From the NCBI GenBank assembly GCA_902780405.1, contig CACZFI010000004.1, positions 1-64,000 of the forward strand: 64,000 nt of DNA. The letters run 5' to 3'. The stretch's first letter is position 1. Each line of letters opens with the position of its first letter. Shown here in pieces: positions 1 to 64,000 of this stretch. Both the position numbers and the translations under genes were made by a program. The stretch is from an uncultured Lachnospiraceae bacterium (GTDB lineage Bacteria; Bacillota; Clostridia; Lachnospirales; Lachnospiraceae). The notes below the pieces were generated by a model. It had not been told where the DNA came from. It did no database searches and worked only from the letters and a program-made list of their open reading frames with translations.

Positions 1-381
<381 letters not shown>

Positions 382-465
382 AGTTTGTATGTCCTGAAAA
401 CTCATAGCCTGCTGGCCTTAAGTTTCCTAACTTACTGTTCTGTCGTTTTTCGCGACAGCTTGTAC

Positions 466-494
466 AATATATCACAGCGATTTGGGTATGTCAA
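466..494 (-). promoter_or_regulatory. SigA-type promoter of the rRNA operon
   Basis: On the minus strand TTGACA (494-489) is followed by a 17-bp spacer and TATATT (471-466), so transcription should start near 459, about 78 bases before the mature 16S end. The leader contains a small hairpin, TGTCG/CGACA, at about 440-457. Confidence 0.85.
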
Positions 495-533
495 CAACTA
501 ATTTCAATTTTTTTCAACTTTTTTTCTAAAAAA

Positions 534-566
534 GCTGAGAACCCTTGTAAAATAAGGGTTCTCAGT
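534..566 (-). terminator. Intrinsic terminator of the phospholipid/kinase operon
   Basis: Inverted repeat CTGAGAACCCTT (535-546) / AAGGGTTCTCAG (554-565), followed on the minus strand by GC and six T. The TGA stop of the kinase gene (562-564) lies inside the stem. The terminator separates this operon from the rRNA promoter. Confidence 0.9.
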
Positions 567-2172
567 ACTGAATAATTTCGCATTTCATTGTTCCGATCAA
601 CTGATTGTGCGTTGAATCGTATATTTCAACCTTCTCCGTTTCACTCTCGAATGACTCATCCGATTCGGATCCCATAACGAGGATCACACCCTTGAAATCT
701 TTGTCCACCACACCCAGGATCTTCTCTTCCGTTTTCTTGCCCGGAGTGTGCACCTTGGCTATGAGCGTAACCGTTTCACCTTTCGTCAGTCCACCCACAC
801 GGAAATGGTAGTACCTGTCCTCTCCCGGTGTAAACTTTTTCCTGCTCGTCTGAAAGTCTGTTTCGGATGCATTGATGCGTACACTTTCAAGCCGGATACC
901 GTTGTTGTTTCGTAATACTCTTTTCACTGCAAAGTACCCGGACGGTATCACGATGAATAGGATTGCAACCCAGATCAGGAATCTGCCCAACGTCCGAAGC
1001 GCCTTTTCATTTCTTCGCCGGTGTTCTTTCTTCTTTTCTTTTTCCATACGTAGCTCTGCGGTGGTTTTCACCCGAACCGTCGGCAGTTTATCGGCCGATG
1101 TCAGGATACCGCTTTGCTCGGCATTGGCAAGCATAAAGGAATGGTTTTTCATCGCCAGATCCTTCGCGCCGGCCAGTCTGAGTGCCTGTTTCTTCTTCTG
1201 CGTGACTGTCTGCTCCGCTGCGGAGGTTGTATCCGGTTCGGAGGTGAGTTTTTCCGTAAGCCCCGTTGTCTGCAGATCGCCGTCCATAATATCCTCGGCC
1301 ATCTTCACGACAGAGTCGTAGCGATCCTCCTTCCGGATGCTCATAGCTTTCATGATGGCACGATTCAAAGGATCGGGTATCCTTGCGTTGATCTCCTTCG
1401 GTTCACGCAGTTCATCCGTCTCCACACGACTCGGAGCATCCAGCGGTCTCGTTCCCGTCGTGATGTAGTACAAGGTCGCACCAAGTGCGTAGATATCTGT
1501 CCAGGGTCCCGTTTTGTTACCACTCGCATACTGCTCAAGCGGAGCATATCCGGGTTTCAGAACAATGGTTCCGGACAGGTTCTCGTGTGCCATGTCGTTG
1601 TCCACCACGCCGAAATCAATCAACTTGACTTTCTTGTCATCACAAATAAAGATGCTCTCCGGACTCAGGTCACGATGCACCATCCCGGCACTGTGGATAT
1701 CATTTAAAGCTTCGATGGCGGAGAATGAGACGTGGATCATCATCTCCTCCGACACCTTGCTGTCACACCGTTCCATATACTCCTTGAGAGACAGACCGTT
1801 CAGATACTCCATCACCATGAAGCCTGTATCCCCCTCCTCAAAGTAGTCATAGACGGTTACGATATTATTATTTCCTTTAAACGCAGACAGGCTCCGCGCT
1901 TCCTGCATGAATTTACGGAGTCCGTAATTGTACTCGTTGTTATACGCATCGAGCAGCATGTAGTCCGTCAGACCGTTTGCGCGGTTCACCAATTCCTGCG
2001 GACAATACTCCTTGATCGCCACATCACGGGTCTCTTTTTTATCCCATGCTTTATAGGTGATCTCAAACCCGTTGATTCCGATCAGTGCATTGATCTTGTA
2101 TCGATCACGCAAAACATATCCGAGTCCCAGCCCTATTCCGTTATGTACAGACCTTGCATCACTCACTGACAC
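562..2172 (-). CDS. Membrane-anchored Ser/Thr protein kinase with atypical active site
   Basis: 536 aa. The N-terminal kinase domain (about 25-295) has the VAIK lysine (K54), HRD (166-168), DFG (186-188) and the bacterial GYAPLEQY segment (208-215). A basic linker leads to one membrane segment (about 397-416) and a roughly 115-residue outer domain that I do not recognise; no PASTA repeats are present. Two things are odd. The Gly-rich loop reads IGINGFEITY where relatives have LGEGGFGITY, and the catalytic loop is HRDLSPES, with Ser173 in place of the Mg-binding Asn. Activity may therefore be weak or absent. The GTG start at 2172 has a GGAG site and overlaps the psd stop by 10 bases, so the gene is translationally linked to the phospholipid genes. 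Confidence 0.88.
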   Translation of the reverse strand: MSVSDARSVHNGIGLGLGYVLRDRYKINALIGINGFEITYKAWDKKETRDVAIKEYCPQELVNRANGLTDYMLLDAYNNEYNYGLRKFMQEARSLSAFKGNNNIVTVYDYFEEGDTGFMVMEYLNGLSLKEYMERCDSKVSEEMMIHVSFSAIEALNDIHSAGMVHRDLSPESIFICDDKKVKLIDFGVVDNDMAHENLSGTIVLKPGYAPLEQYASGNKTGPWTDIYALGATLYYITTGTRPLDAPSRVETDELREPKEINARIPDPLNRAIMKAMSIRKEDRYDSVVKMAEDIMDGDLQTTGLTEKLTSEPDTTSAAEQTVTQKKKQALRLAGAKDLAMKNHSFMLANAEQSGILTSADKLPTVRVKTTAELRMEKEKKKEHRRRNEKALRTLGRFLIWVAILFIVIPSGYFAVKRVLRNNNGIRLESVRINASETDFQTSRKKFTPGEDRYYHFRVGGLTKGETVTLIAKVHTPGKKTEEKILGVVDKDFKGVILVMGSESDESFESETEKVEIYDSTHNQLIGTMKCEIIQY

Positions 2173-2978
2173 GCCTCTCCGATTCTTTCGCCCATGCGAA
2201 CAGGAAGTTCCAGATCCGTATCCGCATAAGGAAGCACTCTGTCATCCAGTGTCACGCGATCCTTCTCCACCATAAGGATGATGGTAGAACCGCCGTACTC
2301 AAATCTGCCCTTCTCCGTACCACGAATCACGGTGCACGCATCAGGCCGGTTGTTCACGATTCTGCCCACGAGCATAGCGCCGACTTCCATCTGCAGCAAG
2401 TTGCCGAGACGCTCGGACCGAATCAGGGTATACTCTCTTGTATTTTCGACAAAGACAGGTTCCTTGCGCAGTGCGACCGGGCGCACGGTATGATAGACGC
2501 CCTCGATCCGCCTTGTTGCTGACTTTCTTCCGGATGCGGCATACATATACCTGTGGAAGTGATCCACACAAAGCCGAAAGACCAGGCAGTATCCTCCCTC
2601 ATAGCGCGCAGCCAGTTTTTTGCTGCGCAAAAGGTCGCTCATTTTATATGCGCTTTGCTTTACGGGAACAACCGCATCCTGTCGAATGCGATAAACAGAA
2701 AGCAGACCATCACATGGTGCGACCAGGCAGGACGGATCCATCTCGATCCTGCGCTTGCCGCGTGCGAGCGGTCTGCAAAAGAAATCATTAAAACAGTTGA
2801 TATGATCAAGATCATAATCAGAGACATCGATCCCGGACTTTTTCACAAAAAACGGAATCAATGCCTTCGACGCTTTTGTATCAAGAAGAAACCCACCCAG
2901 TTTTGAAAACGCGGGTGAGATAAGCGGGCGGAGCACAATCCTGCCCGGTATCGTATTGTACAGGAAATCAAGCATCAT
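2163..2978 (-). CDS. psd: Phosphatidylserine decarboxylase proenzyme
   Basis: 271 aa. Converts phosphatidylserine to phosphatidylethanolamine at the membrane. The self-cleavage motif YGGST lies at 228-232, and Ser231 would become the pyruvoyl group. GGST is the variant usual in clostridial and related enzymes rather than the LGST of E. coli. Other family signatures visible are FNDFFCRPL (63-71), the APCDG motif (87-91) and the DHFHRY motif (139-144). It follows pssA, which makes its substrate, with a 9-base gap. AGGAG lies about 12 bases before the first of two adjacent ATG codons, a rather long spacing. Confidence 0.95.
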   Translation of the reverse strand: MMLDFLYNTIPGRIVLRPLISPAFSKLGGFLLDTKASKALIPFFVKKSGIDVSDYDLDHINCFNDFFCRPLARGKRRIEMDPSCLVAPCDGLLSVYRIRQDAVVPVKQSAYKMSDLLRSKKLAARYEGGYCLVFRLCVDHFHRYMYAASGRKSATRRIEGVYHTVRPVALRKEPVFVENTREYTLIRSERLGNLLQMEVGAMLVGRIVNNRPDACTVIRGTEKGRFEYGGSTIILMVEKDRVTLDDRVLPYADTDLELPVRMGERIGEACQ

Positions 2979-2987
2979 AATCGATGA

Positions 2988-3689
2988 TTACTCCTTATAG
3001 TGCAGGAAGGATAAGACCAGAATCACGAATTCCGCAAGTCCTATGCCCACCATGATCCAAACCGCCTTCGCCGAGGGCTTCTTCATCTTGAAACGGGAAA
3101 TGAAAAGAATGCCCATCAAAAGCATGATGCAAAAATAAACGATGGTAAAATCAAATCTGAGTGCAAAATGTAAAAGCAGCACAAAAGGAAATACCAAAGC
3201 TGCGGAGGTAACGGGAAGGCCCGTGAACTCCATGTGTCCCTTCTCAAGTGCTTCATTCTTTCTTTCATCTTCCGTTGCATTGAAGTATGCAAGACGGATC
3301 ATGGCCGCCGTCACGTAAAAGAGCGTGATCGCGCCAAAGATTACCTGATACCAGGCAAGTCCACCGGGGCTGTCCAGGAAGAAAGGACGATCCGGGAATT
3401 TTTCGGATGTACGAAGCATTGCGTTACCGATACAGCCGGGCAGCACGCCAAAGGCTACCAAGTCCGCAAGAGAGTCCACCTGTACACCGAAACGCTTTTC
3501 GAGATCCGTCCGGTTCTTCTTCGTTCGGGCAACGCGACCGTCAAAGGCATCACACAAACCGGAGATCAGCAGGAAAAACATACCGATATAGGGATGCCCG
3601 CTTCCCTGCGTGGCGATGATAACACCGCCCATAGCCGAAAAAAGTGATATATAGGTAAGAATCATCGTATAGTTATAAAACCCGATCAT
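2988..3689 (-). CDS. pssA: CDP-diacylglycerol-serine O-phosphatidyltransferase
   Basis: 233 aa. Makes phosphatidylserine from CDP-diacylglycerol and serine. The CDP-alcohol phosphotransferase signature is visible as DGRVAR...G...DSLAD, with a spacing between AR and G four residues longer than in the B. subtilis enzyme. Several hydrophobic segments fit an integral membrane enzyme. I chose the ATG at 3689 because it overlaps the upstream stop as ATGA and has a GGAG site; a longer open frame reaching 3761 lies inside the upstream gene and is unlikely to be used. Product and neighbour psd together give phosphatidylethanolamine. Confidence 0.93.
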   Translation of the reverse strand: MIGFYNYTMILTYISLFSAMGGVIIATQGSGHPYIGMFFLLISGLCDAFDGRVARTKKNRTDLEKRFGVQVDSLADLVAFGVLPGCIGNAMLRTSEKFPDRPFFLDSPGGLAWYQVIFGAITLFYVTAAMIRLAYFNATEDERKNEALEKGHMEFTGLPVTSAALVFPFVLLLHFALRFDFTIVYFCIMLLMGILFISRFKMKKPSAKAVWIMVGIGLAEFVILVLSFLHYKE

Positions 3690-4729
3690 TTGCTTTCTCC
3701 TTTTTTTCGAAATCGAATTGCGTAACCGACCACCATAATCAGTCCGCTTAAAGCAACACAAAGATAAAAGGACATACCTCTGGACAAAAGCTCCAGCTGT
3801 GTAGCTGCGTTTTGATCCATAATGGCGGAAAGTCCGTCAAGCATCAGATAATCCGCCACGCCCATGGCTCCGGGTATCGGGGCACAGTTTGAGCCAATGG
3901 ATACCCAGCACTGTGTTACCCAGATCCTTCTGGCGCCCGAAAGTGTGCCCTCCGTAGCCAGGTACACAAACATCGCAACCGAGGTAAGCGACACTCTGGA
4001 CAACACATTATAAATATATGCTGCAATCAGTGAACGACGCTTGCCGTACATGATACGCACGCATTCTTTGTAGTCTTCTCTTGCCTTTTCAAGCTTTTTG
4101 ATCCGCTTTTCCGGATGTTTCATCAGTTTGATTCTATGGAGGAAGCCGATAAATTTGGCCGCAACATCAAATATGAGATTGCCCTTCCGAAGCACAAGCA
4201 GGAAGATGACCATCAGTACCAAAACAACCGCCACGCCGATCACGATCAGCAATTTGGAAAGCGGTGAAAATGAAAGTACTGCCGAGGGCATCAGCAAAAA
4301 AGCAACCACGCCGGCCGTAAAAACTGCCAGTGTGTACATCACCAGATTGATCAAAAGCACCACGGTAGACACCGCGCCCGACACACCGTCATGCATCATA
4401 AAAAATGCGCTGGCAGGCTGTCCTCCGCTTGCCGAAGGTGTGATCGCCGAAAAAAACACATCCGCCGATGCGTAAAGCAGACCGCTTTTTGATTGTTGTT
4501 TATATCCCGCACCCCGAAGCAGACTTCGGATCGCGCATGCTTCAAAAAATATAAATCCAAACATGGAAAGCGCTGCCGCTCCCATCACGACAGGATTTGC
4601 ATCCTGAAACGCGATGAGCATATCACCGACAGACAGATCACCGCTCATCTTAAGCACGGCCCATACACACAAAACCGCCATAGCGAGCGAGATAAAGATC
4701 CAGAGGATTCTCTTCTTCTTGTTCTCCAT
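3686..4729 (-). CDS. Flippase-like integral membrane protein (lysyl-PG synthase TM-domain / UPF0104 family)
   Basis: 347 aa with about eight hydrophobic segments, beginning just after a KKKRIL start. It resembles the lysylphosphatidylglycerol synthase transmembrane (flippase) domain alone; there is no soluble aminoacyl-transfer domain, so it should not make lysyl-lipid. The family is thought to move lipids or glycolipids across the membrane. Its position between a PAP2 phosphatase and pssA suggests a role in lipid handling, but the substrate cannot be read from the sequence. The stop overlaps the pssA start by 4 bases. Confidence 0.8.
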   Translation of the reverse strand: MENKKKRILWIFISLAMAVLCVWAVLKMSGDLSVGDMLIAFQDANPVVMGAAALSMFGFIFFEACAIRSLLRGAGYKQQSKSGLLYASADVFFSAITPSASGGQPASAFFMMHDGVSGAVSTVVLLINLVMYTLAVFTAGVVAFLLMPSAVLSFSPLSKLLIVIGVAVVLVLMVIFLLVLRKGNLIFDVAAKFIGFLHRIKLMKHPEKRIKKLEKAREDYKECVRIMYGKRRSLIAAYIYNVLSRVSLTSVAMFVYLATEGTLSGARRIWVTQCWVSIGSNCAPIPGAMGVADYLMLDGLSAIMDQNAATQLELLSRGMSFYLCVALSGLIMVVGYAIRFRKKGESK

Positions 4730-4738
4730 GTCTTTTTC

Positions 4739-5389
4739 CTATTTCATAATCTTGTCCATCACCTTGTAGCCGGCTTCCGCAGCCGCCACTCCGGCAGGAA
4801 TATCCACCACCACATGCTGTTTTAAAAGCACCGTGGAGGCAAACACAAGGACAGACATCACAAACATCACAGGCTTATACCAAAAAGGCACCTTCTTCTT
4901 AAGGTGTTTTGTACTCTTGTAGATCATCCAGCTTTCCAGACAATGAATGGACGGAAAGAGGTTATTCGCCGCATCAGCCTTATAAATAAATCTGGTAAGC
5001 CACTTGGTAAATCCCTTGCCGGAAAGCTCCGGTCCGTCAATCGCAGGCCGCTCCATCTCGGTCGGCACCGCAAGGAAACAACCGAGGGTAATACCCTTGG
5101 CAACCAAATCCGCACCCACCACGCGCTTCAGCGTCTTCTTGTCATCCCGGGCCACAACAATATAACCGACAATCCACTGTACAAAGGCCAGCACGTAGAT
5201 GATGACCATACCCGGTACAAAGGGAAGTTTCTTGTCTAACTTTGTAGTCATATTGTGATACTTGCGGTTCTTGTTGATGACTCTTGTGCCGTTAAACACA
5301 AATGTGTTGAAACCAAATGCAGAAATCAGGGGAAGAACGGCGTGCTTCGGAATGATGCGCCATATCCCGCGAGGTTTTTGTTCTTTCAT
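4739..5389 (-). CDS. PAP2-superfamily membrane phosphatase
   Basis: 216 aa from the ATG at 5389, which follows a GGGAGAG site. Type 2 phosphatidic acid phosphatase features are a PSIH motif in FPSIHCLES and a late H-x3-D motif (HVVVD). The first motif (KX6RP) is poorly conserved; ERP is the nearest match. Several hydrophobic helices surround these motifs. As first gene of a PE-synthesis operon it probably removes phosphate from a lipid or lipid-linked intermediate; the substrate is not predictable. Its arrangement also resembles inositol-phosphorylceramide-synthase-like PAP2 proteins. Confidence 0.8.
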   Translation of the reverse strand: MKEQKPRGIWRIIPKHAVLPLISAFGFNTFVFNGTRVINKNRKYHNMTTKLDKKLPFVPGMVIIYVLAFVQWIVGYIVVARDDKKTLKRVVGADLVAKGITLGCFLAVPTEMERPAIDGPELSGKGFTKWLTRFIYKADAANNLFPSIHCLESWMIYKSTKHLKKKVPFWYKPVMFVMSVLVFASTVLLKQHVVVDIPAGVAAAEAGYKVMDKIMK

Positions 5390-5417
5390 ATGCTCTCCCA
5401 AAATAAACTTTTCGTCT

Positions 5418-5446
5418 ATCATATCATTTTCATGATTCAAGTGCAA
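5418..5446 (-). promoter_or_regulatory. SigA-type promoter of the phospholipid operon
   Basis: Minus strand: TTGCAC (5446-5441), 17-bp spacer, TATGAT (5423-5418). Start expected near 5411, about 22 bases before the PAP2 ATG. Its -35 lies 8 bp from the -35 of the divergent radA promoter. Confidence 0.8.
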
Positions 5447-5454
5447 TATATGGT

Positions 5455-5483
5455 TTGCAATGGACTTCGGTTTCTTCTATAAT
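5455..5483 (+). promoter_or_regulatory. SigA-type promoter of radA
   Basis: TTGCAA (5455-5460), 17-bp spacer, consensus TATAAT (5478-5483). Start expected near 5490, giving a leader of about 20 bases with AAGGAGG at 5497-5503. Confidence 0.85.
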
Positions 5484-5509
5484 AAGAAAGATTGAAAAAG
5501 GAGGCCGAC

Positions 5510-6865
5510 ATGGCAAAAGAGAAACAGGTATTTTTCTGTACGGAATGCGGATTTGAATCCGCAAAATGGCTGGGCCAGTGCCCGGCATGCAAAGCATGGA
5601 ATACATTTTCCGAGGAGCGGATCAAGGTGTCTGCCAAAGGAAGCGCAAAGGCGCTTCGCGATGCGGTCAAACCCACCAGTATCCTCGATGTGAAAACTGC
5701 GGATGAGACCAGGATCAAAACCGGAATCGCCGAGCTCGACCGTGTGCTTGGCGGCGGTATCGTATGCGGATCTCTGGTTTTGGTGGGCGGAGACCCCGGT
5801 ATCGGTAAGTCTACTATCCTTCTGCAAATGTGCCGCAACCTAACGGCACTCGGCACAGAGGTCCTCTATGTATCCGGCGAGGAATCCGCATCCCAGATCA
5901 AGATGCGTGCGGAGCGCCTCGGCTCATTTGACCGGGATATGACCCTGCTCTGCGACAACGATATGGCCAATGTATCCGAAGTGATCGGAAAGAGTCACGC
6001 CTCGGTTGTAGTCATCGACTCCATCCAGACCATGCTCGTGGATGAAATCGGCGGTGCGCCCGGTACCGTCACACAGGTGCGTGAAGTGACCGCACGACTG
6101 ATGCAGCTTGCCAAACAAAACAACACCGCCATCTTCATCGTCGGACATGTGACCAAGGAGGGAACCGTCGCAGGTCCCCGCACGTTGGAACACATGGTGG
6201 ACAGCGTCCTCTACTTCGAGGGCGATGCATCCGGATCTTTCCGCGTCCTTCGCGGTGTGAAGAACCGCTTCGGTTCCACCAACGAAGTCGGCGTTTTCAC
6301 CATGACCGAGCGTGGCCTCGAGGAAGTGGACAACCCTTCTTCCATGATGTTAAACGGAAGACCCAAGGGTGTGTCCGGTTCCGCAGTCATTTCTACCATA
6401 GAAGGAACACGTGCAATCCTGCTTGAACTTCAGGCTTTGGTCACACAGACCAACTTCAATATGCCGCGCCGCACTTCGGTGGGTATCGATTACAATCGCG
6501 TGAACCTCATCATGGCCGTGATGGAAAAGCGCGCCAATATGAACCTCTGGGGTTTTGATGCCTATGTGAGCATCGCCGGCGGCATGCGGATCTCCGATCC
6601 GGCTGCCGACCTGGGTATCGCCTGTGCCATTGCCTCGAGCATGAAAGGGAAAGCCATCCCCGAGGATACGGCCATCATCGGAGAGATTGGTCTGGCCGGA
6701 GAGATCCGCGGTGTCACCAATGTTCTGCAACGCGCAAAAGAAGCTGACAAGATGGGCTTTCACACGCTGATCCTTCCGAGTTCCAACATTGACAAACACG
6801 TTCAAGCACTGGACATCAAGCTGATCGGCGTGTCTTCTCTTTCGGAAGCTCTGTCGCACATTTGA
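5510..6865 (+). CDS. radA: DNA repair protein RadA
   Basis: 451 aa. A RecA-like branch-migration ATPase acting in recombination. It has a four-Cys zinc finger (C10, C13, C24, C27), a Walker A motif GDPGIGKST near residue 95, the RadA-specific KNRFG motif (251-255) and a Lon-protease-like C-terminal domain. I use the ATG at 5510, which follows AAGGAGG at good spacing, over an in-frame TTG at 5492 that overlaps the predicted transcription start. The gene has its own promoter and is probably monocistronic. Confidence 0.97.
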   Translation: MAKEKQVFFCTECGFESAKWLGQCPACKAWNTFSEERIKVSAKGSAKALRDAVKPTSILDVKTADETRIKTGIAELDRVLGGGIVCGSLVLVGGDPGIGKSTILLQMCRNLTALGTEVLYVSGEESASQIKMRAERLGSFDRDMTLLCDNDMANVSEVIGKSHASVVVIDSIQTMLVDEIGGAPGTVTQVREVTARLMQLAKQNNTAIFIVGHVTKEGTVAGPRTLEHMVDSVLYFEGDASGSFRVLRGVKNRFGSTNEVGVFTMTERGLEEVDNPSSMMLNGRPKGVSGSAVISTIEGTRAILLELQALVTQTNFNMPRRTSVGIDYNRVNLIMAVMEKRANMNLWGFDAYVSIAGGMRISDPAADLGIACAIASSMKGKAIPEDTAIIGEIGLAGEIRGVTNVLQRAKEADKMGFHTLILPSSNIDKHVQALDIKLIGVSSLSEALSHI

Positions 6866-6867
6866 TG

Positions 6868-6908
6868 TTGACATAACACACCGTTGGTGCTATCATGCAC
6901 AACGGTGT
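6868..6908 (+). promoter_or_regulatory. Consensus promoter whose -10 is the loop of a palindrome (cbiK riboswitch transcript)
   Basis: TTGACA (6868-6873) begins two bases after the radA stop, followed by a 17-bp spacer and TATCAT (6891-6896). The -10 hexamer is exactly the loop of a near-perfect hairpin: ACACCGTTGGTGC (6878-6890) pairs with GCACAACGGTGT (6897-6908) with one bulged G. The hairpin may serve as the radA terminator (weak T-run, GTTTATAA) or be an operator over the promoter. Confidence 0.75.
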
Positions 6909-6919
6909 TTATAAGTACA

Positions 6920-7213
6920 TAACACTGCACGGTGTCGGAGAAACGTATTCGTTTGCTCCGGTGAAAAGGGAATCAGGTGCAAGGCCTGAGCGAACTCGTC
7001 ACCGTATGCGGGAAGTGTCGGATCAACACGTCACTGGGAAACCGGGAAGGCGATCCTCACGAGGCGGTAAAACGCCATACCGCAAGCCGGGAGACCTGCC
7101 GTGGGAGTGGCACATGAAAACCACGAGTAACTGGTTGTGCGCAGACAGAAGGCAAGTTCTGCTTGTCCTTGTTTGCATGAACCCGTGCCCCGTGCGCGGG
7201 AATTTTATTTTTC
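6920..7213 (+). promoter_or_regulatory. Cobalamin riboswitch with expression platform
   Basis: The B12-box-like core GCCGGGAGACCTGCC (7086-7100) matches the conserved element of adenosylcobalamin riboswitches. Upstream lie AGGGAATCAGGTGCAAGGCC, CACTGGGAAACCGGGAAGGCG and the other expected stems. Outer pairing between about 6925-6930 and 7137-7143 closes the aptamer. A candidate anti-structure GCAGA/TCTGC (7141-7162) precedes a terminator hairpin at 7182-7213. Corrinoid binding should favour termination before the lipoprotein gene. Class and boundaries are by eye. Confidence 0.9.
7182..7213 (+). terminator. Riboswitch-controlled transcription terminator
   Basis: CCCGTGC / GCGCGGG stem (one G-U pair) followed by AATTTTATTTTT and, immediately after, the AAAGGAG ribosome site of the downstream gene. 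Confidence 0.85.
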
Positions 7214-7227
7214 AAAGGAGTTTTGTT

Positions 7228-8847
7228 ATGAAACGCAAAGCATTTACTACAATGGCCCTGATCGGTCTTGCAGCTTCTCTCCTTACGGGATGCGGCAAGA
7301 AGGAAGAGCCTGCTACCACCGCTACCGCAACCGAAGCCGTTGCAACCGCTGCCGACGCAAAAAGCGACGAAGAACTTGCAAAAGAAGTTGCTGATTTGAT
7401 CGACGCCATCTATGTTCAGGAGTGGACTCCGGAGACCGATGATCTTTGCGCCGAAGCCAAGGCAAAGTGGGATGCGCTTACAGATGCACAGAAGGAACTT
7501 GTTGAGGGTGAGAACGCCGATCCCGATTACTTCGGCCGTGACACAGGCGACGCATCGAAGGACGATCCTTTAAATGCCGACAAGATCGGTGAGAACGAGA
7601 TCCTCGTGGTAAGCTTCGGTACCTCCTTTAACGAGAGCCGTTCCGAGGACATCAAGGGCGTCGAGGACGCAATTGCCAAGGCGAACCCCGACTGGTCTGT
7701 ACGCCGCGCATTTACCGCACAGATCATCATTAACCATGTACAGGCAAGAGATGGCGAGAAGATCGATAACATCGACCAGGCACTGGATCGTGCCGTGGCA
7801 AACGGTGTCAAGAACCTGATCATCCAGCCCACACACCTGATGCACGGTGCTGAGTACGATGAAATCATTGAAGCATTGGACAAGTATTCCGACAAGTTCG
7901 AGACTGTCTCGGTTGCAGAGCCCCTGCTTGGCCAGGTTGGCAAGGATGCAACCGTGATCAACGATGACAAGAAGGCTGTTGCGGAAGCAGTCGTTGCAGA
8001 GGCAGTCAAGGAAGCAGGCTTTGACAGCCTTGACAAGGCAGCCGATGACGGCGTCGCATTTGTCTTCATGGGCCACGGTACCGCTCATACAGCCAAGGTA
8101 AGCTACAGCCAGATGGCAACCCAGATGGCAGATCTCGGATATAAAAATGTATTCGTTGGAACCGTTGAGGGCGAGCCCGAAGAGACCGCTTGTGAAGAGG
8201 TGATCAAGAACGTAAAGGATGCCGGATACAAGAAGGTTATTCTTCGTCCTCTGATGGTTGTTGCAGGCGATCACGCCAACAACGATATGGCAGGCGATGA
8301 GGAAGACTCCTGGAAGAGCATGTTTACAGCTTCCGGCGCATTTGACAGCGTTGACTGCCAGATCGCAGGTCTCGGCCGTATCGCATCCGTACAGGATCTC
8401 TACGTAGCTCACACAGCTGATGCGATCAAGAACGCAGGCGCAGCAGGCGCTACTTCCACAGACGCAAAGAAGGCTTCCGATCTTGCGGACGGAACCTACA
8501 AGGTAAAGTTCACCACCGACGGCTCCATGTTCCACATTGCGGATCCTTTAAATGATACCGCAGAACTTACCGTAAAGGACGGCAAGATGACCGTTCACAT
8601 CACACTCACATCCAAGAACATCGTAAACCTTTTCCCCGGGCTTGCAGAGGATGCCAAGAAGGATGGTGCCGAGCTTCTTGAGCCCACCGTTGATACCGTT
8701 GAGTATGATGACGGCACAACCGAGGAGGTTCACGGCTTCGACGTTCCCGTACCTGCGCTTGACGAGGAATTCGACCTTGCATTGATCGGCTCCAAGAACA
8801 AGTGGTACGATCACAAGGTCGTCGTATCAAGCCCCATCGAGGACTAA
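7228..8847 (+). CDS. Exported CbiK-type cobalt/iron chelatase lipoprotein with extra C-terminal domain
   Basis: 539 aa from an ATG behind AAAGGAG. A lipoprotein signal ends in LLTGC (Cys22), followed by an Ala/Thr/Glu linker and a short helical module (about 46-103). The sirohydrochlorin cobaltochelatase (CbiK) domain spans about 122-405, starting at ILVVSFGTSF. The metal-site residues of Salmonella CbiK have counterparts: H283 (FMGHG), E314 (GTVEGE) and H349 (GDHANND). A C-terminal domain (about 416-536) begins LADGTYKVKF and is beta-rich; it looks similar to NEAT-type haem-binding domains, but this is inference. CbiK normally works in the cytoplasm, although a periplasmic form is known in Desulfovibrio. 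Control by a cobalamin riboswitch ties it to corrinoid status. It may handle metal or tetrapyrrole at the cell surface. Confidence 0.88.
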   Translation: MKRKAFTTMALIGLAASLLTGCGKKEEPATTATATEAVATAADAKSDEELAKEVADLIDAIYVQEWTPETDDLCAEAKAKWDALTDAQKELVEGENADPDYFGRDTGDASKDDPLNADKIGENEILVVSFGTSFNESRSEDIKGVEDAIAKANPDWSVRRAFTAQIIINHVQARDGEKIDNIDQALDRAVANGVKNLIIQPTHLMHGAEYDEIIEALDKYSDKFETVSVAEPLLGQVGKDATVINDDKKAVAEAVVAEAVKEAGFDSLDKAADDGVAFVFMGHGTAHTAKVSYSQMATQMADLGYKNVFVGTVEGEPEETACEEVIKNVKDAGYKKVILRPLMVVAGDHANNDMAGDEEDSWKSMFTASGAFDSVDCQIAGLGRIASVQDLYVAHTADAIKNAGAAGATSTDAKKASDLADGTYKVKFTTDGSMFHIADPLNDTAELTVKDGKMTVHITLTSKNIVNLFPGLAEDAKKDGAELLEPTVDTVEYDDGTTEEVHGFDVPVPALDEEFDLALIGSKNKWYDHKVVVSSPIED

Positions 8848-8871
8848 TACACGTCAATCCGTCAGACGGAT

Positions 8872-8911
8872 CACGAAAAAAGGAGACTCTTTGAAGTCTC
8901 CTATTTTCGTG
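8872..8911. terminator. Bidirectional terminator between convergent operons
   Basis: GGAGACT/AGTCTCC stem extended by CACGAAAA/TTTTCGTG. The minus-strand copy has a clean run of six T, so it best serves the rlmI-like operon; the plus-strand copy (TATTTTCG) can end the cbiK transcript. Confidence 0.8.
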
Positions 8912-8944
8912 CCGCTGCAGCGGGCTTGCTTCGGTTATGCCAAA

Positions 8945-10159
8945 CTACCGTTCATCCACCACCTGGAAGATGATGAACTTGAGGTAGTAGCTCTCGTCGG
9001 CCGCCCAGAGGATCGGATGATCCGGAGCCTGCGTCCGAAACTCCACCTGCCGTAATCTCTTGTGCACGGCCTTCGCCGCTTCCTTGATCGTCTTGGTGAA
9101 GAGATCCTGTGTCATAAAATGTGAGCAGGAACATGTAGCGAGATATCCTCCGTCCCGCACGAGCTTCAGTCCTTTCATATTGATCTCGCGATATCCCTTC
9201 ACGGCCTTCTTTGTGGCCTCTCTGGACTTGGTGAAAGCAGGCGGATCCAGGATCACCACATCATAGCTTTCTCCCTCTTCCAGTAAGAGTGGAAGTTCAT
9301 CGAATACATTTGCCGCCTTAAAGTGCACTCTGTCATCCAAATGATTCAAAACCGCATTGGCCCGCGCCTGTTCTACAGCATACTCCGAGATATCCAGTCC
9401 GAGAACGCTGCTTGCGCCTCCGAATCCCGCATTTAAGCCAAATGTACCCATGTGCGTAAAGCAGTCCAAAACCTTCTTGCCGCGGCAGATCTTCTGCATC
9501 GCAAGACGGTTGTATTTCTGGTCGAGGAAGAATCCGGTCTTCTGTCCGTTTACCACGTCCACCATATAGTGGATTCCATTCTCCGTAATCTCGACATCGG
9601 TATCAAACTCCGCTCCGATAAACCCTTTGTGCTGCGGAAGTCCTTCCTTCTTTCGCTCCCTGGAATCACTTCTCTCATAGACGCCGCGAACGGATATGCC
9701 ATCCTCCGCAAGGACCTTTTTAAGCTGTTCGACAATGGTTTCCTTAAACCTGTCAATGCCGAGCGCCAGCGATTCCACCACCAGAATATCCTCATACTTA
9801 TCGATGGTGATCCCTGGCAGGAAATCCGCTTCACCGAAGATGACTCTGCAGGATCCGAGATCCTCCTTTGCAAGGACCGTCTTTCTGTATGCCCATGCAG
9901 CCTTCACTCTGTCGTAGAATAGTCCCTCGTCCACAACCGTATCCGGCTTTCTGCTGAGCATGCGCACGCGGATCTTGGAGTTGTCATTGATATACCCGAC
10001 ACCCATCGGGTAACCGTCAAAATCGATCAGGTCGATCAGATCTCCGTTCTCGTAAGATCCTGTATACTCGTCTATCTCATTATCAAAAACCCAGGCGCCG
10101 CCGGCTTTCAGATACCGGCCTTCGCCCTTCTTCAGTTTCACTGTTGCTCTCTTGTTCAT
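8945..10159 (-). CDS. Class I SAM-dependent rRNA methyltransferase (RlmI-like)
   Basis: 404 aa, the usual length for RlmI/YccW-type 23S rRNA cytosine C5 methyltransferases. An N-terminal PUA-like domain (about 1-75) precedes an RFM-type domain and a Rossmann methyltransferase domain with VLDCFTHMGTFGLNA as the SAM-binding loop and ILDPPAFTK as motif IV. A Cys-containing late segment (ATCSCSHFM) fits the catalytic cysteine of m5C enzymes. It is the last gene of a likely operon, with the AmmeMemo fusion gene 20 bases upstream. The exact modified position is not deducible. Confidence 0.9.
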   Translation of the reverse strand: MNKRATVKLKKGEGRYLKAGGAWVFDNEIDEYTGSYENGDLIDLIDFDGYPMGVGYINDNSKIRVRMLSRKPDTVVDEGLFYDRVKAAWAYRKTVLAKEDLGSCRVIFGEADFLPGITIDKYEDILVVESLALGIDRFKETIVEQLKKVLAEDGISVRGVYERSDSRERKKEGLPQHKGFIGAEFDTDVEITENGIHYMVDVVNGQKTGFFLDQKYNRLAMQKICRGKKVLDCFTHMGTFGLNAGFGGASSVLGLDISEYAVEQARANAVLNHLDDRVHFKAANVFDELPLLLEEGESYDVVILDPPAFTKSREATKKAVKGYREINMKGLKLVRDGGYLATCSCSHFMTQDLFTKTIKEAAKAVHKRLRQVEFRTQAPDHPILWAADESYYLKFIIFQVVDER

Positions 10160-10179
10160 GTATGATTCCTCGGTTGTTC

Positions 10180-11577
10180 TCAGGTATGACGGATGACTTC
10201 GAATCTCTGCAGCCTGTAATCTTCCGCGGGCGAGATGCCTCCCTTTCGCATGGCAATGGAAACCTGTGTCTCCACGTCATCAATCCCTTCCAGATCCGGA
10301 AGGAGCAGGCCTCTCTTGTAGCCGCTTGTCACGATCACACCATAGCTCTTTACGTCCAGTTCATCCTTTGTATCAATGTACTCCGGCTCACCCAAAACGT
10401 CCACATGGATCGTAAGCCAGGGAAGCTCGTCCTCGGTGATCGGACTGAATCTGTGATCCCTTGTGGAAGCGCTGACTGCATTCTGTACGATTTCCTCCGC
10501 AAGGCAGTCTGTGGTCGGACCGATGGTTCCGATACAGCCGCGCAGCTGCCCTTCCTTGTGGATCGAGACAAATGCACCGGCCCGCTTATTGCGCAATTCC
10601 TCCGGCATCGAAGACATAAGTTTCTCCGGGACATCTTCATACAAGCGAAGTTCTTCTCCCGTTTTGATGTAATGCTCCATGGATAGCCTGGCCAGTGTTA
10701 CGTACGCATCCGACTGCTCACGTTCCGCCTCAATTTGCCGAAGCATCTCCTCAAGAAAGCGCCTGTTCGGGTTCTCGCCCTTCGGCGTAAAGACCGTAAT
10801 CCCGTATCCGACACCGGTGACATCCTGATGAGACAGCACCTCGGCACCCACGGAACAACCGTCAAATGCACCTCCCATGATCACAAATGATCTGTGTCCG
10901 CACTCCGCAGCCTTGTCGCAGAAATTTTCATCAAACGAAAGCATGTCCCCGAACGCCGCATGTTCTGCCGCTTCCATGATCCGTTCGTCATAAAGGGGAC
11001 CTTCGGGAACAAATCCGTAGGGACCCTCTTCTTTCAGTTTGTGAGACAGATCTCCGCTTGCGACGAAGACTGCCTTTCGTCCGAGCGCATCGCAGGCTTC
11101 GCGAATCATCATACCCAGACGGTAGTGCTGCGCAAGAGATAATCCGGAAAGTCCGATCCGGATGATCTTTCCCCCGCCGTAATACTGCCGTATGAAATAA
11201 AGAGGCACCATGGTTCCGTGGTCAAGTCGGCTGTCACGCTCTCCTTCGATCCCGGCAGGGAAATCCCGATCCACCGAAAGCTCCGTCAGGCGATCCACGA
11301 GTTCATAGTCGTAAGCCTCGTCAAAAGAAACTTCGGGTGCACCGAATCTTCCGAAATCGCCTTCCGCACCCGGACCCGGAGAGATATGGAAGTAGTCCGC
11401 ATACATCACACTGTGCGGACTGGTTATGATGATGGTGTCCGGCGCGATCTCCGCGATCCTTCTCGCCACTTCCCGATATGCCCTTGTCGTCTCCTCTACC
11501 ACCGCTTCTGTGCCGCGTCCGACAGCCGGAACGATCATCGGCGGATGCGGAACCATAAACCCGGCTACGATTGACAT
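10180..11577 (-). CDS. AmmeMemoRadiSam proteins B and A fused (Memo/LigB-like + AMMECR1)
   Basis: 465 aa. Residues 1 to about 280 resemble the Memo/class III extradiol dioxygenase fold: MVPHPPMI near the start, TSPHSVMYADYF, and a later SGDLSHKL motif with the His residues expected at a metal site. Residues about 286-465 are an AMMECR1 domain with its hallmark LRGCIG (Cys348). In many bacteria these two proteins occur with a radical SAM enzyme as an uncharacterised three-part system. Here A and B are one polypeptide and no radical SAM gene is near. It lies between mazG (16-base gap) and the rlmI-like gene. Confidence 0.9.
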   Translation of the reverse strand: MSIVAGFMVPHPPMIVPAVGRGTEAVVEETTRAYREVARRIAEIAPDTIIITSPHSVMYADYFHISPGPGAEGDFGRFGAPEVSFDEAYDYELVDRLTELSVDRDFPAGIEGERDSRLDHGTMVPLYFIRQYYGGGKIIRIGLSGLSLAQHYRLGMMIREACDALGRKAVFVASGDLSHKLKEEGPYGFVPEGPLYDERIMEAAEHAAFGDMLSFDENFCDKAAECGHRSFVIMGGAFDGCSVGAEVLSHQDVTGVGYGITVFTPKGENPNRRFLEEMLRQIEAEREQSDAYVTLARLSMEHYIKTGEELRLYEDVPEKLMSSMPEELRNKRAGAFVSIHKEGQLRGCIGTIGPTTDCLAEEIVQNAVSASTRDHRFSPITEDELPWLTIHVDVLGEPEYIDTKDELDVKSYGVIVTSGYKRGLLLPDLEGIDDVETQVSIAMRKGGISPAEDYRLQRFEVIRHT

Positions 11578-11593
11578 CGTACTTCCTCCTTTG

Positions 11594-12067
11594 TTATTCC
11601 ATATGCTTGCGCTTCTTGGCCACGTCGATCAGATCGATCGCCTCGTTCATAGCCTGTTTCAGGTAAGGTGCCTGCCACTCCTTGCCTTCCTTCTCGGCTG
11701 CCTTGATCTCCTCCCAGGATGCGTGTCGCTCCTCATCGGAAGCATAGGTAACACCCGAGAATACATGCGGATGTCTTCGAACCATCTTGTCGGACACCGT
11801 ACGCGCCACATCTTCAAAGGTGAAGAGCCCTTCTTCCTCTGCGATCACTGCATGAAACATCACCTGCAGCAGCAGATCTCCGAGTTCCTCCCGAAGATTG
11901 TCCGCATCGCCCCGATCCTCGAAGATGTTGATTCCGCAGATCACCTCAGCCGCCTCTTCGATCACGGTCGGCTTCAGGCTGGCATGCGTCTGCACCCTGT
12001 CCCAGGGGCAACCGTCCTCGGCCCGGAGTTTCTCCACAACTTCTTTCAAACGATCGATCTCAGCCAT
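11594..12067 (-). CDS. mazG: MazG-type nucleoside triphosphate pyrophosphohydrolase
   Basis: 157 aa, a single MazG domain. It hydrolyses NTPs or dNTPs to the monophosphate and pyrophosphate. Metal-binding motifs are visible as EEAAEV (about 37-42) and EELGDLLLQ (about 60-68), preceded by the CPWDRVQTH segment typical of MazG. E. coli MazG carries two domains; this is the short form. The ATG at 12067 is preferred over an upstream TTG because it follows AAGGTG at good spacing and starts one base after the neighbouring stop. Confidence 0.93.
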   Translation of the reverse strand: MAEIDRLKEVVEKLRAEDGCPWDRVQTHASLKPTVIEEAAEVICGINIFEDRGDADNLREELGDLLLQVMFHAVIAEEEGLFTFEDVARTVSDKMVRRHPHVFSGVTYASDEERHASWEEIKAAEKEGKEWQAPYLKQAMNEAIDLIDVAKKRKHME

Positions 12068-12068
12068 C

Positions 12069-12335
12069 TTACACCTTCTCAAATCTGTACTTCTGTTTAA
12101 TCTCGGGATACTTCTCCCGATCTACCTCACTCATGAACATCTCGTAGGGACGGATGTACATTTCAAAATCCCCGTACAGTCCCTGATAGACGATATACAG
12201 TTCCTTCGTCTCGGAGTGAATCGCAGTCCCGATAATCTTGTACAGGTATTTATTCGCGTTCCGATCTTCTTCGTTTAGGGTCTCACGCTTGAAATGACGC
12301 ACCACGTCGCCGGGATGTAATCTATCCTCACTCAT
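12069..12335 (-). CDS. DUF1653 family protein
   Basis: 88 aa. Matches the DUF1653 pattern: G-x-V-x-R-H-F-K near the start, then [18 protein letters not shown] and an IRPYEMF segment. The fold is small and beta-rich and the function is unknown. It sits between a flavin-type protein and mazG with gaps of 14 bases and 1 base, so the three are cotranscribed. Confidence 0.85.
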
Positions 12336-12349
12336 GTGAAATCTCCTTA

Positions 12350-12742
12350 CTAGAATGTCACAACTTCCGGTGCCGCAGTGAAAGAGGAAAATGTAGCCGT
12401 TGCATTCTTAAGATAGAATACCTCGGTATTGCCGTCATCAGCGGAATACATCGCCTGCAGTGACGGATATGCATCGAGCATCGACTGTCTGGCCTCTCTT
12501 CTGTCATCTTCAACCAATGTAGCTGCCACACGAAGCCACGCACCGTCTTTAAATGCACAGATCTCAACCTTGGGATTCGCATGGATCTGTTTGGATACAT
12601 CCTTGGACTTTCCGGTCTGGATGTAAAGCTTGCCTTCGAATACATGCGCCGTACCGAAAGGACGTACCCTCGGCTGATCGCCGTCTGCCGTGGCGAGATA
12701 ATATGTTTCCGCTCTCTTTAAGAAATCAACTACTTTCTGCAT
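12350..12742 (-). CDS. Pyridoxamine 5'-phosphate oxidase family protein
   Basis: 130 aa. Split-barrel flavin-binding fold of the small PPOX-like group; the [17 protein letters not shown] segment near the start is typical. Such proteins bind FMN or F420-like cofactors, and the substrate cannot be assigned. Two ATG codons lie two codons apart; I prefer the second (12742) because the GGAGG site is only two bases from the first. Possible first gene of the operon ending with the rlmI-like gene. Confidence 0.82.
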
Positions 12743-12762
12743 GATCATGTCCTCCTTTTTTT

Positions 12763-12795
12763 AAAAAACCCGGCGGATCAAACCGCCGGGTTTTG
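12763..12795 (-). terminator. Intrinsic terminator of the 137-aa protein gene
   Basis: CCCGGCGG / CCGCCGGG stem with flanking A/T pairs; on the minus strand it is followed by a run of six T. Confidence 0.9.
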
Positions 12796-12797
12796 TC

Positions 12798-13211
12798 TTA
12801 CATCTTCTCAATCAGAATATCTACCAGCTTCTCCGGCTCCAGCTCAACGCTGATATTTAACTTGCCGCCCAAGTTGGTCTTCATCTTGCCTACATATACC
12901 TTGTCTACGTGTACTTTGTAATCCTTCTCTGCCTCAAGTTCCAGAGTGACCTGTGAATCCGTGGTACCTTCTACCTGAAAATTCACTGTCTGATCTGTGG
13001 CACGGAAATCATGTACCACTGTACCGGGAACAGATTCGTAAACAAACATACCGTTCTTCTCGAGTTTGGTGATCTCCTTGAACGTCTTGATCTTGTAGAT
13101 ATCACCGTTGTAATTGAATCCGTCCTTCTTCGTCTTCGTCGCAAGTGTGAAATCCCCGAAGCTTAAGCCCCCATCTTCCTCTTCGCGGATCAGGTCTGTA
13201 ATCGCCGCCAT
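12798..13211 (-). CDS. Conserved small protein of unknown function
   Basis: 137 aa, acidic and apparently soluble, with no signal peptide. It starts MAAITDLIREEEDG, contains a FKEITKLEKNGMFVYESVPG block and ends in a beta-rich part. I recall similar proteins in Lachnospiraceae, sometimes labelled endosialidase, but nothing here supports a sialidase: no Asp-box and far too short. A ribosome site (GGAGG) precedes the ATG and a strong terminator follows the stop, so it is probably monocistronic. Confidence 0.75.
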   Translation of the reverse strand: MAAITDLIREEEDGGLSFGDFTLATKTKKDGFNYNGDIYKIKTFKEITKLEKNGMFVYESVPGTVVHDFRATDQTVNFQVEGTTDSQVTLELEAEKDYKVHVDKVYVGKMKTNLGGKLNISVELEPEKLVDILIEKM

Positions 13212-13275
13212 AATGATACCTCCGTTATACTTGTTGCGATATGATTATTATACTATAATTTGCGTTTTCCCGCCA

Positions 13276-15726
13276 CTACATTTTTACGGTAAAATGTACC
13301 TTTTTATCGGTCACGGAGATACTTACACGATCCCCCTCCGCAATGCGTCCGGACAGAATCTCTTCGGCCAGTTTGTCCTCGATTTCGTTCTGCACGGTCC
13401 TCTTTAAAGGCCTTGCACCGTACTTCTTGTCATAGCCTTTTTCAAAGATGAAATCCTTGAGTGTCGACCCGTAGCTTAAGGAGATGTTCATCTGATCTTT
13501 CACGCGCTTTTTCAGTTCTGCAAGCATGAGTGAAGAGATTCCCTTCACATCGGTCTTGGAAAGCGCACGGAACACGATGGTATCGTCGATACGATTCAAA
13601 AACTCCGGCTTAAACATCCGCTTGACCTCTTCCATGACGGAATTCTTCATGTCCTTATGCTCCGCATCGGAATCGTTGCCTGCGGAAAAACCGAGTTTCT
13701 TCGGATCCACGATCCTCTGTGCACCTGCATTACTTGTCATGATGAGGATTGTATTCTTAAAATCGACCGTACGTCCCTGGGAGTCCGTGATCCGTCCGTC
13801 ATCGAGCACCTGAAGCAGGATATTGAAGACATCGGGATGTGCCTTCTCGATCTCGTCAAAGAGCACCACCGAATACGGATGCTTTCTGACACGTTCCGAC
13901 AGCTGTCCACCCTCCTCAAAGCCCACGTATCCGGGAGGAGAACCGATCATCTTCGAAACGCTGTGCTTTTCCATATACTCCGACATATCCACACGGATGA
14001 GTGCCTTTTCGTCACCGAAGATCGCCTCGGCCAAAGCCTTGGAGAGTTCGGTCTTTCCGACACCGGTCGGTCCGAGGAAGAGAAATGAACCGACAGGTCG
14101 CTTCGGATCCTTAAGGCCCACGCGTCCTCTTCGGATGGCCTTCGCCACTGCGGTAACCGCCTCGTCCTGTCCGACAACGCGCTTGTGTAAAATCTCCTCC
14201 AGTTTCAATAATCTGGTTGATTCGGATTCCGTGATCTTGGCCACGGGTACCTTGGTCCAGACGGATACAACCTGCGAAACATCCTCCTCAGTCACCGTGA
14301 GTGTCTCATCCTCACGGGCACGAAGCTTCTGTCTGGCCTTCTTCTCTTTTTCTGCCTCCTTGGTGAGTTTGTCATGAAGTGCCTTCGCAGTCTCCATATC
14401 ACCCTCAGCAAGCGCTTCCTCCAAAGCCGCATTCATCTCCTGCTTTTTCGTATCTGCAAGAGACTTCCTGCTGCCCTTAAAGAGCCCGAGTTTCTTTCTG
14501 GATGCAGCCTCATCGATCAGGTCGATGGCCTTGTCCGGTAGAAAACGGTCGTTGATGTATCTGATACTGTGTGAAACCGCTGCCTCGATCGCATCATCCG
14601 CAATCGTCACACCGTGATGCATCTCGTACTTTTCGCGCAGTCCCTGCAGGATCTGTACGGTTTCGTCCTTTGTCGGCTCCTCGATGGCCACGGGCTGAAA
14701 CCTGCGCTCCAAGGCGGCATCCTTCTCCACGTATTTTCTGTATTCCTCTCCGGTCGTCGCGCCTATCATCTGTACTTCGCCGCGAGACAAAGCGGGTTTT
14801 AGTATATTCGATGCATCGAGAGCCCCCTCTGCTCCGCCTGCGCCGATAATGGTGTGCAGCTCATCGATAAATAGAATGATATCTCCGGCTGCGGTCACCT
14901 CTGCGATTACATTTTTGATACGCTCCTCAAACTCGCCCCGGTATTTTGATCCGGCAACCATACCGGAAATGTCCAGGCTGATGATCCTTTTCTCCGCAAG
15001 CAGTTCAGGTACACTGCCCGATGCAAGAAGCTGGGCAAGTCCCTCGACCACGGCGGTTTTTCCGACGCCGGGCTCACCGACCAGGCACGGATTGTTCTTC
15101 ATGCGACGACACAGGATCTGCATCACACGCTCAATCTCCGCAGATCTTCCGATCACAGGATCCAGCAGCCCCTCTGCCGCAAGTTTGGTCATATCGCGGC
15201 TGTACTGATCCAGGGTCGGTGTCTGTGATTTTTTGGATTTCTTTGAAGGGCTCTTTAACTGTACGAATTCCTTTTTGGCCTTCACTGCATCAAAGCCGCA
15301 GGCCACCATGGTATCCACGTATACTTTTTGAAGATTCACCGCCATGGTGTTTAACAGCTTGATCGCGATGGAATCCCTGTCTTTCAGCATGGCAAGCAGA
15401 AGCTGCTCCGTACCGACTTTCTCGCTTCCGGTGCGCACCGCCTCTTTTTCGGCAGCCGAAAGAAGCGCATTCAGGCGATCCGAGTATTCCCTGGCGCCGC
15501 GCTTTTTCGTTCCACCGCTGTATGCTTTGCTCTGCTTTAAATACTTCAGTGCTTCATCGGCACTCGCCGCATTCTCAAGCAGGATATTCCAGGCCGTACC
15601 GCCCGGACATGTGAGCATGGCATACAAAAGGTGTCCCGTTCCCACGTAATTGTGGGACAGTTCCTTCGCTGTATCCGTCGCCACAGCCAAAAGCTCTGCA
15701 GCAAATTCCGTAAATTCGTAACCCAT
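13276..15726 (-). CDS. clpC: Clp protease ATPase subunit ClpC
   Basis: 816 aa. Class 1 Hsp100 unfoldase feeding ClpP. It has an N-terminal double Clp repeat (about 1-145), a first AAA+ domain (Walker A GEPGVGKT), a coiled middle part with a UVR-like segment, a second AAA+ domain (Walker A GPTGVGKT, VLFDEIEKAH) and a D2-small domain. The usual clostridial partners ctsR, mcsA and mcsB are absent; the gene begins 5 bases after purD and appears to be the last gene of the pur operon. Regulation would then follow the pur promoter unless an internal promoter exists. Confidence 0.95.
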   Translation of the reverse strand: MGYEFTEFAAELLAVATDTAKELSHNYVGTGHLLYAMLTCPGGTAWNILLENAASADEALKYLKQSKAYSGGTKKRGAREYSDRLNALLSAAEKEAVRTGSEKVGTEQLLLAMLKDRDSIAIKLLNTMAVNLQKVYVDTMVACGFDAVKAKKEFVQLKSPSKKSKKSQTPTLDQYSRDMTKLAAEGLLDPVIGRSAEIERVMQILCRRMKNNPCLVGEPGVGKTAVVEGLAQLLASGSVPELLAEKRIISLDISGMVAGSKYRGEFEERIKNVIAEVTAAGDIILFIDELHTIIGAGGAEGALDASNILKPALSRGEVQMIGATTGEEYRKYVEKDAALERRFQPVAIEEPTKDETVQILQGLREKYEMHHGVTIADDAIEAAVSHSIRYINDRFLPDKAIDLIDEAASRKKLGLFKGSRKSLADTKKQEMNAALEEALAEGDMETAKALHDKLTKEAEKEKKARQKLRAREDETLTVTEEDVSQVVSVWTKVPVAKITESESTRLLKLEEILHKRVVGQDEAVTAVAKAIRRGRVGLKDPKRPVGSFLFLGPTGVGKTELSKALAEAIFGDEKALIRVDMSEYMEKHSVSKMIGSPPGYVGFEEGGQLSERVRKHPYSVVLFDEIEKAHPDVFNILLQVLDDGRITDSQGRTVDFKNTILIMTSNAGAQRIVDPKKLGFSAGNDSDAEHKDMKNSVMEEVKRMFKPEFLNRIDDTIVFRALSKTDVKGISSLMLAELKKRVKDQMNISLSYGSTLKDFIFEKGYDKKYGARPLKRTVQNEIEDKLAEEILSGRIAEGDRVSISVTDKKVHFTVKM

Positions 15727-15731
15727 GCCTT

Positions 15732-17003
15732 CTACCTCTCGTCAATCGCCTTTCCGATGTCATGACGCATGTATTTGTTCTCAAAAGAAATCCAGTCGGT
15801 AGCTTCGTATGCCTTCGCTCTTGCGGTAAGAAGATCGTCTCCGATGGCGGTAACGCCCAGAACACGTCCTCCGTTTGTCACGATCTTACCGTCCTTAAAT
15901 GCGCTTCCCGAGTGGAAGCAGATATAATCGTCTTTTCCGTCAAATTTCTCAAGACCTTCGATGGGGAATCCCTTTTCGTAGGAAACAGGATAGCCGTCGG
16001 ATGCAAGCATCACGCAGACTGCCGCATTATCCTCAAACTGAAGGTCGATCTTGTCCAGTGTACCGTCCGCACACGCCATAAACACGTCCATAATATCATT
16101 CTTGAGACGCGGAAGGACAACCTGGGTCTCCGGATCACCAAAACGCGCATTGAACTCCAGTACACGCGGCCCTTTCTCAGTCAGCATGAGACCGCAGAAC
16201 AGCACGCCTTTAAACTCTCTGCCCTCGGCGCGCATAGCGTCGATGGTTGCCTGGTAGACATGTTCCTTGCAGAAACGATCCACCTCTTCGGTATAGAACG
16301 GGCTCGGAGAAAATGTACCCATACCGCCCGTATTAAGTCCTGTATCACCGTCACCGGCACGCTTATGATCCTGCGCCGAAGTCATGGGAATGATGGTCTT
16401 TCCGTCCGAGAAACAAAGCACGGAAACCTCGCGTCCGGTCATAAACTCCTCGATCACGATCTTGTCGCCTGCGGAACCGAAAGCCTTATCAAGCATCAGT
16501 TCGGCAACGCCTGCCTCTGCCTCTTCCAGGGTGTTGCAGATCAGTACGCCCTTGCCGAGCGCAAGTCCGTCTGCCTTAAGAACGATGGGCATCGGTGCCG
16601 TCTTTAAGTAAGCAATTGCCGCATCCGCATTGTCGAATACTTCGTACGCCGCGGAGGGAATGTTGTATTTTTTCATCAGATCCTTGGAGAACGCCTTGGA
16701 TGCCTCGATGATGGCAGCGTTCTTTCTGGGGCCGAAGGTCGGGATGCCTGCATCGAGAAATACATCCGCAATACCTGCAGCAAGGGGATCATCCGGTCCG
16801 ACCACAACGAAGTCCACACCTTTTTCCTTCGCGTATGCAAGCAGTTTTTCTCCGTCCATCGCGGAGATACCCTCGCACTCCGCAAGTGCGGCAATACCTG
16901 CATTTCCGGGACATGCGTAAATCTTATCTACCTTTTTGCTCTTGGAAAGTGCCCATACAATGGCGTGCTCTCTTCCGCCGCCGCCGACAACCAAAACTTT
17001 CAT
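15732..17003 (-). CDS. purD: Phosphoribosylamine-glycine ligase
   Basis: 423 aa, the normal length. Second step of purine synthesis: joins glycine to phosphoribosylamine with ATP. ATP-grasp enzyme starting MKVLVVGGGGREHAI, with the GARS motifs LKADGLALGKGV and RFGDPETQ. It follows purN with a 24-base gap and is followed by clpC after 5 bases. Confidence 0.97.
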   Translation of the reverse strand: MKVLVVGGGGREHAIVWALSKSKKVDKIYACPGNAGIAALAECEGISAMDGEKLLAYAKEKGVDFVVVGPDDPLAAGIADVFLDAGIPTFGPRKNAAIIEASKAFSKDLMKKYNIPSAAYEVFDNADAAIAYLKTAPMPIVLKADGLALGKGVLICNTLEEAEAGVAELMLDKAFGSAGDKIVIEEFMTGREVSVLCFSDGKTIIPMTSAQDHKRAGDGDTGLNTGGMGTFSPSPFYTEEVDRFCKEHVYQATIDAMRAEGREFKGVLFCGLMLTEKGPRVLEFNARFGDPETQVVLPRLKNDIMDVFMACADGTLDKIDLQFEDNAAVCVMLASDGYPVSYEKGFPIEGLEKFDGKDDYICFHSGSAFKDGKIVTNGGRVLGVTAIGDDLLTARAKAYEATDWISFENKYMRHDIGKAIDER

Positions 17004-17027
17004 GTCTGATCCTCCATATCAAATATC

Positions 17028-17615
17028 TTAACTGTTCGCGATCATATTGATCGCCTGCGGAAGGATGACCCACTCCGCCTGTTCCATGATTCGTCGCTGC
17101 AATACCTCCGGTGTATCTCCGGGAAGAACCTCCACAGCCTTCTGCAGGATGATGGGGCCGGTATCCGTACCGCTGTCCACGTAATGTACCGTAGCACCGG
17201 ACACTTTCACGCCCCTTGCCAAGGCAGCCTCGTGCACCTTGAGTCCGTAATACCCCGTTCCGCAGAAGGAAGGGATCAACGAGGGGTGCACATTGATGAT
17301 CCTGTGATCATACTTTTCCGCCATCTCGGGCGGGATCACCACAAGAAAGCCCGCCAACACAATGAGGTCGGGCTTATAGGAATCCGTCCGGGCAAGCAAC
17401 GCCCGGTTAAATTCGTCTCTGCTCGGATAGTCCGCAGGTGAGATAACCTCATGCGCGATCCCTGCCTCTTCGGCGCGGGTAAGCGCGTAAGCACCGCGGT
17501 TATTGCTGATGACGCCCACAAGCTCGGCATTCCTGATGCGTCCGTCCTTGGTTGCGTCAATGATCGCCTGGAGATTGGTTCCGCCTCCGGAAACCATCAC
17601 AAGAACTCTTAGCAT
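17028..17615 (-). CDS. purN: Phosphoribosylglycinamide formyltransferase
   Basis: 195 aa. Transfers formyl from 10-formyltetrahydrofolate to glycinamide ribonucleotide. Signature pieces are VMVSGGGTNLQAI at the N-terminus, the catalytic Asn-His-Asp set in the HPSLIPSFCG segment, and the VDSGTDTGPII loop. The ATG lies inside the end of purM (7-base overlap), giving translational coupling. Its folate cofactor links it to the folate genes near 46-49 kb. Confidence 0.96.
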   Translation of the reverse strand: MLRVLVMVSGGGTNLQAIIDATKDGRIRNAELVGVISNNRGAYALTRAEEAGIAHEVISPADYPSRDEFNRALLARTDSYKPDLIVLAGFLVVIPPEMAEKYDHRIINVHPSLIPSFCGTGYYGLKVHEAALARGVKVSGATVHYVDSGTDTGPIILQKAVEVLPGDTPEVLQRRIMEQAEWVILPQAINMIANS

Positions 17616-18634
17616 AATGTAACTCCCTTTTCGCCGCTTACAACTTCACCGATGACAAATGCGTTCTCGCCTGCATTTGTAAGTGCGGCAACGGTTCCTT
17701 CCACATCTTCCGGTGCTACGGCCAGCACCATGCCGACACCCATGTTGAAGGTATTGTACATCATTTCCTCTTCAACGCCTCCGGTCTTTGCGATCAGTGA
17801 AAAGATGGCCGGAACCTCGTAGGAATTCTTCTTTACAACCGCTCTTACTCCGTCGGGAAGCATACGGGGAATATTCTCATAGAAGCCACCGCCTGTGATA
17901 TGGCTGCAGCCCTTCACTTTGATTCCCGCATCCTTTACGGCGCGAAGTCCCTTTACGTAAATTCTGGTAGGTGCGATAAGCGCATCACCGAGTGTTGTTC
18001 CAAGTTCATCGTAATATCTTGCAAGCGCATCCTCTGTCATGGGGAACACCTTGCGAACCAGTGAAAATCCGTTGCTGTGTACGCCGCTTGATGCGATGGC
18101 CACAAGTGTATCTCCGGCAGTGATCGTCTCTCCGGTGATCATATCCTTCTTGTCCGCAACGCCAACCGCAAAACCCGCAAGGTCGTACTCCTCTTCCGGC
18201 ATCAATCCGGGATGCTCGGCAGTCTCACCGCCGACTAACGCAGCGCCTGCCTGACGGCAGCCCTCTGCCACACCCGATACGATGGTAGCGATCTTCTCCG
18301 GGAAATTCTTCCCGCACGCAATATAGTCAAGGAAGAATAAGGGTTCTCCTCCCGAGCATGCGATATCATTGACACACATAGCCACGCAGTCGATTCCGAT
18401 GGTGTCATGCCTGTCCATCAGGAATGCAAGCTTCACCTTCGTACCGCAGCCATCGGTTCCGGAAAGAAGGATCGGTTCCTCCATTCCCTTGATTGCAGAC
18501 AGGTCAAATGCACCCGCGAATCCGCCGATACCACCCAGAACCTCCGGGCGCATGGTCTTCTTGATGTGCTCCTTCATCAGCTCCACCGATTTGTAACCAG
18601 CTTCGATATCTACTCCGGCATTTTTGTAATCCAT
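17609..18634 (-). CDS. purM: Phosphoribosylformylglycinamidine cyclo-ligase
   Basis: 341 aa from the ATG at 18634, which follows AGGAGG; an upstream extension to 18676 has no ribosome site. AIR synthetase, closing the imidazole ring. Family motifs: DYKNAGVDIEAG, GTDGCGTK, and the GGETAEHPG loop. First gene of the purM-purN-purD-clpC operon. The leader from the predicted start is only about 50 bases, too short for a purine riboswitch. Confidence 0.96.
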   Translation of the reverse strand: MDYKNAGVDIEAGYKSVELMKEHIKKTMRPEVLGGIGGFAGAFDLSAIKGMEEPILLSGTDGCGTKVKLAFLMDRHDTIGIDCVAMCVNDIACSGGEPLFFLDYIACGKNFPEKIATIVSGVAEGCRQAGAALVGGETAEHPGLMPEEEYDLAGFAVGVADKKDMITGETITAGDTLVAIASSGVHSNGFSLVRKVFPMTEDALARYYDELGTTLGDALIAPTRIYVKGLRAVKDAGIKVKGCSHITGGGFYENIPRMLPDGVRAVVKKNSYEVPAIFSLIAKTGGVEEEMMYNTFNMGVGMVLAVAPEDVEGTVAALTNAGENAFVIGEVVSGEKGVTLC

Positions 18635-18690
18635 CCTGTTTCCTCCTATACACTCTTTCATATGCGAAAAACGCACAAATTGACGTGTAT

Positions 18691-18719
18691 ATTATAGCGA
18701 TTCACCCCCTGTTTGTAAA
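18691..18719 (-). promoter_or_regulatory. SigA-type promoter of purM-purN-purD-clpC
   Basis: Minus strand: TTTACA (18719-18714), 17-bp spacer, consensus TATAAT (18696-18691). Its spacer carries GGGTGAAT, part of an inverted repeat shared with the divergent promoter. Confidence 0.85.
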
Positions 18720-18763
18720 GGATTCTTTCTATAGATGTGTTGCTTGTAAACAAAGGGTGAATA
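18699..18763. repeat. Imperfect 19-bp inverted repeat across two divergent promoters
   Basis: ATTCACCCCCTGTTTGTAA (18699-18717) matches the reverse complement of TTGTAAACAAAGGGTGAAT (18745-18763) at 15 of 19 positions. Each arm covers the -35/spacer of one of the two facing-away promoters. It could be a shared operator; no known PurR box was recognised. Confidence 0.65.
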
Positions 18764-18772
18764 TGCTAAAAT
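18744..18772 (+). promoter_or_regulatory. SigA-type promoter of the sensor/GGDEF gene
   Basis: TTGTAA (18744-18749), 17-bp spacer, TAAAAT (18767-18772). Start expected near 18780, about 47 bases before the ATG. Confidence 0.75.
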
Positions 18773-18826
18773 ATTTATACTTTTATCAGGCAGAATCAGG
18801 TGGGATTTCTGACAGAAGGAGGAGCC

Positions 18827-21154
18827 ATGAGCAAGGATCAAAAGAGATTAAATATCGGTTTTTTCACCTGTCATCTTGACAATGACTACGCATACGAAGT
18901 ATGTAAGGGCGTTGACTGTGCAGCCAAAGAACTTGACGTGAATCTGTTCGTCTTTCCCGGCATGTACATGAACGCTTCCTTCAGCGACCCCGGCAACCAG
19001 CGTTTTGACTATCAGTATAACGCTATATACTACTATGCTTCCAAGCGCAACCTTGATGCCATCATCGTTGCGGTCGGATCGATCGGCAGTTTTCTTTCGG
19101 TTCCCGACGTGAAGCGCTTTCTTGACCACTTTGACCTCCCGATCATAACCATCGAATACGAGGTTCCCGGTTATCCTTACGTTTACACCGAGGGTGTCAC
19201 CGGCATGCGTGAGGCCATCGAGCATCTGATCAACGAGCACAACGCCAGAAAAATCGGATTTGTGAGCGGTCGTCTCGAGAATGCCGATGCCGTCGAGCGT
19301 TTGGAAACCTACAAGTCCGTCCTGCGTGATCACGACATTTTCTATGATGCGGGGCGCGTGGTATACGGCGACTTTTCCCAGTATTCCGATGAGATCGTCG
19401 GGGATCTTCTCGACCGGAATCCCGATCTTGATGCCATTGTATTTGCCAACGACTCCATGGCCGTCGGCGGATATCGTGCGATTGCCGCAAGAGGACTCGA
19501 GATCGGCAGCGATATTTTAGTGACCGGCTACGATGACTCGCCGGTTTCCCTTGTGTTGGAACCCCAGCTTACCACAGTCCACAACCAGATCATGGATATG
19601 GGCTATCATGCCGTTCGGCAGGCTGTACGACTTGCCGGCGGACAGGACACGGATCTTTCCACCTTGAACTCCAACCTTGTCATTCGCTCTTCCTGCGGAT
19701 GTGGAGAACAGCGTCTTGCCAAATTTGCGGAAGCGATTCCGGAATTCTCTGTTGAGTCCGACTACGAAAAGACGTTGTCATCCATTTTGGACTTCCTTTT
19801 AAAAGATCATCAGTCATCCTTCTACTATGAGGATTTAAGGTCCAATTTTTCCTACCTGATCGAGCCGATCCTTTCCTCTGTCATTCAGATGGATTCGTAT
19901 GATTTTGACATTCAGAACATCAAAGCCATACTCTCCAACATGTTGGAGACGTCGCTCTTCAAGATGTACTTCAATATCGACATGCTGAGCTACATCATCA
20001 GTGAATTAAACCAGCTTCTCCAACGGCTGGCACCCACAGAAGAGGGAAAGAACGCCATCGGCGCCTGCTTCTCCGAGATTCTGTATGCGCTGATGCTTCA
20101 CATCTCCAGCACCCTTTACAAAAAGGAATACAGTTACAAGAAGTCGATCTGGAACGCCATGTATATCACACGCGATGCGCTTACCTACAGCGACAACGAG
20201 GAAACCTGCTACAGACTTATCATGCAGAAACTTCAGGATTCCAAATTCACGTCGGCGTGCCTGTATCTCTACGATGAACCGATCATGCTGATGGCAGACG
20301 GTACCTGGAAAGTTCCGCAGACACTGTTCCTCCAGGCTTCCAACACCAACGGCGAGATTCGCTATTTCAGGGATGATGCCCGTGTAATATCCTCCGAGGA
20401 TGTACTCACAAATCCCTACACCCCGGTGGAAGAACGACGCACCTCTGTGGTTGCGCCCATCTTCAGCAACAACATCCAGTACGGACTTTTTGTCGGAGAT
20501 ATCGACATCGAATACTTCTCCAATATTTATCCGAACAGCCTGCAGTTGGCAGCATCCTTAAGCTCCATCACCCTTGCGACCAGACAGGTTCGCGCGGAGA
20601 AGCGGCTTGCCGCTGCGGCAGAAGACTTAAATTTGAAGAACGAGCGCTTAGCGAACCTGACTCTGGTCGATCCGCTGACCGGACTCTTCAATCGTCGCGG
20701 CTTCCTTGACACAGCGAAGGCGCGCATCGAGCAGCCCGAAAACACAGGCAGGGATGTTGTTCTTCTTTCCGCTGACATGAATAACCTCAAGCAGGTCAAC
20801 GACATCTACGGTCAGGAGGAAGGTGACTACGCCCTAACGGCGATCGCCCGGGTGCTTACATCCGCTCTTCCCGAGGACACCGTCATCGGCAGGGTAGACG
20901 GAGACGAATTCCTCGCCTTCATCATGCTTCCGAAGAACAGCCGTCCGGAAGAGTTGAAGGAAGCTGTACTTGCGGAGTTTGACAGTCTAAACGACAATTC
21001 CGAGAAGCCCTATTTCATCCAGGCAAGTCTCGGTACGATACCATTTGTCTGCAACCCGGACGAAAGCCTTGAGGAGATCATGCAAAGCGCCGATATTGCT
21101 CTCTACGAGAACAAAAAGAACAAGCGTCAAAGCGTGATCAAGCCCAAGTCATGA
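18827..21154 (+). CDS. LacI-type sensor domain fused to a GGDEF domain
   Basis: 775 aa, with no signal peptide or membrane segment, so cytoplasmic. Residues 1 to about 290 are a periplasmic-binding-protein-like domain of the LacI/GalR type (the late GYDDSP...LTTVHNQIMDMGYHAV block is typical) without the DNA-binding helix-turn-helix. A CGCG sequence follows, then a helical stretch, a GAF-like region (about 430-590) and a GGDEF domain (about 608-775) with DPLTGLFNRRGF. The active-site loop is DGDEF (691-695) instead of GGDEF. It may be a sugar- or nucleoside-responsive diguanylate cyclase, but activity of the DGDEF form is uncertain. The ATG at 18827 follows AAGGAGG. Confidence 0.88.
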   Translation: MSKDQKRLNIGFFTCHLDNDYAYEVCKGVDCAAKELDVNLFVFPGMYMNASFSDPGNQRFDYQYNAIYYYASKRNLDAIIVAVGSIGSFLSVPDVKRFLDHFDLPIITIEYEVPGYPYVYTEGVTGMREAIEHLINEHNARKIGFVSGRLENADAVERLETYKSVLRDHDIFYDAGRVVYGDFSQYSDEIVGDLLDRNPDLDAIVFANDSMAVGGYRAIAARGLEIGSDILVTGYDDSPVSLVLEPQLTTVHNQIMDMGYHAVRQAVRLAGGQDTDLSTLNSNLVIRSSCGCGEQRLAKFAEAIPEFSVESDYEKTLSSILDFLLKDHQSSFYYEDLRSNFSYLIEPILSSVIQMDSYDFDIQNIKAILSNMLETSLFKMYFNIDMLSYIISELNQLLQRLAPTEEGKNAIGACFSEILYALMLHISSTLYKKEYSYKKSIWNAMYITRDALTYSDNEETCYRLIMQKLQDSKFTSACLYLYDEPIMLMADGTWKVPQTLFLQASNTNGEIRYFRDDARVISSEDVLTNPYTPVEERRTSVVAPIFSNNIQYGLFVGDIDIEYFSNIYPNSLQLAASLSSITLATRQVRAEKRLAAAAEDLNLKNERLANLTLVDPLTGLFNRRGFLDTAKARIEQPENTGRDVVLLSADMNNLKQVNDIYGQEEGDYALTAIARVLTSALPEDTVIGRVDGDEFLAFIMLPKNSRPEELKEAVLAEFDSLNDNSEKPYFIQASLGTIPFVCNPDESLEEIMQSADIALYENKKNKRQSVIKPKS

Positions 21155-21167
21155 TTATGAAACCATC

Positions 21168-21197
21168 AAAAAAGCTGACCCTTCGGTCAGCTTTTTT
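21168..21197. terminator. Bidirectional terminator between convergent genes
   Basis: AAAAAAGCTGACC / GGTCAGCTTTTTT stem with a 4-base loop. The TGA of the minus-strand coiled-coil gene (21187-21189) lies within the stem. Confidence 0.92.
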
Positions 21198-21873
21198 CTT
21201 CGTCTTTTTCTGCTGTGTCCCTCTCCACATGCACACGTTCCGTCTTTTTGTCTGCGGATACCAGCTTCATACGCTCCCGGTAGAGCTCGTTGGACAGAAG
21301 CTGTGAAAGCTCCAGAATCTGCGCATAGCGTTCCTCCTTGGAGAGTTCCTTCAGACTGCTCATCAGTTCTGCCTTGTTTTGCTCGATCAGTTTCGACTTT
21401 TCCTCAAGCATCTTGGTGACAAGCTTGTATTCGTTCTCCACAAGATCCACGGCACGATTCACCGCATCATTGACCTCAGTCAGCATCTCATCCGTATAAA
21501 TAAGCGATGCCGCATAGATATCGCCTGCTGTTCGCAGTGCATCCTTATCCTCCGCCATAAGATCATCGTTCACAACCTTGCCTGTGATCGGAAGCACTTT
21601 CTTGCTCACGCGGATCCTGCTTGCGGACCTCTGTGCCTCGGATACGATCTCCGCCGCTTCCTGCTTCGCTTCCGTAAGGATCTTTCCTTTCTTATCCGTC
21701 ACCTCTCGATACACTTTAAGTTCCGAATCAAGTAAGCTTGCCAGTTCGTGCAGCATGAGCGCGGTCTCTTCCTTCGGGACCAGTACCTTTCCCGGTGACA
21801 GCGGCGCATTCTGACCATTCTCGACACTGTCGATCAATTTTACGATAATATCTTTAATTCTTCCGTCTTCCAT
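21187..21873 (-). CDS. Coiled-coil protein of unknown function
   Basis: 228 aa, highly charged and mostly helical, with no signal peptide or membrane segment. A segment EAKQEAAEIVSEAQRSASRI (about 68-87) resembles the heptad regions of DivIVA-like or ATP-synthase b-like proteins, and another coiled coil covers about 130-200. The C-terminus is very rich in Glu, Lys and Asp. I do not recognise a family with certainty. It is monocistronic and convergent with the GGDEF gene. Confidence 0.7.
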   Translation of the reverse strand: MEDGRIKDIIVKLIDSVENGQNAPLSPGKVLVPKEETALMLHELASLLDSELKVYREVTDKKGKILTEAKQEAAEIVSEAQRSASRIRVSKKVLPITGKVVNDDLMAEDKDALRTAGDIYAASLIYTDEMLTEVNDAVNRAVDLVENEYKLVTKMLEEKSKLIEQNKAELMSSLKELSKEERYAQILELSQLLSNELYRERMKLVSADKKTERVHVERDTAEKDEEKS

Positions 21874-21965
21874 ATCCGTTCACCCGTAACCCTCTCAGTT
21901 TTCAGACAATTTGCCTAAGTATACATGGTTCATATCCGAAAATCAAGACTTGCCCGACCGGAATC

Positions 21966-22015
21966 ATGAAAAAAGCCACCCCACAATGATCTCTCATCAT
22001 GAGGTGACCTTCTAT
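21966..22015 (-). terminator. Probable terminator of the pseudopilin gene
   Basis: On the minus strand a 12-bp stem (CACCTCATGAT / ATCAT-TGT-GGGGTG with a 3-base bulge) is followed by GGC and six T. Confidence 0.6.
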
Positions 22016-22025
22016 CTAAGTCCGT

Positions 22026-22718
22026 TTAGTTTCCGTTGTACTGAGAACCGATCGGTGTAACGCGAGCGCCCTCCAGGCCAACTCTTTTTGCAAAATACTT
22101 TGCCGCCTCTTCATCTTTAAAGTGTCCGCCCGACCTGATCGCATTGGATGCACTTGCGCCTAGTTCAAGTTCACCCTGCTCGTCCAGATACACATCAATT
22201 TGGTAAGTATTCCAGGTCTGTCTTGATTTTACACAAAGGTTGTTCTTAAACACGTACTCTCCGATACTCGACTTACGAATGTAATCGCCGTCTTTTCCGC
22301 TCGGATACCACGGATTGGCATCTTCTTCGTGAATAAAAATCTGTTCTTCTGTGTTCTTGCTTACATTAACAAGACCGGCCTTGATCAGTGCAAGGGCTGT
22401 ACTGGCATCAGAGCAACGAACTTCATCCTTATCTACGTATACCCATCCTCTTTCAAATACCTCAACTTCACCTGTCTCTGGGTCTGTAAAACTAACCGGC
22501 GTTCCCTGAAAGTCATCTGGATATGTATATTCAGAAACCGCATCACGAATCATTGTTGCATTATATACGTCCATTTCCTGTCTGGATCTCTCAATGTAAC
22601 GAATCACATTGATTGAAATTGCTGCCGCCAAAACTGCCAGAATCGCAATTACCACGATCAGCTCAAGCAATGTAAAACCCTGGTTTCCGCGCCTCTTTTC
22701 GTTCTCGGATTTGTTCAT
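22026..22718 (-). CDS. Type IV pilin-like (prepilin N-terminal cleavage) protein
   Basis: 230 aa from the ATG at 22718 behind GGAGGGGG. A short basic leader ends in GNQG|FTLLEL: cleavage by a prepilin peptidase after Gly14 and methylation of Phe15 are expected, and Glu19 is the conserved Glu5 of the mature form. A hydrophobic helix (about 16-40) precedes a soluble domain of about 190 residues of no recognised type. No pilus ATPase, platform protein or prepilin peptidase is present in the window, so the machinery must be elsewhere. Its upstream region carries unusual short repeats. Confidence 0.9.
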   Translation of the reverse strand: MNKSENEKRRGNQGFTLLELIVVIAILAVLAAAISINVIRYIERSRQEMDVYNATMIRDAVSEYTYPDDFQGTPVSFTDPETGEVEVFERGWVYVDKDEVRCSDASTALALIKAGLVNVSKNTEEQIFIHEEDANPWYPSGKDGDYIRKSSIGEYVFKNNLCVKSRQTWNTYQIDVYLDEQGELELGASASNAIRSGGHFKDEEAAKYFAKRVGLEGARVTPIGSQYNGN

Positions 22719-22778
22719 CTCTTCCCCCTCCGCTTGTGCAATCATCAGTTAAAATATTCACAAAACATTTTTCTTTCA

Positions 22779-22811
22779 TTCATATTTCGTTCATATTTTG
22801 TTCACATTATA
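22779..22811. repeat. Three 11-bp direct repeats upstream of the pseudopilin gene
   Basis: TTCATATTTCG, TTCATATTTTG and TTCACATTATA follow one another without a gap. The 11-bp period is near one DNA helical turn, which would put each copy on the same face. Confidence 0.6.
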
Positions 22812-22854
22812 TATCCGATATGTTCATAATTCAAGAAAATCTTAACCCCTATCA

Positions 22855-22874
22855 TGCACAATCTTCATTGTGCA
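22855..22874. repeat. TGCACAAT palindrome upstream of the pseudopilin gene
   Basis: Perfect 8-bp inverted repeat TGCACAAT-CTTC-ATTGTGCA. Further copies of the half site occur at 22906-22913 (ATTGTGCA) and overlapping 22734-22742 (TTGTGCAAT). Operator-like; the regulator is unknown. The rest of this 288-base gap is AT-rich with no gene seen. Confidence 0.55.
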
Positions 22875-22952
22875 TATTGTATAGTATGTCAATTGCATGT
22901 CATTTATTGTGCACAAAGGTCATGATTATGCAGTTTTTCCGTCTGCGGGCAC

Positions 22953-22986
22953 AAAAAAAGCCGCCGGAGACGTATCTCCGACGGCC
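22953..22986 (-). terminator. Terminator of the nitroreductase gene
   Basis: GCCGTCGGAGA / TCTCCGGCGGC stem (one G-U pair) followed by seven T on the minus strand. Confidence 0.9.
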
Positions 22987-23006
22987 GTGAATCTGCTGCA
23001 CTACCT

Positions 23007-23549
23007 CTACTTAAATGTAATTAATTCCTCAGTATCCTTACGAGGGGTAGGATCCGGTGTAAATTTCGGTACACCGATGGGTATTAAAGCTACAACCTTT
23101 TGACCTTCCGGAAGTGACAGAACCTCTGCGACCTTATCCTCATCAAATACACCCTGGATGCAGGTTCCGAAACCTTGTTCATGTGCGACCAGGCAGAAGG
23201 TCTGCGCCGCGATGCCCGCATCGAACATCTCCCAACCGTCTTTCTTACTTGTGGAGAAGCTTCCGTCTTTCTCGTAGCCACAGATGCCCGTCACCTGTGA
23301 TAAAACCACCAGACCGCTGCAGCTCGCAAGCGTCTTGGCATTGTATTCAAAGCCAAGGAGCCCTTCCGCGGCAATCCTGTCGATCAAACCCCTATCCTGA
23401 ACCAGAATATAACGAATCGTTTGTGTATTCTTCCAGGTGGGAGCCATCTTTGCTACGTCCACGATCTTTGTAAACTGTTCCTTCGTAATCGCTTCATCCG
23501 TAAATCTTCTGACGCTTCTTCTGCTCTTGATACATGTAATTGCATCCAT
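23007..23549 (-). CDS. Nitroreductase family protein
   Basis: 180 aa. FMN-dependent NAD(P)H oxidoreductase fold. It begins MDAITCIKSRRSVRRFTDEAI, the SRRS-x-R pattern that binds the FMN phosphate, and ends with the usual GxPKF-like segment. Such enzymes reduce nitro groups, quinones or flavins; the substrate is unknown. The ATG follows AAGGAG, and a strong terminator closes the unit. Confidence 0.9.
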   Translation of the reverse strand: MDAITCIKSRRSVRRFTDEAITKEQFTKIVDVAKMAPTWKNTQTIRYILVQDRGLIDRIAAEGLLGFEYNAKTLASCSGLVVLSQVTGICGYEKDGSFSTSKKDGWEMFDAGIAAQTFCLVAHEQGFGTCIQGVFDEDKVAEVLSLPEGQKVVALIPIGVPKFTPDPTPRKDTEELITFK

Positions 23550-23578
23550 GTGTAAAATTCTCCTTATGATTTGGTCTC

Positions 23579-23607
23579 TTGAAAGTATGTGTAAATTATG
23601 GTACGCT
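23579..23607 (+). promoter_or_regulatory. Promoter of rnpB
   Basis: TTGAAA (23579-23584), 17-bp spacer, TACGCT (23602-23607), placing the start at about 23614, where the RNase P RNA P1 helix begins. Confidence 0.65.
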
Positions 23608-23612
23608 AGGTT

Positions 23613-23960
23613 CTGCGTAAGTCAGACAAGTGGTTGCGCCTTGCAGCTTTCGCTGCGGGTGAGGAAAGTCCGGGCTTCATAGGGCAGGATGCCGGATAAC
23701 GTCCGGTGGAGGTGACTCCCAGGCCAGTGCAACAGAAATAAACCGCCAACTTCGGTTGGTAAGGGTGGAAAGGCGAGGTAAGAGCTCACCGCTGTCTTGG
23801 TAACAAGGCAGGCTCTGTAAACCCCATCCGAAGCAAGACCAAATTTGGGACGATGCAGTTGCCCGCTGGGTCCCTAGGTAGGTCGCTAGAGCCTTGTGGT
23901 AACACAAGGACCAGATAGATAACCACTCTCGACATAACCCGGCTTATCGTCTGGCTTACC
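23613..23960 (+). ncRNA. rnpB: RNase P catalytic RNA (class A)
   Basis: P1 is formed by GTAAGTCAGAC (23617-23627) with GTCTGGCTTAC (23949-23959). The universal core GAGGAAAGTCCGGGCT lies at 23660-23675, and the distal conserved block ends with ACCACTCTCGACATAACCCGGCTTATC at about 23922-23948. The RNA is the ribozyme that removes 5' leaders from tRNA precursors. Its 3' end meets the end of a convergent gene at 23965, with only a weak TACCG/CGGTA hairpin. Confidence 0.97.
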
Positions 23961-23964
23961 GCTT

Positions 23965-24675
23965 TTAAAAAATACGGTATCTGATTCTTTGACTGTTGTT
24001 CTCATTCCAGATCATACACCTGTCGATCAGGCTGTATGACAATTGCGGATATCGCGCGATAAACTCCTGTCTTTCGGCAGGGCGATCCATCACATCTCCC
24101 ACCAGCATCCTCATATCCAGGATCAGTTTTCCTCTTTGTTCTTCGGAAAGCATCCCCAGAATATATCGGCTTCTGTCCGGTAAACGATTGTAAATCTCAC
24201 GCTGCATATAAGCGATATCTATCACCCCAAGATACTCGCTGATGATATCAAACACTGCGTTCTTTTCGCAGTTTGGAATTCCCGCATGCCTTGCAACAAG
24301 CTCGCGGCAGCACTCGGTCAGATCCGGATGTTCGATGTCATAGGTCGAAAGCCCGTATATATGGTAGACATCTTTCAGCATACGCAGGTGAAGCCGTTCC
24401 ATATACTGGCTGTTGTTTAAAACCATCCATATAATGGAATCAAAATCCGCGCCCACGTCACCGTATATCAGAGAATAAGAGCTGTAAACCGCAATGGACA
24501 GCATGAAATCTTCAATGTCATTCTCACTTCCGGTAAAAAAGCAGAGAGATTTCAGTCTGGCCCCCAGGCTCTTGAAGTCATTCTCGGATAGTTCCAGATC
24601 GCTTATGATCCGCACTCGGTTCATCTGTCCCTCGAAATACTTTTGCATTTGCTGCAGGTTGATTTTGTCACTCAT
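23965..24675 (-). CDS. Unknown helical protein
   Basis: 236 aa, with no signal peptide or membrane helix and no motif that I recognise. It is predicted to be mostly helical, with many Met, Leu, Arg and Asp residues and several Cys (CFF, ECCRE, NCEKN). The ATG follows GGAGGAGGG, and the promoter at 24760-24788 overlaps a TGACA...TGTCA palindrome. The coding sequence has base composition like its neighbours. It may be a lineage-restricted regulator or stress protein, but nothing shows this directly. Confidence 0.72.
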   Translation of the reverse strand: MSDKINLQQMQKYFEGQMNRVRIISDLELSENDFKSLGARLKSLCFFTGSENDIEDFMLSIAVYSSYSLIYGDVGADFDSIIWMVLNNSQYMERLHLRMLKDVYHIYGLSTYDIEHPDLTECCRELVARHAGIPNCEKNAVFDIISEYLGVIDIAYMQREIYNRLPDRSRYILGMLSEEQRGKLILDMRMLVGDVMDRPAERQEFIARYPQLSYSLIDRCMIWNENNSQRIRYRIF

Positions 24676-24759
24676 AGGCCCTCCTCCTTTCGCCTACTTC
24701 CGTTGTGTGTGACAAAATGAAGACAAATTCCCCAATTTGCCGTATGAAATTGCAAGACA

Positions 24760-24788
24760 ATTATAATATAGATGACATTTTTTGTCAC
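24760..24788 (-). promoter_or_regulatory. Promoter with palindrome over the -35 (236-aa protein gene)
   Basis: Minus strand: GTGACA (24788-24783), 17-bp spacer, TATAAT (24765-24760). The sequence TGACA-TTTTT-TGTCA (24773-24787) overlaps the -35 and could bind a repressor. Confidence 0.65.
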
Positions 24789-24796
24789 TATAATCA

Positions 24797-24836
24797 CAAA
24801 AAAAGACGAAAGCATTTCGCATTTTCGTCTTTTTGC
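24797..24836 (-). terminator. Terminator of the HAD hydrolase gene
   Basis: AAAAGACGAAA / TTTCGTCTTTT stem followed on the minus strand by a run of seven T. Confidence 0.88.
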
Positions 24837-24843
24837 ACAATTT

Positions 24844-25455
24844 TTAATCGATTTTGATGTCTAGTTTTTTGAATTCCCCAATCATGTTATCATAACCGGT
24901 GAACAAAATCCCCTTCATCCCAAGGCTGTTCGCCGCTTCGACATTCGTATCACGGTCATCCACAAAGACACATTCCGAAAGATCAAGCCCGAAACGTTCG
25001 GTAAGCAGTCTGTAAATCGCCGGATCCGGCTTGGCCAGCTTCTCCTTCGCAGAGATGATATAGCCGTCCATCTCCGGGAGAAATTGGAACTTGGCCCAGT
25101 GCATATCCGACATCTCATCCGGATAATTGGAAAGCGCATATACGGAAAGCCCTGCTGACTTAAGCTTTTGCACCAGCGGTTTTGCATAATCATACTCGCG
25201 CACGATATCCGCTATCCCGTCCCAGAATCTTCCGATCTCATCCGCATACTGAGGAAATGCTTCCGTGAAATGCTTCCGTGCATCTTCGTTATTATAGATG
25301 CCGAGATCCATCTCATGCCAGAAATCCGTAAGAACCATCTGCTCGGCAAAGAATCTGATCTCCTCGTCGGAAAGACCCAGATCTTTCATATAGTCCATAT
25401 AGCGAAAATGGATCAAAACATCTCCTACATCAAAAATAACATTTTTAATACCCAT
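24844..25455 (-). CDS. HAD-superfamily hydrolase (YihX-like)
   Basis: 203 aa. The four HAD motifs are visible: FDVGDV (nucleophile D9), the Ser of ALSNYP, the Lys of KLAKPDP, and VDDRDTNVEAA. Asp+2 is Gly, as in the YihX/alpha-glucose-1-phosphatase group, where the second acid of the standard DxD is replaced. A helical cap lies between motifs 1 and 2. Likely a sugar- or nucleotide-phosphate phosphatase; the substrate is not predictable. Confidence 0.88.
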   Translation of the reverse strand: MGIKNVIFDVGDVLIHFRYMDYMKDLGLSDEEIRFFAEQMVLTDFWHEMDLGIYNNEDARKHFTEAFPQYADEIGRFWDGIADIVREYDYAKPLVQKLKSAGLSVYALSNYPDEMSDMHWAKFQFLPEMDGYIISAKEKLAKPDPAIYRLLTERFGLDLSECVFVDDRDTNVEAANSLGMKGILFTGYDNMIGEFKKLDIKID

Positions 25456-25688
25456 GTATATGTCCTCTTTTCCGTCGTTTCCGAAAATTATATCTGAAAC
25501 GCGTCATTATGTAAACTAATGATCATTCTATAATCCTCGTATTTTTTCTTTCTTCTACGTTTCCTAACGGTGTCATGTTGCACACAACCGGTTACATTTT
25601 TCATGCATATTGCCACCGCATTACAGGTAGTATTATAGACCGAAAATGTGTATAATTACAATAGAGATTTGTGTTCAGGGGGAGAACC

Positions 25689-26540
25689 ATGTCACAGTAT
25701 CAGGTAGATTCTATATATCATATTTTAGACCTTGCCGGAAGCATGGGACTTCCCTTGGAAGACATGCATTTTATCATCGGCAGGAACACCGACACACCTC
25801 AGTGCTTCGGTATCTACGAGGACACCGCTACCGGAGAATTTGTTGTCTACAAGAACAAAACCGATGGTACTCACGTGGAGCATTATCGCGGCACGGATGA
25901 AGCGTATGCTGCCCAGCAGATCTGGGATAAACTCGAATCAGAGATCGCCAAGCGCAGGTCCGCCTACGGAGGAGCAATCGCCAAAGGTGCTCCCGTGCAC
26001 CGCGACGTATACCTCGGCCACAAGATGGAGCAAGTACAAAGACAGCCCCGGCCCCCGAAAAACCGCACCCCGCGCAGACGCAGGAAGAGATTCAACTACA
26101 CGATTCTGATCTATACTGTGGTCATTCTCTCCTGTCTTGCGATCGCTATTGCGGACAAGAAACAGAAAAGCCACCTGCGGAACGGATACTACACCCATCG
26201 CGGAGATGTCTACTATCAGCAAAGCGGCAACTGGTACTACTACGATGACGCAATTGATGATTGGGAGCCCTACTATGACGCCGACGACTGGTATGACGAC
26301 ACGTACGACTACGATGACGATTACTATGGCAGCTACTACACATTTGACAACGAAGACAGTGCATTTTATTCCTCGGAGTTCTACGTAGATGACAGCCGCA
26401 GTTATGACTACGGCAGCAGCTACGATTACGACGATGACTACGACTACGATTATGACTACGACGATGATTATGATTACGACTGGGACAGCGATTGGGATAG
26501 CTGGGACAGTTGGGACACGGATTGGGACAGTGACTGGTAA
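25689..26540 (+). CDS. Membrane protein with Tyr/Asp/Trp-rich extracellular tail
   Basis: 283 aa from an ATG behind GGGGGAG. Residues 1 to about 115 form a soluble domain, then a Pro/Arg-rich basic stretch (PRRRRKR, about 128-134) and one membrane segment (about 137-156). The positive-inside rule puts the N-terminus in the cytoplasm and the tail outside. The tail (about 166-283) is low complexity: WYYYDD, DYDYDYDDD and then SDWDSWDSWDTDWDSDW repeats. Runs of alternating acidic and aromatic residues could bind metal, carbohydrate or wall polymers; this is inference. It lies 39 bases ahead of an EAL phosphodiesterase gene with no terminator between, so the two are probably cotranscribed. Confidence 0.8.
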   Translation: MSQYQVDSIYHILDLAGSMGLPLEDMHFIIGRNTDTPQCFGIYEDTATGEFVVYKNKTDGTHVEHYRGTDEAYAAQQIWDKLESEIAKRRSAYGGAIAKGAPVHRDVYLGHKMEQVQRQPRPPKNRTPRRRRKRFNYTILIYTVVILSCLAIAIADKKQKSHLRNGYYTHRGDVYYQQSGNWYYYDDAIDDWEPYYDADDWYDDTYDYDDDYYGSYYTFDNEDSAFYSSEFYVDDSRSYDYGSSYDYDDDYDYDYDYDDDYDYDWDSDWDSWDSWDTDWDSDW

Positions 26541-26579
26541 GTCAGTTTTTACACATCTTATTAGAAAGGAGGGGACACT

Positions 26580-28463
26580 ATGAATATCGAAATGCAATTC
26601 TGCGGATTGGCCATCAATCTGACCTTGATTCTGTTCTTCTTAAGACATTCCAAAGTAGGACTTATCAATGAGCGTATTTTCTGTGCCGCCCTTATTTCCA
26701 ATACAGCCAGCATTATACTGGATATCGTATCTGTCCTTTCCATATATTACACCGATTATTATTCCGAACTTGCGAGGACAACCCTGTGTAAGCTGTACCT
26801 GATCATGCTCGTGTTGAATTCCTACATCAGCTACATCTACTCCCTTCACGATGTCAGAAAGCTGTATACGAATTTTAAACTGCATGCTGTGATCGGCTTT
26901 GTTGCCATCATATCCTGCATCGTGATCAGCGCACTTCCGATCAGTTTTGTTTCAAACGAAGAGTATGTATACAGCCGCGGGCCGGCCGTGGAGGCAACCT
27001 ATGTCACCGCCCCCCTATTCATCCTTCTGACACTGCTCACCACCGTATTATACGGCAAATACATGAACTCCCACCGAAAGAATGCCATCCGCATCTGGAT
27101 GATTCTCGAGATCATCGCAGCTGTCATTCAGTTTATGCATCCCAAGATCCTGCTTGTGGGATTTGCCTGCTCCATCGGTATTCTCATTCTCTACGCAGAG
27201 TTAGAGAATCCCGAGGCCAATCAGGACCGTATGACCGGAGTGTTCTCCAAAAAGACGCTCAACGCATACTTAAAACAGTTGTATGCCACACATAAAAAAT
27301 TCTCTGTTATTGTCATCTGTACCGGAGACGACTGGCATATGGACAGTGAGACCGAGCGCGCCGCCCTGATCGAGATGACGGAATTCCTCCGTGCATTTCC
27401 TCATGCCAAGCTGTTCAGAGGCACCGCCAATGACTTTTTCCTGATCTATCCTTCCAACAGCAACGGAACCCACGAGATTGAAAGCGGTTTCAATCTGGAC
27501 ATCATCCGGAAGCGTTATGAAGAGCTTTGGGCGGACGATCGCGCCGTAAAAGCCTTCTTCCTCTACGCCGTGGACGGTTGGGTTGTGGACAACGCAGACG
27601 AGCTTCTCACGGTTTACCAGTATTATCGCGAAGGCACAACAGACAAACGCACCACCATCAATCTTGACAAGTCCACCGTCAGCCAGATCCACGACTACCA
27701 CAATATGGTAAAAGAGATCAAGCAGGCGATCACTGATGACCGCATTGAAGTCTTCTACCAGCCGATCTACTCCGTGCACGAAAGCAAATTTGTCTCCGCC
27801 GAAGCACTTGCGCGTATGCGTAATGCCGAAGGCGATATGGTAATGCCGGGCAAATTCATCCCCGTTGCAGAGGAGAACGGACTGATCGAGCAGATCGGTG
27901 AGCGCGTATTTGAAAAGACCTGCCATATACTGGCGAACAGCGACATCCTCTCCTGCGGTATCAAGTACATCGAGGTGAACCTGTCCGTAGCACAGTGCGA
28001 GAACAAACATCTCGCATCCAACTACCACTCCATTATGAGCAGACACAATCTCTCACCCGACTCCATCAACTTGGAGATCACCGAGACATCCACACTGACG
28101 CAGCGTCATATCCTTTTGGACAACATGCATCAGCTTCGCGAGATCGGTTGCAGTTTCTCACTGGATGATTTCGGTACCGGCGAGTCCAACCTCAACTACA
28201 TCGTGGATATGCCCGTTGACATTGTGAAATTCGATCGTACCATGACACAGGAATATTTCCGAAACGACCGCGCGAAGGTTGTCATGTCCGCTACGGTCCG
28301 CATGATCAAAGAACTCGGCTTAAAGATCGTAGCCGAGGGAATAGAAACTGCGGAAGAGCTTGAAAGCATGAAGGCACTGGGTGTGGATTACATCCAGGGC
28401 TACTACTTCTCCAAGCCGCTCCCGCAGAGTGAGTTTTATAACTTTATTCAGTCCAAGAACTAG
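26580..28463 (+). CDS. Membrane-bound c-di-GMP phosphodiesterase (degenerate GGDEF + EAL)
   Basis: 627 aa. The N-terminal part (about 1-215) has six or seven hydrophobic helices. A GGDEF-like domain (about 220-380) lacks a recognisable GGDEF signature. The EAL domain (about 385-627) keeps the catalytic set: AEALAR with E408, DDFGTG (529-534), AEGIE (E586) and QGYYFSKPL near the end. It should hydrolyse c-di-GMP. GAAAGGAGG precedes the ATG. It pairs with the Tyr/Asp-tail gene, and its stop is only two bases from the stop of the convergent kinase gene, with no terminator. Confidence 0.92.
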   Translation: MNIEMQFCGLAINLTLILFFLRHSKVGLINERIFCAALISNTASIILDIVSVLSIYYTDYYSELARTTLCKLYLIMLVLNSYISYIYSLHDVRKLYTNFKLHAVIGFVAIISCIVISALPISFVSNEEYVYSRGPAVEATYVTAPLFILLTLLTTVLYGKYMNSHRKNAIRIWMILEIIAAVIQFMHPKILLVGFACSIGILILYAELENPEANQDRMTGVFSKKTLNAYLKQLYATHKKFSVIVICTGDDWHMDSETERAALIEMTEFLRAFPHAKLFRGTANDFFLIYPSNSNGTHEIESGFNLDIIRKRYEELWADDRAVKAFFLYAVDGWVVDNADELLTVYQYYREGTTDKRTTINLDKSTVSQIHDYHNMVKEIKQAITDDRIEVFYQPIYSVHESKFVSAEALARMRNAEGDMVMPGKFIPVAEENGLIEQIGERVFEKTCHILANSDILSCGIKYIEVNLSVAQCENKHLASNYHSIMSRHNLSPDSINLEITETSTLTQRHILLDNMHQLREIGCSFSLDDFGTGESNLNYIVDMPVDIVKFDRTMTQEYFRNDRAKVVMSATVRMIKELGLKIVAEGIETAEELESMKALGVDYIQGYYFSKPLPQSEFYNFIQSKN

Positions 28464-28465
28464 AC

Positions 28466-30130
28466 TTACACATCGAAGCATCCGCCTCCGACAAACTCAC
28501 GTAAGATGGAATTCATCGGGACATGTGTCACGTCCATTCCCACAAAATAATCAAGGAACTTCAACAAGCGTTTTGCCTCGTAGTACTCAAAGGAATCTCT
28601 GGGTACTGCGAAGAGCAAAGGCTCCGCAAACTGCTTGATCACAGAAAGTTCGTAAATCAGCGCCGAGTTGAACATAGCATCTGCCTCTTCCTGGAAGGGG
28701 AAGATGTTTTTTTCTTCGCCTCTTCGAACCGAATCCCACATAGCAATCGTATCCTGCGCCGTGTTGCCTCTGGTTCTCGCATCTCGAACGATGCGTCGGA
28801 TCAATCGTCCGTCCGTCGTAGGTATGCGGTTATGCTCATCGATATTGAGCTGCGTCAGGGCACTGATGTACACCTTGAACTTGTCATCGTTGGGAATCTT
28901 CTCTGTCATCTTGGGATTCAAGGCGTGAATACCCTCGGCGACAAGCACATCCGTCGGTGCAAGCTGCATCATCTTTCCCTTATACTCTTTCTTTCCGATG
29001 GTGAAGTTGAACGTGGGAATCTCCACTTTCTCACCGGCCAACAGTCTGGTCACATGCTCATTGAAAAGCGTAAGGTCCATCGCACCGAGGCACTCGAAAT
29101 CATAGTTCCCGTTCTCATCCTTCGGTGTCTGCTCACGCTCCACAAAGTAATTGTCAAGCGCCAGCGGATAAGGGCGAAGTCCGTGTGCTCTAAGCTGTAC
29201 GGACAGTCTGTGTGAAAATGTCGTCTTACCGGAAGACGAAGGTCCTGCGATCAATACGAAACGTTTGCCACGCTCCTTGATCATATCCGCAATCTCCGCG
29301 ATCTGCTTCTCCTGCAATGCCTCCTGCACCAGCATCAGCTCTTTGATCTCTCCGGTCGTGATGGTCTCGTTTAATTCACCGACATTGCTTACATGCAGCG
29401 TCTTACTCCATTCGTCGGAGCTTTTTAATACGTGGAAGAGTTTCTCGTATGCAACAAACTCGGGAACGACGTCCGGATTGGATTTGTCAGGTACCACAAG
29501 CACGAAACCGTCATCATAGGGGATCATGTCAAAGCACTTCAGATAACCCGTCGAGGGTACCATATAGCCGTAGAAGTAATCCTCATATCCGTCCAAGCTG
29601 TACATATTGGCCTTGGACACACGGCGGAACTTAAAGAGCTTCTCTTTATCTTCCATGCCCTGTCTTGCAAATCTGCGGATCGCTTCGTCCGTAGCCACGG
29701 ATTCCTTCACAATCTTCATATCCAGGTATGCGAGTTCTTCCATCCTGGCCTTTACATTCTCAATCAGTTTATCCGTAAGCTCGACCTCATCGGAGATCAA
29801 CCGGCAGAAGTATCCCTTGCCAATGGAATACATGACATTGACGCGATGGTTTGCGACGTTGCCGAGTACATCCGCAAAAGCCTTCACCATCAGAAGCGTC
29901 AGGCTTCGTTTATAGGTGTCCATACCCATCACCGTGTTCTTGCCGATGAGTTCTACCTCACAGTCACGGTCCAAAAGCACACCGAGCTCGGAAAGCTTTT
30001 TGTCCCGGAAGGCAAGCACATACTTGAATCTGTCCTCCTGCGGGAGTGCCGTCTTGATCAGCTCCGTGATCGTGGTGAACTTATCCACACTGTAGGTCTG
30101 TCCGTTTAGCTTTACTTGAATCTTGTCCAT
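28466..30130 (-). CDS. TGS domain-uridine kinase-like nucleoside kinase
   Basis: 554 aa. The N-terminus is a TGS domain (about 1-65), then a threonyl-tRNA-synthetase-like second domain with the characteristic HRVNVMYSIGKGYFC segment, then a uridine kinase/PRK-type P-loop domain with GPSSSGKTTF near residue 300 and the DNYFVERE segment. The same architecture is common in Clostridia and Thermotoga; its substrate is not firmly known. It is the last gene of the dgt-dnaG-rpoD-trmK group, 15 bases after trmK. Confidence 0.92.
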   Translation of the reverse strand: MDKIQVKLNGQTYSVDKFTTITELIKTALPQEDRFKYVLAFRDKKLSELGVLLDRDCEVELIGKNTVMGMDTYKRSLTLLMVKAFADVLGNVANHRVNVMYSIGKGYFCRLISDEVELTDKLIENVKARMEELAYLDMKIVKESVATDEAIRRFARQGMEDKEKLFKFRRVSKANMYSLDGYEDYFYGYMVPSTGYLKCFDMIPYDDGFVLVVPDKSNPDVVPEFVAYEKLFHVLKSSDEWSKTLHVSNVGELNETITTGEIKELMLVQEALQEKQIAEIADMIKERGKRFVLIAGPSSSGKTTFSHRLSVQLRAHGLRPYPLALDNYFVEREQTPKDENGNYDFECLGAMDLTLFNEHVTRLLAGEKVEIPTFNFTIGKKEYKGKMMQLAPTDVLVAEGIHALNPKMTEKIPNDDKFKVYISALTQLNIDEHNRIPTTDGRLIRRIVRDARTRGNTAQDTIAMWDSVRRGEEKNIFPFQEEADAMFNSALIYELSVIKQFAEPLLFAVPRDSFEYYEAKRLLKFLDYFVGMDVTHVPMNSILREFVGGGCFDV

Positions 30131-30145
30131 ACTCTGTACCCCCTG

Positions 30146-30853
30146 TTATATTTCAATGATCTTTCGCATCTCTTCATACTCCCGTTCAAGTTCCGCAAGT
30201 CTTTCATGGCCTTCGCCCTGCCGGGCAAGTCCGTCACAGATCTTACGGTTTTTCCTGATCAGGTCGCCAACATATTTTAAGAAAACGGGATCTTTTCTCA
30301 TGATGTTGTCTCGACCGAAACGCGCTTCCACCTCCGTAAGCGGCGCACCTTCTCCTGTCGTCGCCGTGATCACGGTGTAGAATTTATGATTGTCCTCAAT
30401 CATCCGCTCACGTCGGATCTCGTAGCCGTTTTGCGTAAGGTAGTATCTGACCCGTTCCGGCTCCGATTGTGGTGAGAGGATCAACCCGATCCCGCCCGCA
30501 AGCACGTCACTGCCGTTTCCGAGGATCTCTTCCATCAGATGTCCGCCCATACCGGCGATCACCGCAACGTCCGCTTCTTTCGGCGCAAGGGGTGAAAGAC
30601 CGTCTCCCATCCGTACACTGATTGTATCCGAAAGTCCGGCTGATGCGATATTGGACCGGGCGATCTGAAGCGGCCCCGGTACGATATCACAGGCAATCAC
30701 ACCTGCAAATGTACCGCTTTCGGCCAGTGCGATAGACACAAATGCGTGATCGCATCCGATATCTGCCGCCACAGGATCCTGCTTCGAAAGTTCTTTTCCG
30801 AGTGCGATGGCAGCATCCGCTATGGTCTGCATTCTGGCAGTCAGACGCGTCAA
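30146..30853 (-). CDS. trmK: tRNA (adenine-N1)-methyltransferase, TrmK family
   Basis: 235 aa. TrmK methylates A22 of tRNA. The SAM-binding loop is [16 protein letters not shown] and motif IV is [18 protein letters not shown] start at 30853 is well supported: AGGAGG lies 7 bases upstream and the codon overlaps the rpoD stop as TTGA. An in-frame ATG at 30832 is the alternative. B. subtilis has the same sigA-trmK order, which supports the name. Confidence 0.92.
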
Positions 30854-32094
30854 CTGTTCTCCTCCAGATAATCCTTTAACTTTCTGCTGCGGCTCGGATG
30901 ACGAAGCTTACGCAATGCCTTGGCTTCGATCTGACGGATACGCTCTCTGGTCACCTGGAACTCCTTGCCGACTTCCTCGAGTGTACGCGCACGCCCGTCA
31001 TCCAGTCCGAATCTCAGGCGAAGCACCTTCTGCTCTCTTTCCGTAAGCGTTCCGAGAACCTCCACAAGCTGCTCCTTCAGAAGCGTAAAGGCTGCTGCCT
31101 CTGCGGGTACGGGGACATTTTCATCCTGAATGAAATCACCCAGGTGGCTGTCCTCCTCCTCACCGATCGGTGTCTCAAGACTCACCGGCTCCTGAGAGAT
31201 CTTCAAGATCTCACGCACGCGCTCGACAGGAATATCCATCTCCTTTGCGATTTCCTCGGGAAGGGGCTCACGTCCCAGTTCCTGAAGAAGCTGTCTGGAT
31301 ACACGAATCAGCTTGTTGATGGTTTCTACCATATGTACGGGGATACGGATGGTTCTCGCCTGATCTGCGATCGCTCTTGTGATCGCCTGACGGATCCACC
31401 ATGTCGCATAGGTGGAGAACTTGTATCCCTTTCTGTAATCAAACTTTTCAACGGCCTTGATCAGACCGAGATTACCTTCCTGAATCAGGTCTAGGAAGAG
31501 CATACCGCGTCCCACATAACGCTTGGCAATGCTGACCACCAGACGAAGGTTGGCTTCCGCAAGTTTCTTTTTCGCTTCCTCGTCGCCGGCTTCCATACGC
31601 TTTGCGAGCTCGATCTCTTCTTCCGCTGAAAGAAGCGGTACCTTTCCGATCTCCTTCAGGTACATGCGGACAGGATCCTCAATGCTGACACCGTCGGGCA
31701 CGGACAGGTCAATATGCTCAACATCCACCTCAACCTCTTCTTCCGCCTCAAGCATCATCTCATCCGGCTCATCGTCATCATCGTCCGTGATCGCAAGAAT
31801 CTCTACGCCGTTATTCTCAAGGTATTCGAAGATTGCTACCATGCGCTCGGTTGTAAGTTCCATATCCTTCACGCCGGTAAAATGATTGATGATCTCCATA
31901 TCCTCGATCACGTTTTTGTTCTTCTGCGCAACAGCAAGAAGCTCATTCAGACGCTTCATAAAATTCTCATCACTTAACGGATTATCAGCCGGATTCTCCC
32001 CCTCCGGTGCATCCCCTGTATAAGTATCAACGGTCTCAAGCGCATCCTGCTTGATCTCAACCTCTTCCTGTGTCTTTTTCTTTCTTGTAGCCAT
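30850..32094 (-). CDS. rpoD: RNA polymerase primary sigma factor
   Basis: 414 aa. Housekeeping sigma-70 (SigA). A variable acidic N-terminal part (about 1-125) is followed by region 1.2 ([16 protein letters not shown]), region 2 with [17 protein letters not shown] and the [11 protein letters not shown] -10-recognition helix, region 3, and region 4 ending with [19 protein letters not shown]. It follows dnaG in the classical macromolecular-synthesis order. The promoters found in this window match its expected consensus. Confidence 0.98.
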
Positions 32095-32127
32095 TTTAAT
32101 AATCTCCTTTTCCTCTCATAATCTATA

Positions 32128-33897
32128 TTAAAGCCGTATATGAAGCTTGTCGATTCCGGATTTCTCCCGAATCAGTTCCGGCATTCTGGTCAGGTCTCCC
32201 TCAGAGAGTTCCCTGTCGATCCGCTCCGTTTTCACGCGCTTCACGATATCATTTAAGGCCTTTTCTCTCTCTTCCGGACCGGTCTCCTCCGGCAGTTCCG
32301 CCTGGATCACGGCAGCCGCAAAACGCTGTTTGTCCGGCTCGGTGAAGATATCCACAAGAGCTGCGGGATTGACCACACCGTTCTTTCTGTACTGTTCGAA
32401 AAGTGCATGTGCGATATCTTTATATCCCTCGCCGGGGAAGTCCTCCTCGGAGATGATACCGTCAAGTTTCTCAAACAGCCCGGTGTCGTTCACCATCCAT
32501 GTCAAAAGCAGTCCGTAAGACTTTTCCTGCTCAAATGCAGAGGCTTTTTTCTCACGCTCCGGTTTTGTTTCGCGCATCACTTCATCCGCCAGCCTTCTCT
32601 CCTCGGCCGCAGTGCCGTATTCACGCACCTGCTGCTTTAATCCGTCACGGTCCAGCCTGTAGGTCTCAGCAATGGAATCAATATAATTATGCCTTGTCAT
32701 GGCATCCTCGATGGTGGAGAGAATCCTGGCAACCTCTCTTCCGAAACGGCTCTTGTCCTCGGGATCCGAAAGTCTGAAATTCTTCGAAGCCGTATCCACC
32801 GCAAAGACGATACCGGGTTTTGCGTCCCGGAGGCGCTCTTCGAAGGCTTCACGTCCGAGTGCTTTGATGAATTCATCCGGGTCTTTGTGGGGTTTTAAAT
32901 CGATCACGCGTGTCGAAAGACCGACTTCCCTGCATATATCGATGGCTTTAAGGGCCGCCTTCGTTCCTGCCTCGTCGCTGTCGTAAGCCAGATAAACCTC
33001 CTCGGTGTAGCGCTTCACCAGGCCCGCATGTCCGAGCGTCACTGCCGTGCCGAGCGTTGCGGTCGCATTGTCAAAGCCTGCCTGATGCATGGCGATCACG
33101 TCCATGTAGCCCTCGCAGAGGATGATCCCCCGTCGCTTGGAGCGCCTTGCGAGATTCATAGCAAAGAGATTCCGACTCTTGTCAAAGACCGCAGTCGCCT
33201 TGGTATTTACATACTTCGGCTTTCCATCTCCGAGGACTCTTCCGCCGAAGGCGATCACCTTGCCGTTGATATCGGTGATCGGAACCATCACCCGATTCCA
33301 GAAGCAGTCCGTCGCTCCCTTTTGCTCGGAGATATCGATCAGGCCCGCATCACGGATATCACTGTCCTTGTAGCCCTTCCCGGAAAGATACTTATATAAG
33401 TCGTTCTCATAGATATCCGAGTATCCGAGTCCAAAGGATGTAATGGTCTCGTCCGAAAGCCCGCGTTCGTGGAAGTAATCAAGCCCCTTCTTACCGTGAG
33501 ACGTCTTGGTGAGCAGGTAGTGAAAGTAGCCCGCGGCCGTTCGGTTGATCTCTTTTAAAAGCTGTTTTTTATTCTGTTCACGCCGTTCTGTCTCGGAAAG
33601 CTGCTGCTCCGGAAGAGAGATTCCGCTCCTGTCCGCCAGCTGTCTGATTGCTTCGGGAAATGTGAGATTGTCATATTCCATAAGGAATGTAAAGACATTT
33701 CCGGCAGCACCGCATCCGAAGCAATGGTAAACCTGCTTCTCCTTACTCACGTAGAAGGAAGGTGTTTTCTCGTGATGGAACGGACAGCAGGCCGAGTAGG
33801 ACGTGCCTTTTTGTTTGAGGGAAACGTAGCTTCCGATGATGTCCACAATATCGGACCGGCTGCGCACCTCTTCGATGATTTCATCTGAATAGTACAA
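32128..33897 (-). CDS. dnaG: DNA primase
   Basis: 589 aa. Makes RNA primers at the replication fork. It has an N-terminal CHC2 zinc-binding domain (CCPFHHEKTPSF...CFGCG), a catalytic core with the Toprim glutamate in EGYMDVIAM and DSDEAG, and a helicase-binding C-terminus. The start codon is TTG at 33897, supported by GGAGG 7 bases upstream. It lies 12 bases after dgt. Confidence 0.97.
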   Translation of the reverse strand: MYYSDEIIEEVRSRSDIVDIIGSYVSLKQKGTSYSACCPFHHEKTPSFYVSKEKQVYHCFGCGAAGNVFTFLMEYDNLTFPEAIRQLADRSGISLPEQQLSETERREQNKKQLLKEINRTAAGYFHYLLTKTSHGKKGLDYFHERGLSDETITSFGLGYSDIYENDLYKYLSGKGYKDSDIRDAGLIDISEQKGATDCFWNRVMVPITDINGKVIAFGGRVLGDGKPKYVNTKATAVFDKSRNLFAMNLARRSKRRGIILCEGYMDVIAMHQAGFDNATATLGTAVTLGHAGLVKRYTEEVYLAYDSDEAGTKAALKAIDICREVGLSTRVIDLKPHKDPDEFIKALGREAFEERLRDAKPGIVFAVDTASKNFRLSDPEDKSRFGREVARILSTIEDAMTRHNYIDSIAETYRLDRDGLKQQVREYGTAAEERRLADEVMRETKPEREKKASAFEQEKSYGLLLTWMVNDTGLFEKLDGIISEEDFPGEGYKDIAHALFEQYRKNGVVNPAALVDIFTEPDKQRFAAAVIQAELPEETGPEEREKALNDIVKRVKTERIDRELSEGDLTRMPELIREKSGIDKLHIRL

Positions 33898-33909
33898 GAT
33901 TATGCCTCC

Positions 33910-34914
33910 CTAACCTTTCCACGCCATAGGAACAAAGAGTTCCTTTGCACACTCTACGGCATAGTTATCCGTCATACCGGCGATATAGTCGCAAACCACA
34001 GTCTCCCGGTCCTCACCGGACGCAATATAAGCAATGTATTCGTCGGGAAGCAGCGTTTCATCGTTCATATAAGCGTCAAAGAGATATCCGATCATCTTCT
34101 CAGCCTTGATCTCTTCACTCTTCGCAAGAGGATTCGTATACAGATCGTCGAACATAAACCGTCGCATCTCGAACAGCGCCTGTTCGATTTCCTTTGGAAC
34201 GATGATATGTTCCTTGCCGAAGCTTGCTGTCACAATCGCATGAATCAATGTGTTGATCCTGTCTCTGGTACTGTGACCGAGTATGTCGGCCGGACCCTTC
34301 GGAAGCATATCTTCCGTCAGAATTCCTGCGCGAATACCATCATCGATATCATGATTGACGTAGGCGATCTTGTCGGCAAGACGTACCACATCTCCTTCGA
34401 GCGTTGCGGGCTTGCCTGCCGTCTTGTGATTTAAGATACCATCCCGGACTTCCCATGTCAGATTGAGGCCTGCACCGTTCTTCTCAAGGCGTTCTACCAC
34501 GCGGACACTCTGTTCGTTGTGACGAAAGTCTCTGGAACTGTACTTGGCAAGCGCACGCTCTCCGGCGTGACCGAAGGGCGTATGTCCGAGATCGTGTCCG
34601 AGGGCGATGGCTTCCGTTAAATCCTCATTCAGAAGAAGCGCTCTCGCGATGGATCTGGCGATCTGAGACACCTCAAGGGTATGGGTCAGTCTGGTACGGT
34701 AATGATCCCCGCTCGGGGCCAGAAATACCTGTGTTTTATGTTTCAGTCTTCGGAAAGACTTGCAATGCAATATCCTGTCCCTGTCTCGCTGATAATCGGT
34801 GCGTATGTCGCACTTTTCCTCTTCGCGCTCCCTTCCGCGGGATTCGTCGCTCTTGGCGGCATAAGCTGACAGGATCTCATGTTCTCTTTTTTCGAAAAAC
34901 TCGCGTAATATCAT
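33910..34914 (-). CDS. dgt: dGTP triphosphohydrolase-like HD protein
   Basis: 334 aa from the ATG at 34914 (GGGGAG site). Converts dGTP to deoxyguanosine and triphosphate in characterised relatives. It shows FRRLKHKTQVF, RTRLTHTLEVSQIARSIA and the HD motif in LGHDLGHTPFGHAGE. It heads the dgt-dnaG-rpoD group, an order seen in other Clostridia. The next 190 bases upstream hold a terminator but no gene. Confidence 0.92.
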   Translation of the reverse strand: MILREFFEKREHEILSAYAAKSDESRGREREEEKCDIRTDYQRDRDRILHCKSFRRLKHKTQVFLAPSGDHYRTRLTHTLEVSQIARSIARALLLNEDLTEAIALGHDLGHTPFGHAGERALAKYSSRDFRHNEQSVRVVERLEKNGAGLNLTWEVRDGILNHKTAGKPATLEGDVVRLADKIAYVNHDIDDGIRAGILTEDMLPKGPADILGHSTRDRINTLIHAIVTASFGKEHIIVPKEIEQALFEMRRFMFDDLYTNPLAKSEEIKAEKMIGYLFDAYMNDETLLPDEYIAYIASGEDRETVVCDYIAGMTDNYAVECAKELFVPMAWKG

Positions 34915-35023
34915 GATACTCTCCCCAAAGTAAGATGTGCACGAGATGCGCACAATTACATTATTCTACATCATCGAAAAAAATCCTTTTTTCTCGCAAA
35001 AAAAAGTGCCTGAATCGTTACAT

Positions 35024-35073
35024 GATCAAACAAAGAGGACTACGACGGAATCAATGCTGTCGCAGCCCTCTTT
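35024..35073 (-). terminator. Terminator of the foldase gene
   Basis: AAAGAGGACTACGAC (35032-35046) pairs with GTCGCAGCCCTCTTT (35059-35073) with two G-U pairs; on the minus strand TTTGTTTG follows. Confidence 0.75.
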
Positions 35074-35105
35074 GCTTGATAAGTGTTTCGTATTTCTTTA
35101 CGGGA

Positions 35106-36209
35106 TTATTCGTTCATTTCTTTACAAAGATCGTAGAGATCATAGTCCTCCCAAACGGTACCTTCCATATCACCGTTGACATCCACAGGGATGGCATTTA
35201 ACCACTCCGACTGTTTCTGTGAGAACTCCTGGTCTACCAGATCGGATACAAGCGCATCCACATAGAGTTTCTTGATATCTTCATCGTGTGCGGTCATCAT
35301 ATAAACAACCACATAACCAAGCTCACCCTCGACCACTTCCGAGATCTCTCCGGCCTCAAGATCCTTAATTGCCTCATTCAACTCATCCGAGTAAGCGCCT
35401 ACGTAACCGCTTCGCTCACTGCTGTATGATGTGATGCCAAACTCCTCAGCCAGCTTCTTCACATCTTCGCCGGCTCTCACACGCTCGATCAGTTTCTCGG
35501 CATTCGCCTTCGCCTCTGCCTGCTTATCTTCGGGAAGCTTCTGGTAGCTGCCGTCGGACGCTGTTGCAGGTGCGCCGTTCTTTTGCTCTACGGTAGGGAA
35601 GATCATGTAGTAGATATTGTGGAAATTGTAATCTGCATACTCTTCCTGCTTCTCTTTGGTCTTTGCCTGACCGATCTCGTTCTTGGTATCATTCTCGAAC
35701 TTCTGGACATACGTCTGCTCGGTAAATACCTTCTCGATCACCTCATCACTGATTCCAAAGTCATCAAAGACCTTCTGAGGGAAGGAATTCTTAAAATTAT
35801 CGATCAGTGTCTTTGTGGAAGCCGTATCGCTGTCCGTAAGCTTTACGCCCGCCTTCACAGCCGCATCATACTCAATCTTGGTTGTACGCACGTAGGAAAG
35901 TGCCGTCTGCTTCACAGCCTTCTGATTCGCCTCCGAGCAGATATCCGGCGTCATCTTGCTTACTACGATCGCTTGCATGGCATATACAAGCAATTCATCC
36001 ATATAGACGTCGTAATCACCGATATGCATCGCAAGTGTCTTTTGCGCATCTTCCTTGGTCATACGACCGTCTTTATGATCTGCGCTCTCTGTCGTCGCAC
36101 CGGCTGCGGTTGTCCCGTCTTTGGCAAGTCCGTTTGAACATCCGCTTAAAGCAGACATCGCCAGAGAAGCTGCAAGTGCAACGGAAAGCATTCTCTTTTT
36201 GTATTTCAT
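35106..36209 (-). CDS. PrsA/SurA-like peptidyl-prolyl isomerase lipoprotein
   Basis: 367 aa. The signal peptide ends with the lipobox LSGC (Cys24). A SurA-N-like helical region (about 50-190) is followed by a parvulin-type region (about 195-310) starting FHNIYYMIFP, with the typical EDVKKLAEEFGI segment; the canonical PPIase core is divergent, so isomerase activity is uncertain. It acts outside the membrane in folding exported proteins. It is a single-gene unit with its own promoter and terminator. Confidence 0.87.
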   Translation of the reverse strand: MKYKKRMLSVALAASLAMSALSGCSNGLAKDGTTAAGATTESADHKDGRMTKEDAQKTLAMHIGDYDVYMDELLVYAMQAIVVSKMTPDICSEANQKAVKQTALSYVRTTKIEYDAAVKAGVKLTDSDTASTKTLIDNFKNSFPQKVFDDFGISDEVIEKVFTEQTYVQKFENDTKNEIGQAKTKEKQEEYADYNFHNIYYMIFPTVEQKNGAPATASDGSYQKLPEDKQAEAKANAEKLIERVRAGEDVKKLAEEFGITSYSSERSGYVGAYSDELNEAIKDLEAGEISEVVEGELGYVVVYMMTAHDEDIKKLYVDALVSDLVDQEFSQKQSEWLNAIPVDVNGDMEGTVWEDYDLYDLCKEMNE

Positions 36210-36244
36210 TTTACAATCCTCCTGTTTCTCTTAAAACCTCAATT

Positions 36245-36273
36245 ATTTTAAGACTTTTTACGAGGTGCGTCAA
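36245..36273 (-). promoter_or_regulatory. Promoter of the foldase gene
   Basis: Minus strand: TTGACG (36273-36268), 17-bp spacer, TAAAAT (36250-36245), about 30 bases before the ATG. Confidence 0.78.
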
Positions 36274-36294
36274 TGCTTTTCACAGACTTGTCAC

Positions 36295-36326
36295 AAAAAA
36301 GAGCCGCACCCGATCGGGTACGGCTC
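36295..36326 (-). terminator. Terminator of the sugar ABC operon
   Basis: GAGCCGTACCCGATCGGGTGCGGCTC-type hairpin read on the minus strand (12-bp stem with G-U), followed by six T. Confidence 0.92.
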
Positions 36327-36338
36327 GAATGGTTTTGA

Positions 36339-37214
36339 TTACTCCTTGACACCACCAAGTGCTACACCTGCGATGATATACTTTGAAAGAGCAAAGTATA
36401 CAACAAAGATCGGCAGGATGGTCAGGAAGAGTCCTACGTAGATGATACCATAGTCAGCTCTGAACTGCTCAGAACGAAGTGACATGATGAACATCGGGAG
36501 GGTCTTCTTATGTGTGTCGAAGAGGATCATAGAAGGTGTATACAGGTTGTTCCATGATCCGATGAAGGCGAAGATGGCCTGTGTGGACATCGCCGGCTTC
36601 ATAAGAGGAAGCGCGATCTTGTTGAAGGTTGCGAACTCTGCCGAACCGTCGATTCTTGCCGCCTCAATGATCTCTAATGACAGCGCCTGAGAAATATACT
36701 GCTTCATGAAGTAGTATGTGGTAGGAGCTGCGCAGGCAGGGATGATCAAAGGCCAGTAGGTATCATAAAGGTGAATCTTCATCATGAACTGCATGAATCC
36801 GATGATGGATACCTGAGCCGGGATCATCATGATTGCCATAATGAATGAATGCGCTGCATTCTTGAGTTTGAACTGATATGTGGAAATCGCATATGCAGTC
36901 AGGGTGGAGATATAGATGTTCAGGATGGTCGCAGGTACTGCGATCAATGCACTGTGGAACATAGCACTCCATACGGATGTTCCTACACCGTCTGCCTTCT
37001 TCATCAGGTTCTGGAAGTTCTTAATGAAACTGGTTCCGGGGATCAGATGGATACCCTTCTGAATGTCAGCGGAAGGAAGTGTAGCATTGATGATCATGAT
37101 ATAGAACGGGAACATACTCATAAAGCAGAGTAAGATACAGATAACCGATCTAAAGATCTTCTTTGCCCTGATCTGAGCTGAATAGCTCTCTTCTGTGTTT
37201 GTATTCTTAGCCAT
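36339..37214 (-). CDS. Carbohydrate ABC transporter permease (MalG-like)
   Basis: 291 aa with six hydrophobic segments. The EAA loop, which docks the ATPase, is seen as EIIEAARIDGSAEFATFNKIALPLMKP read in parts: EAARIDG followed by IALPLMKP. The CUT1 family imports oligosaccharides. It is coupled with a second permease 16 bases upstream and a binding protein gene; no ATPase gene is present, so a shared MsmK/UgpC-type ATPase elsewhere is expected. Confidence 0.94.
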   Translation of the reverse strand: MAKNTNTEESYSAQIRAKKIFRSVICILLCFMSMFPFYIMIINATLPSADIQKGIHLIPGTSFIKNFQNLMKKADGVGTSVWSAMFHSALIAVPATILNIYISTLTAYAISTYQFKLKNAAHSFIMAIMMIPAQVSIIGFMQFMMKIHLYDTYWPLIIPACAAPTTYYFMKQYISQALSLEIIEAARIDGSAEFATFNKIALPLMKPAMSTQAIFAFIGSWNNLYTPSMILFDTHKKTLPMFIMSLRSEQFRADYGIIYVGLFLTILPIFVVYFALSKYIIAGVALGGVKE

Positions 37215-37230
37215 TTACACTTACACCCCC

Positions 37231-38214
37231 TTACCTGATCACTGCATGTCTTTGCTTCGGCTCTCTCTCCTTCGTAACGATGAAGAATACCATGGAGATG
37301 GCAAGTGTTACAATAAAGAGTACGATGGATGCTGCGGCTGCAGTACCATAGTTGTGAGCTGTGAAGCCAAGCTGCTTAATCCACATCGTAATGGTCTCTG
37401 AAGCGTAGTTCGGGCCACCGATGAAGGAAGCGTTAACGTTGAACAGCGAAGGAATATCGTACATCTGAAGACCACCGATAGCAGATGTTACCAGTGAGAA
37501 CTGGATGATCGGTTTCAGCAGAGGCAATGTAATCTTGTAGAACTGCTGTCTGCCGTTGGCACCGTCCACCATGGCTGCCTCGTAGAGGGAAGGGTTGATA
37601 CCCAAAATACCTGCAATGAGTACGATCATGGAGTTACCATACCACATCCAGAACTGCATAAATGCGATAATTCCGATAGTTGCGCCGGCCTTCTCCATAA
37701 AGTTGTAATCCTGACTGATGATTCCGACTTTTCTCAGGAACAGAGTGATCGGTCCCTGATTGGAGAAAAGGCTGTAGAAAAGCACCGCGATAGATGATGC
37801 TGTGATAATGTTCGGCATGAACATCATAACCTTAAATGCGCCCTGACCTTTCAGTTTAACAACTGTATCCGTGAACCAGGATGCAAGCAGAAGTGCAAGA
37901 AGGATCTGAGGGATGAAGTTGATCACCCAGATGATCAATGTCTGCTTGATTGCCATAACTGTGTGGTTATCGAACCACTTAACGATTTCATACTTTCCAC
38001 CGCCTAAAGGCTTGGTGTTGGCAAGCACGAGCATAAAGTTCTTGAGACCGTTAAACTTCGGTCCAACCATCTTCATGTCTTTCTCGTAGTACTCTACGAA
38101 GCTGAGATAGAAAGTATAGATCAACGGATATAACTGAAATACAAGGAATACAAGGAAGAACGGAAGTATGAAAATGTAGCCATACTTTCCGTATTCAACT
38201 GTCTTTTTCTTCAT
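37231..38214 (-). CDS. Sugar ABC transporter permease (MalF-like)
   Basis: 327 aa from the ATG at 38214. Six or more hydrophobic segments and the EAA loop (YEAAMVDGANGRQQF...ITLPLLKP). It forms the membrane channel together with the MalG-like protein. A longer open frame to 38265 has no ribosome site; the chosen start has only a moderate one (GGGAAG). Two strong hairpins separate it from the binding-protein gene. Confidence 0.93.
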   Translation of the reverse strand: MKKKTVEYGKYGYIFILPFFLVFLVFQLYPLIYTFYLSFVEYYEKDMKMVGPKFNGLKNFMLVLANTKPLGGGKYEIVKWFDNHTVMAIKQTLIIWVINFIPQILLALLLASWFTDTVVKLKGQGAFKVMMFMPNIITASSIAVLFYSLFSNQGPITLFLRKVGIISQDYNFMEKAGATIGIIAFMQFWMWYGNSMIVLIAGILGINPSLYEAAMVDGANGRQQFYKITLPLLKPIIQFSLVTSAIGGLQMYDIPSLFNVNASFIGGPNYASETITMWIKQLGFTAHNYGTAAAASIVLFIVTLAISMVFFIVTKEREPKQRHAVIR

Positions 38215-38278
38215 AATTTCACTTCCCCAACCTTTGTTATAGTTTTCGTAACATAATTCACGCATCCTCCGTCAGACA

Positions 38279-38320
38279 TTTTATAAGCGATACCCGAGCT
38301 AACCGGCACCGCTTATAAAA
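38279..38320 (-). other. Intercistronic hairpin before the MalF-like gene
   Basis: Perfect 11-bp inverted repeat TTTTATAAGCG / CGCTTATAAAA with a 20-base loop. No T-run of terminator type. Confidence 0.6.
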
Positions 38321-38352
38321 TGCCCAACAGTGGTATTATGATTTTTTTAATC

Positions 38353-38380
38353 ACGCACCGGGTGCAAGCACCCGGCGCGT
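38353..38380 (-). other. GC-rich intercistronic hairpin after the binding-protein gene
   Basis: Twelve-bp stem ACGCGCCGGGTG / CACCCGGTGCGT (one G-U pair on the minus strand). It is followed by GATTAAAAAAA, not T, so it is more likely an mRNA-protecting or partial-stop structure that lets the binding protein be made in excess. Confidence 0.7.
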
Positions 38381-38414
38381 AACTAATTTCAAGTATCTCT
38401 AACTACTCTGAATC

Positions 38415-39815
38415 TTACTCGAATACAAGATCAGGATAAGAATCGGAGATCTGAGTCTTGATGTTCTCAACTGCTGCATCAAGATCTGCTGCCTCACCGG
38501 TGTTGTATGCAGATACAGCTACGTCAAGATAACCATTGAAGGTTGAATCGTAAGTGGTTGCCCAGCTAAGGTCGATCTTCTTTGCACCCTCAACATAGGT
38601 AGGGATAGGGCTTACGCCGTTGAATACCTTAAGGATGAGCTCGTTGCACTCGCCGCTTGCTGCCATCTCTTCGTTAACAGTTGCGTTGTTTACGAAGTCA
38701 CCGGTATCAACTGCGATCTGCTTAAGGACATCAGCATCAGCTGTAAGGGTGTAAACGATAAGTGCTGCAAGACCGGGGTTCGGGCAAGAAGTGGTTACAC
38801 CGAAGTATGTACCACCCCAGTGGAAAGCCTGAGGTCCTTCTACTACGCAGTTGTGGCCCTCAGCATCGGTTCCCTCCTGATACTGACCATAGCACCAGTA
38901 CATGAACCAAGGGCATCCAAGCCATGCGAATACATCGCCAGCCATGTTTGCGTTCCAGTCCTCATTCCACTGACCGGACTTGAATGTGTAATCGTTGTCA
39001 TAAAGCTTCTTAGCGATCTCAAGGTAATCCTTGATAGCCTGATCAATCTTAACAGTGCCATCAACTACCCAAGGATCTTTCTTAGCGTCAAGGAATGCAA
39101 CCTTAACATCTGAAGGATCAGAGAACATCTTGTAACCAGCTGCCTTCATGGTCTCAGCTGTCTCAAGAACGGTATCCCAATCCTTTACGTACTCCTGAAG
39201 CTTAGCAGGATCATCAGTACCAAGTACTTCCTTAGCGATATCTGTTCTGAGGATCATACAACCAGGTGTAGACTGCCATGTAGCACCCTTAAGGTTGCCA
39301 TCGATGGTACCGTAATCTACAGTGTAAGGATAAGCAGTAGACTTGTACTCATCAACAGGGAATCCTACGTCAGCAAGGTTTGCTACGTAATCAGAAGAGA
39401 TGAAGTACTTTGCAAGAGCGTCATCCATAGCGATAACGGAAGGAACCTTGTCGCCACCGGATGTGATTCCGTTTGCGATTGCGGTCTTGTACTCATCAGA
39501 ACCACCGCCGAGACCAAGGTTCTCATACTTGATAAGGTCAGCATACTGAGGATACTTAGCCTTTACATACTCAAGTCTCTCACCGAACTCGGTGTTCCAA
39601 GAGTAGCAGTAGATAGCCTGATCATTGATCTCTACGTCGATGGGAAGCTCGTCAGCAGGCTGTGTGGAAACAGTAACATCGCTTCCGGTTGCCTCTGTAG
39701 CTGCCTCTGTAGTAGTAGCAGTAGTTTCATCTTCCTTCTTATCACCACAAGCTACAAGGGAAAGACCCATAGCAAGTGCAAGTGATAACGCCATTGCTTT
39801 TTTGAATTTCTTCAC
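38415..39815 (-). CDS. Sugar ABC transporter substrate-binding lipoprotein
   Basis: 466 aa from a GTG start at 39815, preceded by AAAAGGAGGG. The lipobox is LVAC (Cys23), followed by a Thr/Glu/Ala-rich linker and an extracellular solute-binding (family 1) domain rich in Trp and Tyr, as is usual for oligosaccharide binders. It is the first gene of the importer operon, behind a leader of about 213 bases. The codon bias of this gene looks stronger than that of its neighbours, which fits high expression. The sugar cannot be named from the sequence. Confidence 0.93.
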   Translation of the reverse strand: MKKFKKAMALSLALAMGLSLVACGDKKEDETTATTTEAATEATGSDVTVSTQPADELPIDVEINDQAIYCYSWNTEFGERLEYVKAKYPQYADLIKYENLGLGGGSDEYKTAIANGITSGGDKVPSVIAMDDALAKYFISSDYVANLADVGFPVDEYKSTAYPYTVDYGTIDGNLKGATWQSTPGCMILRTDIAKEVLGTDDPAKLQEYVKDWDTVLETAETMKAAGYKMFSDPSDVKVAFLDAKKDPWVVDGTVKIDQAIKDYLEIAKKLYDNDYTFKSGQWNEDWNANMAGDVFAWLGCPWFMYWCYGQYQEGTDAEGHNCVVEGPQAFHWGGTYFGVTTSCPNPGLAALIVYTLTADADVLKQIAVDTGDFVNNATVNEEMAASGECNELILKVFNGVSPIPTYVEGAKKIDLSWATTYDSTFNGYLDVAVSAYNTGEAADLDAAVENIKTQISDSYPDLVFE

Positions 39816-39884
39816 AAAAAAACCCTCCTTTTGGTGTGTGTCGTCCGTTCGAATGCTCGGCCTCGTCGTTCTTGTGCAGGAATT

Positions 39885-39913
39885 CCATATGTGCATCGAA
39901 GCCCATATGTGCA
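39885..39913. repeat. Direct repeats CCATATGTGCA in the importer leader
   Basis: CCATATGTGCA occurs at 39885-39895 and again at 39903-39913 (18-bp period). Each copy contains the palindrome CATATG. The 357-base gap 39816-40172 holds this element, the promoter at 40035-40063 and the long leader; I see no gene in it. Confidence 0.7.
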
Positions 39914-40034
39914 AAATGTACAATCAGATGTCGGTTTTGCGACCTTGCGGACCAACTCATGAAACGTTCGCGCCATAAGTTTATAGCCGTTTCACGTTCA
40001 AATTGACATGGTTATGCCAACCATGACTAAAGTG

Positions 40035-40063
40035 ATTATAGGACATAATCAACAATTTTGCAA
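40035..40063 (-). promoter_or_regulatory. Promoter of the sugar ABC operon
   Basis: Minus strand: TTGCAA (40063-40058), 17-bp spacer, consensus TATAAT (40040-40035). Start near 40028, leaving a leader of about 213 bases before the GTG. Confidence 0.82.
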
Positions 40064-40172
40064 GTACTTTTTCATTTTTGGGCGTTTTCTTTGTACATTT
40101 TTACCATATAATTACGAAATCGAGCCCAAATATGACTTTTCTGTGTCCTTTTGCGCATTCTTTTGTAACATT

Positions 40173-41225
40173 TTACCGTTTGAGGAATTCCCGGATCGCA
40201 TCCGCAACATCTTTCGGGCAATATGTATAAAGTCTTGCCGGGCCGGATAATTCCTTCACGGTTACATTCTTGTAGTTTTTCAGGAAGTCTCTGCGCTCGC
40301 GGTTTAATTCGCCCGCAAAATCGATATCAGTCTCCCCCGCTTCCTGCTTTGCCTCGGCGTACTCTTCCGCCATCTGCGCATCATCCGTGATATAAGGCTC
40401 CATCAACGGATTCGCCAGAAGTTCCAGGATCGGCAGATCCGACGGAATGCCTTTTTCCGCAACCTTTGCAACGTTGTCGATGGTCTCAAGATCCTCCTCA
40501 TACATCGCTTCCGTATAGAAGCCTTCGGAGTAAAGCGCCTTCCGGATCGCCATCTGCTTTTCAGTATAGACCGCCCCGACATTCACCGGGTAAAGATGCT
40601 TCATCAGACGATGAAGACCGATGCCGGAACCCTTTGCCATTATATAATAGAAGAAACCGGCATATTTTTCCGACGTCACGCCCTCGAAATCCTCAGGAAA
40701 CAGCATATTGACACCAATGATGGAAGACACTTCTTCCGGATGCGTCTTTGCCCAGTAAAGCGCGATCAAACCGCCTTCTCCCTGCGCCACAATGTCATAG
40801 GGGCCCTTGATTTCCGCAGCAGCAAGCGCACCGCGCTCTTCTTCAAGGATACTCTCGATATCCTTTGCGCTCACCTTGTCATCGCTGTATCCGAATCCTG
40901 CGCGATCCACAAGCACCATCCTGTACTCGTCCTTGAGTTCCGCAAAAAGCGGCTCCAGCGCGATCGCCTCATCCGGAACACCTCGGCCGTGCACGAATAC
41001 AAGCGTATGGTCCGCGTCCTTATTCCCTTCCACTCTGATATGAAGCTTGTGCTCACCCACGGTCACAAATGTACCGGGCGGTGTCAGATACCCTCTCTCG
41101 TCATCCAGCTTGGATCTGTGGTTGTAATAAAGGATACCGATGATCAGTAACGTGAGCACCAGAATTGCGATCAGGATGATCAGGATCACCCGAAAGAAAT
41201 TATGGAAAAACTTTTTGAGTTTCAT
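40173..41225 (-). CDS. Membrane-anchored alpha/beta-hydrolase-fold protein lacking catalytic Ser and His
   Basis: 350 aa. One N-terminal membrane helix (about 12-33), then an alpha/beta-hydrolase fold outside the cell: VFVHGRG (oxyanion side), DRAGFGYSDD and the nucleophile-elbow region. There, VAQGEGG (146-152) stands where active enzymes have G-x-S-x-G; the Ser position is Gly149. The late segment that normally holds the catalytic His reads SGPARLYTYCPKDV, with no His. The protein is thus unlikely to be a classical esterase and may be a binding or signalling relative. It is monocistronic. Confidence 0.8.
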   Translation of the reverse strand: MKLKKFFHNFFRVILIILIAILVLTLLIIGILYYNHRSKLDDERGYLTPPGTFVTVGEHKLHIRVEGNKDADHTLVFVHGRGVPDEAIALEPLFAELKDEYRMVLVDRAGFGYSDDKVSAKDIESILEEERGALAAAEIKGPYDIVAQGEGGLIALYWAKTHPEEVSSIIGVNMLFPEDFEGVTSEKYAGFFYYIMAKGSGIGLHRLMKHLYPVNVGAVYTEKQMAIRKALYSEGFYTEAMYEEDLETIDNVAKVAEKGIPSDLPILELLANPLMEPYITDDAQMAEEYAEAKQEAGETDIDFAGELNRERRDFLKNYKNVTVKELSGPARLYTYCPKDVADAIREFLKR

Positions 41226-41259
41226 GTCTTATACCGCCTTTTTTCAATCATATGCACCG

Positions 41260-41288
41260 ATTATATCAAACACCCCCTTTAAAAACAA
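41260..41288 (-). promoter_or_regulatory. Promoter of the alpha/beta-fold protein gene
   Basis: Minus strand: TTGTTT (41288-41283), 17-bp spacer, TATAAT (41265-41260), about 28 bases before the ATG. Confidence 0.72.
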
Positions 41289-41370
41289 GACTCCGAAAAC
41301 TGTGGCGAAAGGTGGCAAACTGTGATATGATACATTTCATTATGACGGACAAAAATCAGGAGACATAATC

Positions 41371-42273
41371 ATGAAAGACGAAGAAATAAAAAAGCCGCAG
41401 ACTGTTGCGGAAGAACCGTCTGCAGTAAGCAAGGCCAAAGAAGCAGACACAAATACCGATCAAGTCGAAATCACGGAAGAAGGAAATGACGAAACAAGCG
41501 AAAACAAAGACGCAAAAGATCAGGAGTCGAAAGCCTGGACCGGCGAAGACCGGCTTGAAGCCGTAGGACTCTCCCGCCGCGAGAAACGTCGTTACAAAAG
41601 AGAAAAATACAAAAAGACCGTGGAAGGTATGACGAGGAATCAGAAAATCTCCTACTTCCTTACATATAATAAGTGGCCTGTCATCTTTTCGGTGACCGCC
41701 ACAGTACTGATCTTCCTGCTCGGTGTTACGGTTTACAAGAACAGCCGGCCCGTAGCACTTTCCTACGTCATCGTAAACGCAGCTGATCCGCAGGCCGTGG
41801 ATACAAGTTTCAAAAAAGACTACTGCGCACGCTTCGGCATGGAGCGCGGATATCAGTTTCACGAGCAGTTAAATGTTTCCCTCGATCTTGATACCTATCA
41901 CGCAAAATTCGGTGAGCTTGCGAACAACTCAGACTATACCAGCGTTCCTATGCGTGCCTACAACGGCTACTACGATGTAATGATCATGGACGAAAAAGGC
42001 GCAGAATACTGCGCCTATCAGGATATCATACATCCCGTAAAATCTTATCTGCCCGCCGACATCCTTGCTCAGGTGGAAGACAGAGCCCTGATGCTGCCGA
42101 ACTACTATAAAGATGTGGTACCGATGGCGATTGACATCAGCGATACGGAATTCGCCAAAAGTTTAAACCTCGGCTACGACAAGGTGTACCTGGGATTCCC
42201 CGGCACCACGGAAGAAAACTACGAGAATGCAAAGCGCCTTCTCATATATACGCTCGGAATCACTGCGGAATAA
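41371..42273 (+). CDS. Unknown single-pass membrane protein
   Basis: 300 aa. A long acidic, low-complexity cytoplasmic head (1-60), a basic stretch (REKRRYKREKYKK, 70-82), one membrane helix (about 102-122) and an outer domain of about 175 residues. The outer part (DVMIMDEKGAEY, the later VVPMAIDISD) has the feel of a small solute-binding or sensor fold, but I cannot assign a family. The stop lies 3 bases from the stop of the convergent ppk gene. A possible promoter is TGGCGA-17-TATGAT at 41303-41331. Confidence 0.78.
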   Translation: MKDEEIKKPQTVAEEPSAVSKAKEADTNTDQVEITEEGNDETSENKDAKDQESKAWTGEDRLEAVGLSRREKRRYKREKYKKTVEGMTRNQKISYFLTYNKWPVIFSVTATVLIFLLGVTVYKNSRPVALSYVIVNAADPQAVDTSFKKDYCARFGMERGYQFHEQLNVSLDLDTYHAKFGELANNSDYTSVPMRAYNGYYDVMIMDEKGAEYCAYQDIIHPVKSYLPADILAQVEDRALMLPNYYKDVVPMAIDISDTEFAKSLNLGYDKVYLGFPGTTEENYENAKRLLIYTLGITAE

Positions 42274-42276
42274 GAC

Positions 42277-44400
42277 TTAATCCGCAGCGGTTCTCGGAAC
42301 GAAAACACGGCCCTGGCTGTGTTTTTCTTCTTTTTTGGTTTCGGAAACAGCCTGCTTGCAGAAGTACTCCTGCGCCGAAAGTTTGTCTTTTCCGCGTCTG
42401 TCCAGTTTCGCATAGGATCCGTCCGGCTGCATGATATGAACCTTCAGTGTATCCGCAAGCTGGACACGAAGAATATCGATCACTCTCTTTTTCAGATCCT
42501 CATCTTCCACAGGGAACGTGATCTCAACGCGCTTATCCAGATTTCTCGGCATCCAGTCCGCACTGCCCATGTAGCAGTCTTCAAATCCCTCATTATAGAA
42601 ATAGAAGATTCTCGCATGTTCAAGGAAATTACCGACGATGGATCTTACGGTAATATTCTCGGAAAGTCCTGGCACGCCGACTTTCAGACAGCAAATGCCT
42701 CGAACGATCAGGTCAATCTTTACGCCTGCGCAGGAAGCCTCATACAGTGCCTTGATAATGTCCGGATCGCAGAGAGAGTTCATCTTCGCAACAATACGCG
42801 CTTCTTTTCCTTCTCTTGCATTGTTCGCCTCGCGTCCGATCAGATACAGGAATTTCTTCTTCATCCAAAGCGGTGCCACAAGGAGTTTATTCCAGACGGG
42901 CGGTTCAGAGTATCCGGAGAGCATGTTGAACACTGCCGTGGCATCCTCGCCGATGGAGTCCGCCGCTGTAAAGATTCCCGTGTCCGTGTATAATTTTGCC
43001 GTGATATCGTTATAGTTTCCGGTACCGAGATGCACATAGCGCTTGATGCCCTCTTCTTCTCTTCTCACCACAAGCGCAATCTTGGAATGCGTCTTAAGGC
43101 CCACCAAGCCGTAGATCACATGGCATCCGGCCTTCTCAAGCTTTCTGGCCCAGTTGATATTATTCTCCTCATCAAAACGCGCTTTCAGTTCCACCAGAAC
43201 CGTGACCTGCTTACCGTTCTCGGCAGCGCGCGCCAAGGCTGCAACGATGGGACTGTTACCGCTCACGCGATACAGCGTCTGTTTGATCGCAAGTACATCG
43301 GGATCATTGGCCGCCTCCCTGATGAAGTCCACCACAGGTGTAAACTCGTAATACGGGTGATGGAGCAGAATATCCTTCTCCTTGATCTGGTCGAAGATAT
43401 TTCTGCCCGGATCAATTCCGGGAACAGGCTGAGGCACATATTTTTTGCTCTGAAGATGATCAAAGCCCGAAAGCCCCGCCACCTTGGAAAGAAACGTCAG
43501 ATCGAGCGGACCGTGAATGGAGAACACTACGCCATCTACCACGGACAGTCGCTCCTTCAGTTCTTTTAACAGCTTTTTATTGATATCCGCGTCTACCTCG
43601 AGTTTGATGACCTCACCCCAGGCTCTGCGTCTGATCTGTTTTTCGATTTCCTTTAAAAGATCCGCAGCTTCATCCTCATCAATGGAAAGGTCGGCGTTAC
43701 GGATAATACGAAACGCATGCGCACATTCTATATTGTACGTGAGAAATAATTTGGACAGATTTCTCTTGATCACTTCCTCAAGTAGAATGATGCAGCGCTT
43801 TCCGTCTCTTTCAGGCACCTCAACAACACGCGGCAGCACAGAGGGCACCTGCACGGTCGCTATGTCGGTCACCTCCGGGTTCTTCTTGTCGGTGATCAGC
43901 GCACCGATATTCAAGGAGCGATTGCTGATCAGCGGGAACGGGCGCGATGAATCCACCGCCATAGGTGTAAGAACAGGATACACCTCTTTGTCAAAGTACT
44001 TGTCCACATACTTCGCCTGTCGTTCATCGAGTTCCTCGTGATGCATAAGAAGCGTAAGCCCTTCTTCTGCAAGTTCGGGAAGCAACATGCGGTTCAATGT
44101 CTGATACTGCCGCTTGCTCATTCGCTTGGTTTCGGGAATGATCAGATCAAGCTGGCCCTCGGGCGTAAGCCCGGCGATATCCTTCTTGGTAATCCCGGCC
44201 TCCACCAGATCGATCAGAGATGCCACACGAACCATAAAGAATTCCGAGAGATTGGATTCCGTGATCCCGAGAAAGCGAAGTCGTTCAAACAGAGGAATAC
44301 TCTTATCCCTGGCTTCGTTTAGGATTCTGTAGTTGAATTTCAACCAGGAAAGTTCTCGGTTGTAGTAGTTTTCCGGGTTGTCCAGCATTTTCTTATCCAT
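42277..44400 (-). CDS. ppk: Polyphosphate kinase 1
   Basis: 707 aa, the usual PPK1 length. Forms polyphosphate from ATP. It starts with the family N-terminal block YYNRELSWLKFNYRILNEA; the autophosphorylated His lies in the RYVHLGTGNYN segment, and a second conserved His region includes EHARIFYFYN. It is the last gene of the deacetylase-folate-polyphosphate operon, three bases after ppx. Confidence 0.97.
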   Translation of the reverse strand: MDKKMLDNPENYYNRELSWLKFNYRILNEARDKSIPLFERLRFLGITESNLSEFFMVRVASLIDLVEAGITKKDIAGLTPEGQLDLIIPETKRMSKRQYQTLNRMLLPELAEEGLTLLMHHEELDERQAKYVDKYFDKEVYPVLTPMAVDSSRPFPLISNRSLNIGALITDKKNPEVTDIATVQVPSVLPRVVEVPERDGKRCIILLEEVIKRNLSKLFLTYNIECAHAFRIIRNADLSIDEDEAADLLKEIEKQIRRRAWGEVIKLEVDADINKKLLKELKERLSVVDGVVFSIHGPLDLTFLSKVAGLSGFDHLQSKKYVPQPVPGIDPGRNIFDQIKEKDILLHHPYYEFTPVVDFIREAANDPDVLAIKQTLYRVSGNSPIVAALARAAENGKQVTVLVELKARFDEENNINWARKLEKAGCHVIYGLVGLKTHSKIALVVRREEEGIKRYVHLGTGNYNDITAKLYTDTGIFTAADSIGEDATAVFNMLSGYSEPPVWNKLLVAPLWMKKKFLYLIGREANNAREGKEARIVAKMNSLCDPDIIKALYEASCAGVKIDLIVRGICCLKVGVPGLSENITVRSIVGNFLEHARIFYFYNEGFEDCYMGSADWMPRNLDKRVEITFPVEDEDLKKRVIDILRVQLADTLKVHIMQPDGSYAKLDRRGKDKLSAQEYFCKQAVSETKKEEKHSQGRVFVPRTAAD

Positions 44401-44403
44401 GGA

Positions 44404-45939
44404 TCATACGCTCCTTTTCTGTCGTAGTACCGGTCTGATACCGTAAACCTGTTCAAAGAAGTCCGCTCTTGCCTCAAAGAGTCCCGACTCCAGCGAAATA
44501 TCCTCGTAAGTTGACACATAGATCAGCATTTTGTCATCGGTGACGGTCACGGAAATATCATCGATCTTTTGCGTATGGCTCTTGTCGAGTACATTGGCGA
44601 TACGCAGGATTGCCGCAAGTTTGGCAATCACGATAAAATCCGCACCCTCCAGTGTCTTTGAAATCTCCGTCTGCGAAGGCAGATAGTAGAGATTGTATTT
44701 GATAATGTTCGCTACCTCCATACGTTCCTTGTGCGTCAAACCGATGATCTCGGAATTTGCCACTATGAAGTAGGAATTTTGCGCACCGTCATGAAGATTG
44801 ATATAGTTGCCGCACTCGTGCAAAATTGCGGAAATCTGCAGCAAAAGCCGCTCTTTCTTTCCGAGTTCGTGAATCTTCTTGAAGCTGTCAAAGAGCTTCA
44901 GCGCAAATTCCATTACTTTGTCCGTATGCGCTCTATTGCAGTGGTAACGCTTATTTAAATTCTGAGCGGACGCCACGATATCATCCTCGAAATTGTGATC
45001 AAAGCAGACACGGCTTCCCTCGTCCATATAGCCCGCCATGATACCGTCGCACAAATCCACGTTCGGCACATACACTTCTTCCGCCTTACAGTTGTTCAGG
45101 AAGGATGTGTAAATAATGACCGTAGGAAGTACAAGTGTCGCACGCTCATACGGTATCCCGTACTTATCCGACAGATCCTGCGGTGTCATCTTCGCAAGTT
45201 TCCGGTACATCTTCTCGAACTGTTCGCGGGAGATACTCTCGCGGTCCTTGATCTCCGGAATAAAGCTCTTGATGGTATCCGCTGCCTCTCCCACCATCAG
45301 GATGTTCTTGATCTCTTTATCGTTCAGGTAAATGTTTCGAAATGTTGCGATATCGCTGTCCACATACTCACTGATCACCTGATCCATACGGCCCGACTTG
45401 CTGCCCACCATGGAAAGGTAGTCGCGCACGCGGATCGCGCCGATGTGGATGTTCTCGGTCACGATGAGATTGTTCTTATCGAACAGGGAAATCTGGATAC
45501 TGCCCGCTCCCACATCAACAAAGGCCGTATTCTTGCTTACGACCTGATGGAACGCATCGTATCTTGCCACCATCCCTTTGAAGATCATATAACGCTGCTC
45601 GGAATTGCTCAAAACCTTAACCACAATTCCGGTATTTCTCTTGATAAAGTCCAACGCAAGCTCCTGATTCGACGCCTCTCGAATGGCACTTGTAGCAAAC
45701 GCCCGATAATCTGTAGCTTGATACTCTTTCATTTTTTTCTTGAAATCCTTCAGGATCTCGCAGACTTCAGACAGAACTTTCGTATCCAAGGCACCCTTTC
45801 TGTAGGTGTCCTTTCCGAGTTCCACTGATTTGGATATACGATCCAATTCACGAAAATTCTTCTTACCCGATATCTCGTAGATCTTCAGGATCAATTCGCT
45901 CGATCCCACATAGATGGACGCAAAGGTCTTCACTGCCAT
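44404..45939 (-). CDS. ppx: Ppx/GppA-type phosphatase with C-terminal HD-like domain
   Basis: 511 aa. Exopolyphosphatase or guanosine pentaphosphatase family: an actin-like ATPase fold with AFATSAIREASN and FVDVGAGSIQISLF. The C-terminal HD-like domain reads ILHECGNYINL, where relatives usually have LHD-x-GK; the Asp of the HD pair is Glu here. Direct pairing with ppk points to polyphosphate turnover. It begins two bases after folBK. Confidence 0.92.
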   Translation of the reverse strand: MAVKTFASIYVGSSELILKIYEISGKKNFRELDRISKSVELGKDTYRKGALDTKVLSEVCEILKDFKKKMKEYQATDYRAFATSAIREASNQELALDFIKRNTGIVVKVLSNSEQRYMIFKGMVARYDAFHQVVSKNTAFVDVGAGSIQISLFDKNNLIVTENIHIGAIRVRDYLSMVGSKSGRMDQVISEYVDSDIATFRNIYLNDKEIKNILMVGEAADTIKSFIPEIKDRESISREQFEKMYRKLAKMTPQDLSDKYGIPYERATLVLPTVIIYTSFLNNCKAEEVYVPNVDLCDGIMAGYMDEGSRVCFDHNFEDDIVASAQNLNKRYHCNRAHTDKVMEFALKLFDSFKKIHELGKKERLLLQISAILHECGNYINLHDGAQNSYFIVANSEIIGLTHKERMEVANIIKYNLYYLPSQTEISKTLEGADFIVIAKLAAILRIANVLDKSHTQKIDDISVTVTDDKMLIYVSTYEDISLESGLFEARADFFEQVYGIRPVLRQKRSV

Positions 45940-45941
45940 AG

Positions 45942-46793
45942 TTAACCCTCCGTGTAAGGTGATTCATCCTTCGGTTCGTTCTTGTCCAGTATATAAAGAA
46001 GCTCGAGCACCGTCTTTGAAAAGCCCGGATGCCACGCATAGGGAGCGATGGCAGCCAGGGGTTCAAGCACAAAGCGTCGTTTGGCCATCCACGGATGCGG
46101 GATGGTCAGGTGCTCTTCCATGATAATTTCCTTGTCGTATAAGATGATATCGATATCCAACGTGCGAGGTCCCCAGTGGACCATGCGTTTTCTGCCTGCG
46201 CCGTCCTCGATATCATTCACCACATGCAAAAGTTCTTCCGGCGTATAAAGTGTCTCGATCTCCAATGCGCCGTTTAAAAAATCATCCTGTTCCACGTCGC
46301 CGAAGGGCTTGGTCACAATGTAATCCGATACCTTGGTCACGCGAATGGATGCATCCTTGGAAAGCTGTTCCACTGCATAATCAAGATACCCTTCCCTGTC
46401 TCCGAGGTTGGAACCGATGGAGAGATATGCCACATGTTTTCTGCGTTCGATATCCACACACACCGTATCAAAGTCAGCATCGATGGGCGCTTCCGGTTTG
46501 GAGATACGGATGCGTACGTGTTTCACGAGATCATACTTCACGAGTATGGTATCCGCCACGCTCTCCGCAGCCGCCTCGATCAGGTCGTACTTGTCCTCCG
46601 TCATCGCAGCAATGATATCCGCACAGACATCCGCATAATTGACCGTAAGCGAAAGATCATCGGACACACCGGCATCGCGGAGTGAAAGGTAGAGTTCCGC
46701 CGTCACAAAAAACTTCTGCCCTTTTTGTTTCTCCTCGGGCAGCACGCCATGGTGCGCAAATACCTCCAGATCCTTGATCACGATTCTGTCCAT
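45942..46793 (-). CDS. folBK: Bifunctional dihydroneopterin aldolase / HPPK
   Basis: 283 aa. Residues 1 to about 118 are the FolB aldolase (MDRIVIKDLEVFAHHGVLPEEKQ in part: HHGVLPEE, plus YDLIEAAAESVAD). Residues about 120-283 are FolK pyrophosphokinase with LSIGSNLGDREGYL and the signature RTLDIDIILYD. The two steps turn dihydroneopterin into the substrate of FolP, whose gene ends one base before this one starts. Confidence 0.96.
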   Translation of the reverse strand: MDRIVIKDLEVFAHHGVLPEEKQKGQKFFVTAELYLSLRDAGVSDDLSLTVNYADVCADIIAAMTEDKYDLIEAAAESVADTILVKYDLVKHVRIRISKPEAPIDADFDTVCVDIERRKHVAYLSIGSNLGDREGYLDYAVEQLSKDASIRVTKVSDYIVTKPFGDVEQDDFLNGALEIETLYTPEELLHVVNDIEDGAGRKRMVHWGPRTLDIDIILYDKEIIMEEHLTIPHPWMAKRRFVLEPLAAIAPYAWHPGFSKTVLELLYILDKNEPKDESPYTEG

Positions 46794-46794
46794 A

Positions 46795-47622
46795 TCAGTC
46801 CTCTTTTTCGCGTTGCACTGCGTAAATCATGTCCAGCGCGCGGCGGTTCTTTTTAACATCGTGTACACGGTGAAACAGCGCGCCGTTTAAGTACCCCTGC
46901 ACGGTAAGCGCTACCGTAGCCTCTTCTCTTTCCTCCACAGGAAGCGAAAGTGTATTACCGATCACGGACTTTCTCGAGATACCGAGCAGCAACGGATATC
47001 CGAGACGGGTGTATGCTTCCAGACTCGCCAAAACCCGAAGATTCTGCTTCGTATCTTTGGCAAATCCGATTCCGGGATCGATTATGATCTTTTCATCCGG
47101 AATGCCGGCCGTCTTGGCAATCGCCACACTCGAAAGAAGGTCCTGTTTCACATCCTCGATCAGATTGCTGTAATCCGTATTCGAGCGGTTGTGCATCAGG
47201 CAGCATGCCACCTTATGTTTCGCGATCACTTCCGCCATGCCGTCATCCTGCGTAAGTCCCCAGATATCATTGATCAGATCTGCGCCCGCAAGGATACCGG
47301 CCTCCGCAACCTTCGACTTGCTGGTATCAAGAGAAACCGGAATCTCAAAGCGCTCCTTGATCGCCTCGATCACGAAGCAGGTGCGCGCAATCTCTTCTCC
47401 TGCCGTAACAGGTGTATGTCCCGGTCTGGTGGACTCACCGCCGACGTCGATGATGTCTGCGCCGGAGGCGATCATCTCTTCCGTATGTCTTAACGCAGCA
47501 TCGAGATCCGCGTAGTTTCCCCCATCCGAAAACGAATCGGGCGTCACATTCAGGATGCCCATAATATAAGGTCTGCCATCCAGCCAAAAATCTCTTTTTC
47601 CGATTCTCATACTCAGAAACAT
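46795..47622 (-). CDS. folP: Dihydropteroate synthase
   Basis: 275 aa. Joins p-aminobenzoate to the pterin pyrophosphate. Signature blocks are MGILNVTPDSFSDGG and the DVGGESTRPG loop. The ATG at 47622 follows GGGGG; an internal ATG at 47610 has no ribosome site. The pathway's first gene, folE, is not in the cluster. Confidence 0.96.
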   Translation of the reverse strand: MFLSMRIGKRDFWLDGRPYIMGILNVTPDSFSDGGNYADLDAALRHTEEMIASGADIIDVGGESTRPGHTPVTAGEEIARTCFVIEAIKERFEIPVSLDTSKSKVAEAGILAGADLINDIWGLTQDDGMAEVIAKHKVACCLMHNRSNTDYSNLIEDVKQDLLSSVAIAKTAGIPDEKIIIDPGIGFAKDTKQNLRVLASLEAYTRLGYPLLLGISRKSVIGNTLSLPVEEREEATVALTVQGYLNGALFHRVHDVKKNRRALDMIYAVQREKED

Positions 47623-47639
47623 ATGATACCCCCACGCAA

Positions 47640-48116
47640 TCAGTAGCTAACTACATGATTCTTTCTGTCTTCGGGCCAGTAACACTCTTCATACATCTCG
47701 CACTCAAAGCATCTCCTGGAAAGCTTGTCGGCACGGAATAAAAGATCCGCGAGAGATCCCGGTTCCGATCCTGCTTCATGATGCGCGAAAATCGCTTTTG
47801 CAATCTCCTCCGTCTCGCAAGTATCAAACCCCGCCTCAGGCAGAACCCGTCTCGCAAATGCAGCACTTGTGATATGGTGTGGCTCAGTCGCATCAAGCAA
47901 GCCCCTTCCCACGTCGTGCAGCAAAGCCGCCGCATAGATCACGTCCCTTGCGTATCCGCAAGATCCCTCGAGATTCAGGATATGAGCGATCCTTGCCACG
48001 TCCAGGCTGTGATCCAAACCATGTCTGCAGAATCGTCTCCCGCGTTCCTTCGCGGCAATATGATCCATCAATTGAAGATACGCCTGATGCTTCATCAGGC
48101 TGTCAATACGTTCCAT
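47640..48116 (-). CDS. HD-domain phosphohydrolase in the folate operon
   Basis: 158 aa. HD motif in ALLHDVGRG, with an early RHGLDHSLDVARIA block and a later HHEAG. The C-terminal tail has four Cys in RRCFECEMYEECYWP, a possible metal site. HD proteins occur in folate clusters of other Clostridia and may supply a missing phosphatase step between GTP cyclohydrolase and FolB; this is inference. It lies 37 bases after folC and 17 bases before folP. Confidence 0.88.
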   Translation of the reverse strand: MERIDSLMKHQAYLQLMDHIAAKERGRRFCRHGLDHSLDVARIAHILNLEGSCGYARDVIYAAALLHDVGRGLLDATEPHHITSAAFARRVLPEAGFDTCETEEIAKAIFAHHEAGSEPGSLADLLFRADKLSRRCFECEMYEECYWPEDRKNHVVSY

Positions 48117-48153
48117 TCGTCAGTACCTTGACGCATATATGTAGTATGCTACT

Positions 48154-49419
48154 TTATGAATTCCACACGTTACAATCGAGAAAATAGGAAATGAAAGACA
48201 ACGAACCACAGACCATAATCACATCATCTGCCGAAGCTTCTTTCTTAGCAAGCAAAAGCGCTTCCTCGTAGTTTTCGGCAGCAACAGCGGTAACACCCGC
48301 CTCTTCTATCACCGCAGCGAGTTCCTTCGCAGAAAGCCCTCTTTGGTTCTTCGGAGTCAGGGTAAACGCACAGCTCATGGTCGGTGCCAACAGGCGGGCC
48401 ATTGACTTGTAATCCTTATCCCTCAACACTCCTATTATATATATTATTCGTCTGTTTGTAAAATAATAATTCACCGTGGAAAGCAGGCTCTCCCACGCCG
48501 GAAGATTGTGTGCTCCGTCCACATATACCAGAGGCCGGTCACACATTTTGGTCATCCTTCCGGGCCAGGTCGTGCGACGAAGGCCTTCCTTGATCGCGTC
48601 CTGTGAAATGCCCAGAATGCGCAGCGTCTCGACGGCCACGCAGGCATTCACGGGCTGAAAAGTTCCGGGAAGCCCGATCACATAATCCTCTCCCTTATAG
48701 GTAAATGTTGTTTTCTCCGGAAGCACACTCTCAACCCGGATCTCATCCGCAGATACCAGAACCAAAGGATTACCCATAAATTCTCTTGTCTCGCGAATGA
48801 CATTTGCAACCGCTTCCTCCTGCGGTGCCGAAACCACCGGCACGCCGGGCTTTATGATACCGGCTTTTTCCGATGTAATCTTCTCTATCGTATCTCCGAG
48901 AAACTGCATATGATCCATACCGATCGAGGCAAAAACCGTCACCACGGGATGTGCCACAACATTGGTCGCATCCAGCCTTCCGCCCATACCGCACTCAACC
49001 AGGGCAAAATCCACCTTCTCCTCGGCAAATAGAAGAAACGCCATCGCTGTTTCAATTTCAAAGGCAGTAAGCGGCTGGTATCCGTCTTTCTCCACAGTTT
49101 CGGCCACCTTGCGAACCTTGGTCATAAGATTCGCCGTCCGTTCCTGTTGGATCATGACACCGTCAAGCGTAAAACGCTCCTCATAATCGCGAAGCGCGGG
49201 CGATGCGTACCTGCCCACCCTGTAACCGTATGCCAAAAGGCCCTGTTCCACGTATGCAAAAACAGAGCCCTTGCCGTTCGTACCCGCGATATGCAGGACT
49301 CTTACCGCATCCTGCGGGTTTCCCATACGTCGCAAAAGCTCCCGTATACTACGTAAGCCCGGCACTATGCCGAGCTTATTCTTTTCCTCAATATATTGCA
49401 TCGATTCTTCGTAGTTCAA
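48154..49419 (-). CDS. folC: Folylpolyglutamate synthase / dihydrofolate synthase
   Basis: 421 aa. Mur-ligase-type enzyme adding glutamate to dihydropteroate and folates. The P-loop is HIAGTNGKGSVFAY, followed by the SPALRDYEERF segment and ECGMGGRLDATN. It starts two bases after the deacetylase stop. Together with HD-folP-folBK it gives most of the folate branch. Confidence 0.96.
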   Translation of the reverse strand: MNYEESMQYIEEKNKLGIVPGLRSIRELLRRMGNPQDAVRVLHIAGTNGKGSVFAYVEQGLLAYGYRVGRYASPALRDYEERFTLDGVMIQQERTANLMTKVRKVAETVEKDGYQPLTAFEIETAMAFLLFAEEKVDFALVECGMGGRLDATNVVAHPVVTVFASIGMDHMQFLGDTIEKITSEKAGIIKPGVPVVSAPQEEAVANVIRETREFMGNPLVLVSADEIRVESVLPEKTTFTYKGEDYVIGLPGTFQPVNACVAVETLRILGISQDAIKEGLRRTTWPGRMTKMCDRPLVYVDGAHNLPAWESLLSTVNYYFTNRRIIYIIGVLRDKDYKSMARLLAPTMSCAFTLTPKNQRGLSAKELAAVIEEAGVTAVAAENYEEALLLAKKEASADDVIMVCGSLSFISYFLDCNVWNS

Positions 49420-49420
49420 G

Positions 49421-50497
49421 CTAATCCTCCGTTACGTGCTGCACAGGGATCACGTCTTCGGTAATCGGGCAGATCTCATATCCTTCCGCCTTCAGCGTAT
49501 CGATCAGACCCTGCAACGCCTTGGCGGTTTCCTGACAGTTCTTGAAGTCATGCATCAAGACAACGGAATCGCCTTCGTTCGCACGAACATAGCCCATAAC
49601 ATTTTCATTTAGTTCTTCTGCAGTCAGGCTGTCATCCTCCGCATCACCGGACTGCGCGTTCCAGTCGAAATAAGTATAACCCTCTTCATCGAGATAATCA
49701 ATCATCTCCTGCGTATCTACATGATCACTTACCGTATTGGAGCTTCCACCCGGAAAACGGTAAAGCCTGCTGTCCACGCCCGTACGCTGCTCGACAAAGT
49801 CATGAATGGATTTCACATCGCGCTCGAAGCACTCCTGATTGGCATAAACAATCTCATACTTGTGCGTGTAGGAATGCAGTCCGATGCTGTGTCCCTCGTC
49901 CACGATCCTGTTATAAAGCGGCCACATCGACTGATCACCGTTGTAGATTACAAAGAATGTTGCCTTGACATTGTTTTTCTTCAATGTATCGAGGATCATC
50001 GGCGTATATACACTCGGCCCGTCATCAAATGTCAGATAAACCTTATGCCCGTTATAATTGGCACGCAATTCCTCTTCCTGCTTTTCAAGATACTCCTCGT
50101 ACTCCTCTTCAGATCTGGTCTGCGCCAGATAGACAATGTCCGTCATGGTCGACTTCTGCGGAGCGGGATTATCATCGGCAAGCGCTGTTGCCGTCCAATC
50201 CGCAACTGTTGAGTCCTCGGTCGATACCGCTTCGCCCACGCCGAGTGCATGCGCAATACGATCGATCCGCTCATCCATTGCGTTGATCTTCATAAACAGG
50301 TAGGTAAACAGAAGTGCCGGAAGCAAAACCAGCGCAAAGCAGACCGCATAGCGGACCCGCTTTCTTAAGCGTTCCTCCTTCTGAGTCGCGTGTCTTTTCT
50401 GTGCTCTGGCCTCAAGATCCTCCAGTTCACGATGTTCCTGCTCCTGTTCCAGCAATTCTTTTTCATATTCAATTATGGTTTTTTGCTCTTTTTCCAT
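49421..50497 (-). CDS. Membrane-anchored polysaccharide deacetylase (NodB/CE4)
   Basis: 358 aa. A cytoplasmic coiled-coil head (1-47), one membrane helix (about 48-68), a linker, and an outer CE4 domain (about 150-355). Metal and catalytic residues are visible: TFDDGPS (D158, D159), HSYTH (H208, H212) and RFPGGS. It probably removes acetyl groups from peptidoglycan or another wall polymer. It is first gene of a seven-gene unit with folC-HD-folP-folBK-ppx-ppk. Confidence 0.93.
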   Translation of the reverse strand: MEKEQKTIIEYEKELLEQEQEHRELEDLEARAQKRHATQKEERLRKRVRYAVCFALVLLPALLFTYLFMKINAMDERIDRIAHALGVGEAVSTEDSTVADWTATALADDNPAPQKSTMTDIVYLAQTRSEEEYEEYLEKQEEELRANYNGHKVYLTFDDGPSVYTPMILDTLKKNNVKATFFVIYNGDQSMWPLYNRIVDEGHSIGLHSYTHKYEIVYANQECFERDVKSIHDFVEQRTGVDSRLYRFPGGSSNTVSDHVDTQEMIDYLDEEGYTYFDWNAQSGDAEDDSLTAEELNENVMGYVRANEGDSVVLMHDFKNCQETAKALQGLIDTLKAEGYEICPITEDVIPVQHVTED

Positions 50498-50558
50498 TTT
50501 GGGTCTTTACAAAACTACATCTTGTGGTATAATAATCTCATCATACAAGTTATACCAT

Positions 50559-50591
50559 GCAACCATTGTCGGAACACGACTTTTTGGTTGC
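50559..50591 (-). other. 5' leader hairpin of the deacetylase/folate/polyphosphate operon
   Basis: GCAACCA (50591-50585 on the minus strand) pairs with TGGTTGC (50565-50559), with an inner GTCG/CGAC stem. It lies at the very start of the predicted transcript. The 324-base gap 50498-50821 otherwise contains the promoter, the next terminator and AT-rich sequence; no gene seen. Confidence 0.6.
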
Positions 50592-50598
50592 ATTTTTT

Positions 50599-50627
50599 AT
50601 TGTAATACGGGTTAACATAAATGTCAA
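50599..50627 (-). promoter_or_regulatory. Promoter of the deacetylase-folate-polyphosphate operon
   Basis: Minus strand: consensus TTGACA (50627-50622), 17-bp spacer, TACAAT (50604-50599). Start near 50592. Confidence 0.85.
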
Positions 50628-50751
50628 GTAATATTTCATAGTTTTGTAACATTTTTGTAATATCTTGTCCTCACCATTTCACAAAGCCATCCAATTACGC
50701 TCGTTGCTTCTTCTATTTGTTAAGAATTTGTAACATTTTCAATCTGGAAAT

Positions 50752-50790
50752 CAAAAAGGAGAGAAGCAGTTATGTCTACTTCTCTCCTTA
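50752..50790 (-). terminator. Terminator of the clpX/small membrane protein unit
   Basis: Perfect AAGGAGAGAAG / CTTCTCTCCTT stem, then TTTGATTT on the minus strand. Confidence 0.85.
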
Positions 50791-50821
50791 TCGGTTTACA
50801 TATCGTATTTACATATGATCT

Positions 50822-51169
50822 TTACATATGGAATGCTTCACCCTGTTTTTTCATCATTTCATCGTATTGCGCGTACATTTTTTGAACGCTGTTCTCCAAA
50901 AGATAGTAATGCATGATATAGGGAATCATCAGTACCATCAGTGCGACAACCAGCGCAAAGATCACAAGTTTTCCCGTAAAATTCAGATAGAGAATGCTCG
51001 CAATCGTCATCAGCGCAAACAATACCGTCACGATCAGATGTACCAGTCGCTCATGGGCAAAAAAGGAAATCTGCACCAGGTGCTTTCTCGCTTCCTTCTC
51101 CCAATCAACATCCTCTCGGGAAAGAAGTTCATCCACATATGCAAGATAGGCAAGTATCCTTTTCTTCAT
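50822..51169 (-). CDS. Small two-helix membrane protein of unknown function
   Basis: 115 aa. A charged N-terminal helix, two hydrophobic segments (about 43-63 and 67-88) and a Met/Gln-rich end. No recognised family. It follows clpX by 13 bases with an AGGACTT-type weak ribosome site, and a terminator lies beyond it, so it is probably cotranscribed with clpX. Confidence 0.75.
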   Translation of the reverse strand: MKKRILAYLAYVDELLSREDVDWEKEARKHLVQISFFAHERLVHLIVTVLFALMTIASILYLNFTGKLVIFALVVALMVLMIPYIMHYYLLENSVQKMYAQYDEMMKKQGEAFHM

Positions 51170-51182
51170 AATAGAAGTCCTT

Positions 51183-52550
51183 TCACTGGTCGGTTCCGCG
51201 AAGCGTGATCACCGGTGAACCCTTACCGTTGATATAATCACCTGTAATGGTAACGGTTCCGATGTTCTCGTCCCGGGGGATCTCATACATGATGTCAAGC
51301 ATAAACTTCTCGATAATGGCCCGAAGCGCTCTTGCGCCCGTATCTTTCTCCATCGCCTTATCCGCGATTGCCTCGTATGCCGAATCATCGAACAAGAGAT
51401 TCACCTCATCGAGTGCAAGCAGCTTGGCGTACTGTTTTAAGATGGCATTCTTCGGCTCTTTCAGGATACGGATATACATATCACGGTCGAGAGCTTCCAG
51501 TGCAAATACCATCGGAAGACGTCCGAGAAACTCGGGGATCATGCCGAATTCACGCAGATCTTCCGTGGTAACCTCTTTAAAGAGGTTCTTTTCTTTATCG
51601 TACTTATCCTTAAGATCTGCCGCAAAGCCCATGGAGGACTGTTTATTCAGTCTGCGTTTGATGATATCATCCAAATCCGGGAATGCGCCGCCGCAGATAA
51701 AGAGGATGTTCTTGGTGTTCATGGTGACCATCGGTGTCATGGCATTTTTGCTTCCGGCACCCACCGGCACTTCCACATCAGCGCCTTCAATAATCTTGAG
51801 AAGCCCCTGCTGAACGGACTCTCCGCTCACATCCCTGCTTCTGGTTTCCTTCTTCTTCGCAATCTTGTCAATCTCATCAATAAAGATGATGCCCTGTTCC
51901 GCCTTCTCTACGTCGTTGCCCGCAACCGCAAGGAGTTTGGACAACACGCTTTCCACGTCGTCACCGATGTAGCCCGCCTCAGTCAGCGTGGTCGCATCCG
52001 TGATCGCAAGAGGGACGTTCAGAAGCTTTGCGATGGTTTTTACCAGATATGTCTTACCGCAGCCCGTAGGACCGAGCATCAGCATATTGGTCTTCTCGAT
52101 CTCGATATCATCCACCGTGTCCGTAAGCACACGCTTATAGTGATTGTAGACCGCCACGGAGATAACCTTCTTCGCATACTCCTGTCCCACCACATACTCA
52201 TCCAGCATAGCCTTGATCTTGTGCGGCGCCGGAATATCCTTGAGCGTGGGCATGGGTTTTTCTTCTTCCTTCTTTTCGTGTTTTTTCTTCTTCACCTTCT
52301 GGGACTTCGGGATATCATCAAAAGGCATGAACTGCGACATGTTGATGTTGGGCATCTTCGAAAGGTCCAAGAAATTCATGCTGCTGAAGGAATCGAAACT
52401 CTTCTGCATACAGTCCCGGCAAATGTGCATCCCACCCGGAAGCGCGATGAAGGGTCCGGCATCCTTCTCTGCGCGTCGGCAGAGATAGCAGTACTTCTCG
52501 TACTCTTCATCCTTGTTGTCGTTGTTATCTGAATGATTGTTATCAGGCAT
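51183..52550 (-). CDS. clpX: ClpX-type AAA+ unfoldase, divergent form
   Basis: 455 aa from the ATG at 52550 (AAGGAG site). An Asn/Asp-rich head, a four-Cys zinc finger (C21, C24, C44, C47), a Lys/Glu-rich linker (about 85-105) not seen in ordinary ClpX, then the AAA+ core with GPTGCGKT and IIFIDEIDKIA. The ClpP-docking loop has MGF (307-309) in place of the usual IGF or LGF. No clpP or tig gene is adjacent. It may be a second ClpX paralogue, or the genome's only one. Confidence 0.92.
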   Translation of the reverse strand: MPDNNHSDNNDNKDEEYEKYCYLCRRAEKDAGPFIALPGGMHICRDCMQKSFDSFSSMNFLDLSKMPNINMSQFMPFDDIPKSQKVKKKKHEKKEEEKPMPTLKDIPAPHKIKAMLDEYVVGQEYAKKVISVAVYNHYKRVLTDTVDDIEIEKTNMLMLGPTGCGKTYLVKTIAKLLNVPLAITDATTLTEAGYIGDDVESVLSKLLAVAGNDVEKAEQGIIFIDEIDKIAKKKETRSRDVSGESVQQGLLKIIEGADVEVPVGAGSKNAMTPMVTMNTKNILFICGGAFPDLDDIIKRRLNKQSSMGFAADLKDKYDKEKNLFKEVTTEDLREFGMIPEFLGRLPMVFALEALDRDMYIRILKEPKNAILKQYAKLLALDEVNLLFDDSAYEAIADKAMEKDTGARALRAIIEKFMLDIMYEIPRDENIGTVTITGDYINGKGSPVITLRGTDQ

Positions 52551-52617
52551 AGATTTACTCCTTATCAAAACAAGTCAATACAGACTCAGTATAACACCTT
52601 TTGAGGAAATGCGCACC

Positions 52618-52646
52618 TTGATTTTAGGCGGATAAGGTCTTATACT
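52618..52646 (+). promoter_or_regulatory. Promoter of the glycerophosphodiesterase-proC unit
   Basis: TTGATT (52618-52623), 17-bp spacer, TATACT (52641-52646). Start near 52653, so the ATG at 52652 cannot be the translation start. Confidence 0.75.
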
Positions 52647-52672
52647 ATCCTATGGAAGAAAGGAGACCGAAG

Positions 52673-53359
52673 ATGTCACCTGCAGTCATTGCACACAGAG
52701 GCGCAAAAGCGCTTGCCGAACACGAAAATTCCACCGAAGCTTTTGAGATAGCGATAGAGCTCGGTGTTCCGTACGCCGAATTTGACGTTCGTTCTACGTC
52801 GGACGGCTGCATCGTGTGCTATCACGATCCGGATGTGGCGGGAACAAAGCTTTCCGATCTCACCTACAACGAAGCCGAACGCCTTGCCGGATATCACATT
52901 CCTCTTTTTTCCGAAGTCCTCGAGCTCTGCAAAGGACGCATCCGGTTGGATATCGAATTAAAAGAAACCGGATATGAGAAGGAAATCGTCCGCATCCTGC
53001 ACGAACATCTTTCCTACGATGAGTATCAGGTCAAGTCATTTCTGGATACAGCCGTGCTTCGCATAAAGCGGCTTGATCCCGGGATCACTGCGGGACTTCT
53101 GCTCGGTATGAAGGAAGCGGATAAAAGAAGACGTTTCAACGAATACTTCCCGGGGCGCAGATTAAAGATGCTCGGCGCCGATTTTGTATCGCCCCATCAC
53201 AAATTAGTCACTCCCGGTTTTCTTCTGCGCATGAAGCTTTCCAAAAAGAAGATTTATGTGTGGACCATCAATGACGAAAAACTGCTTCGCAGATTTATGC
53301 ATAAGCCGGTCGACGGTGTGATCACCGATCACCCTGACAAGGCACTCGAGTATATTTAA
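52673..53359 (+). CDS. Glycerophosphodiester phosphodiesterase
   Basis: 228 aa. Cytoplasmic GDPD-type TIM barrel releasing glycerol-3-phosphate from deacylated phospholipids. Motifs: AHRGAKALAEHENS (His and Glu of the active site), EFDVRSTSDG and YHDPD, then LDIELKE. The ATG at 52673 is preferred since AAAGGAG lies 7 bases before it. It is followed by proC after 17 bases. Confidence 0.93.
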   Translation: MSPAVIAHRGAKALAEHENSTEAFEIAIELGVPYAEFDVRSTSDGCIVCYHDPDVAGTKLSDLTYNEAERLAGYHIPLFSEVLELCKGRIRLDIELKETGYEKEIVRILHEHLSYDEYQVKSFLDTAVLRIKRLDPGITAGLLLGMKEADKRRRFNEYFPGRRLKMLGADFVSPHHKLVTPGFLLRMKLSKKKIYVWTINDEKLLRRFMHKPVDGVITDHPDKALEYI

Positions 53360-53376
53360 ACAGGAGGATACATTTC

Positions 53377-54177
53377 ATGAAGTACAAAGTAGGTTTTATC
53401 GGATGCGGTAATATGGCATCCGCCATCATCGGAGGCATCAAGGAGCACACGGACATCGACGCTAAAAGCATCATTGCATCCGACGCAAGTTCTAACGCAT
53501 TAGACAAATCTGCATCCGCTCTCGGTATTCATACAACAAGTGACAACCTGACGGTTGCCAGGGAATCGGAAATCGTCTTCCTTTCCGTGAAGCCGCAGTT
53601 TTACGAAGCGGTCACAAGTGAGATCAAAGACACACTCACTCGCGATCAGATCGTGATCACCATCGCACCCGGCAAGACACTCGACTGGCTTTCCGAACAT
53701 CTCTCGCCCGAATTAAAGATCGTTCGTACCATGCCCAACACGCCGGCACTTGTCGGTGAAGGCATCACAGGCGTGTGTCGAAACGCCAATGTAACCGACG
53801 ATGATTACAGCCGTGTACTTCGTATTTTAAGCAGTTTCGGTCTGGCAGAAGATATCCCCGAGCGTCTGATGGACGTCGTGGTTTCCGTAAGCGGAAGTTC
53901 ACCCGCCTACGTCTTCATGTTCATCGAAGCGATGGCAGATGCCGCTGTTGCCGACGGCATGCCGAGAGACAAGGCTTATCGTTTTGCGGCACAGGCTGTA
54001 TACGGAAGCGCCAAGATGGTATTGGAGACCGGAAAGCACCCTGCAGAATTAAAGGACATGGTTTGTTCTCCCGCAGGAACCACCATCGAAGCAGTTCGCG
54101 TGCTTGAAGAAAAAGGCATGCGCAGCGCAGTGTTCGAAGCCATGAAAGCCTGCACGGAAAAATCACGCAGCCTGTAA
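53377..54177 (+). CDS. proC: Pyrroline-5-carboxylate reductase
   Basis: 266 aa. Last step of proline synthesis. The NAD(P)-binding start is VGFIGCGNMASAIIGG and the C-terminal signature is SPAGTTIEAVRVLEEKGMRSA. The ribosome site is AGGAGG. It probably shares a transcript with the phosphodiesterase gene and ends at a strong terminator. Confidence 0.97.
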   Translation: MKYKVGFIGCGNMASAIIGGIKEHTDIDAKSIIASDASSNALDKSASALGIHTTSDNLTVARESEIVFLSVKPQFYEAVTSEIKDTLTRDQIVITIAPGKTLDWLSEHLSPELKIVRTMPNTPALVGEGITGVCRNANVTDDDYSRVLRILSSFGLAEDIPERLMDVVVSVSGSSPAYVFMFIEAMADAAVADGMPRDKAYRFAAQAVYGSAKMVLETGKHPAELKDMVCSPAGTTIEAVRVLEEKGMRSAVFEAMKACTEKSRSL

Positions 54178-54182
54178 AGCAT

Positions 54183-54218
54183 AAAAAAGAACGCGTCCCG
54201 AGGGACGCGTTCTTTTTT
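54183..54218. terminator. Bidirectional terminator
   Basis: Perfect AAAAAAGAACGCGTCCC / GGGACGCGTTCTTTTTT stem with a 3-base loop, between convergent proC and the repeat-protein gene. Confidence 0.95.
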
Positions 54219-54225
54219 GACTGTA

Positions 54226-54723
54226 TTATAAAGAGAAAGAACCTTCCTCACCGTCAGCGGTAAAGTAAACCATACCGGTCTCGGGCTGATAGTATACGTT
54301 CAACTCTTTGATTGTCTTCTTGCCGCTTGCCTGGGTAGCCTTTGCTACGATGTCAGATGTGATAACCTGACCGCCTGCGTACTCAATAACAACCTTTGCC
54401 TCAGACTTAGCTGCTGCAGTCTTCTTAGCGGGAGCTGCCTTCTTAGCAGGTGCTGCTGCCTTCTTAGCGGGAGCTGCTGCCTTCTTGGCGGGAGCTGCTG
54501 CCTTCTTAGCGGGAGCTGCTGCCTTCTTAGCGGGAGCTGCTGCCTTCTTAGCGGGAGCTGCTGCCTTCTTAGCGGGAGCTGCTGCCTTCTTGGCGGGAGC
54601 TGCTGCCTTCTTAGCAGGTGCCTCTGCCTTCTTAGCTGCCTCTGTAGCTGTAGCCTTGGTCTCAACCTTCTTTGCTTCTACCTTAGCCATGGTAGACTCA
54701 ACTGTTGCTTTCTTTACTGCCAT
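54226..54723 (-). CDS. Lys/Ala-repeat protein with DUF6465-like C-terminal domain
   Basis: 165 aa from the ATG at 54723 (AGGAGG). A basic N-terminal part carries ten PAKK units spaced by Ala, mostly the heptad PAKKAAA, like the tails of histone H1 or bacterial nucleoid proteins. The last 60 residues form a compact domain (VVIEYAGGQVITSDIVAKA...MVYFTADGEEG) that I recognise as DUF6465-like. Binding to DNA, RNA or polyphosphate through the tail is possible but inferred. It has its own promoter and terminator. The codon choice is very regular, suggesting high expression. Confidence 0.85.
   Translation of the reverse strand: MAVKKATVESTMAKVEAKKVETKATATEAAKKAEAPAKKAAAPAKKAAAPAKKAAAPAKKAAAPAKKAAAPAKKAAAPAKKAAAPAKKAAAPAKKAAPAKKTAAAKSEAKVVIEYAGGQVITSDIVAKATQASGKKTIKELNVYYQPETGMVYFTADGEEGSFSL
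54421..54636 (-). repeat. 21-bp tandem repeat encoding PAKKAAA
   Basis: About ten copies of a 21-bp unit read on the minus strand (consensus PAKKAAA), with near-identical DNA and only GGC/AGC and CAGGT/CGGGA variants. Copy number is prone to slippage. Confidence 0.9.
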
Positions 54724-54786
54724 TTGTTTTTCCTCCTGATTTGATTTTGTCACATCAATGATGTCTCGTTTCTTAAGCTATGCACG

Positions 54787-54815
54787 ATAATATACTTTTT
54801 TTCTTTTGTTTGCAA
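54787..54815 (-). promoter_or_regulatory. Promoter of the repeat-protein gene
   Basis: Minus strand: TTGCAA (54815-54810), 17-bp A-rich spacer, TATTAT (54792-54787). Confidence 0.78.
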
Positions 54816-54892
54816 GAGCTTTTTGGTTTTTTCTAAGTATTGAACAATCGAAAATAATCAAAAAAGAAAAACTGATACATTTTGCACAAAAG

Positions 54893-54924
54893 AAAAAAAC
54901 TGACTACTTGAGTAGTCAGTTTTT
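54893..54924 (-). terminator. Terminator of the rubrerythrin-regulator unit
   Basis: AAAAACTGACTACT / AGTAGTCAGTTTTT stem with a 2-4 base loop. The TGA of the regulator gene (54916-54918) is within the stem. Confidence 0.9.
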
Positions 54925-55353
54925 GTCTAATCCGTTCAACAATTTATAGAGAAGTCTGTACATTTCACCCGCTTCTTCTTCGGTCAGATTCACGTAACAG
55001 GACATCTCTCCCGGCACCGACAGAGCCAGATCCCTCAGTGCTTTTCCTTCATTCGTGATGGAAATGGACAGGTTGCGTTCGTCATTCGTACTGCGTTCAC
55101 GCGATACATATCCCTTCTTCTCGAGTTTCTTTAACACAGGTGTCAGGGTACCGGAATCGAGATAGAGATGCTCACCCAGCTCTTTGACATTGAGACTCTG
55201 ACGATCCCACAGTACCATCATAACGAGGTACTGTGTGTATGTCAGATCAAGTTCGTCGAGCATCGGTTTGTACTTTCTCGATACCTCCTTCGCACATGCG
55301 TAAAGAGGAAAGCATAATTGGTTTTCCAGTTTGAGGCAATCATACTTATTCAT
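54916..55353 (-). CDS. MarR-family regulator, OhrR-like
   Basis: 145 aa. Winged-helix repressor of the OhrR group: LENQLCFPLYACAKE places Cys14 where the peroxide-sensing Cys15 of B. subtilis OhrR lies, then LDLTYTQYLVMMVLW and the LYLDSGTLTPVLKKLEKKGY recognition region. It should release DNA when this Cys is oxidised by organic peroxide. It is cotranscribed with the rubrerythrin gene 18 bases upstream; no ohr gene is nearby, so rubrerythrin itself may be the target. Confidence 0.92.
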   Translation of the reverse strand: MNKYDCLKLENQLCFPLYACAKEVSRKYKPMLDELDLTYTQYLVMMVLWDRQSLNVKELGEHLYLDSGTLTPVLKKLEKKGYVSRERSTNDERNLSISITNEGKALRDLALSVPGEMSCYVNLTEEEAGEMYRLLYKLLNGLDKN

Positions 55354-55371
55354 AACCGTGCATTCAACCTC

Positions 55372-55911
55372 TTATGAGAAATATCTCTTGTATAATCCCT
55401 CAAATGCCTTTCCGTGTCTTGCCTCGTCACGTGCCATCTCGTGTACGGTGTCATGGATCGCATCCAGGTTCTGCTCTTTCGCGCGCTTTGCAAGATCGGT
55501 CTTGCCTGCGGTTGCTCCGTTCTCTGCAGCAATGCGAAGTTCCAGATTCTTCTTCGTGCTGTCTGTCACAACCTCACCCAAAAGTTCTGCGAATTTTGCC
55601 GCATGCTCAGCTTCCTCGAACGCTGCCTTTTCATAATAAAGACCAACCTCGGGATAGCCCTCGCGAAATGCAACTCTTGCCATTGCGAGATACATGCCGA
55701 CTTCGGAACACTCGCCTTCGAAATTGCTGCGAAGATCTGCAAGGATGTCCTCACTCACACCTTTGGCAACACCTACAACGTGCTCTGCAGCCCATGTAAG
55801 GTCTCCCTCCTGCTTTTTGAACTTCTCCTTGGGAGCCTTGCATACGGGACATGCCTCGGGCGGCTCATCTCCCTCGTGAACATAACCACATACAGAACAT
55901 ACATAAGACAT
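55372..55911 (-). CDS. Rubrerythrin with N-terminal rubredoxin domain (reverse type)
   Basis: 179 aa. The order is reversed compared with classical rubrerythrin: a rubredoxin-like iron site first ([22 protein letters not shown] in part: CSVCG and CPVCK), then a ferritin-like di-iron domain with [17 protein letters not shown] and DEARHG. Reverse rubrerythrins reduce peroxide and oxygen in Clostridia. The ATG follows AGGAGGG, and an OhrR-like regulator gene comes next. Confidence 0.94.
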
Positions 55912-55964
55912 AATCGTAACCCTCCTGTTTTAAAAAAAATTTATAACGTCTTCTGCATCAAAGC

Positions 55965-57341
55965 CTAGCCGATCTTCGGCAACTGACTGATTGATTTTTG
56001 AAGATCATCATCTGTCGGAATGTAGTCGCTCATATCACCATCGTTATACTTCTGGTAAGCAACCATATCAAAGTAACCTGTGCCCGTAAGGCCGAAGACA
56101 ATATTCTTTGCTTCGCCTGTCTCCCTACACTTGACGGCCTCATCGATCGCAACCTTGATCGCATGTGAGGACTCGGGGGCGGGAAGGATTCCTTCGACTC
56201 TTGCAAATGTTTCGGCAGCCTTAAAGACCTCCGTCTGCTCCACGCTTCTCGCGGAAAGAATACCCTGATCGTAAAGCTCGGATACAACGCTGCTCATACC
56301 ATGGTAGCGAAGTCCGCCCGCATGGTTCGGTGACGGCATGAAGCCGCTGCCGAGTGTGTACATCTTCGCAAGAGGACATACCTTTCCGGTATCGCAGAAG
56401 TCATATGCGTATACACCTCTTGTAAGGCTCGGGCAGGATGCGGGCTCAACCGCAATGATCTCATAGTTGTTCTCGCCGCGAAGGATCTCTCCCGCAAAGG
56501 GTGAGATCAGACCGCCCAGATTGGAACCGCCGCCTGCGCAGCCGATGATCATATCCGCCTTGATGCCGTACTTGTCAAGTGCAGTCTTGGTCTCAAGTCC
56601 GATCACGGACTGATGCAGAAGTACCTGTGAGAGTACGGAACCGAGTACATAGCGATAGCCTTCCTGACTCACGGCTGCCTCGACCGCCTCAGAGATGGCA
56701 CAGCCGAGACTTCCGCCGGTGCCCGGGAACTCTGCATTGATCTTTCTTCCGACTTCCGTATTCATGGACGGCGAAGGTGTGACATTGGCGCCGTAGGTTC
56801 TCATCACCTCACGGCGGAAAGGCTTCTGCTCATAGGATACCTTCACCATATATACCTGACAGTCCAGATCGAAGTAGGAGCACGCCATGGAAAGCGCCGT
56901 ACCCCACTGACCGGCTCCGGTCTCCGTGGTCACACCCTTAAGTCCCTGCTTCTTTGCGTAGTACGCCTGGGCGATGGCAGAATTCAGTTTGTGACTTCCG
57001 GATGTGTTGTTACCTTCAAACTTGTAATAAATATGTGCCGGCGTATCGAGTTTCTTCTCGAGGCAGTAAGCACGCACCAGAGGTGCGGGTCTGTACATAC
57101 GATAGAAGTCTCTGATCTCCTGCGGTATATCGATGAATCTGGATGTATCATCCAATTCCTGCTCAGCAAGTTCCTTGCAGAAGATACCCGAAAGTTCATC
57201 TAAGGTAACCGGCTTTCCGGTACCGGGGTTTAAGATGGGTGCGGGTTTCTTCTTCATGTCTCCTCTTACATTATACCACTGCTTCGGCATCTCCGATTCT
57301 TCAAGGTAGATCTTGTAAGGGATATTGGTTTCCTGTGACAT
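55965..57341 (-). CDS. TrpB2-type tryptophan synthase beta-like PLP enzyme
   Basis: 458 aa, longer than TrpB1 and matching the TrpB2 group. The PLP lysine is K118 in NNTSGSHKLN, the phosphate-binding loop is GCAGGGSNLGG, and RPAPLVRAY and ETGAGQWG are present. It condenses serine (or a related donor) with indole. No trpA or other trp genes adjoin it, so it may act as a stand-alone indole-salvage enzyme. ATG with AAGGAG. Confidence 0.93.
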   Translation of the reverse strand: MSQETNIPYKIYLEESEMPKQWYNVRGDMKKKPAPILNPGTGKPVTLDELSGIFCKELAEQELDDTSRFIDIPQEIRDFYRMYRPAPLVRAYCLEKKLDTPAHIYYKFEGNNTSGSHKLNSAIAQAYYAKKQGLKGVTTETGAGQWGTALSMACSYFDLDCQVYMVKVSYEQKPFRREVMRTYGANVTPSPSMNTEVGRKINAEFPGTGGSLGCAISEAVEAAVSQEGYRYVLGSVLSQVLLHQSVIGLETKTALDKYGIKADMIIGCAGGGSNLGGLISPFAGEILRGENNYEIIAVEPASCPSLTRGVYAYDFCDTGKVCPLAKMYTLGSGFMPSPNHAGGLRYHGMSSVVSELYDQGILSARSVEQTEVFKAAETFARVEGILPAPESSHAIKVAIDEAVKCRETGEAKNIVFGLTGTGYFDMVAYQKYNDGDMSDYIPTDDDLQKSISQLPKIG

Positions 57342-57365
57342 TATGTTCTCCTTCCGGTTTATATG

Positions 57366-57872
57366 TTATTGTTCCTCGGAGCCGGCGGGTCTTTCCGCAG
57401 GGCCTCCGGGAGTGATACCTGCTTTTCCCATCAAGAGTTTCAGGAAAAACGGCATCAGAATAAATATCAATACGTAGCCTACGATCAGGCTGATGATCAG
57501 TGACTTTAAGAGCATCGGCACAAAAGGGATCTGTGCGCCGTGCGCCGTAGCCTGCTTGTATGCGATCACCACCATGATCACCGTGATGATCGGTGTATAG
57601 ATCAGATCCGAGATCAGCGATTCAAGGAGCCTTGCCGGTATGCTTCCCGGGCGAAGTCCGGCCTTTCTGACCGCAGCATCTCCGACCTTCTTGATCGGAA
57701 CGATGAATCCGATGATCATACTGATCAGAAAGCTGACCAAAAAGCTGATCAGACAACCGACCACAGAGAATTTCTCTGCCTGAAGATTACCGACGATTGA
57801 AAGACAGAAGCTGAGCGACAGCCCCATCAACAGGCTCATCTGCAATCCGATTTTTTTCATAGTCTGTTCCAT
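57366..57872 (-). CDS. Four-helix membrane protein of unknown function
   Basis: 168 aa from the ATG at 57872, which has AGGGGG 7 bases upstream. About four hydrophobic segments, a basic loop (PIKKVGDAAVRKAG) and a Gly/Pro/Glu-rich tail. The layout resembles DUF2798-like proteins, but I am not sure of this. It precedes the TrpB2 gene by 24 bases, and the two may be cotranscribed. Confidence 0.72.
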   Translation of the reverse strand: MEQTMKKIGLQMSLLMGLSLSFCLSIVGNLQAEKFSVVGCLISFLVSFLISMIIGFIVPIKKVGDAAVRKAGLRPGSIPARLLESLISDLIYTPIITVIMVVIAYKQATAHGAQIPFVPMLLKSLIISLIVGYVLIFILMPFFLKLLMGKAGITPGGPAERPAGSEEQ

Positions 57873-57915
57873 AGCAATCCCCCTATTGCTCAATCTGTTA
57901 TATGCGTCCTGTTAT

Positions 57916-58944
57916 TTACAGGCACTTTAAGACCTCCGGCAGTACACTCGCCATGTGGTCATCGGTCAGACCGAAATCCATCTCCTTGTAGCTCCATGCC
58001 GCACGGCCGATAGAAAACTTGTTGAATGCTTCACTCGCGATCCGGTACCAGCCCAAAGTATCCTCGGCATCCACACGATCAATGACTCCGTGCTCTCCGC
58101 AGTAAAGAGGTACATTTCGTTCCTCTGCCAACTCCACCGCTTCTTTGAATGCATTCTCGAAGTAGGTCACATCCAATGTTGCGTCGGGATCGTACTTTGA
58201 GAAACCGATGGAAACCTGCGACAGCTGTTCCTTGGTATACTGCGTCATCTGACCGTAGGTATCCGTGATCTTCATGCGGAAGGAGGTGTCCATACCGGGG
58301 ATCCAGTAGGCTCCCTGATGCGTAAAGATCAGAGGCTCATAGAAGTGGAATGTATATACGATCCTTTCATCATCAGGCATGCGAAGATCGGGCAGTGCCT
58401 CGATGCAGTTATTGTGATAACCGCCGATGATGATATAAACATCCGGTGCAATGGCGCGAACACGTTTGATACACTCTCCCGCGATTTCATTCCAGATGTC
58501 ACAGTATTCCTTGTCCGTAACTTCATTCAGAAGTTCGAATGCCAGTCGGTCGCCGACGTTGCCATAGCGTTTGGCAAGTGCTTCCCAGAGTCTGTAGAAT
58601 CTGTCCTGGCACTCCTTGCTTGCGAAAAAGCTGTTGTTTTCCTCGCCCGCATCAAACGAGAATCCGTAAGTGGCATGCAGATCAAGGATCATGTTGAGTC
58701 CGTATCTGCCACACCACTCTACAGCGCGGTCGATGTACTTGTAGCCGTAATCCGTCGGTGTACCCTGATCATCTTCGAGCAGATTGTAGTCGATGGGCAC
58801 TCTTACGTGATCGAGCCCCCACGCGGCCACCTGCTTTACATCCTCTTCAGTAATGAATTTCTCATATCGCTCGATCGTGTGATCACACTGTGAAAGCCAT
58901 CCTCCGAAATTTACTCCGTGCTCATATCCCTTCCATCTTCTCAT
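57916..58944 (-). CDS. Cytoplasmic glycoside hydrolase family 5 enzyme
   Basis: 342 aa with no signal peptide. GH5 TIM barrel: HVRVPIDYNLL, ILDLHATYG, acid/base Glu141 in AFELLNE and nucleophile Glu284 in CGEHG. The N-terminal GVNFGGWLSQ fits exo- or oligosaccharide-acting GH5 members. Being cytoplasmic, it should cut imported short beta-glucans or mannan oligomers; the substrate is inferred. It follows a 50-aa gene and a chemoreceptor gene on the same strand. Confidence 0.92.
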   Translation of the reverse strand: MRRWKGYEHGVNFGGWLSQCDHTIERYEKFITEEDVKQVAAWGLDHVRVPIDYNLLEDDQGTPTDYGYKYIDRAVEWCGRYGLNMILDLHATYGFSFDAGEENNSFFASKECQDRFYRLWEALAKRYGNVGDRLAFELLNEVTDKEYCDIWNEIAGECIKRVRAIAPDVYIIIGGYHNNCIEALPDLRMPDDERIVYTFHFYEPLIFTHQGAYWIPGMDTSFRMKITDTYGQMTQYTKEQLSQVSIGFSKYDPDATLDVTYFENAFKEAVELAEERNVPLYCGEHGVIDRVDAEDTLGWYRIASEAFNKFSIGRAAWSYKEMDFGLTDDHMASVLPEVLKCL

Positions 58945-58963
58945 GTAGTGGTCCCTTTCAAAT

Positions 58964-59116
58964 CTAGTTTAATCTGACGTGTACTTCTTTCACCTTGTTC
59001 GGGTCAGCATTGATTGAGATACACTCTTCAATCTTCTCTTTCAGTATTTGCAGGTCAGCTTCCTTCAGCTCATCCTCCACTGACATATTGATGATGATCT
59101 GTTGATAATGTACCAT
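58964..59116 (-). CDS. Small conserved-context protein of 50 aa
   Basis: ATG at 59116 behind GGGAG with a 7-base spacing, open for 50 codons to a TAG. It starts MVHYQQIIINMSVEDELKEA, and the middle is a Lys/Glu helix (about 16-33) followed by a short strand-like end (KVKEVHVRLN). It contains one Cys. It fills the gap between the chemoreceptor and GH5 genes with spacings of 24 and 19 bases, so all three look like one transcript. No family is recognised. The beta-alpha-beta feel and small size recall tautomerase-like or small regulatory proteins, but this is only an impression. Confidence 0.72.
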   Translation of the reverse strand: MVHYQQIIINMSVEDELKEADLQILKEKIEECISINADPNKVKEVHVRLN

Positions 59117-59140
59117 AACACTTCTCCCTTTACGGAAAAT

Positions 59141-61192
59141 TTATCGATTGAACTGATCAATGATACCGTTGATCTCTTTTGCGTTCTCGGTGTTCTCTTC
59201 CGCAACGCGCATGATCTTGTCAGCTGTATCTGTGGTCATATCGTTCTTGGTGATGATGTCTTCCACACCGCGCTCGTTGTCATTGCTTGCAGCGCTGACC
59301 TGTTCTACCTGATCACGGATGGTGTCCATGGAATCCTTGAACTCATCGGTGGTCTTGGCGATCACTGCGATTGCCTCGCGGATGCCTCTTACCTCGCCGC
59401 CGTACTCCTTCGCCATACCGGAGAATTCCTGGAAATAACCGGTTACGTCGGTCTCCATAAAATCAACAATATCTGCGAAGCAGGCTTCAACTCTGTCGAT
59501 ACTCTCCGTAGAGTCTGCGCAAATGTGCTGGATATGTGCAGCTGTCTGTGAAGAATCATCTGCGAGCTTGCCGATTTCATCTGCAACGACCGCGAAGCCC
59601 TTACCCATGTCACCTGCACGGGCAGCCTCGATAGATGCGTTCAGTGAAAGCAGGTTTGTCTGGCTTGCGATATCAAGGATCTTGGATGCCATCTCATTGA
59701 TCCTCGAAAGTGATGAAAGAGCCTCCATCGCTTCTTTGATGTTGTTTTTGGTGCTCTCGATCCTCTGCATGCTGTCGGTCAGCGTCTGCTCGGACTTGTC
59801 GGCCATATCGTTTGCGGTTCTGATCAGATCCTCGCTTCGGTCGGATCCGCTTCTCACCTCGCCGGTGATTCTTTCGATCATCTCGCCCATGTTCGTCATC
59901 TCATCACTCATGCGCTTGATGGCTTCGTTGGTATTTAGGATGCTTGCGGAAAGCTCCTCTGTGGTTGCCGCATTGTTCTCGATATTGTCACACAGGGCGC
60001 GGAAGGTATCGCTCATCTCGTTCGCACGGTTGTTTAATGATCCCGAACAGTTGCCGAGTGTCTCTATAATGGAGCTGAATTTTGAAGTAAGGTTGTATAC
60101 GGCAGTGGCAATCTGTCCGACCTCGTTGGTTCTGCCGTAATACTGCTCTACGGTGTGATCGAGGTTTAAGTCGAGACGCTCGAGGCGCTCGATGGAACCT
60201 ACCACCTTCTGGAGCGGCTTGGTCTCAATAGAGATCATCAGGTAAGACACACCGGAGATGATGAAGAAGACCACGATGCAGATAATAAGCAGCGCACGCT
60301 TACCGGTCACAACATCCTTGTACACTTCGCTCTCGGGTCCCTTCATGATAACGGCCCATCCGCGGTCGCTCATCACCTTGTACACGAGGATGAAGGACTC
60401 GCCCTTGGAATCCCTGTAGTTGATCTTGCCTTGCTCTTTGCCGCTGTTCTTGATCTGCTCGATCACCTTGGCGTAAGCAGGATCGGCCGATTCGGAAATC
60501 TGCGTATAGATCAGGGACTCATCGCTGTCAAAGATGAACATGTCATTGTTGAGGTTCACAAGCGAGTAGGTCGCTGATTCCAGTCCTTCGGGAACAGATG
60601 CATCAAGCAGATCCTTAAGTCCCGCTGCTCCGGTTGCTCCGCCGACAAATCCGATGGGCTCTCCGTTCTCCTCGATGGCCTTGTACATGGAGATGACAAG
60701 CTGGCCGGATGCAGGAGACTGCACGATGCCGAGATTGGCCACACCGTCACCTGCAGCAAGGATGGAATCCTGGAGCTGCTTTAATCCGTCGTCCTTACGC
60801 ATCACCATACCCGGAACCGCCGGGTTGGAATGTGTGATGACCGTGGAGTCCCATGTGTCAAGATAGATACCTTCCCATGTGGGGATCTCGGAATAGAAAG
60901 CTTCGTTGTAGGCCTGTGCTTTCTTGGCGAGTTCCGCATTGGAAGGATCTTTCACAAAGTCACGAAGTTCCGTACTCTGACTGAACGTTGCAAGTACCGT
61001 CTCCGCACTTGAGAGGTACTCATCAATAATCTGTGCTTTGACATTCACCGATGTCATGAGATTGTTCTCTGCCATCACTGTCATAGTCGAGGACATGTTG
61101 CCGTTTGAAACCAAAAACATCACGCTCATACAAACAGCAACCGCCAGTGAGATCACGACAGTGATCTTGATATTGAGTTTCCAATTCTTCAT
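59141..61192 (-). CDS. Methyl-accepting chemotaxis protein
   Basis: 683 aa. An N-terminal membrane helix (about 9-29), an extracellular sensor of dCache type (about 35-300), a second helix (about 306-328), a HAMP-like linker and a cytoplasmic signalling domain with the hairpin tip [17 protein letters not shown] region and [22 protein letters not shown] read in parts. Ligand unknown; the GH5 gene downstream hints at a sugar or amino acid cue. The ATG follows GAAAGGGG. Confidence 0.93.
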
Positions 61193-61240
61193 AATTCTGC
61201 CCCTTTCTTTATGTCATAAATATGCCACTTATTATACCAT

Positions 61241-61274
61241 AAAAAGCGGGACACCGAAAGTATCAGCGTCCCGT
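61241..61274 (-). terminator. Terminator of the corrinoid/metal ABC operon
   Basis: ACGGGAC / GTCCCGC stem on the minus strand followed by TTTTTA. The TGA of the binding-protein gene (61263-61265) lies in the loop region. Confidence 0.8.
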
Positions 61275-62765
61275 TTTTTTCAAGAAAACGTTTTCTTTTT
61301 CATCCCCGTCGGTCAACATTACATGAAGGTCCCCCACCATGCGGATCAGCTTGTCCGTCGACTGGTACATATTTTTTTCCACCTGCCAGACATTTCCTTC
61401 TTTCACCGCCTTGAAATCCGAAAAGAGAGGATTCTTGGCGACAAGATCTTCCGGTGTGGCGATGGGATCCATAATGGTCGCATTGTAGACCAGAAAATCC
61501 GCATCCTTCGCCATACTGTAAAATGACTCCATGGAGATGGTCACGCTTCCGGAATCTCCCTCCTGTTTCACATCCCCAAGTGCGTTCTCTCCGCCCGCAA
61601 GTCCGATCATCTTGGAGATATAATCCTCGGGCGCCCTGACGGATATCATGCCGTTCGAGGAAACCGTAAAGTATGCCACGGTCTTTCCCGTCTTTTCGTA
61701 GGATTTTGATGCCAGAAACGCCTCTTCTTCAGAAGCAAAGAAATCTTCCGCGATCTCCGGCGTCCCGAACAGTTCTCCGTAAACCTTCACCCACTCCGTA
61801 CGGCCGAGCGGATGATCCTCGTAGCTTGACCTGTCGATCAGCACCGGGATTCCCAGGGACTCAATCTGTTCCATCACCTCGGGTGAATGAAAGATCATGG
61901 TGTTTTCGATCGCAAGGTCACACTTTTCGGATACAAGCATCTCGTAATCCGGCGTGTCATACTTTCCCGCGTATTTCATGGTTCCCGCAGCAAGCGCTTG
62001 CTTCGGTTCATCGATGTACCACGCATCCGCTTCAAGGCTTGTGAATCTGACCTTTGCAAGCGCCTCGGTCCGCGCCGCAAGCGACATGCCCGCCGTATTG
62101 GCCAGATAGACGCGTTCAAGCGGCGTACGGATGATGCGTATATCGTCCGGAAGTCCGTCCGGGATCTCACGATCCGCGGGCACCAAGAGGTACCGCTCAT
62201 AACCCGTCACATCAATCAACGAAAGTCCATCTTCATAGCGGAGGATCCTCACACCCTTCGCGTAGGAAAATGTAACCTCCTCCGTTGCCGCGCTTCCTCC
62301 GATCATAAGATCCTCGACGTCCGTTCGTTTTTCGTTTTTTTTCGTCGCCTCCGCCTTCCCCTCTGCATCCGTACCGCTTGCAGGCTTTTGACCGACCCAT
62401 ACCGTGATCCGGTACTCGATCTCATGGGGTTCGGACATAGCCGTTGTAAGCGCATGTATGGTCACGGGTTCATTGAAGGTAACCGGAAGGGTTATGTAGG
62501 AAGCGCCGTCCCTTACCTCACTGTCGTACTTTGTATCATCGATCCTCGCATAGGAGTAATGTGTGCTTGAAAAGGCGATCTCGGCGTAGGATACACCGTC
62601 TTCCTTCCACACCTTATCGCAGGTGATGGTGGTCTTTCCCGATCCGCCCGACCAGGTGAATCCGTCGGGTGCGGTCTCAGCCATGGAATCCTTCCCTCCG
62701 CACCCGGACAGGCCCATCAAAAGAAGGAGTGCAATCAATATATGTAAAAGTCTGTTTCGTTTCAT
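61263..62765 (-). CDS. ABC transporter binding lipoprotein (BtuF/FecB type) with extra N-terminal domain
   Basis: 500 aa. Lipobox LSGC (Cys22). Residues about 33-128 form an additional beta-rich module (TITCDKVWKEDGVSYAEIAFSS... ending EIEYRITVWVG) that looks like the C-terminal domain of the CbiK-like lipoprotein at 7.2-8.8 kb. A Lys/Glu linker leads to the class III binding-protein domain (about 155-490) used for siderophores, haem or cobalamin. It overlaps the ATPase gene by 4 bases. Confidence 0.88.
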   Translation of the reverse strand: MKRNRLLHILIALLLLMGLSGCGGKDSMAETAPDGFTWSGGSGKTTITCDKVWKEDGVSYAEIAFSSTHYSYARIDDTKYDSEVRDGASYITLPVTFNEPVTIHALTTAMSEPHEIEYRITVWVGQKPASGTDAEGKAEATKKNEKRTDVEDLMIGGSAATEEVTFSYAKGVRILRYEDGLSLIDVTGYERYLLVPADREIPDGLPDDIRIIRTPLERVYLANTAGMSLAARTEALAKVRFTSLEADAWYIDEPKQALAAGTMKYAGKYDTPDYEMLVSEKCDLAIENTMIFHSPEVMEQIESLGIPVLIDRSSYEDHPLGRTEWVKVYGELFGTPEIAEDFFASEEEAFLASKSYEKTGKTVAYFTVSSNGMISVRAPEDYISKMIGLAGGENALGDVKQEGDSGSVTISMESFYSMAKDADFLVYNATIMDPIATPEDLVAKNPLFSDFKAVKEGNVWQVEKNMYQSTDKLIRMVGDLHVMLTDGDEKENVFLKKTGR

Positions 62766-63532
62766 GTGTCAATCCCTCGTTTTCCAAAATCAAAGGAGAA
62801 AAACTCCATCAGTTCCGGACTCATATTAAAGAGTTCGGCAATCCTGTCTCCGTCCGCGAGTTCGTCGGGAGATACGATTCCCTGAACCGCACCCTCCTTG
62901 ACCATCACGATCCGGTCTGAAATCTTCACCGCCAGTTCCACCTCATGCATGGACATCAATACCGCAAGTTTCCGCTCCTCCGCAAGTTTTCGAAGCAGAA
63001 GAAGGAGCGTCAGCTTATGATGGATATCCAGATAGGAAGTTGGTTCATCCAGAACGATTACTTTGGTATCCTGACATATGGCGCCCGCAAGATACACGCG
63101 CTGTCTCTGTCCGTCGCTCAATGTGGTGATATCCCGATCCGCAAATTCCGACACTCCGGTCAACTCCATCGCTTCTTCAATCCGTGCCCTGTCCTCATCG
63201 GAGAGCACGCCGAGTCTTCCCGTATAAGGGTATCTTCCGAGCGCCACCACATCATAGCATGTAAGAAGCTCCGTCCTTTTCTTTTCCGTAAGGACAACCG
63301 CAATCTGTCTTGCCCGCTCTGCGTCCGAAAGATCCGTCATCCGTCGGTCCCCGATGTAGATCCCGCCCGCAACCGGTGCAAGTGCACCGCAGACAGTCTT
63401 TAAAATTGTGGACTTACCGGCGCCGTTCGGACCGATCAGAGTCACGATCTCCCCCGGCTTCACCGTAAGAGACAGGTCTTTCACCACAGTTTCTTTATGA
63501 TATCCCACCGAAAGATCCGAAAGTCTTATCAC
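62762..63532 (-). CDS. ABC transporter ATP-binding protein (FecE/BtuD type)
   Basis: 256 aa. Walker A GPNGAGKST, signature LSDGQRQRV, Walker B VIVLDEPT and the switch His region SMHEVELA. Powers uptake of an iron chelate, haem or cobalamin together with the flanking permease and binding protein. It overlaps both neighbours by 4 bases, a tightly coupled operon. Confidence 0.95.
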   Translation of the reverse strand: MIRLSDLSVGYHKETVVKDLSLTVKPGEIVTLIGPNGAGKSTILKTVCGALAPVAGGIYIGDRRMTDLSDAERARQIAVVLTEKKRTELLTCYDVVALGRYPYTGRLGVLSDEDRARIEEAMELTGVSEFADRDITTLSDGQRQRVYLAGAICQDTKVIVLDEPTSYLDIHHKLTLLLLLRKLAEERKLAVLMSMHEVELAVKISDRIVMVKEGAVQGIVSPDELADGDRIAELFNMSPELMEFFSFDFGKRGIDT

Positions 63533-64000
63533 GATATTCCCCTCTCTTTCGTCTTCTTAAGCAGCATGTAGATTACGATGGGTGCGCCCACAAACGATGT
63601 CACCACGCCGATCTTAAGTTCCGTCGGCGCCAGAAGCTGCCTTGCGCAAAAGTCGCACAGAGACACCATCAGCGCTCCCATCAGGAAGCAGGCCGGGATG
63701 ACCACAATGGGTCTTGCTGTCGAAAGCGCACGCTTCACAAGAAAAGGAACCGCAATACCGATAAAGGAAATCGGCCCTGCAAACGCAGTCACACAGGCTG
63801 CGAGCAAGGAGGACAGCAAAATGAGCATCACACGGAACGCCCTTACGGAAACGCCCACACTTGCCGCATACGCCTCTCCCATCAGATAAGCCCCGATGGG
63901 TTTTGACAGGAAAAACACAAGCAGAAAACTGATCCCGACAACAATCGCCGAAACTTTCACATAATCCCAGCCCGCTCCGGAGAAGCTGCCCTGAGACCAG
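63529..64000 (-). CDS. FecCD-family ABC permease, C-terminal part (cut by window edge)
   Basis: Open frame entering from the right edge: the first residues seen are WSQGSFSGAGWDYV, typical of the middle of a FecCD permease, followed by several membrane helices and the GPISFIGIAVPFLVKR motif near the coupling region. The N-terminal half is outside the window, and so is any promoter or riboswitch that would tell iron from cobalamin. Confidence 0.93.
   Translation of the reverse strand, partial: WSQGSFSGAGWDYVKVSAIVVGISFLLVFFLSKPIGAYLMGEAYAASVGVSVRAFRVMLILLSSLLAACVTAFAGPISFIGIAVPFLVKRALSTARPIVVIPACFLMGALMVSLCDFCARQLLAPTELKIGVVTSFVGAPIVIYMLLKKTKERGIS

Follow-up and report, generated by a model that had tools for sequence, protein, structure and literature searches.

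A clostridial family of membrane proteins with an acidic, aromatic tail and a near-fixed C-terminus, adjoined by an EAL phosphodiesterase gene in two species

Examination of a 64,000-nucleotide stretch of contig CACZFI010000004.1 from an uncultured Lachnospiraceae bacterium (assembly GCA_902780405.1), hereafter the window, revealed a gene (25689-26540, + strand) coding for a 283-amino acid tail protein, a member of an undescribed family that is without the zinc ribbon found in other members. Its ATG is preceded by GGGGGAG, a good ribosome-binding site. The protein starts with a conserved alpha/beta domain (residues 1-97, 25689-25979), for which the 28 members of alignment A3 give the consensus GIY...VVYKNK..G....RY.G.DE. 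A transmembrane (TM) helix located by hydropathy scan (residues 134-158, 26088-26162) has nine Lys/Arg before it and three after it, and is followed by a single, kelch-like extracytoplasmic four-stranded beta-blade (residues 161-196, 26169-26276; GYY...YY...WYYYD....W), by a D/Y/S/W-rich tail (residues 206-277, 26304-26519) predicted to be disordered over residues 206-263, and by a C-terminal peptide, DWDSDW plus stop (26520-26540), which family comparison shows to be near-invariant. All these features lie on the + strand. A gene for a HAD-like hydrolase (24844-25455, - strand) is divergent from the tail gene. Further upstream lies a class A RNase P RNA (23618-23962, + strand; Rfam RF00010, 308.5 bits), and the open reading frames (ORFs) listed across it are probably spurious. 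The window also carries a gene (18800-21154, + strand) for a 784-amino acid protein in which Pfam recognises LacI-type periplasmic-binding-like domains together with a GGDEF domain (motif RVDGDEF) and, close to the c-di-GMP genes, one for a prepilin-like protein with an N_methyl motif (22026-22745, - strand).

The original prediction placed a membrane EAL protein 39 bases after the tail gene, and the spacing was confirmed. The second gene (26580-28463, + strand) starts at an ATG preceded by AAAGGAGGGG, a good ribosome-binding site, and encodes a 627-amino acid membrane protein with a degenerate GGDEF-like region and an intact EAL c-di-GMP phosphodiesterase domain. The EAL domain (PF00563) scored 216 bits against a cut-off of 31.3, and all eight motif blocks (FYQP, EAL, NLS, EITE, DDFG, VKFD, AEGIET and IQG), which we take from the EAL family to be those that matter for catalysis or metal binding, are present in the window protein and kept, with small changes, in 16 aligned orthologues. 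The EAL residues are thus intact, as had been claimed. The stretch FRGTANDFF that precedes the EAL domain had gone unmentioned; it is GGDEF-like but degenerate, the GG(D/E)EF active site is absent, the region varies across 17 orthologues, and no GGDEF profile matched the protein at E up to 1. The PADLOC search likewise gave no match for it. Judged by its sequence, this second gene codes for an ordinary EAL phosphodiesterase of the membrane with predicted catalytic function, of the same class as other EAL phosphodiesterases with a degenerate GGDEF and intact catalytic motifs (PF00563), from which it differs in its N-terminus, which is integral to the membrane and gave no match to a named sensor domain in the profile search.

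The description of the first protein as single-pass, with a tail of Tyr, Asp, Ser and Trp, holds: it has one hydrophobic helix, and its last 118 residues contain 39 Asp, 28 Tyr, 13 Ser and 9 Trp (89/118, 75%), with these four amino acids making up 54 of the final 65 residues. The net charge of the tail is -38. At the DNA level, a pattern coding for DWDxDW followed by a stop has a single match in the window and none in 100 shuffles, and part of the tail DNA scores weakly as a tandem repeat with units of 6 to 24 bases. Over six genus pairs with computable dS (Nei-Gojobori), dN/dS was about 0.14-0.27 in the tail and 0-0.08 in the N-terminal domain (N-domain). Since relatives in other species retain the composition under purifying selection, it reflects more than chance. 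That the tail might be a strain-specific expansion standing alone is refuted, since other species of the family have it too; an isolated repeat expansion was likewise rejected, given the relatives in the order and the class.

A first profile, built from five genus members with the tail included, was searched against 392 genomes of the order and matched 29, the window genome among them, or 27 after dropping G092 and G224, whose weak rows are other proteins. A larger profile matched 19 of 391 genomes of the class: the window genome, four genomes of the same taxonomic family that were already known, six from a single genus in another family, and eight genomes with weak matches (E 1e-6 to 1e-3) that were left uncounted because they extend hardly further than the zinc ribbon. 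When sampling was widened to the phylum (398 genomes, the share from outside the class being only partly listed), 2 matched, both from the window's own family, and no new carriers appeared. A plasmid search with one member (L057) gave no match, and none of 298 pattern stretches in IMG/VR was confirmed as belonging to the family. Two unverified faecal scaffolds labelled 'Bacteriophage sp.' (L168, MT835850.1; L169, MT839895.1) carry full members with three TM helices beside bacterial-looking genes, and are probably bacterial DNA in a virome. The tail protein thus belongs to an undescribed membrane-protein family, so far found only within Clostridia.

No convincing match for the family was obtained in Pfam, NCBIfam, PHROGs (N-domain only) or PADLOC, where three tail proteins were tried without a match. 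With whole tail proteins, all rows from the profile libraries stayed under their cut-offs and were of zinc-ribbon, membrane or low-complexity type. For the N-domain, the best sub-threshold Pfam row was Peptidase_C39 (E 0.002, in one of 28 members), the best PHROGs row had an E of 0.008 and the best PDB sequence comparison an E of 0.06, none of them a convincing assignment to a known family. An AP2-like DNA-binding reading of this domain found no support either (hhalign probability 0.2%, against a single typed plant AP2 sequence). Among titles and abstract openings in the literature searched, no description of the family was found; by the same parts of the papers, the letter string of the motif occurs in work on glioma-targeting or cell-membrane-coated nanomaterials.

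Two known kinds of protein bear a partial likeness to the family. Membrane proteins of the TcaA/YvbJ type have a cytosolic zinc ribbon, a TM helix and an extracytoplasmic part. These three elements are shared with family members, although not with the ribbon-less window protein, whereas the second domain, the blade and the tail of the family differ; the TcaA model (NCBIfam NF053815) gave no match for the window protein and matched L057 over the ribbon only, at 11.3 bits against a cut-off of 550. MSCRAMM adhesins carry Ser-Asp repeat stalks that are acidic, disordered and of low complexity. The window tail is a surface stretch of this sort but is rich in Tyr and Trp, has no cell-wall sorting motif (LPXTG is absent, and the protein ends in DWDSDW rather than in a sorting-type end) and faces out from an N-terminal anchor. 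The curated MSCRAMM Clf/Sdr model did not match the window protein, its best score being 14.2 of 999 bits for L097, with biased composition.

Family members usually begin with the zinc ribbon, followed by alpha/beta domain, TM and beta-blade; after these come another conserved patch (F.DS.YY), the variable tail and the fixed end. The ribbon was present in 22 of the 38 ORFs examined for it, and is missing from all seven genus members, the window protein included. A second type has neither ribbon nor blade, and 8 of 40 members were left out of alignment A4 because no blade was recognised. Two relatives consist of zinc ribbon and N-domain only, with no TM and no tail. A copy in G325 (L134, about 3900-4312) has lost most of the N-domain and kept TM, blade and DWDSDW end. 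Predicted TM counts for 49 membrane members were one in 42, three in five, five in one and two in one, the last having a weaker third segment by eye. An odd count in 48/49 places tail and N-domain on opposite sides of the membrane. In 36/49, the stretch before the membrane part has more Lys/Arg than the stretch after it; the numbers are equal in six, and in seven the stretch after it has more. TM parity, this bias (the positive-inside rule) and the soluble relatives that have only the N-domain part together support, at the level of prediction, an N-domain inside and a tail outside, the outer location first proposed for it.

An AlphaFold2 model of the whole protein (34 rows) was confident for N-domain, TM and blade, with pLDDT 88-98 over residues 1-90, and low over residues 206-263. 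The last 13 residues reached a pLDDT of about 76-86 in the whole protein and about 55 when the outside part was modelled alone, a run that retained the blade but used 32 rows, without the blade-less type, so that the make-up of the two alignments differs. In the model, the C-terminal peptide is probably in contact with a part that precedes the blade, either the N-domain or the TM helix; given the predicted topology, such a contact would be unphysical within one inserted molecule. The predicted blade resembles those of Kelch and other beta-propellers in its one four-stranded beta-meander and a YD.....W-like spacing, but the family has a single blade (two by eye in L071) and structural scores were low, with a best Z of 4.0 over 36 residues (rmsd 2.0) and up to 3.5 for the outside part alone. 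Neither the whole model nor the outside part found a match in fold searches at E <= 0.001.

The C-terminus was surveyed in closed ORFs that contain the N-domain core. There are 51 distinct ones, and TM helices are predicted in 49. A C-terminal Trp was found in 48 of these 49 membrane members, some of which are closely related and do not count as independent cases; 46/49 end in WxxxW and 34/49 in DWDSDW. Every row of the 34-row alignment has this last Trp. The one exception (L152, G659, 1501-2733) continues for eight residues past DWDSDW, so a free C-terminal Trp is not absolute; its gene is directly followed by one for a soluble paralogue with zinc ribbon and N-domain. The two tail-less soluble relatives have no C-terminal Trp. 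Part of the set was first found through the motif pattern, and the first profile contained the tail. For nine membrane members, nevertheless, the match stopped by position 141 of the 254 in the profile and so excluded the tail (G178:C12, G053, G401:C24, G368:C22, G088, G420:C1:308047, G424:C1, G415 and G278:C1:3556069), and all nine end in Trp, which shows that the query did not force this residue. Two further rows of this kind are a soluble, tail-less protein (G387:C1) and a row to which no ORF could be assigned (G424:C5, E 3.8e-6).

Two of the nine lack WxxxW and end in NQSSDW and SWRW. They are also the only two of the 51 members in which Lys57, a near-invariant residue of the N-domain, is replaced. 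This is a hint from sequence that Lys57 covaries with the end, a weak one as both members are divergent overall. A Trp-to-Ala version of the C-terminal peptide reads WDSGGTDWDSDW. The end pattern was also considered as a tag on unrelated proteins and rejected, since 24 of 27 pattern rows lie at the ends of family genes already found by profile. The remaining rows are a damaged family copy in G325 (L093/L134), a family fragment at a contig start (L108, G111) and one row (L107, G269) with no ORF of at least 20 amino acids having that end. The reversed-pattern control matched in 1 of 392 genomes.

Such an end may be explained in several ways. In a passive surface stalk, the tail would be a disordered anionic spacer or coat, comparable to Ser-Asp repeat stalks, binding cations or wall polymer and anchored by the cytosolic domain, with the EAL gene as a chance neighbour. 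The low complexity and net charge of -38, the low pLDDT of residues 206-263, the spread of tail lengths after the last TM (20 residues in one of 34 rows, 36 to 278 in the other 33) and the absence of conserved neighbours in 14 loci outside the genus are all in keeping with it, but near-fixation of the last five to seven residues and a highly conserved N-domain exceed what a spacer needs, and we regard it as somewhat unlikely. Alternatively, the peptide may be a handling tag for biogenesis, its Trp being read by an outside PDZ-type protease, chaperone or insertase, while the protein itself might be structural. PDZ domains can read free aromatic C-termini, and the terminal Trp is kept in 48/49 membrane members despite variation elsewhere in the tail, and is missing from the two tail-less soluble relatives. 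The extension of L152 past the motif and a reader protein that is only hypothetical speak against such a tag, which seems to us improbable.

The pairing with the EAL gene was the other half of the original prediction, which proposed a two-gene surface module and named neighbourhood conservation as one check. Within the genus, the tail profile matched 8 of 37 genomes, seven clearly and one weakly (G017, profile positions 4-51 only, E 1.5e-4, no N-domain core), the latter left uncounted. The tail gene directly precedes an EAL gene in only two of the seven, G000 and G018. The gap is 39 bp in G000 and about 15 bp in G018, with ribosome-binding sites in both; between these genomes, identity is 52% for the tail protein and 55% for the EAL protein. 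G018 thus repeats the HAD/tail/EAL block, its contig beginning just upstream of the HAD gene, and the HAD gene is divergent in both genomes. Behind the EAL gene of G018 comes a GGDEF gene, which leaves a link to c-di-GMP possible in that lineage. The tail gene is away from EAL in G011, G001, G015 and G042, its neighbours not clustering with the EAL protein. In the seventh genome (G049) the contig ends 0.5 kb downstream of the tail gene and the neighbours were judged by first letters only; genes at this and some further loci were identified by eye from the first 45 letters of each.

Seen from the EAL side, orthologues were aligned from 17 genomes, and in 11 of them the tail profile found nothing. 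In two of these 11, G046 and G012 (EAL 56-59% identical), no tail or HAD gene lies between the EAL gene and the upstream neighbour that they have in common with the window (23965-24675). G046 has a 63% identical HAD gene on a different contig, and a relative (L128) of the 784-amino acid LacI-type/GGDEF protein near its EAL orthologue. In G052 (EAL 96% identical, genome 64% complete) the contig breaks inside the EAL gene, so that pairing is unreadable there. The tree of EAL orthologues is compatible with either gain or loss of the pairing. Outside the genus, BLAST clustering found no EAL gene adjoining the tail gene in any of 14 family loci (in one, G401, a protein of the EAL cluster lies three genes away, the sole such case) and no conserved partner gene in them, hence no independent support for a signalling role. 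Moreover, the 2.38-Mb window genome holds 12 EAL protein matches, so adjacency to an EAL gene is not rare by itself.

An elongation factor P-like gene lies about 3-4 kb from the tail gene in the genus members G001, G015 and G042, and two blade-less members (L136, G178; L145, G368) directly adjoin an apparent elongation factor P gene (by eye). This proximity in both groups suggests an old synteny.

A conserved operon with EAL as a general rule was rejected, the pair being seen in two species only. The pair is largely not conserved (2/7 genus genomes, 0/14 loci outside), and the two-gene module is weakly supported, by the adjacency in G000 and G018, set against G046, G012 and the 14 outside loci. 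The surface/c-di-GMP module is at best a lineage-specific addition. A true receptor/effector module, in which the tail protein would bind the membrane EAL protein and gate the phosphodiesterase, draws on the short gaps, the identities of both proteins and the GGDEF gene that comes next in G018; the EAL-orthologue genomes without a tail match, close relatives G046 and G012 included, and the four genus members with tail and EAL apart make it improbable.

We tentatively favour, at somewhat less than an even chance, a role as envelope sensor or tether, with recognition of the C-terminus on the outer side. Blade and acidic-aromatic tail would extend into the wall, where the fixed free C-terminus would be held or read by an extracytoplasmic partner, a wall ligand or a metal, and the cytosolic domain would relay the state of this end. 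In the two paired species, co-expression may put local c-di-GMP hydrolysis under or beside the tail protein and c-di-GMP turnover would be a possible output; in species without the pair, the tail protein would function without an EAL neighbour. A bolder form of this sensor or tether, which we consider doubtful, takes WDSDW-COOH as a new extracytoplasmic C-terminal recognition signal of Clostridia with a dedicated partner, engagement being reported by the zinc-ribbon/alpha-beta module, and in two species to c-di-GMP enzymes. Reading of the free C-terminus by an outside partner would account for an end that is kept while tails diverge in length and sequence.

What emerges above all is a protein family not described before, in which the C-terminus lies outside and is nearly fixed, and whose function we infer. 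What looked like a low-complexity curiosity becomes a defined family, unannotated in the libraries searched, with two experimental handles: a highly conserved cytosolic domain and a strongly constrained outside C-terminal peptide. Should the end prove not to be read by a partner, the family would still inform on what conserves an extreme Asp/Tyr/Trp tail; if it is read by one, the family would represent a new route of surface recognition or sensing in these bacteria.
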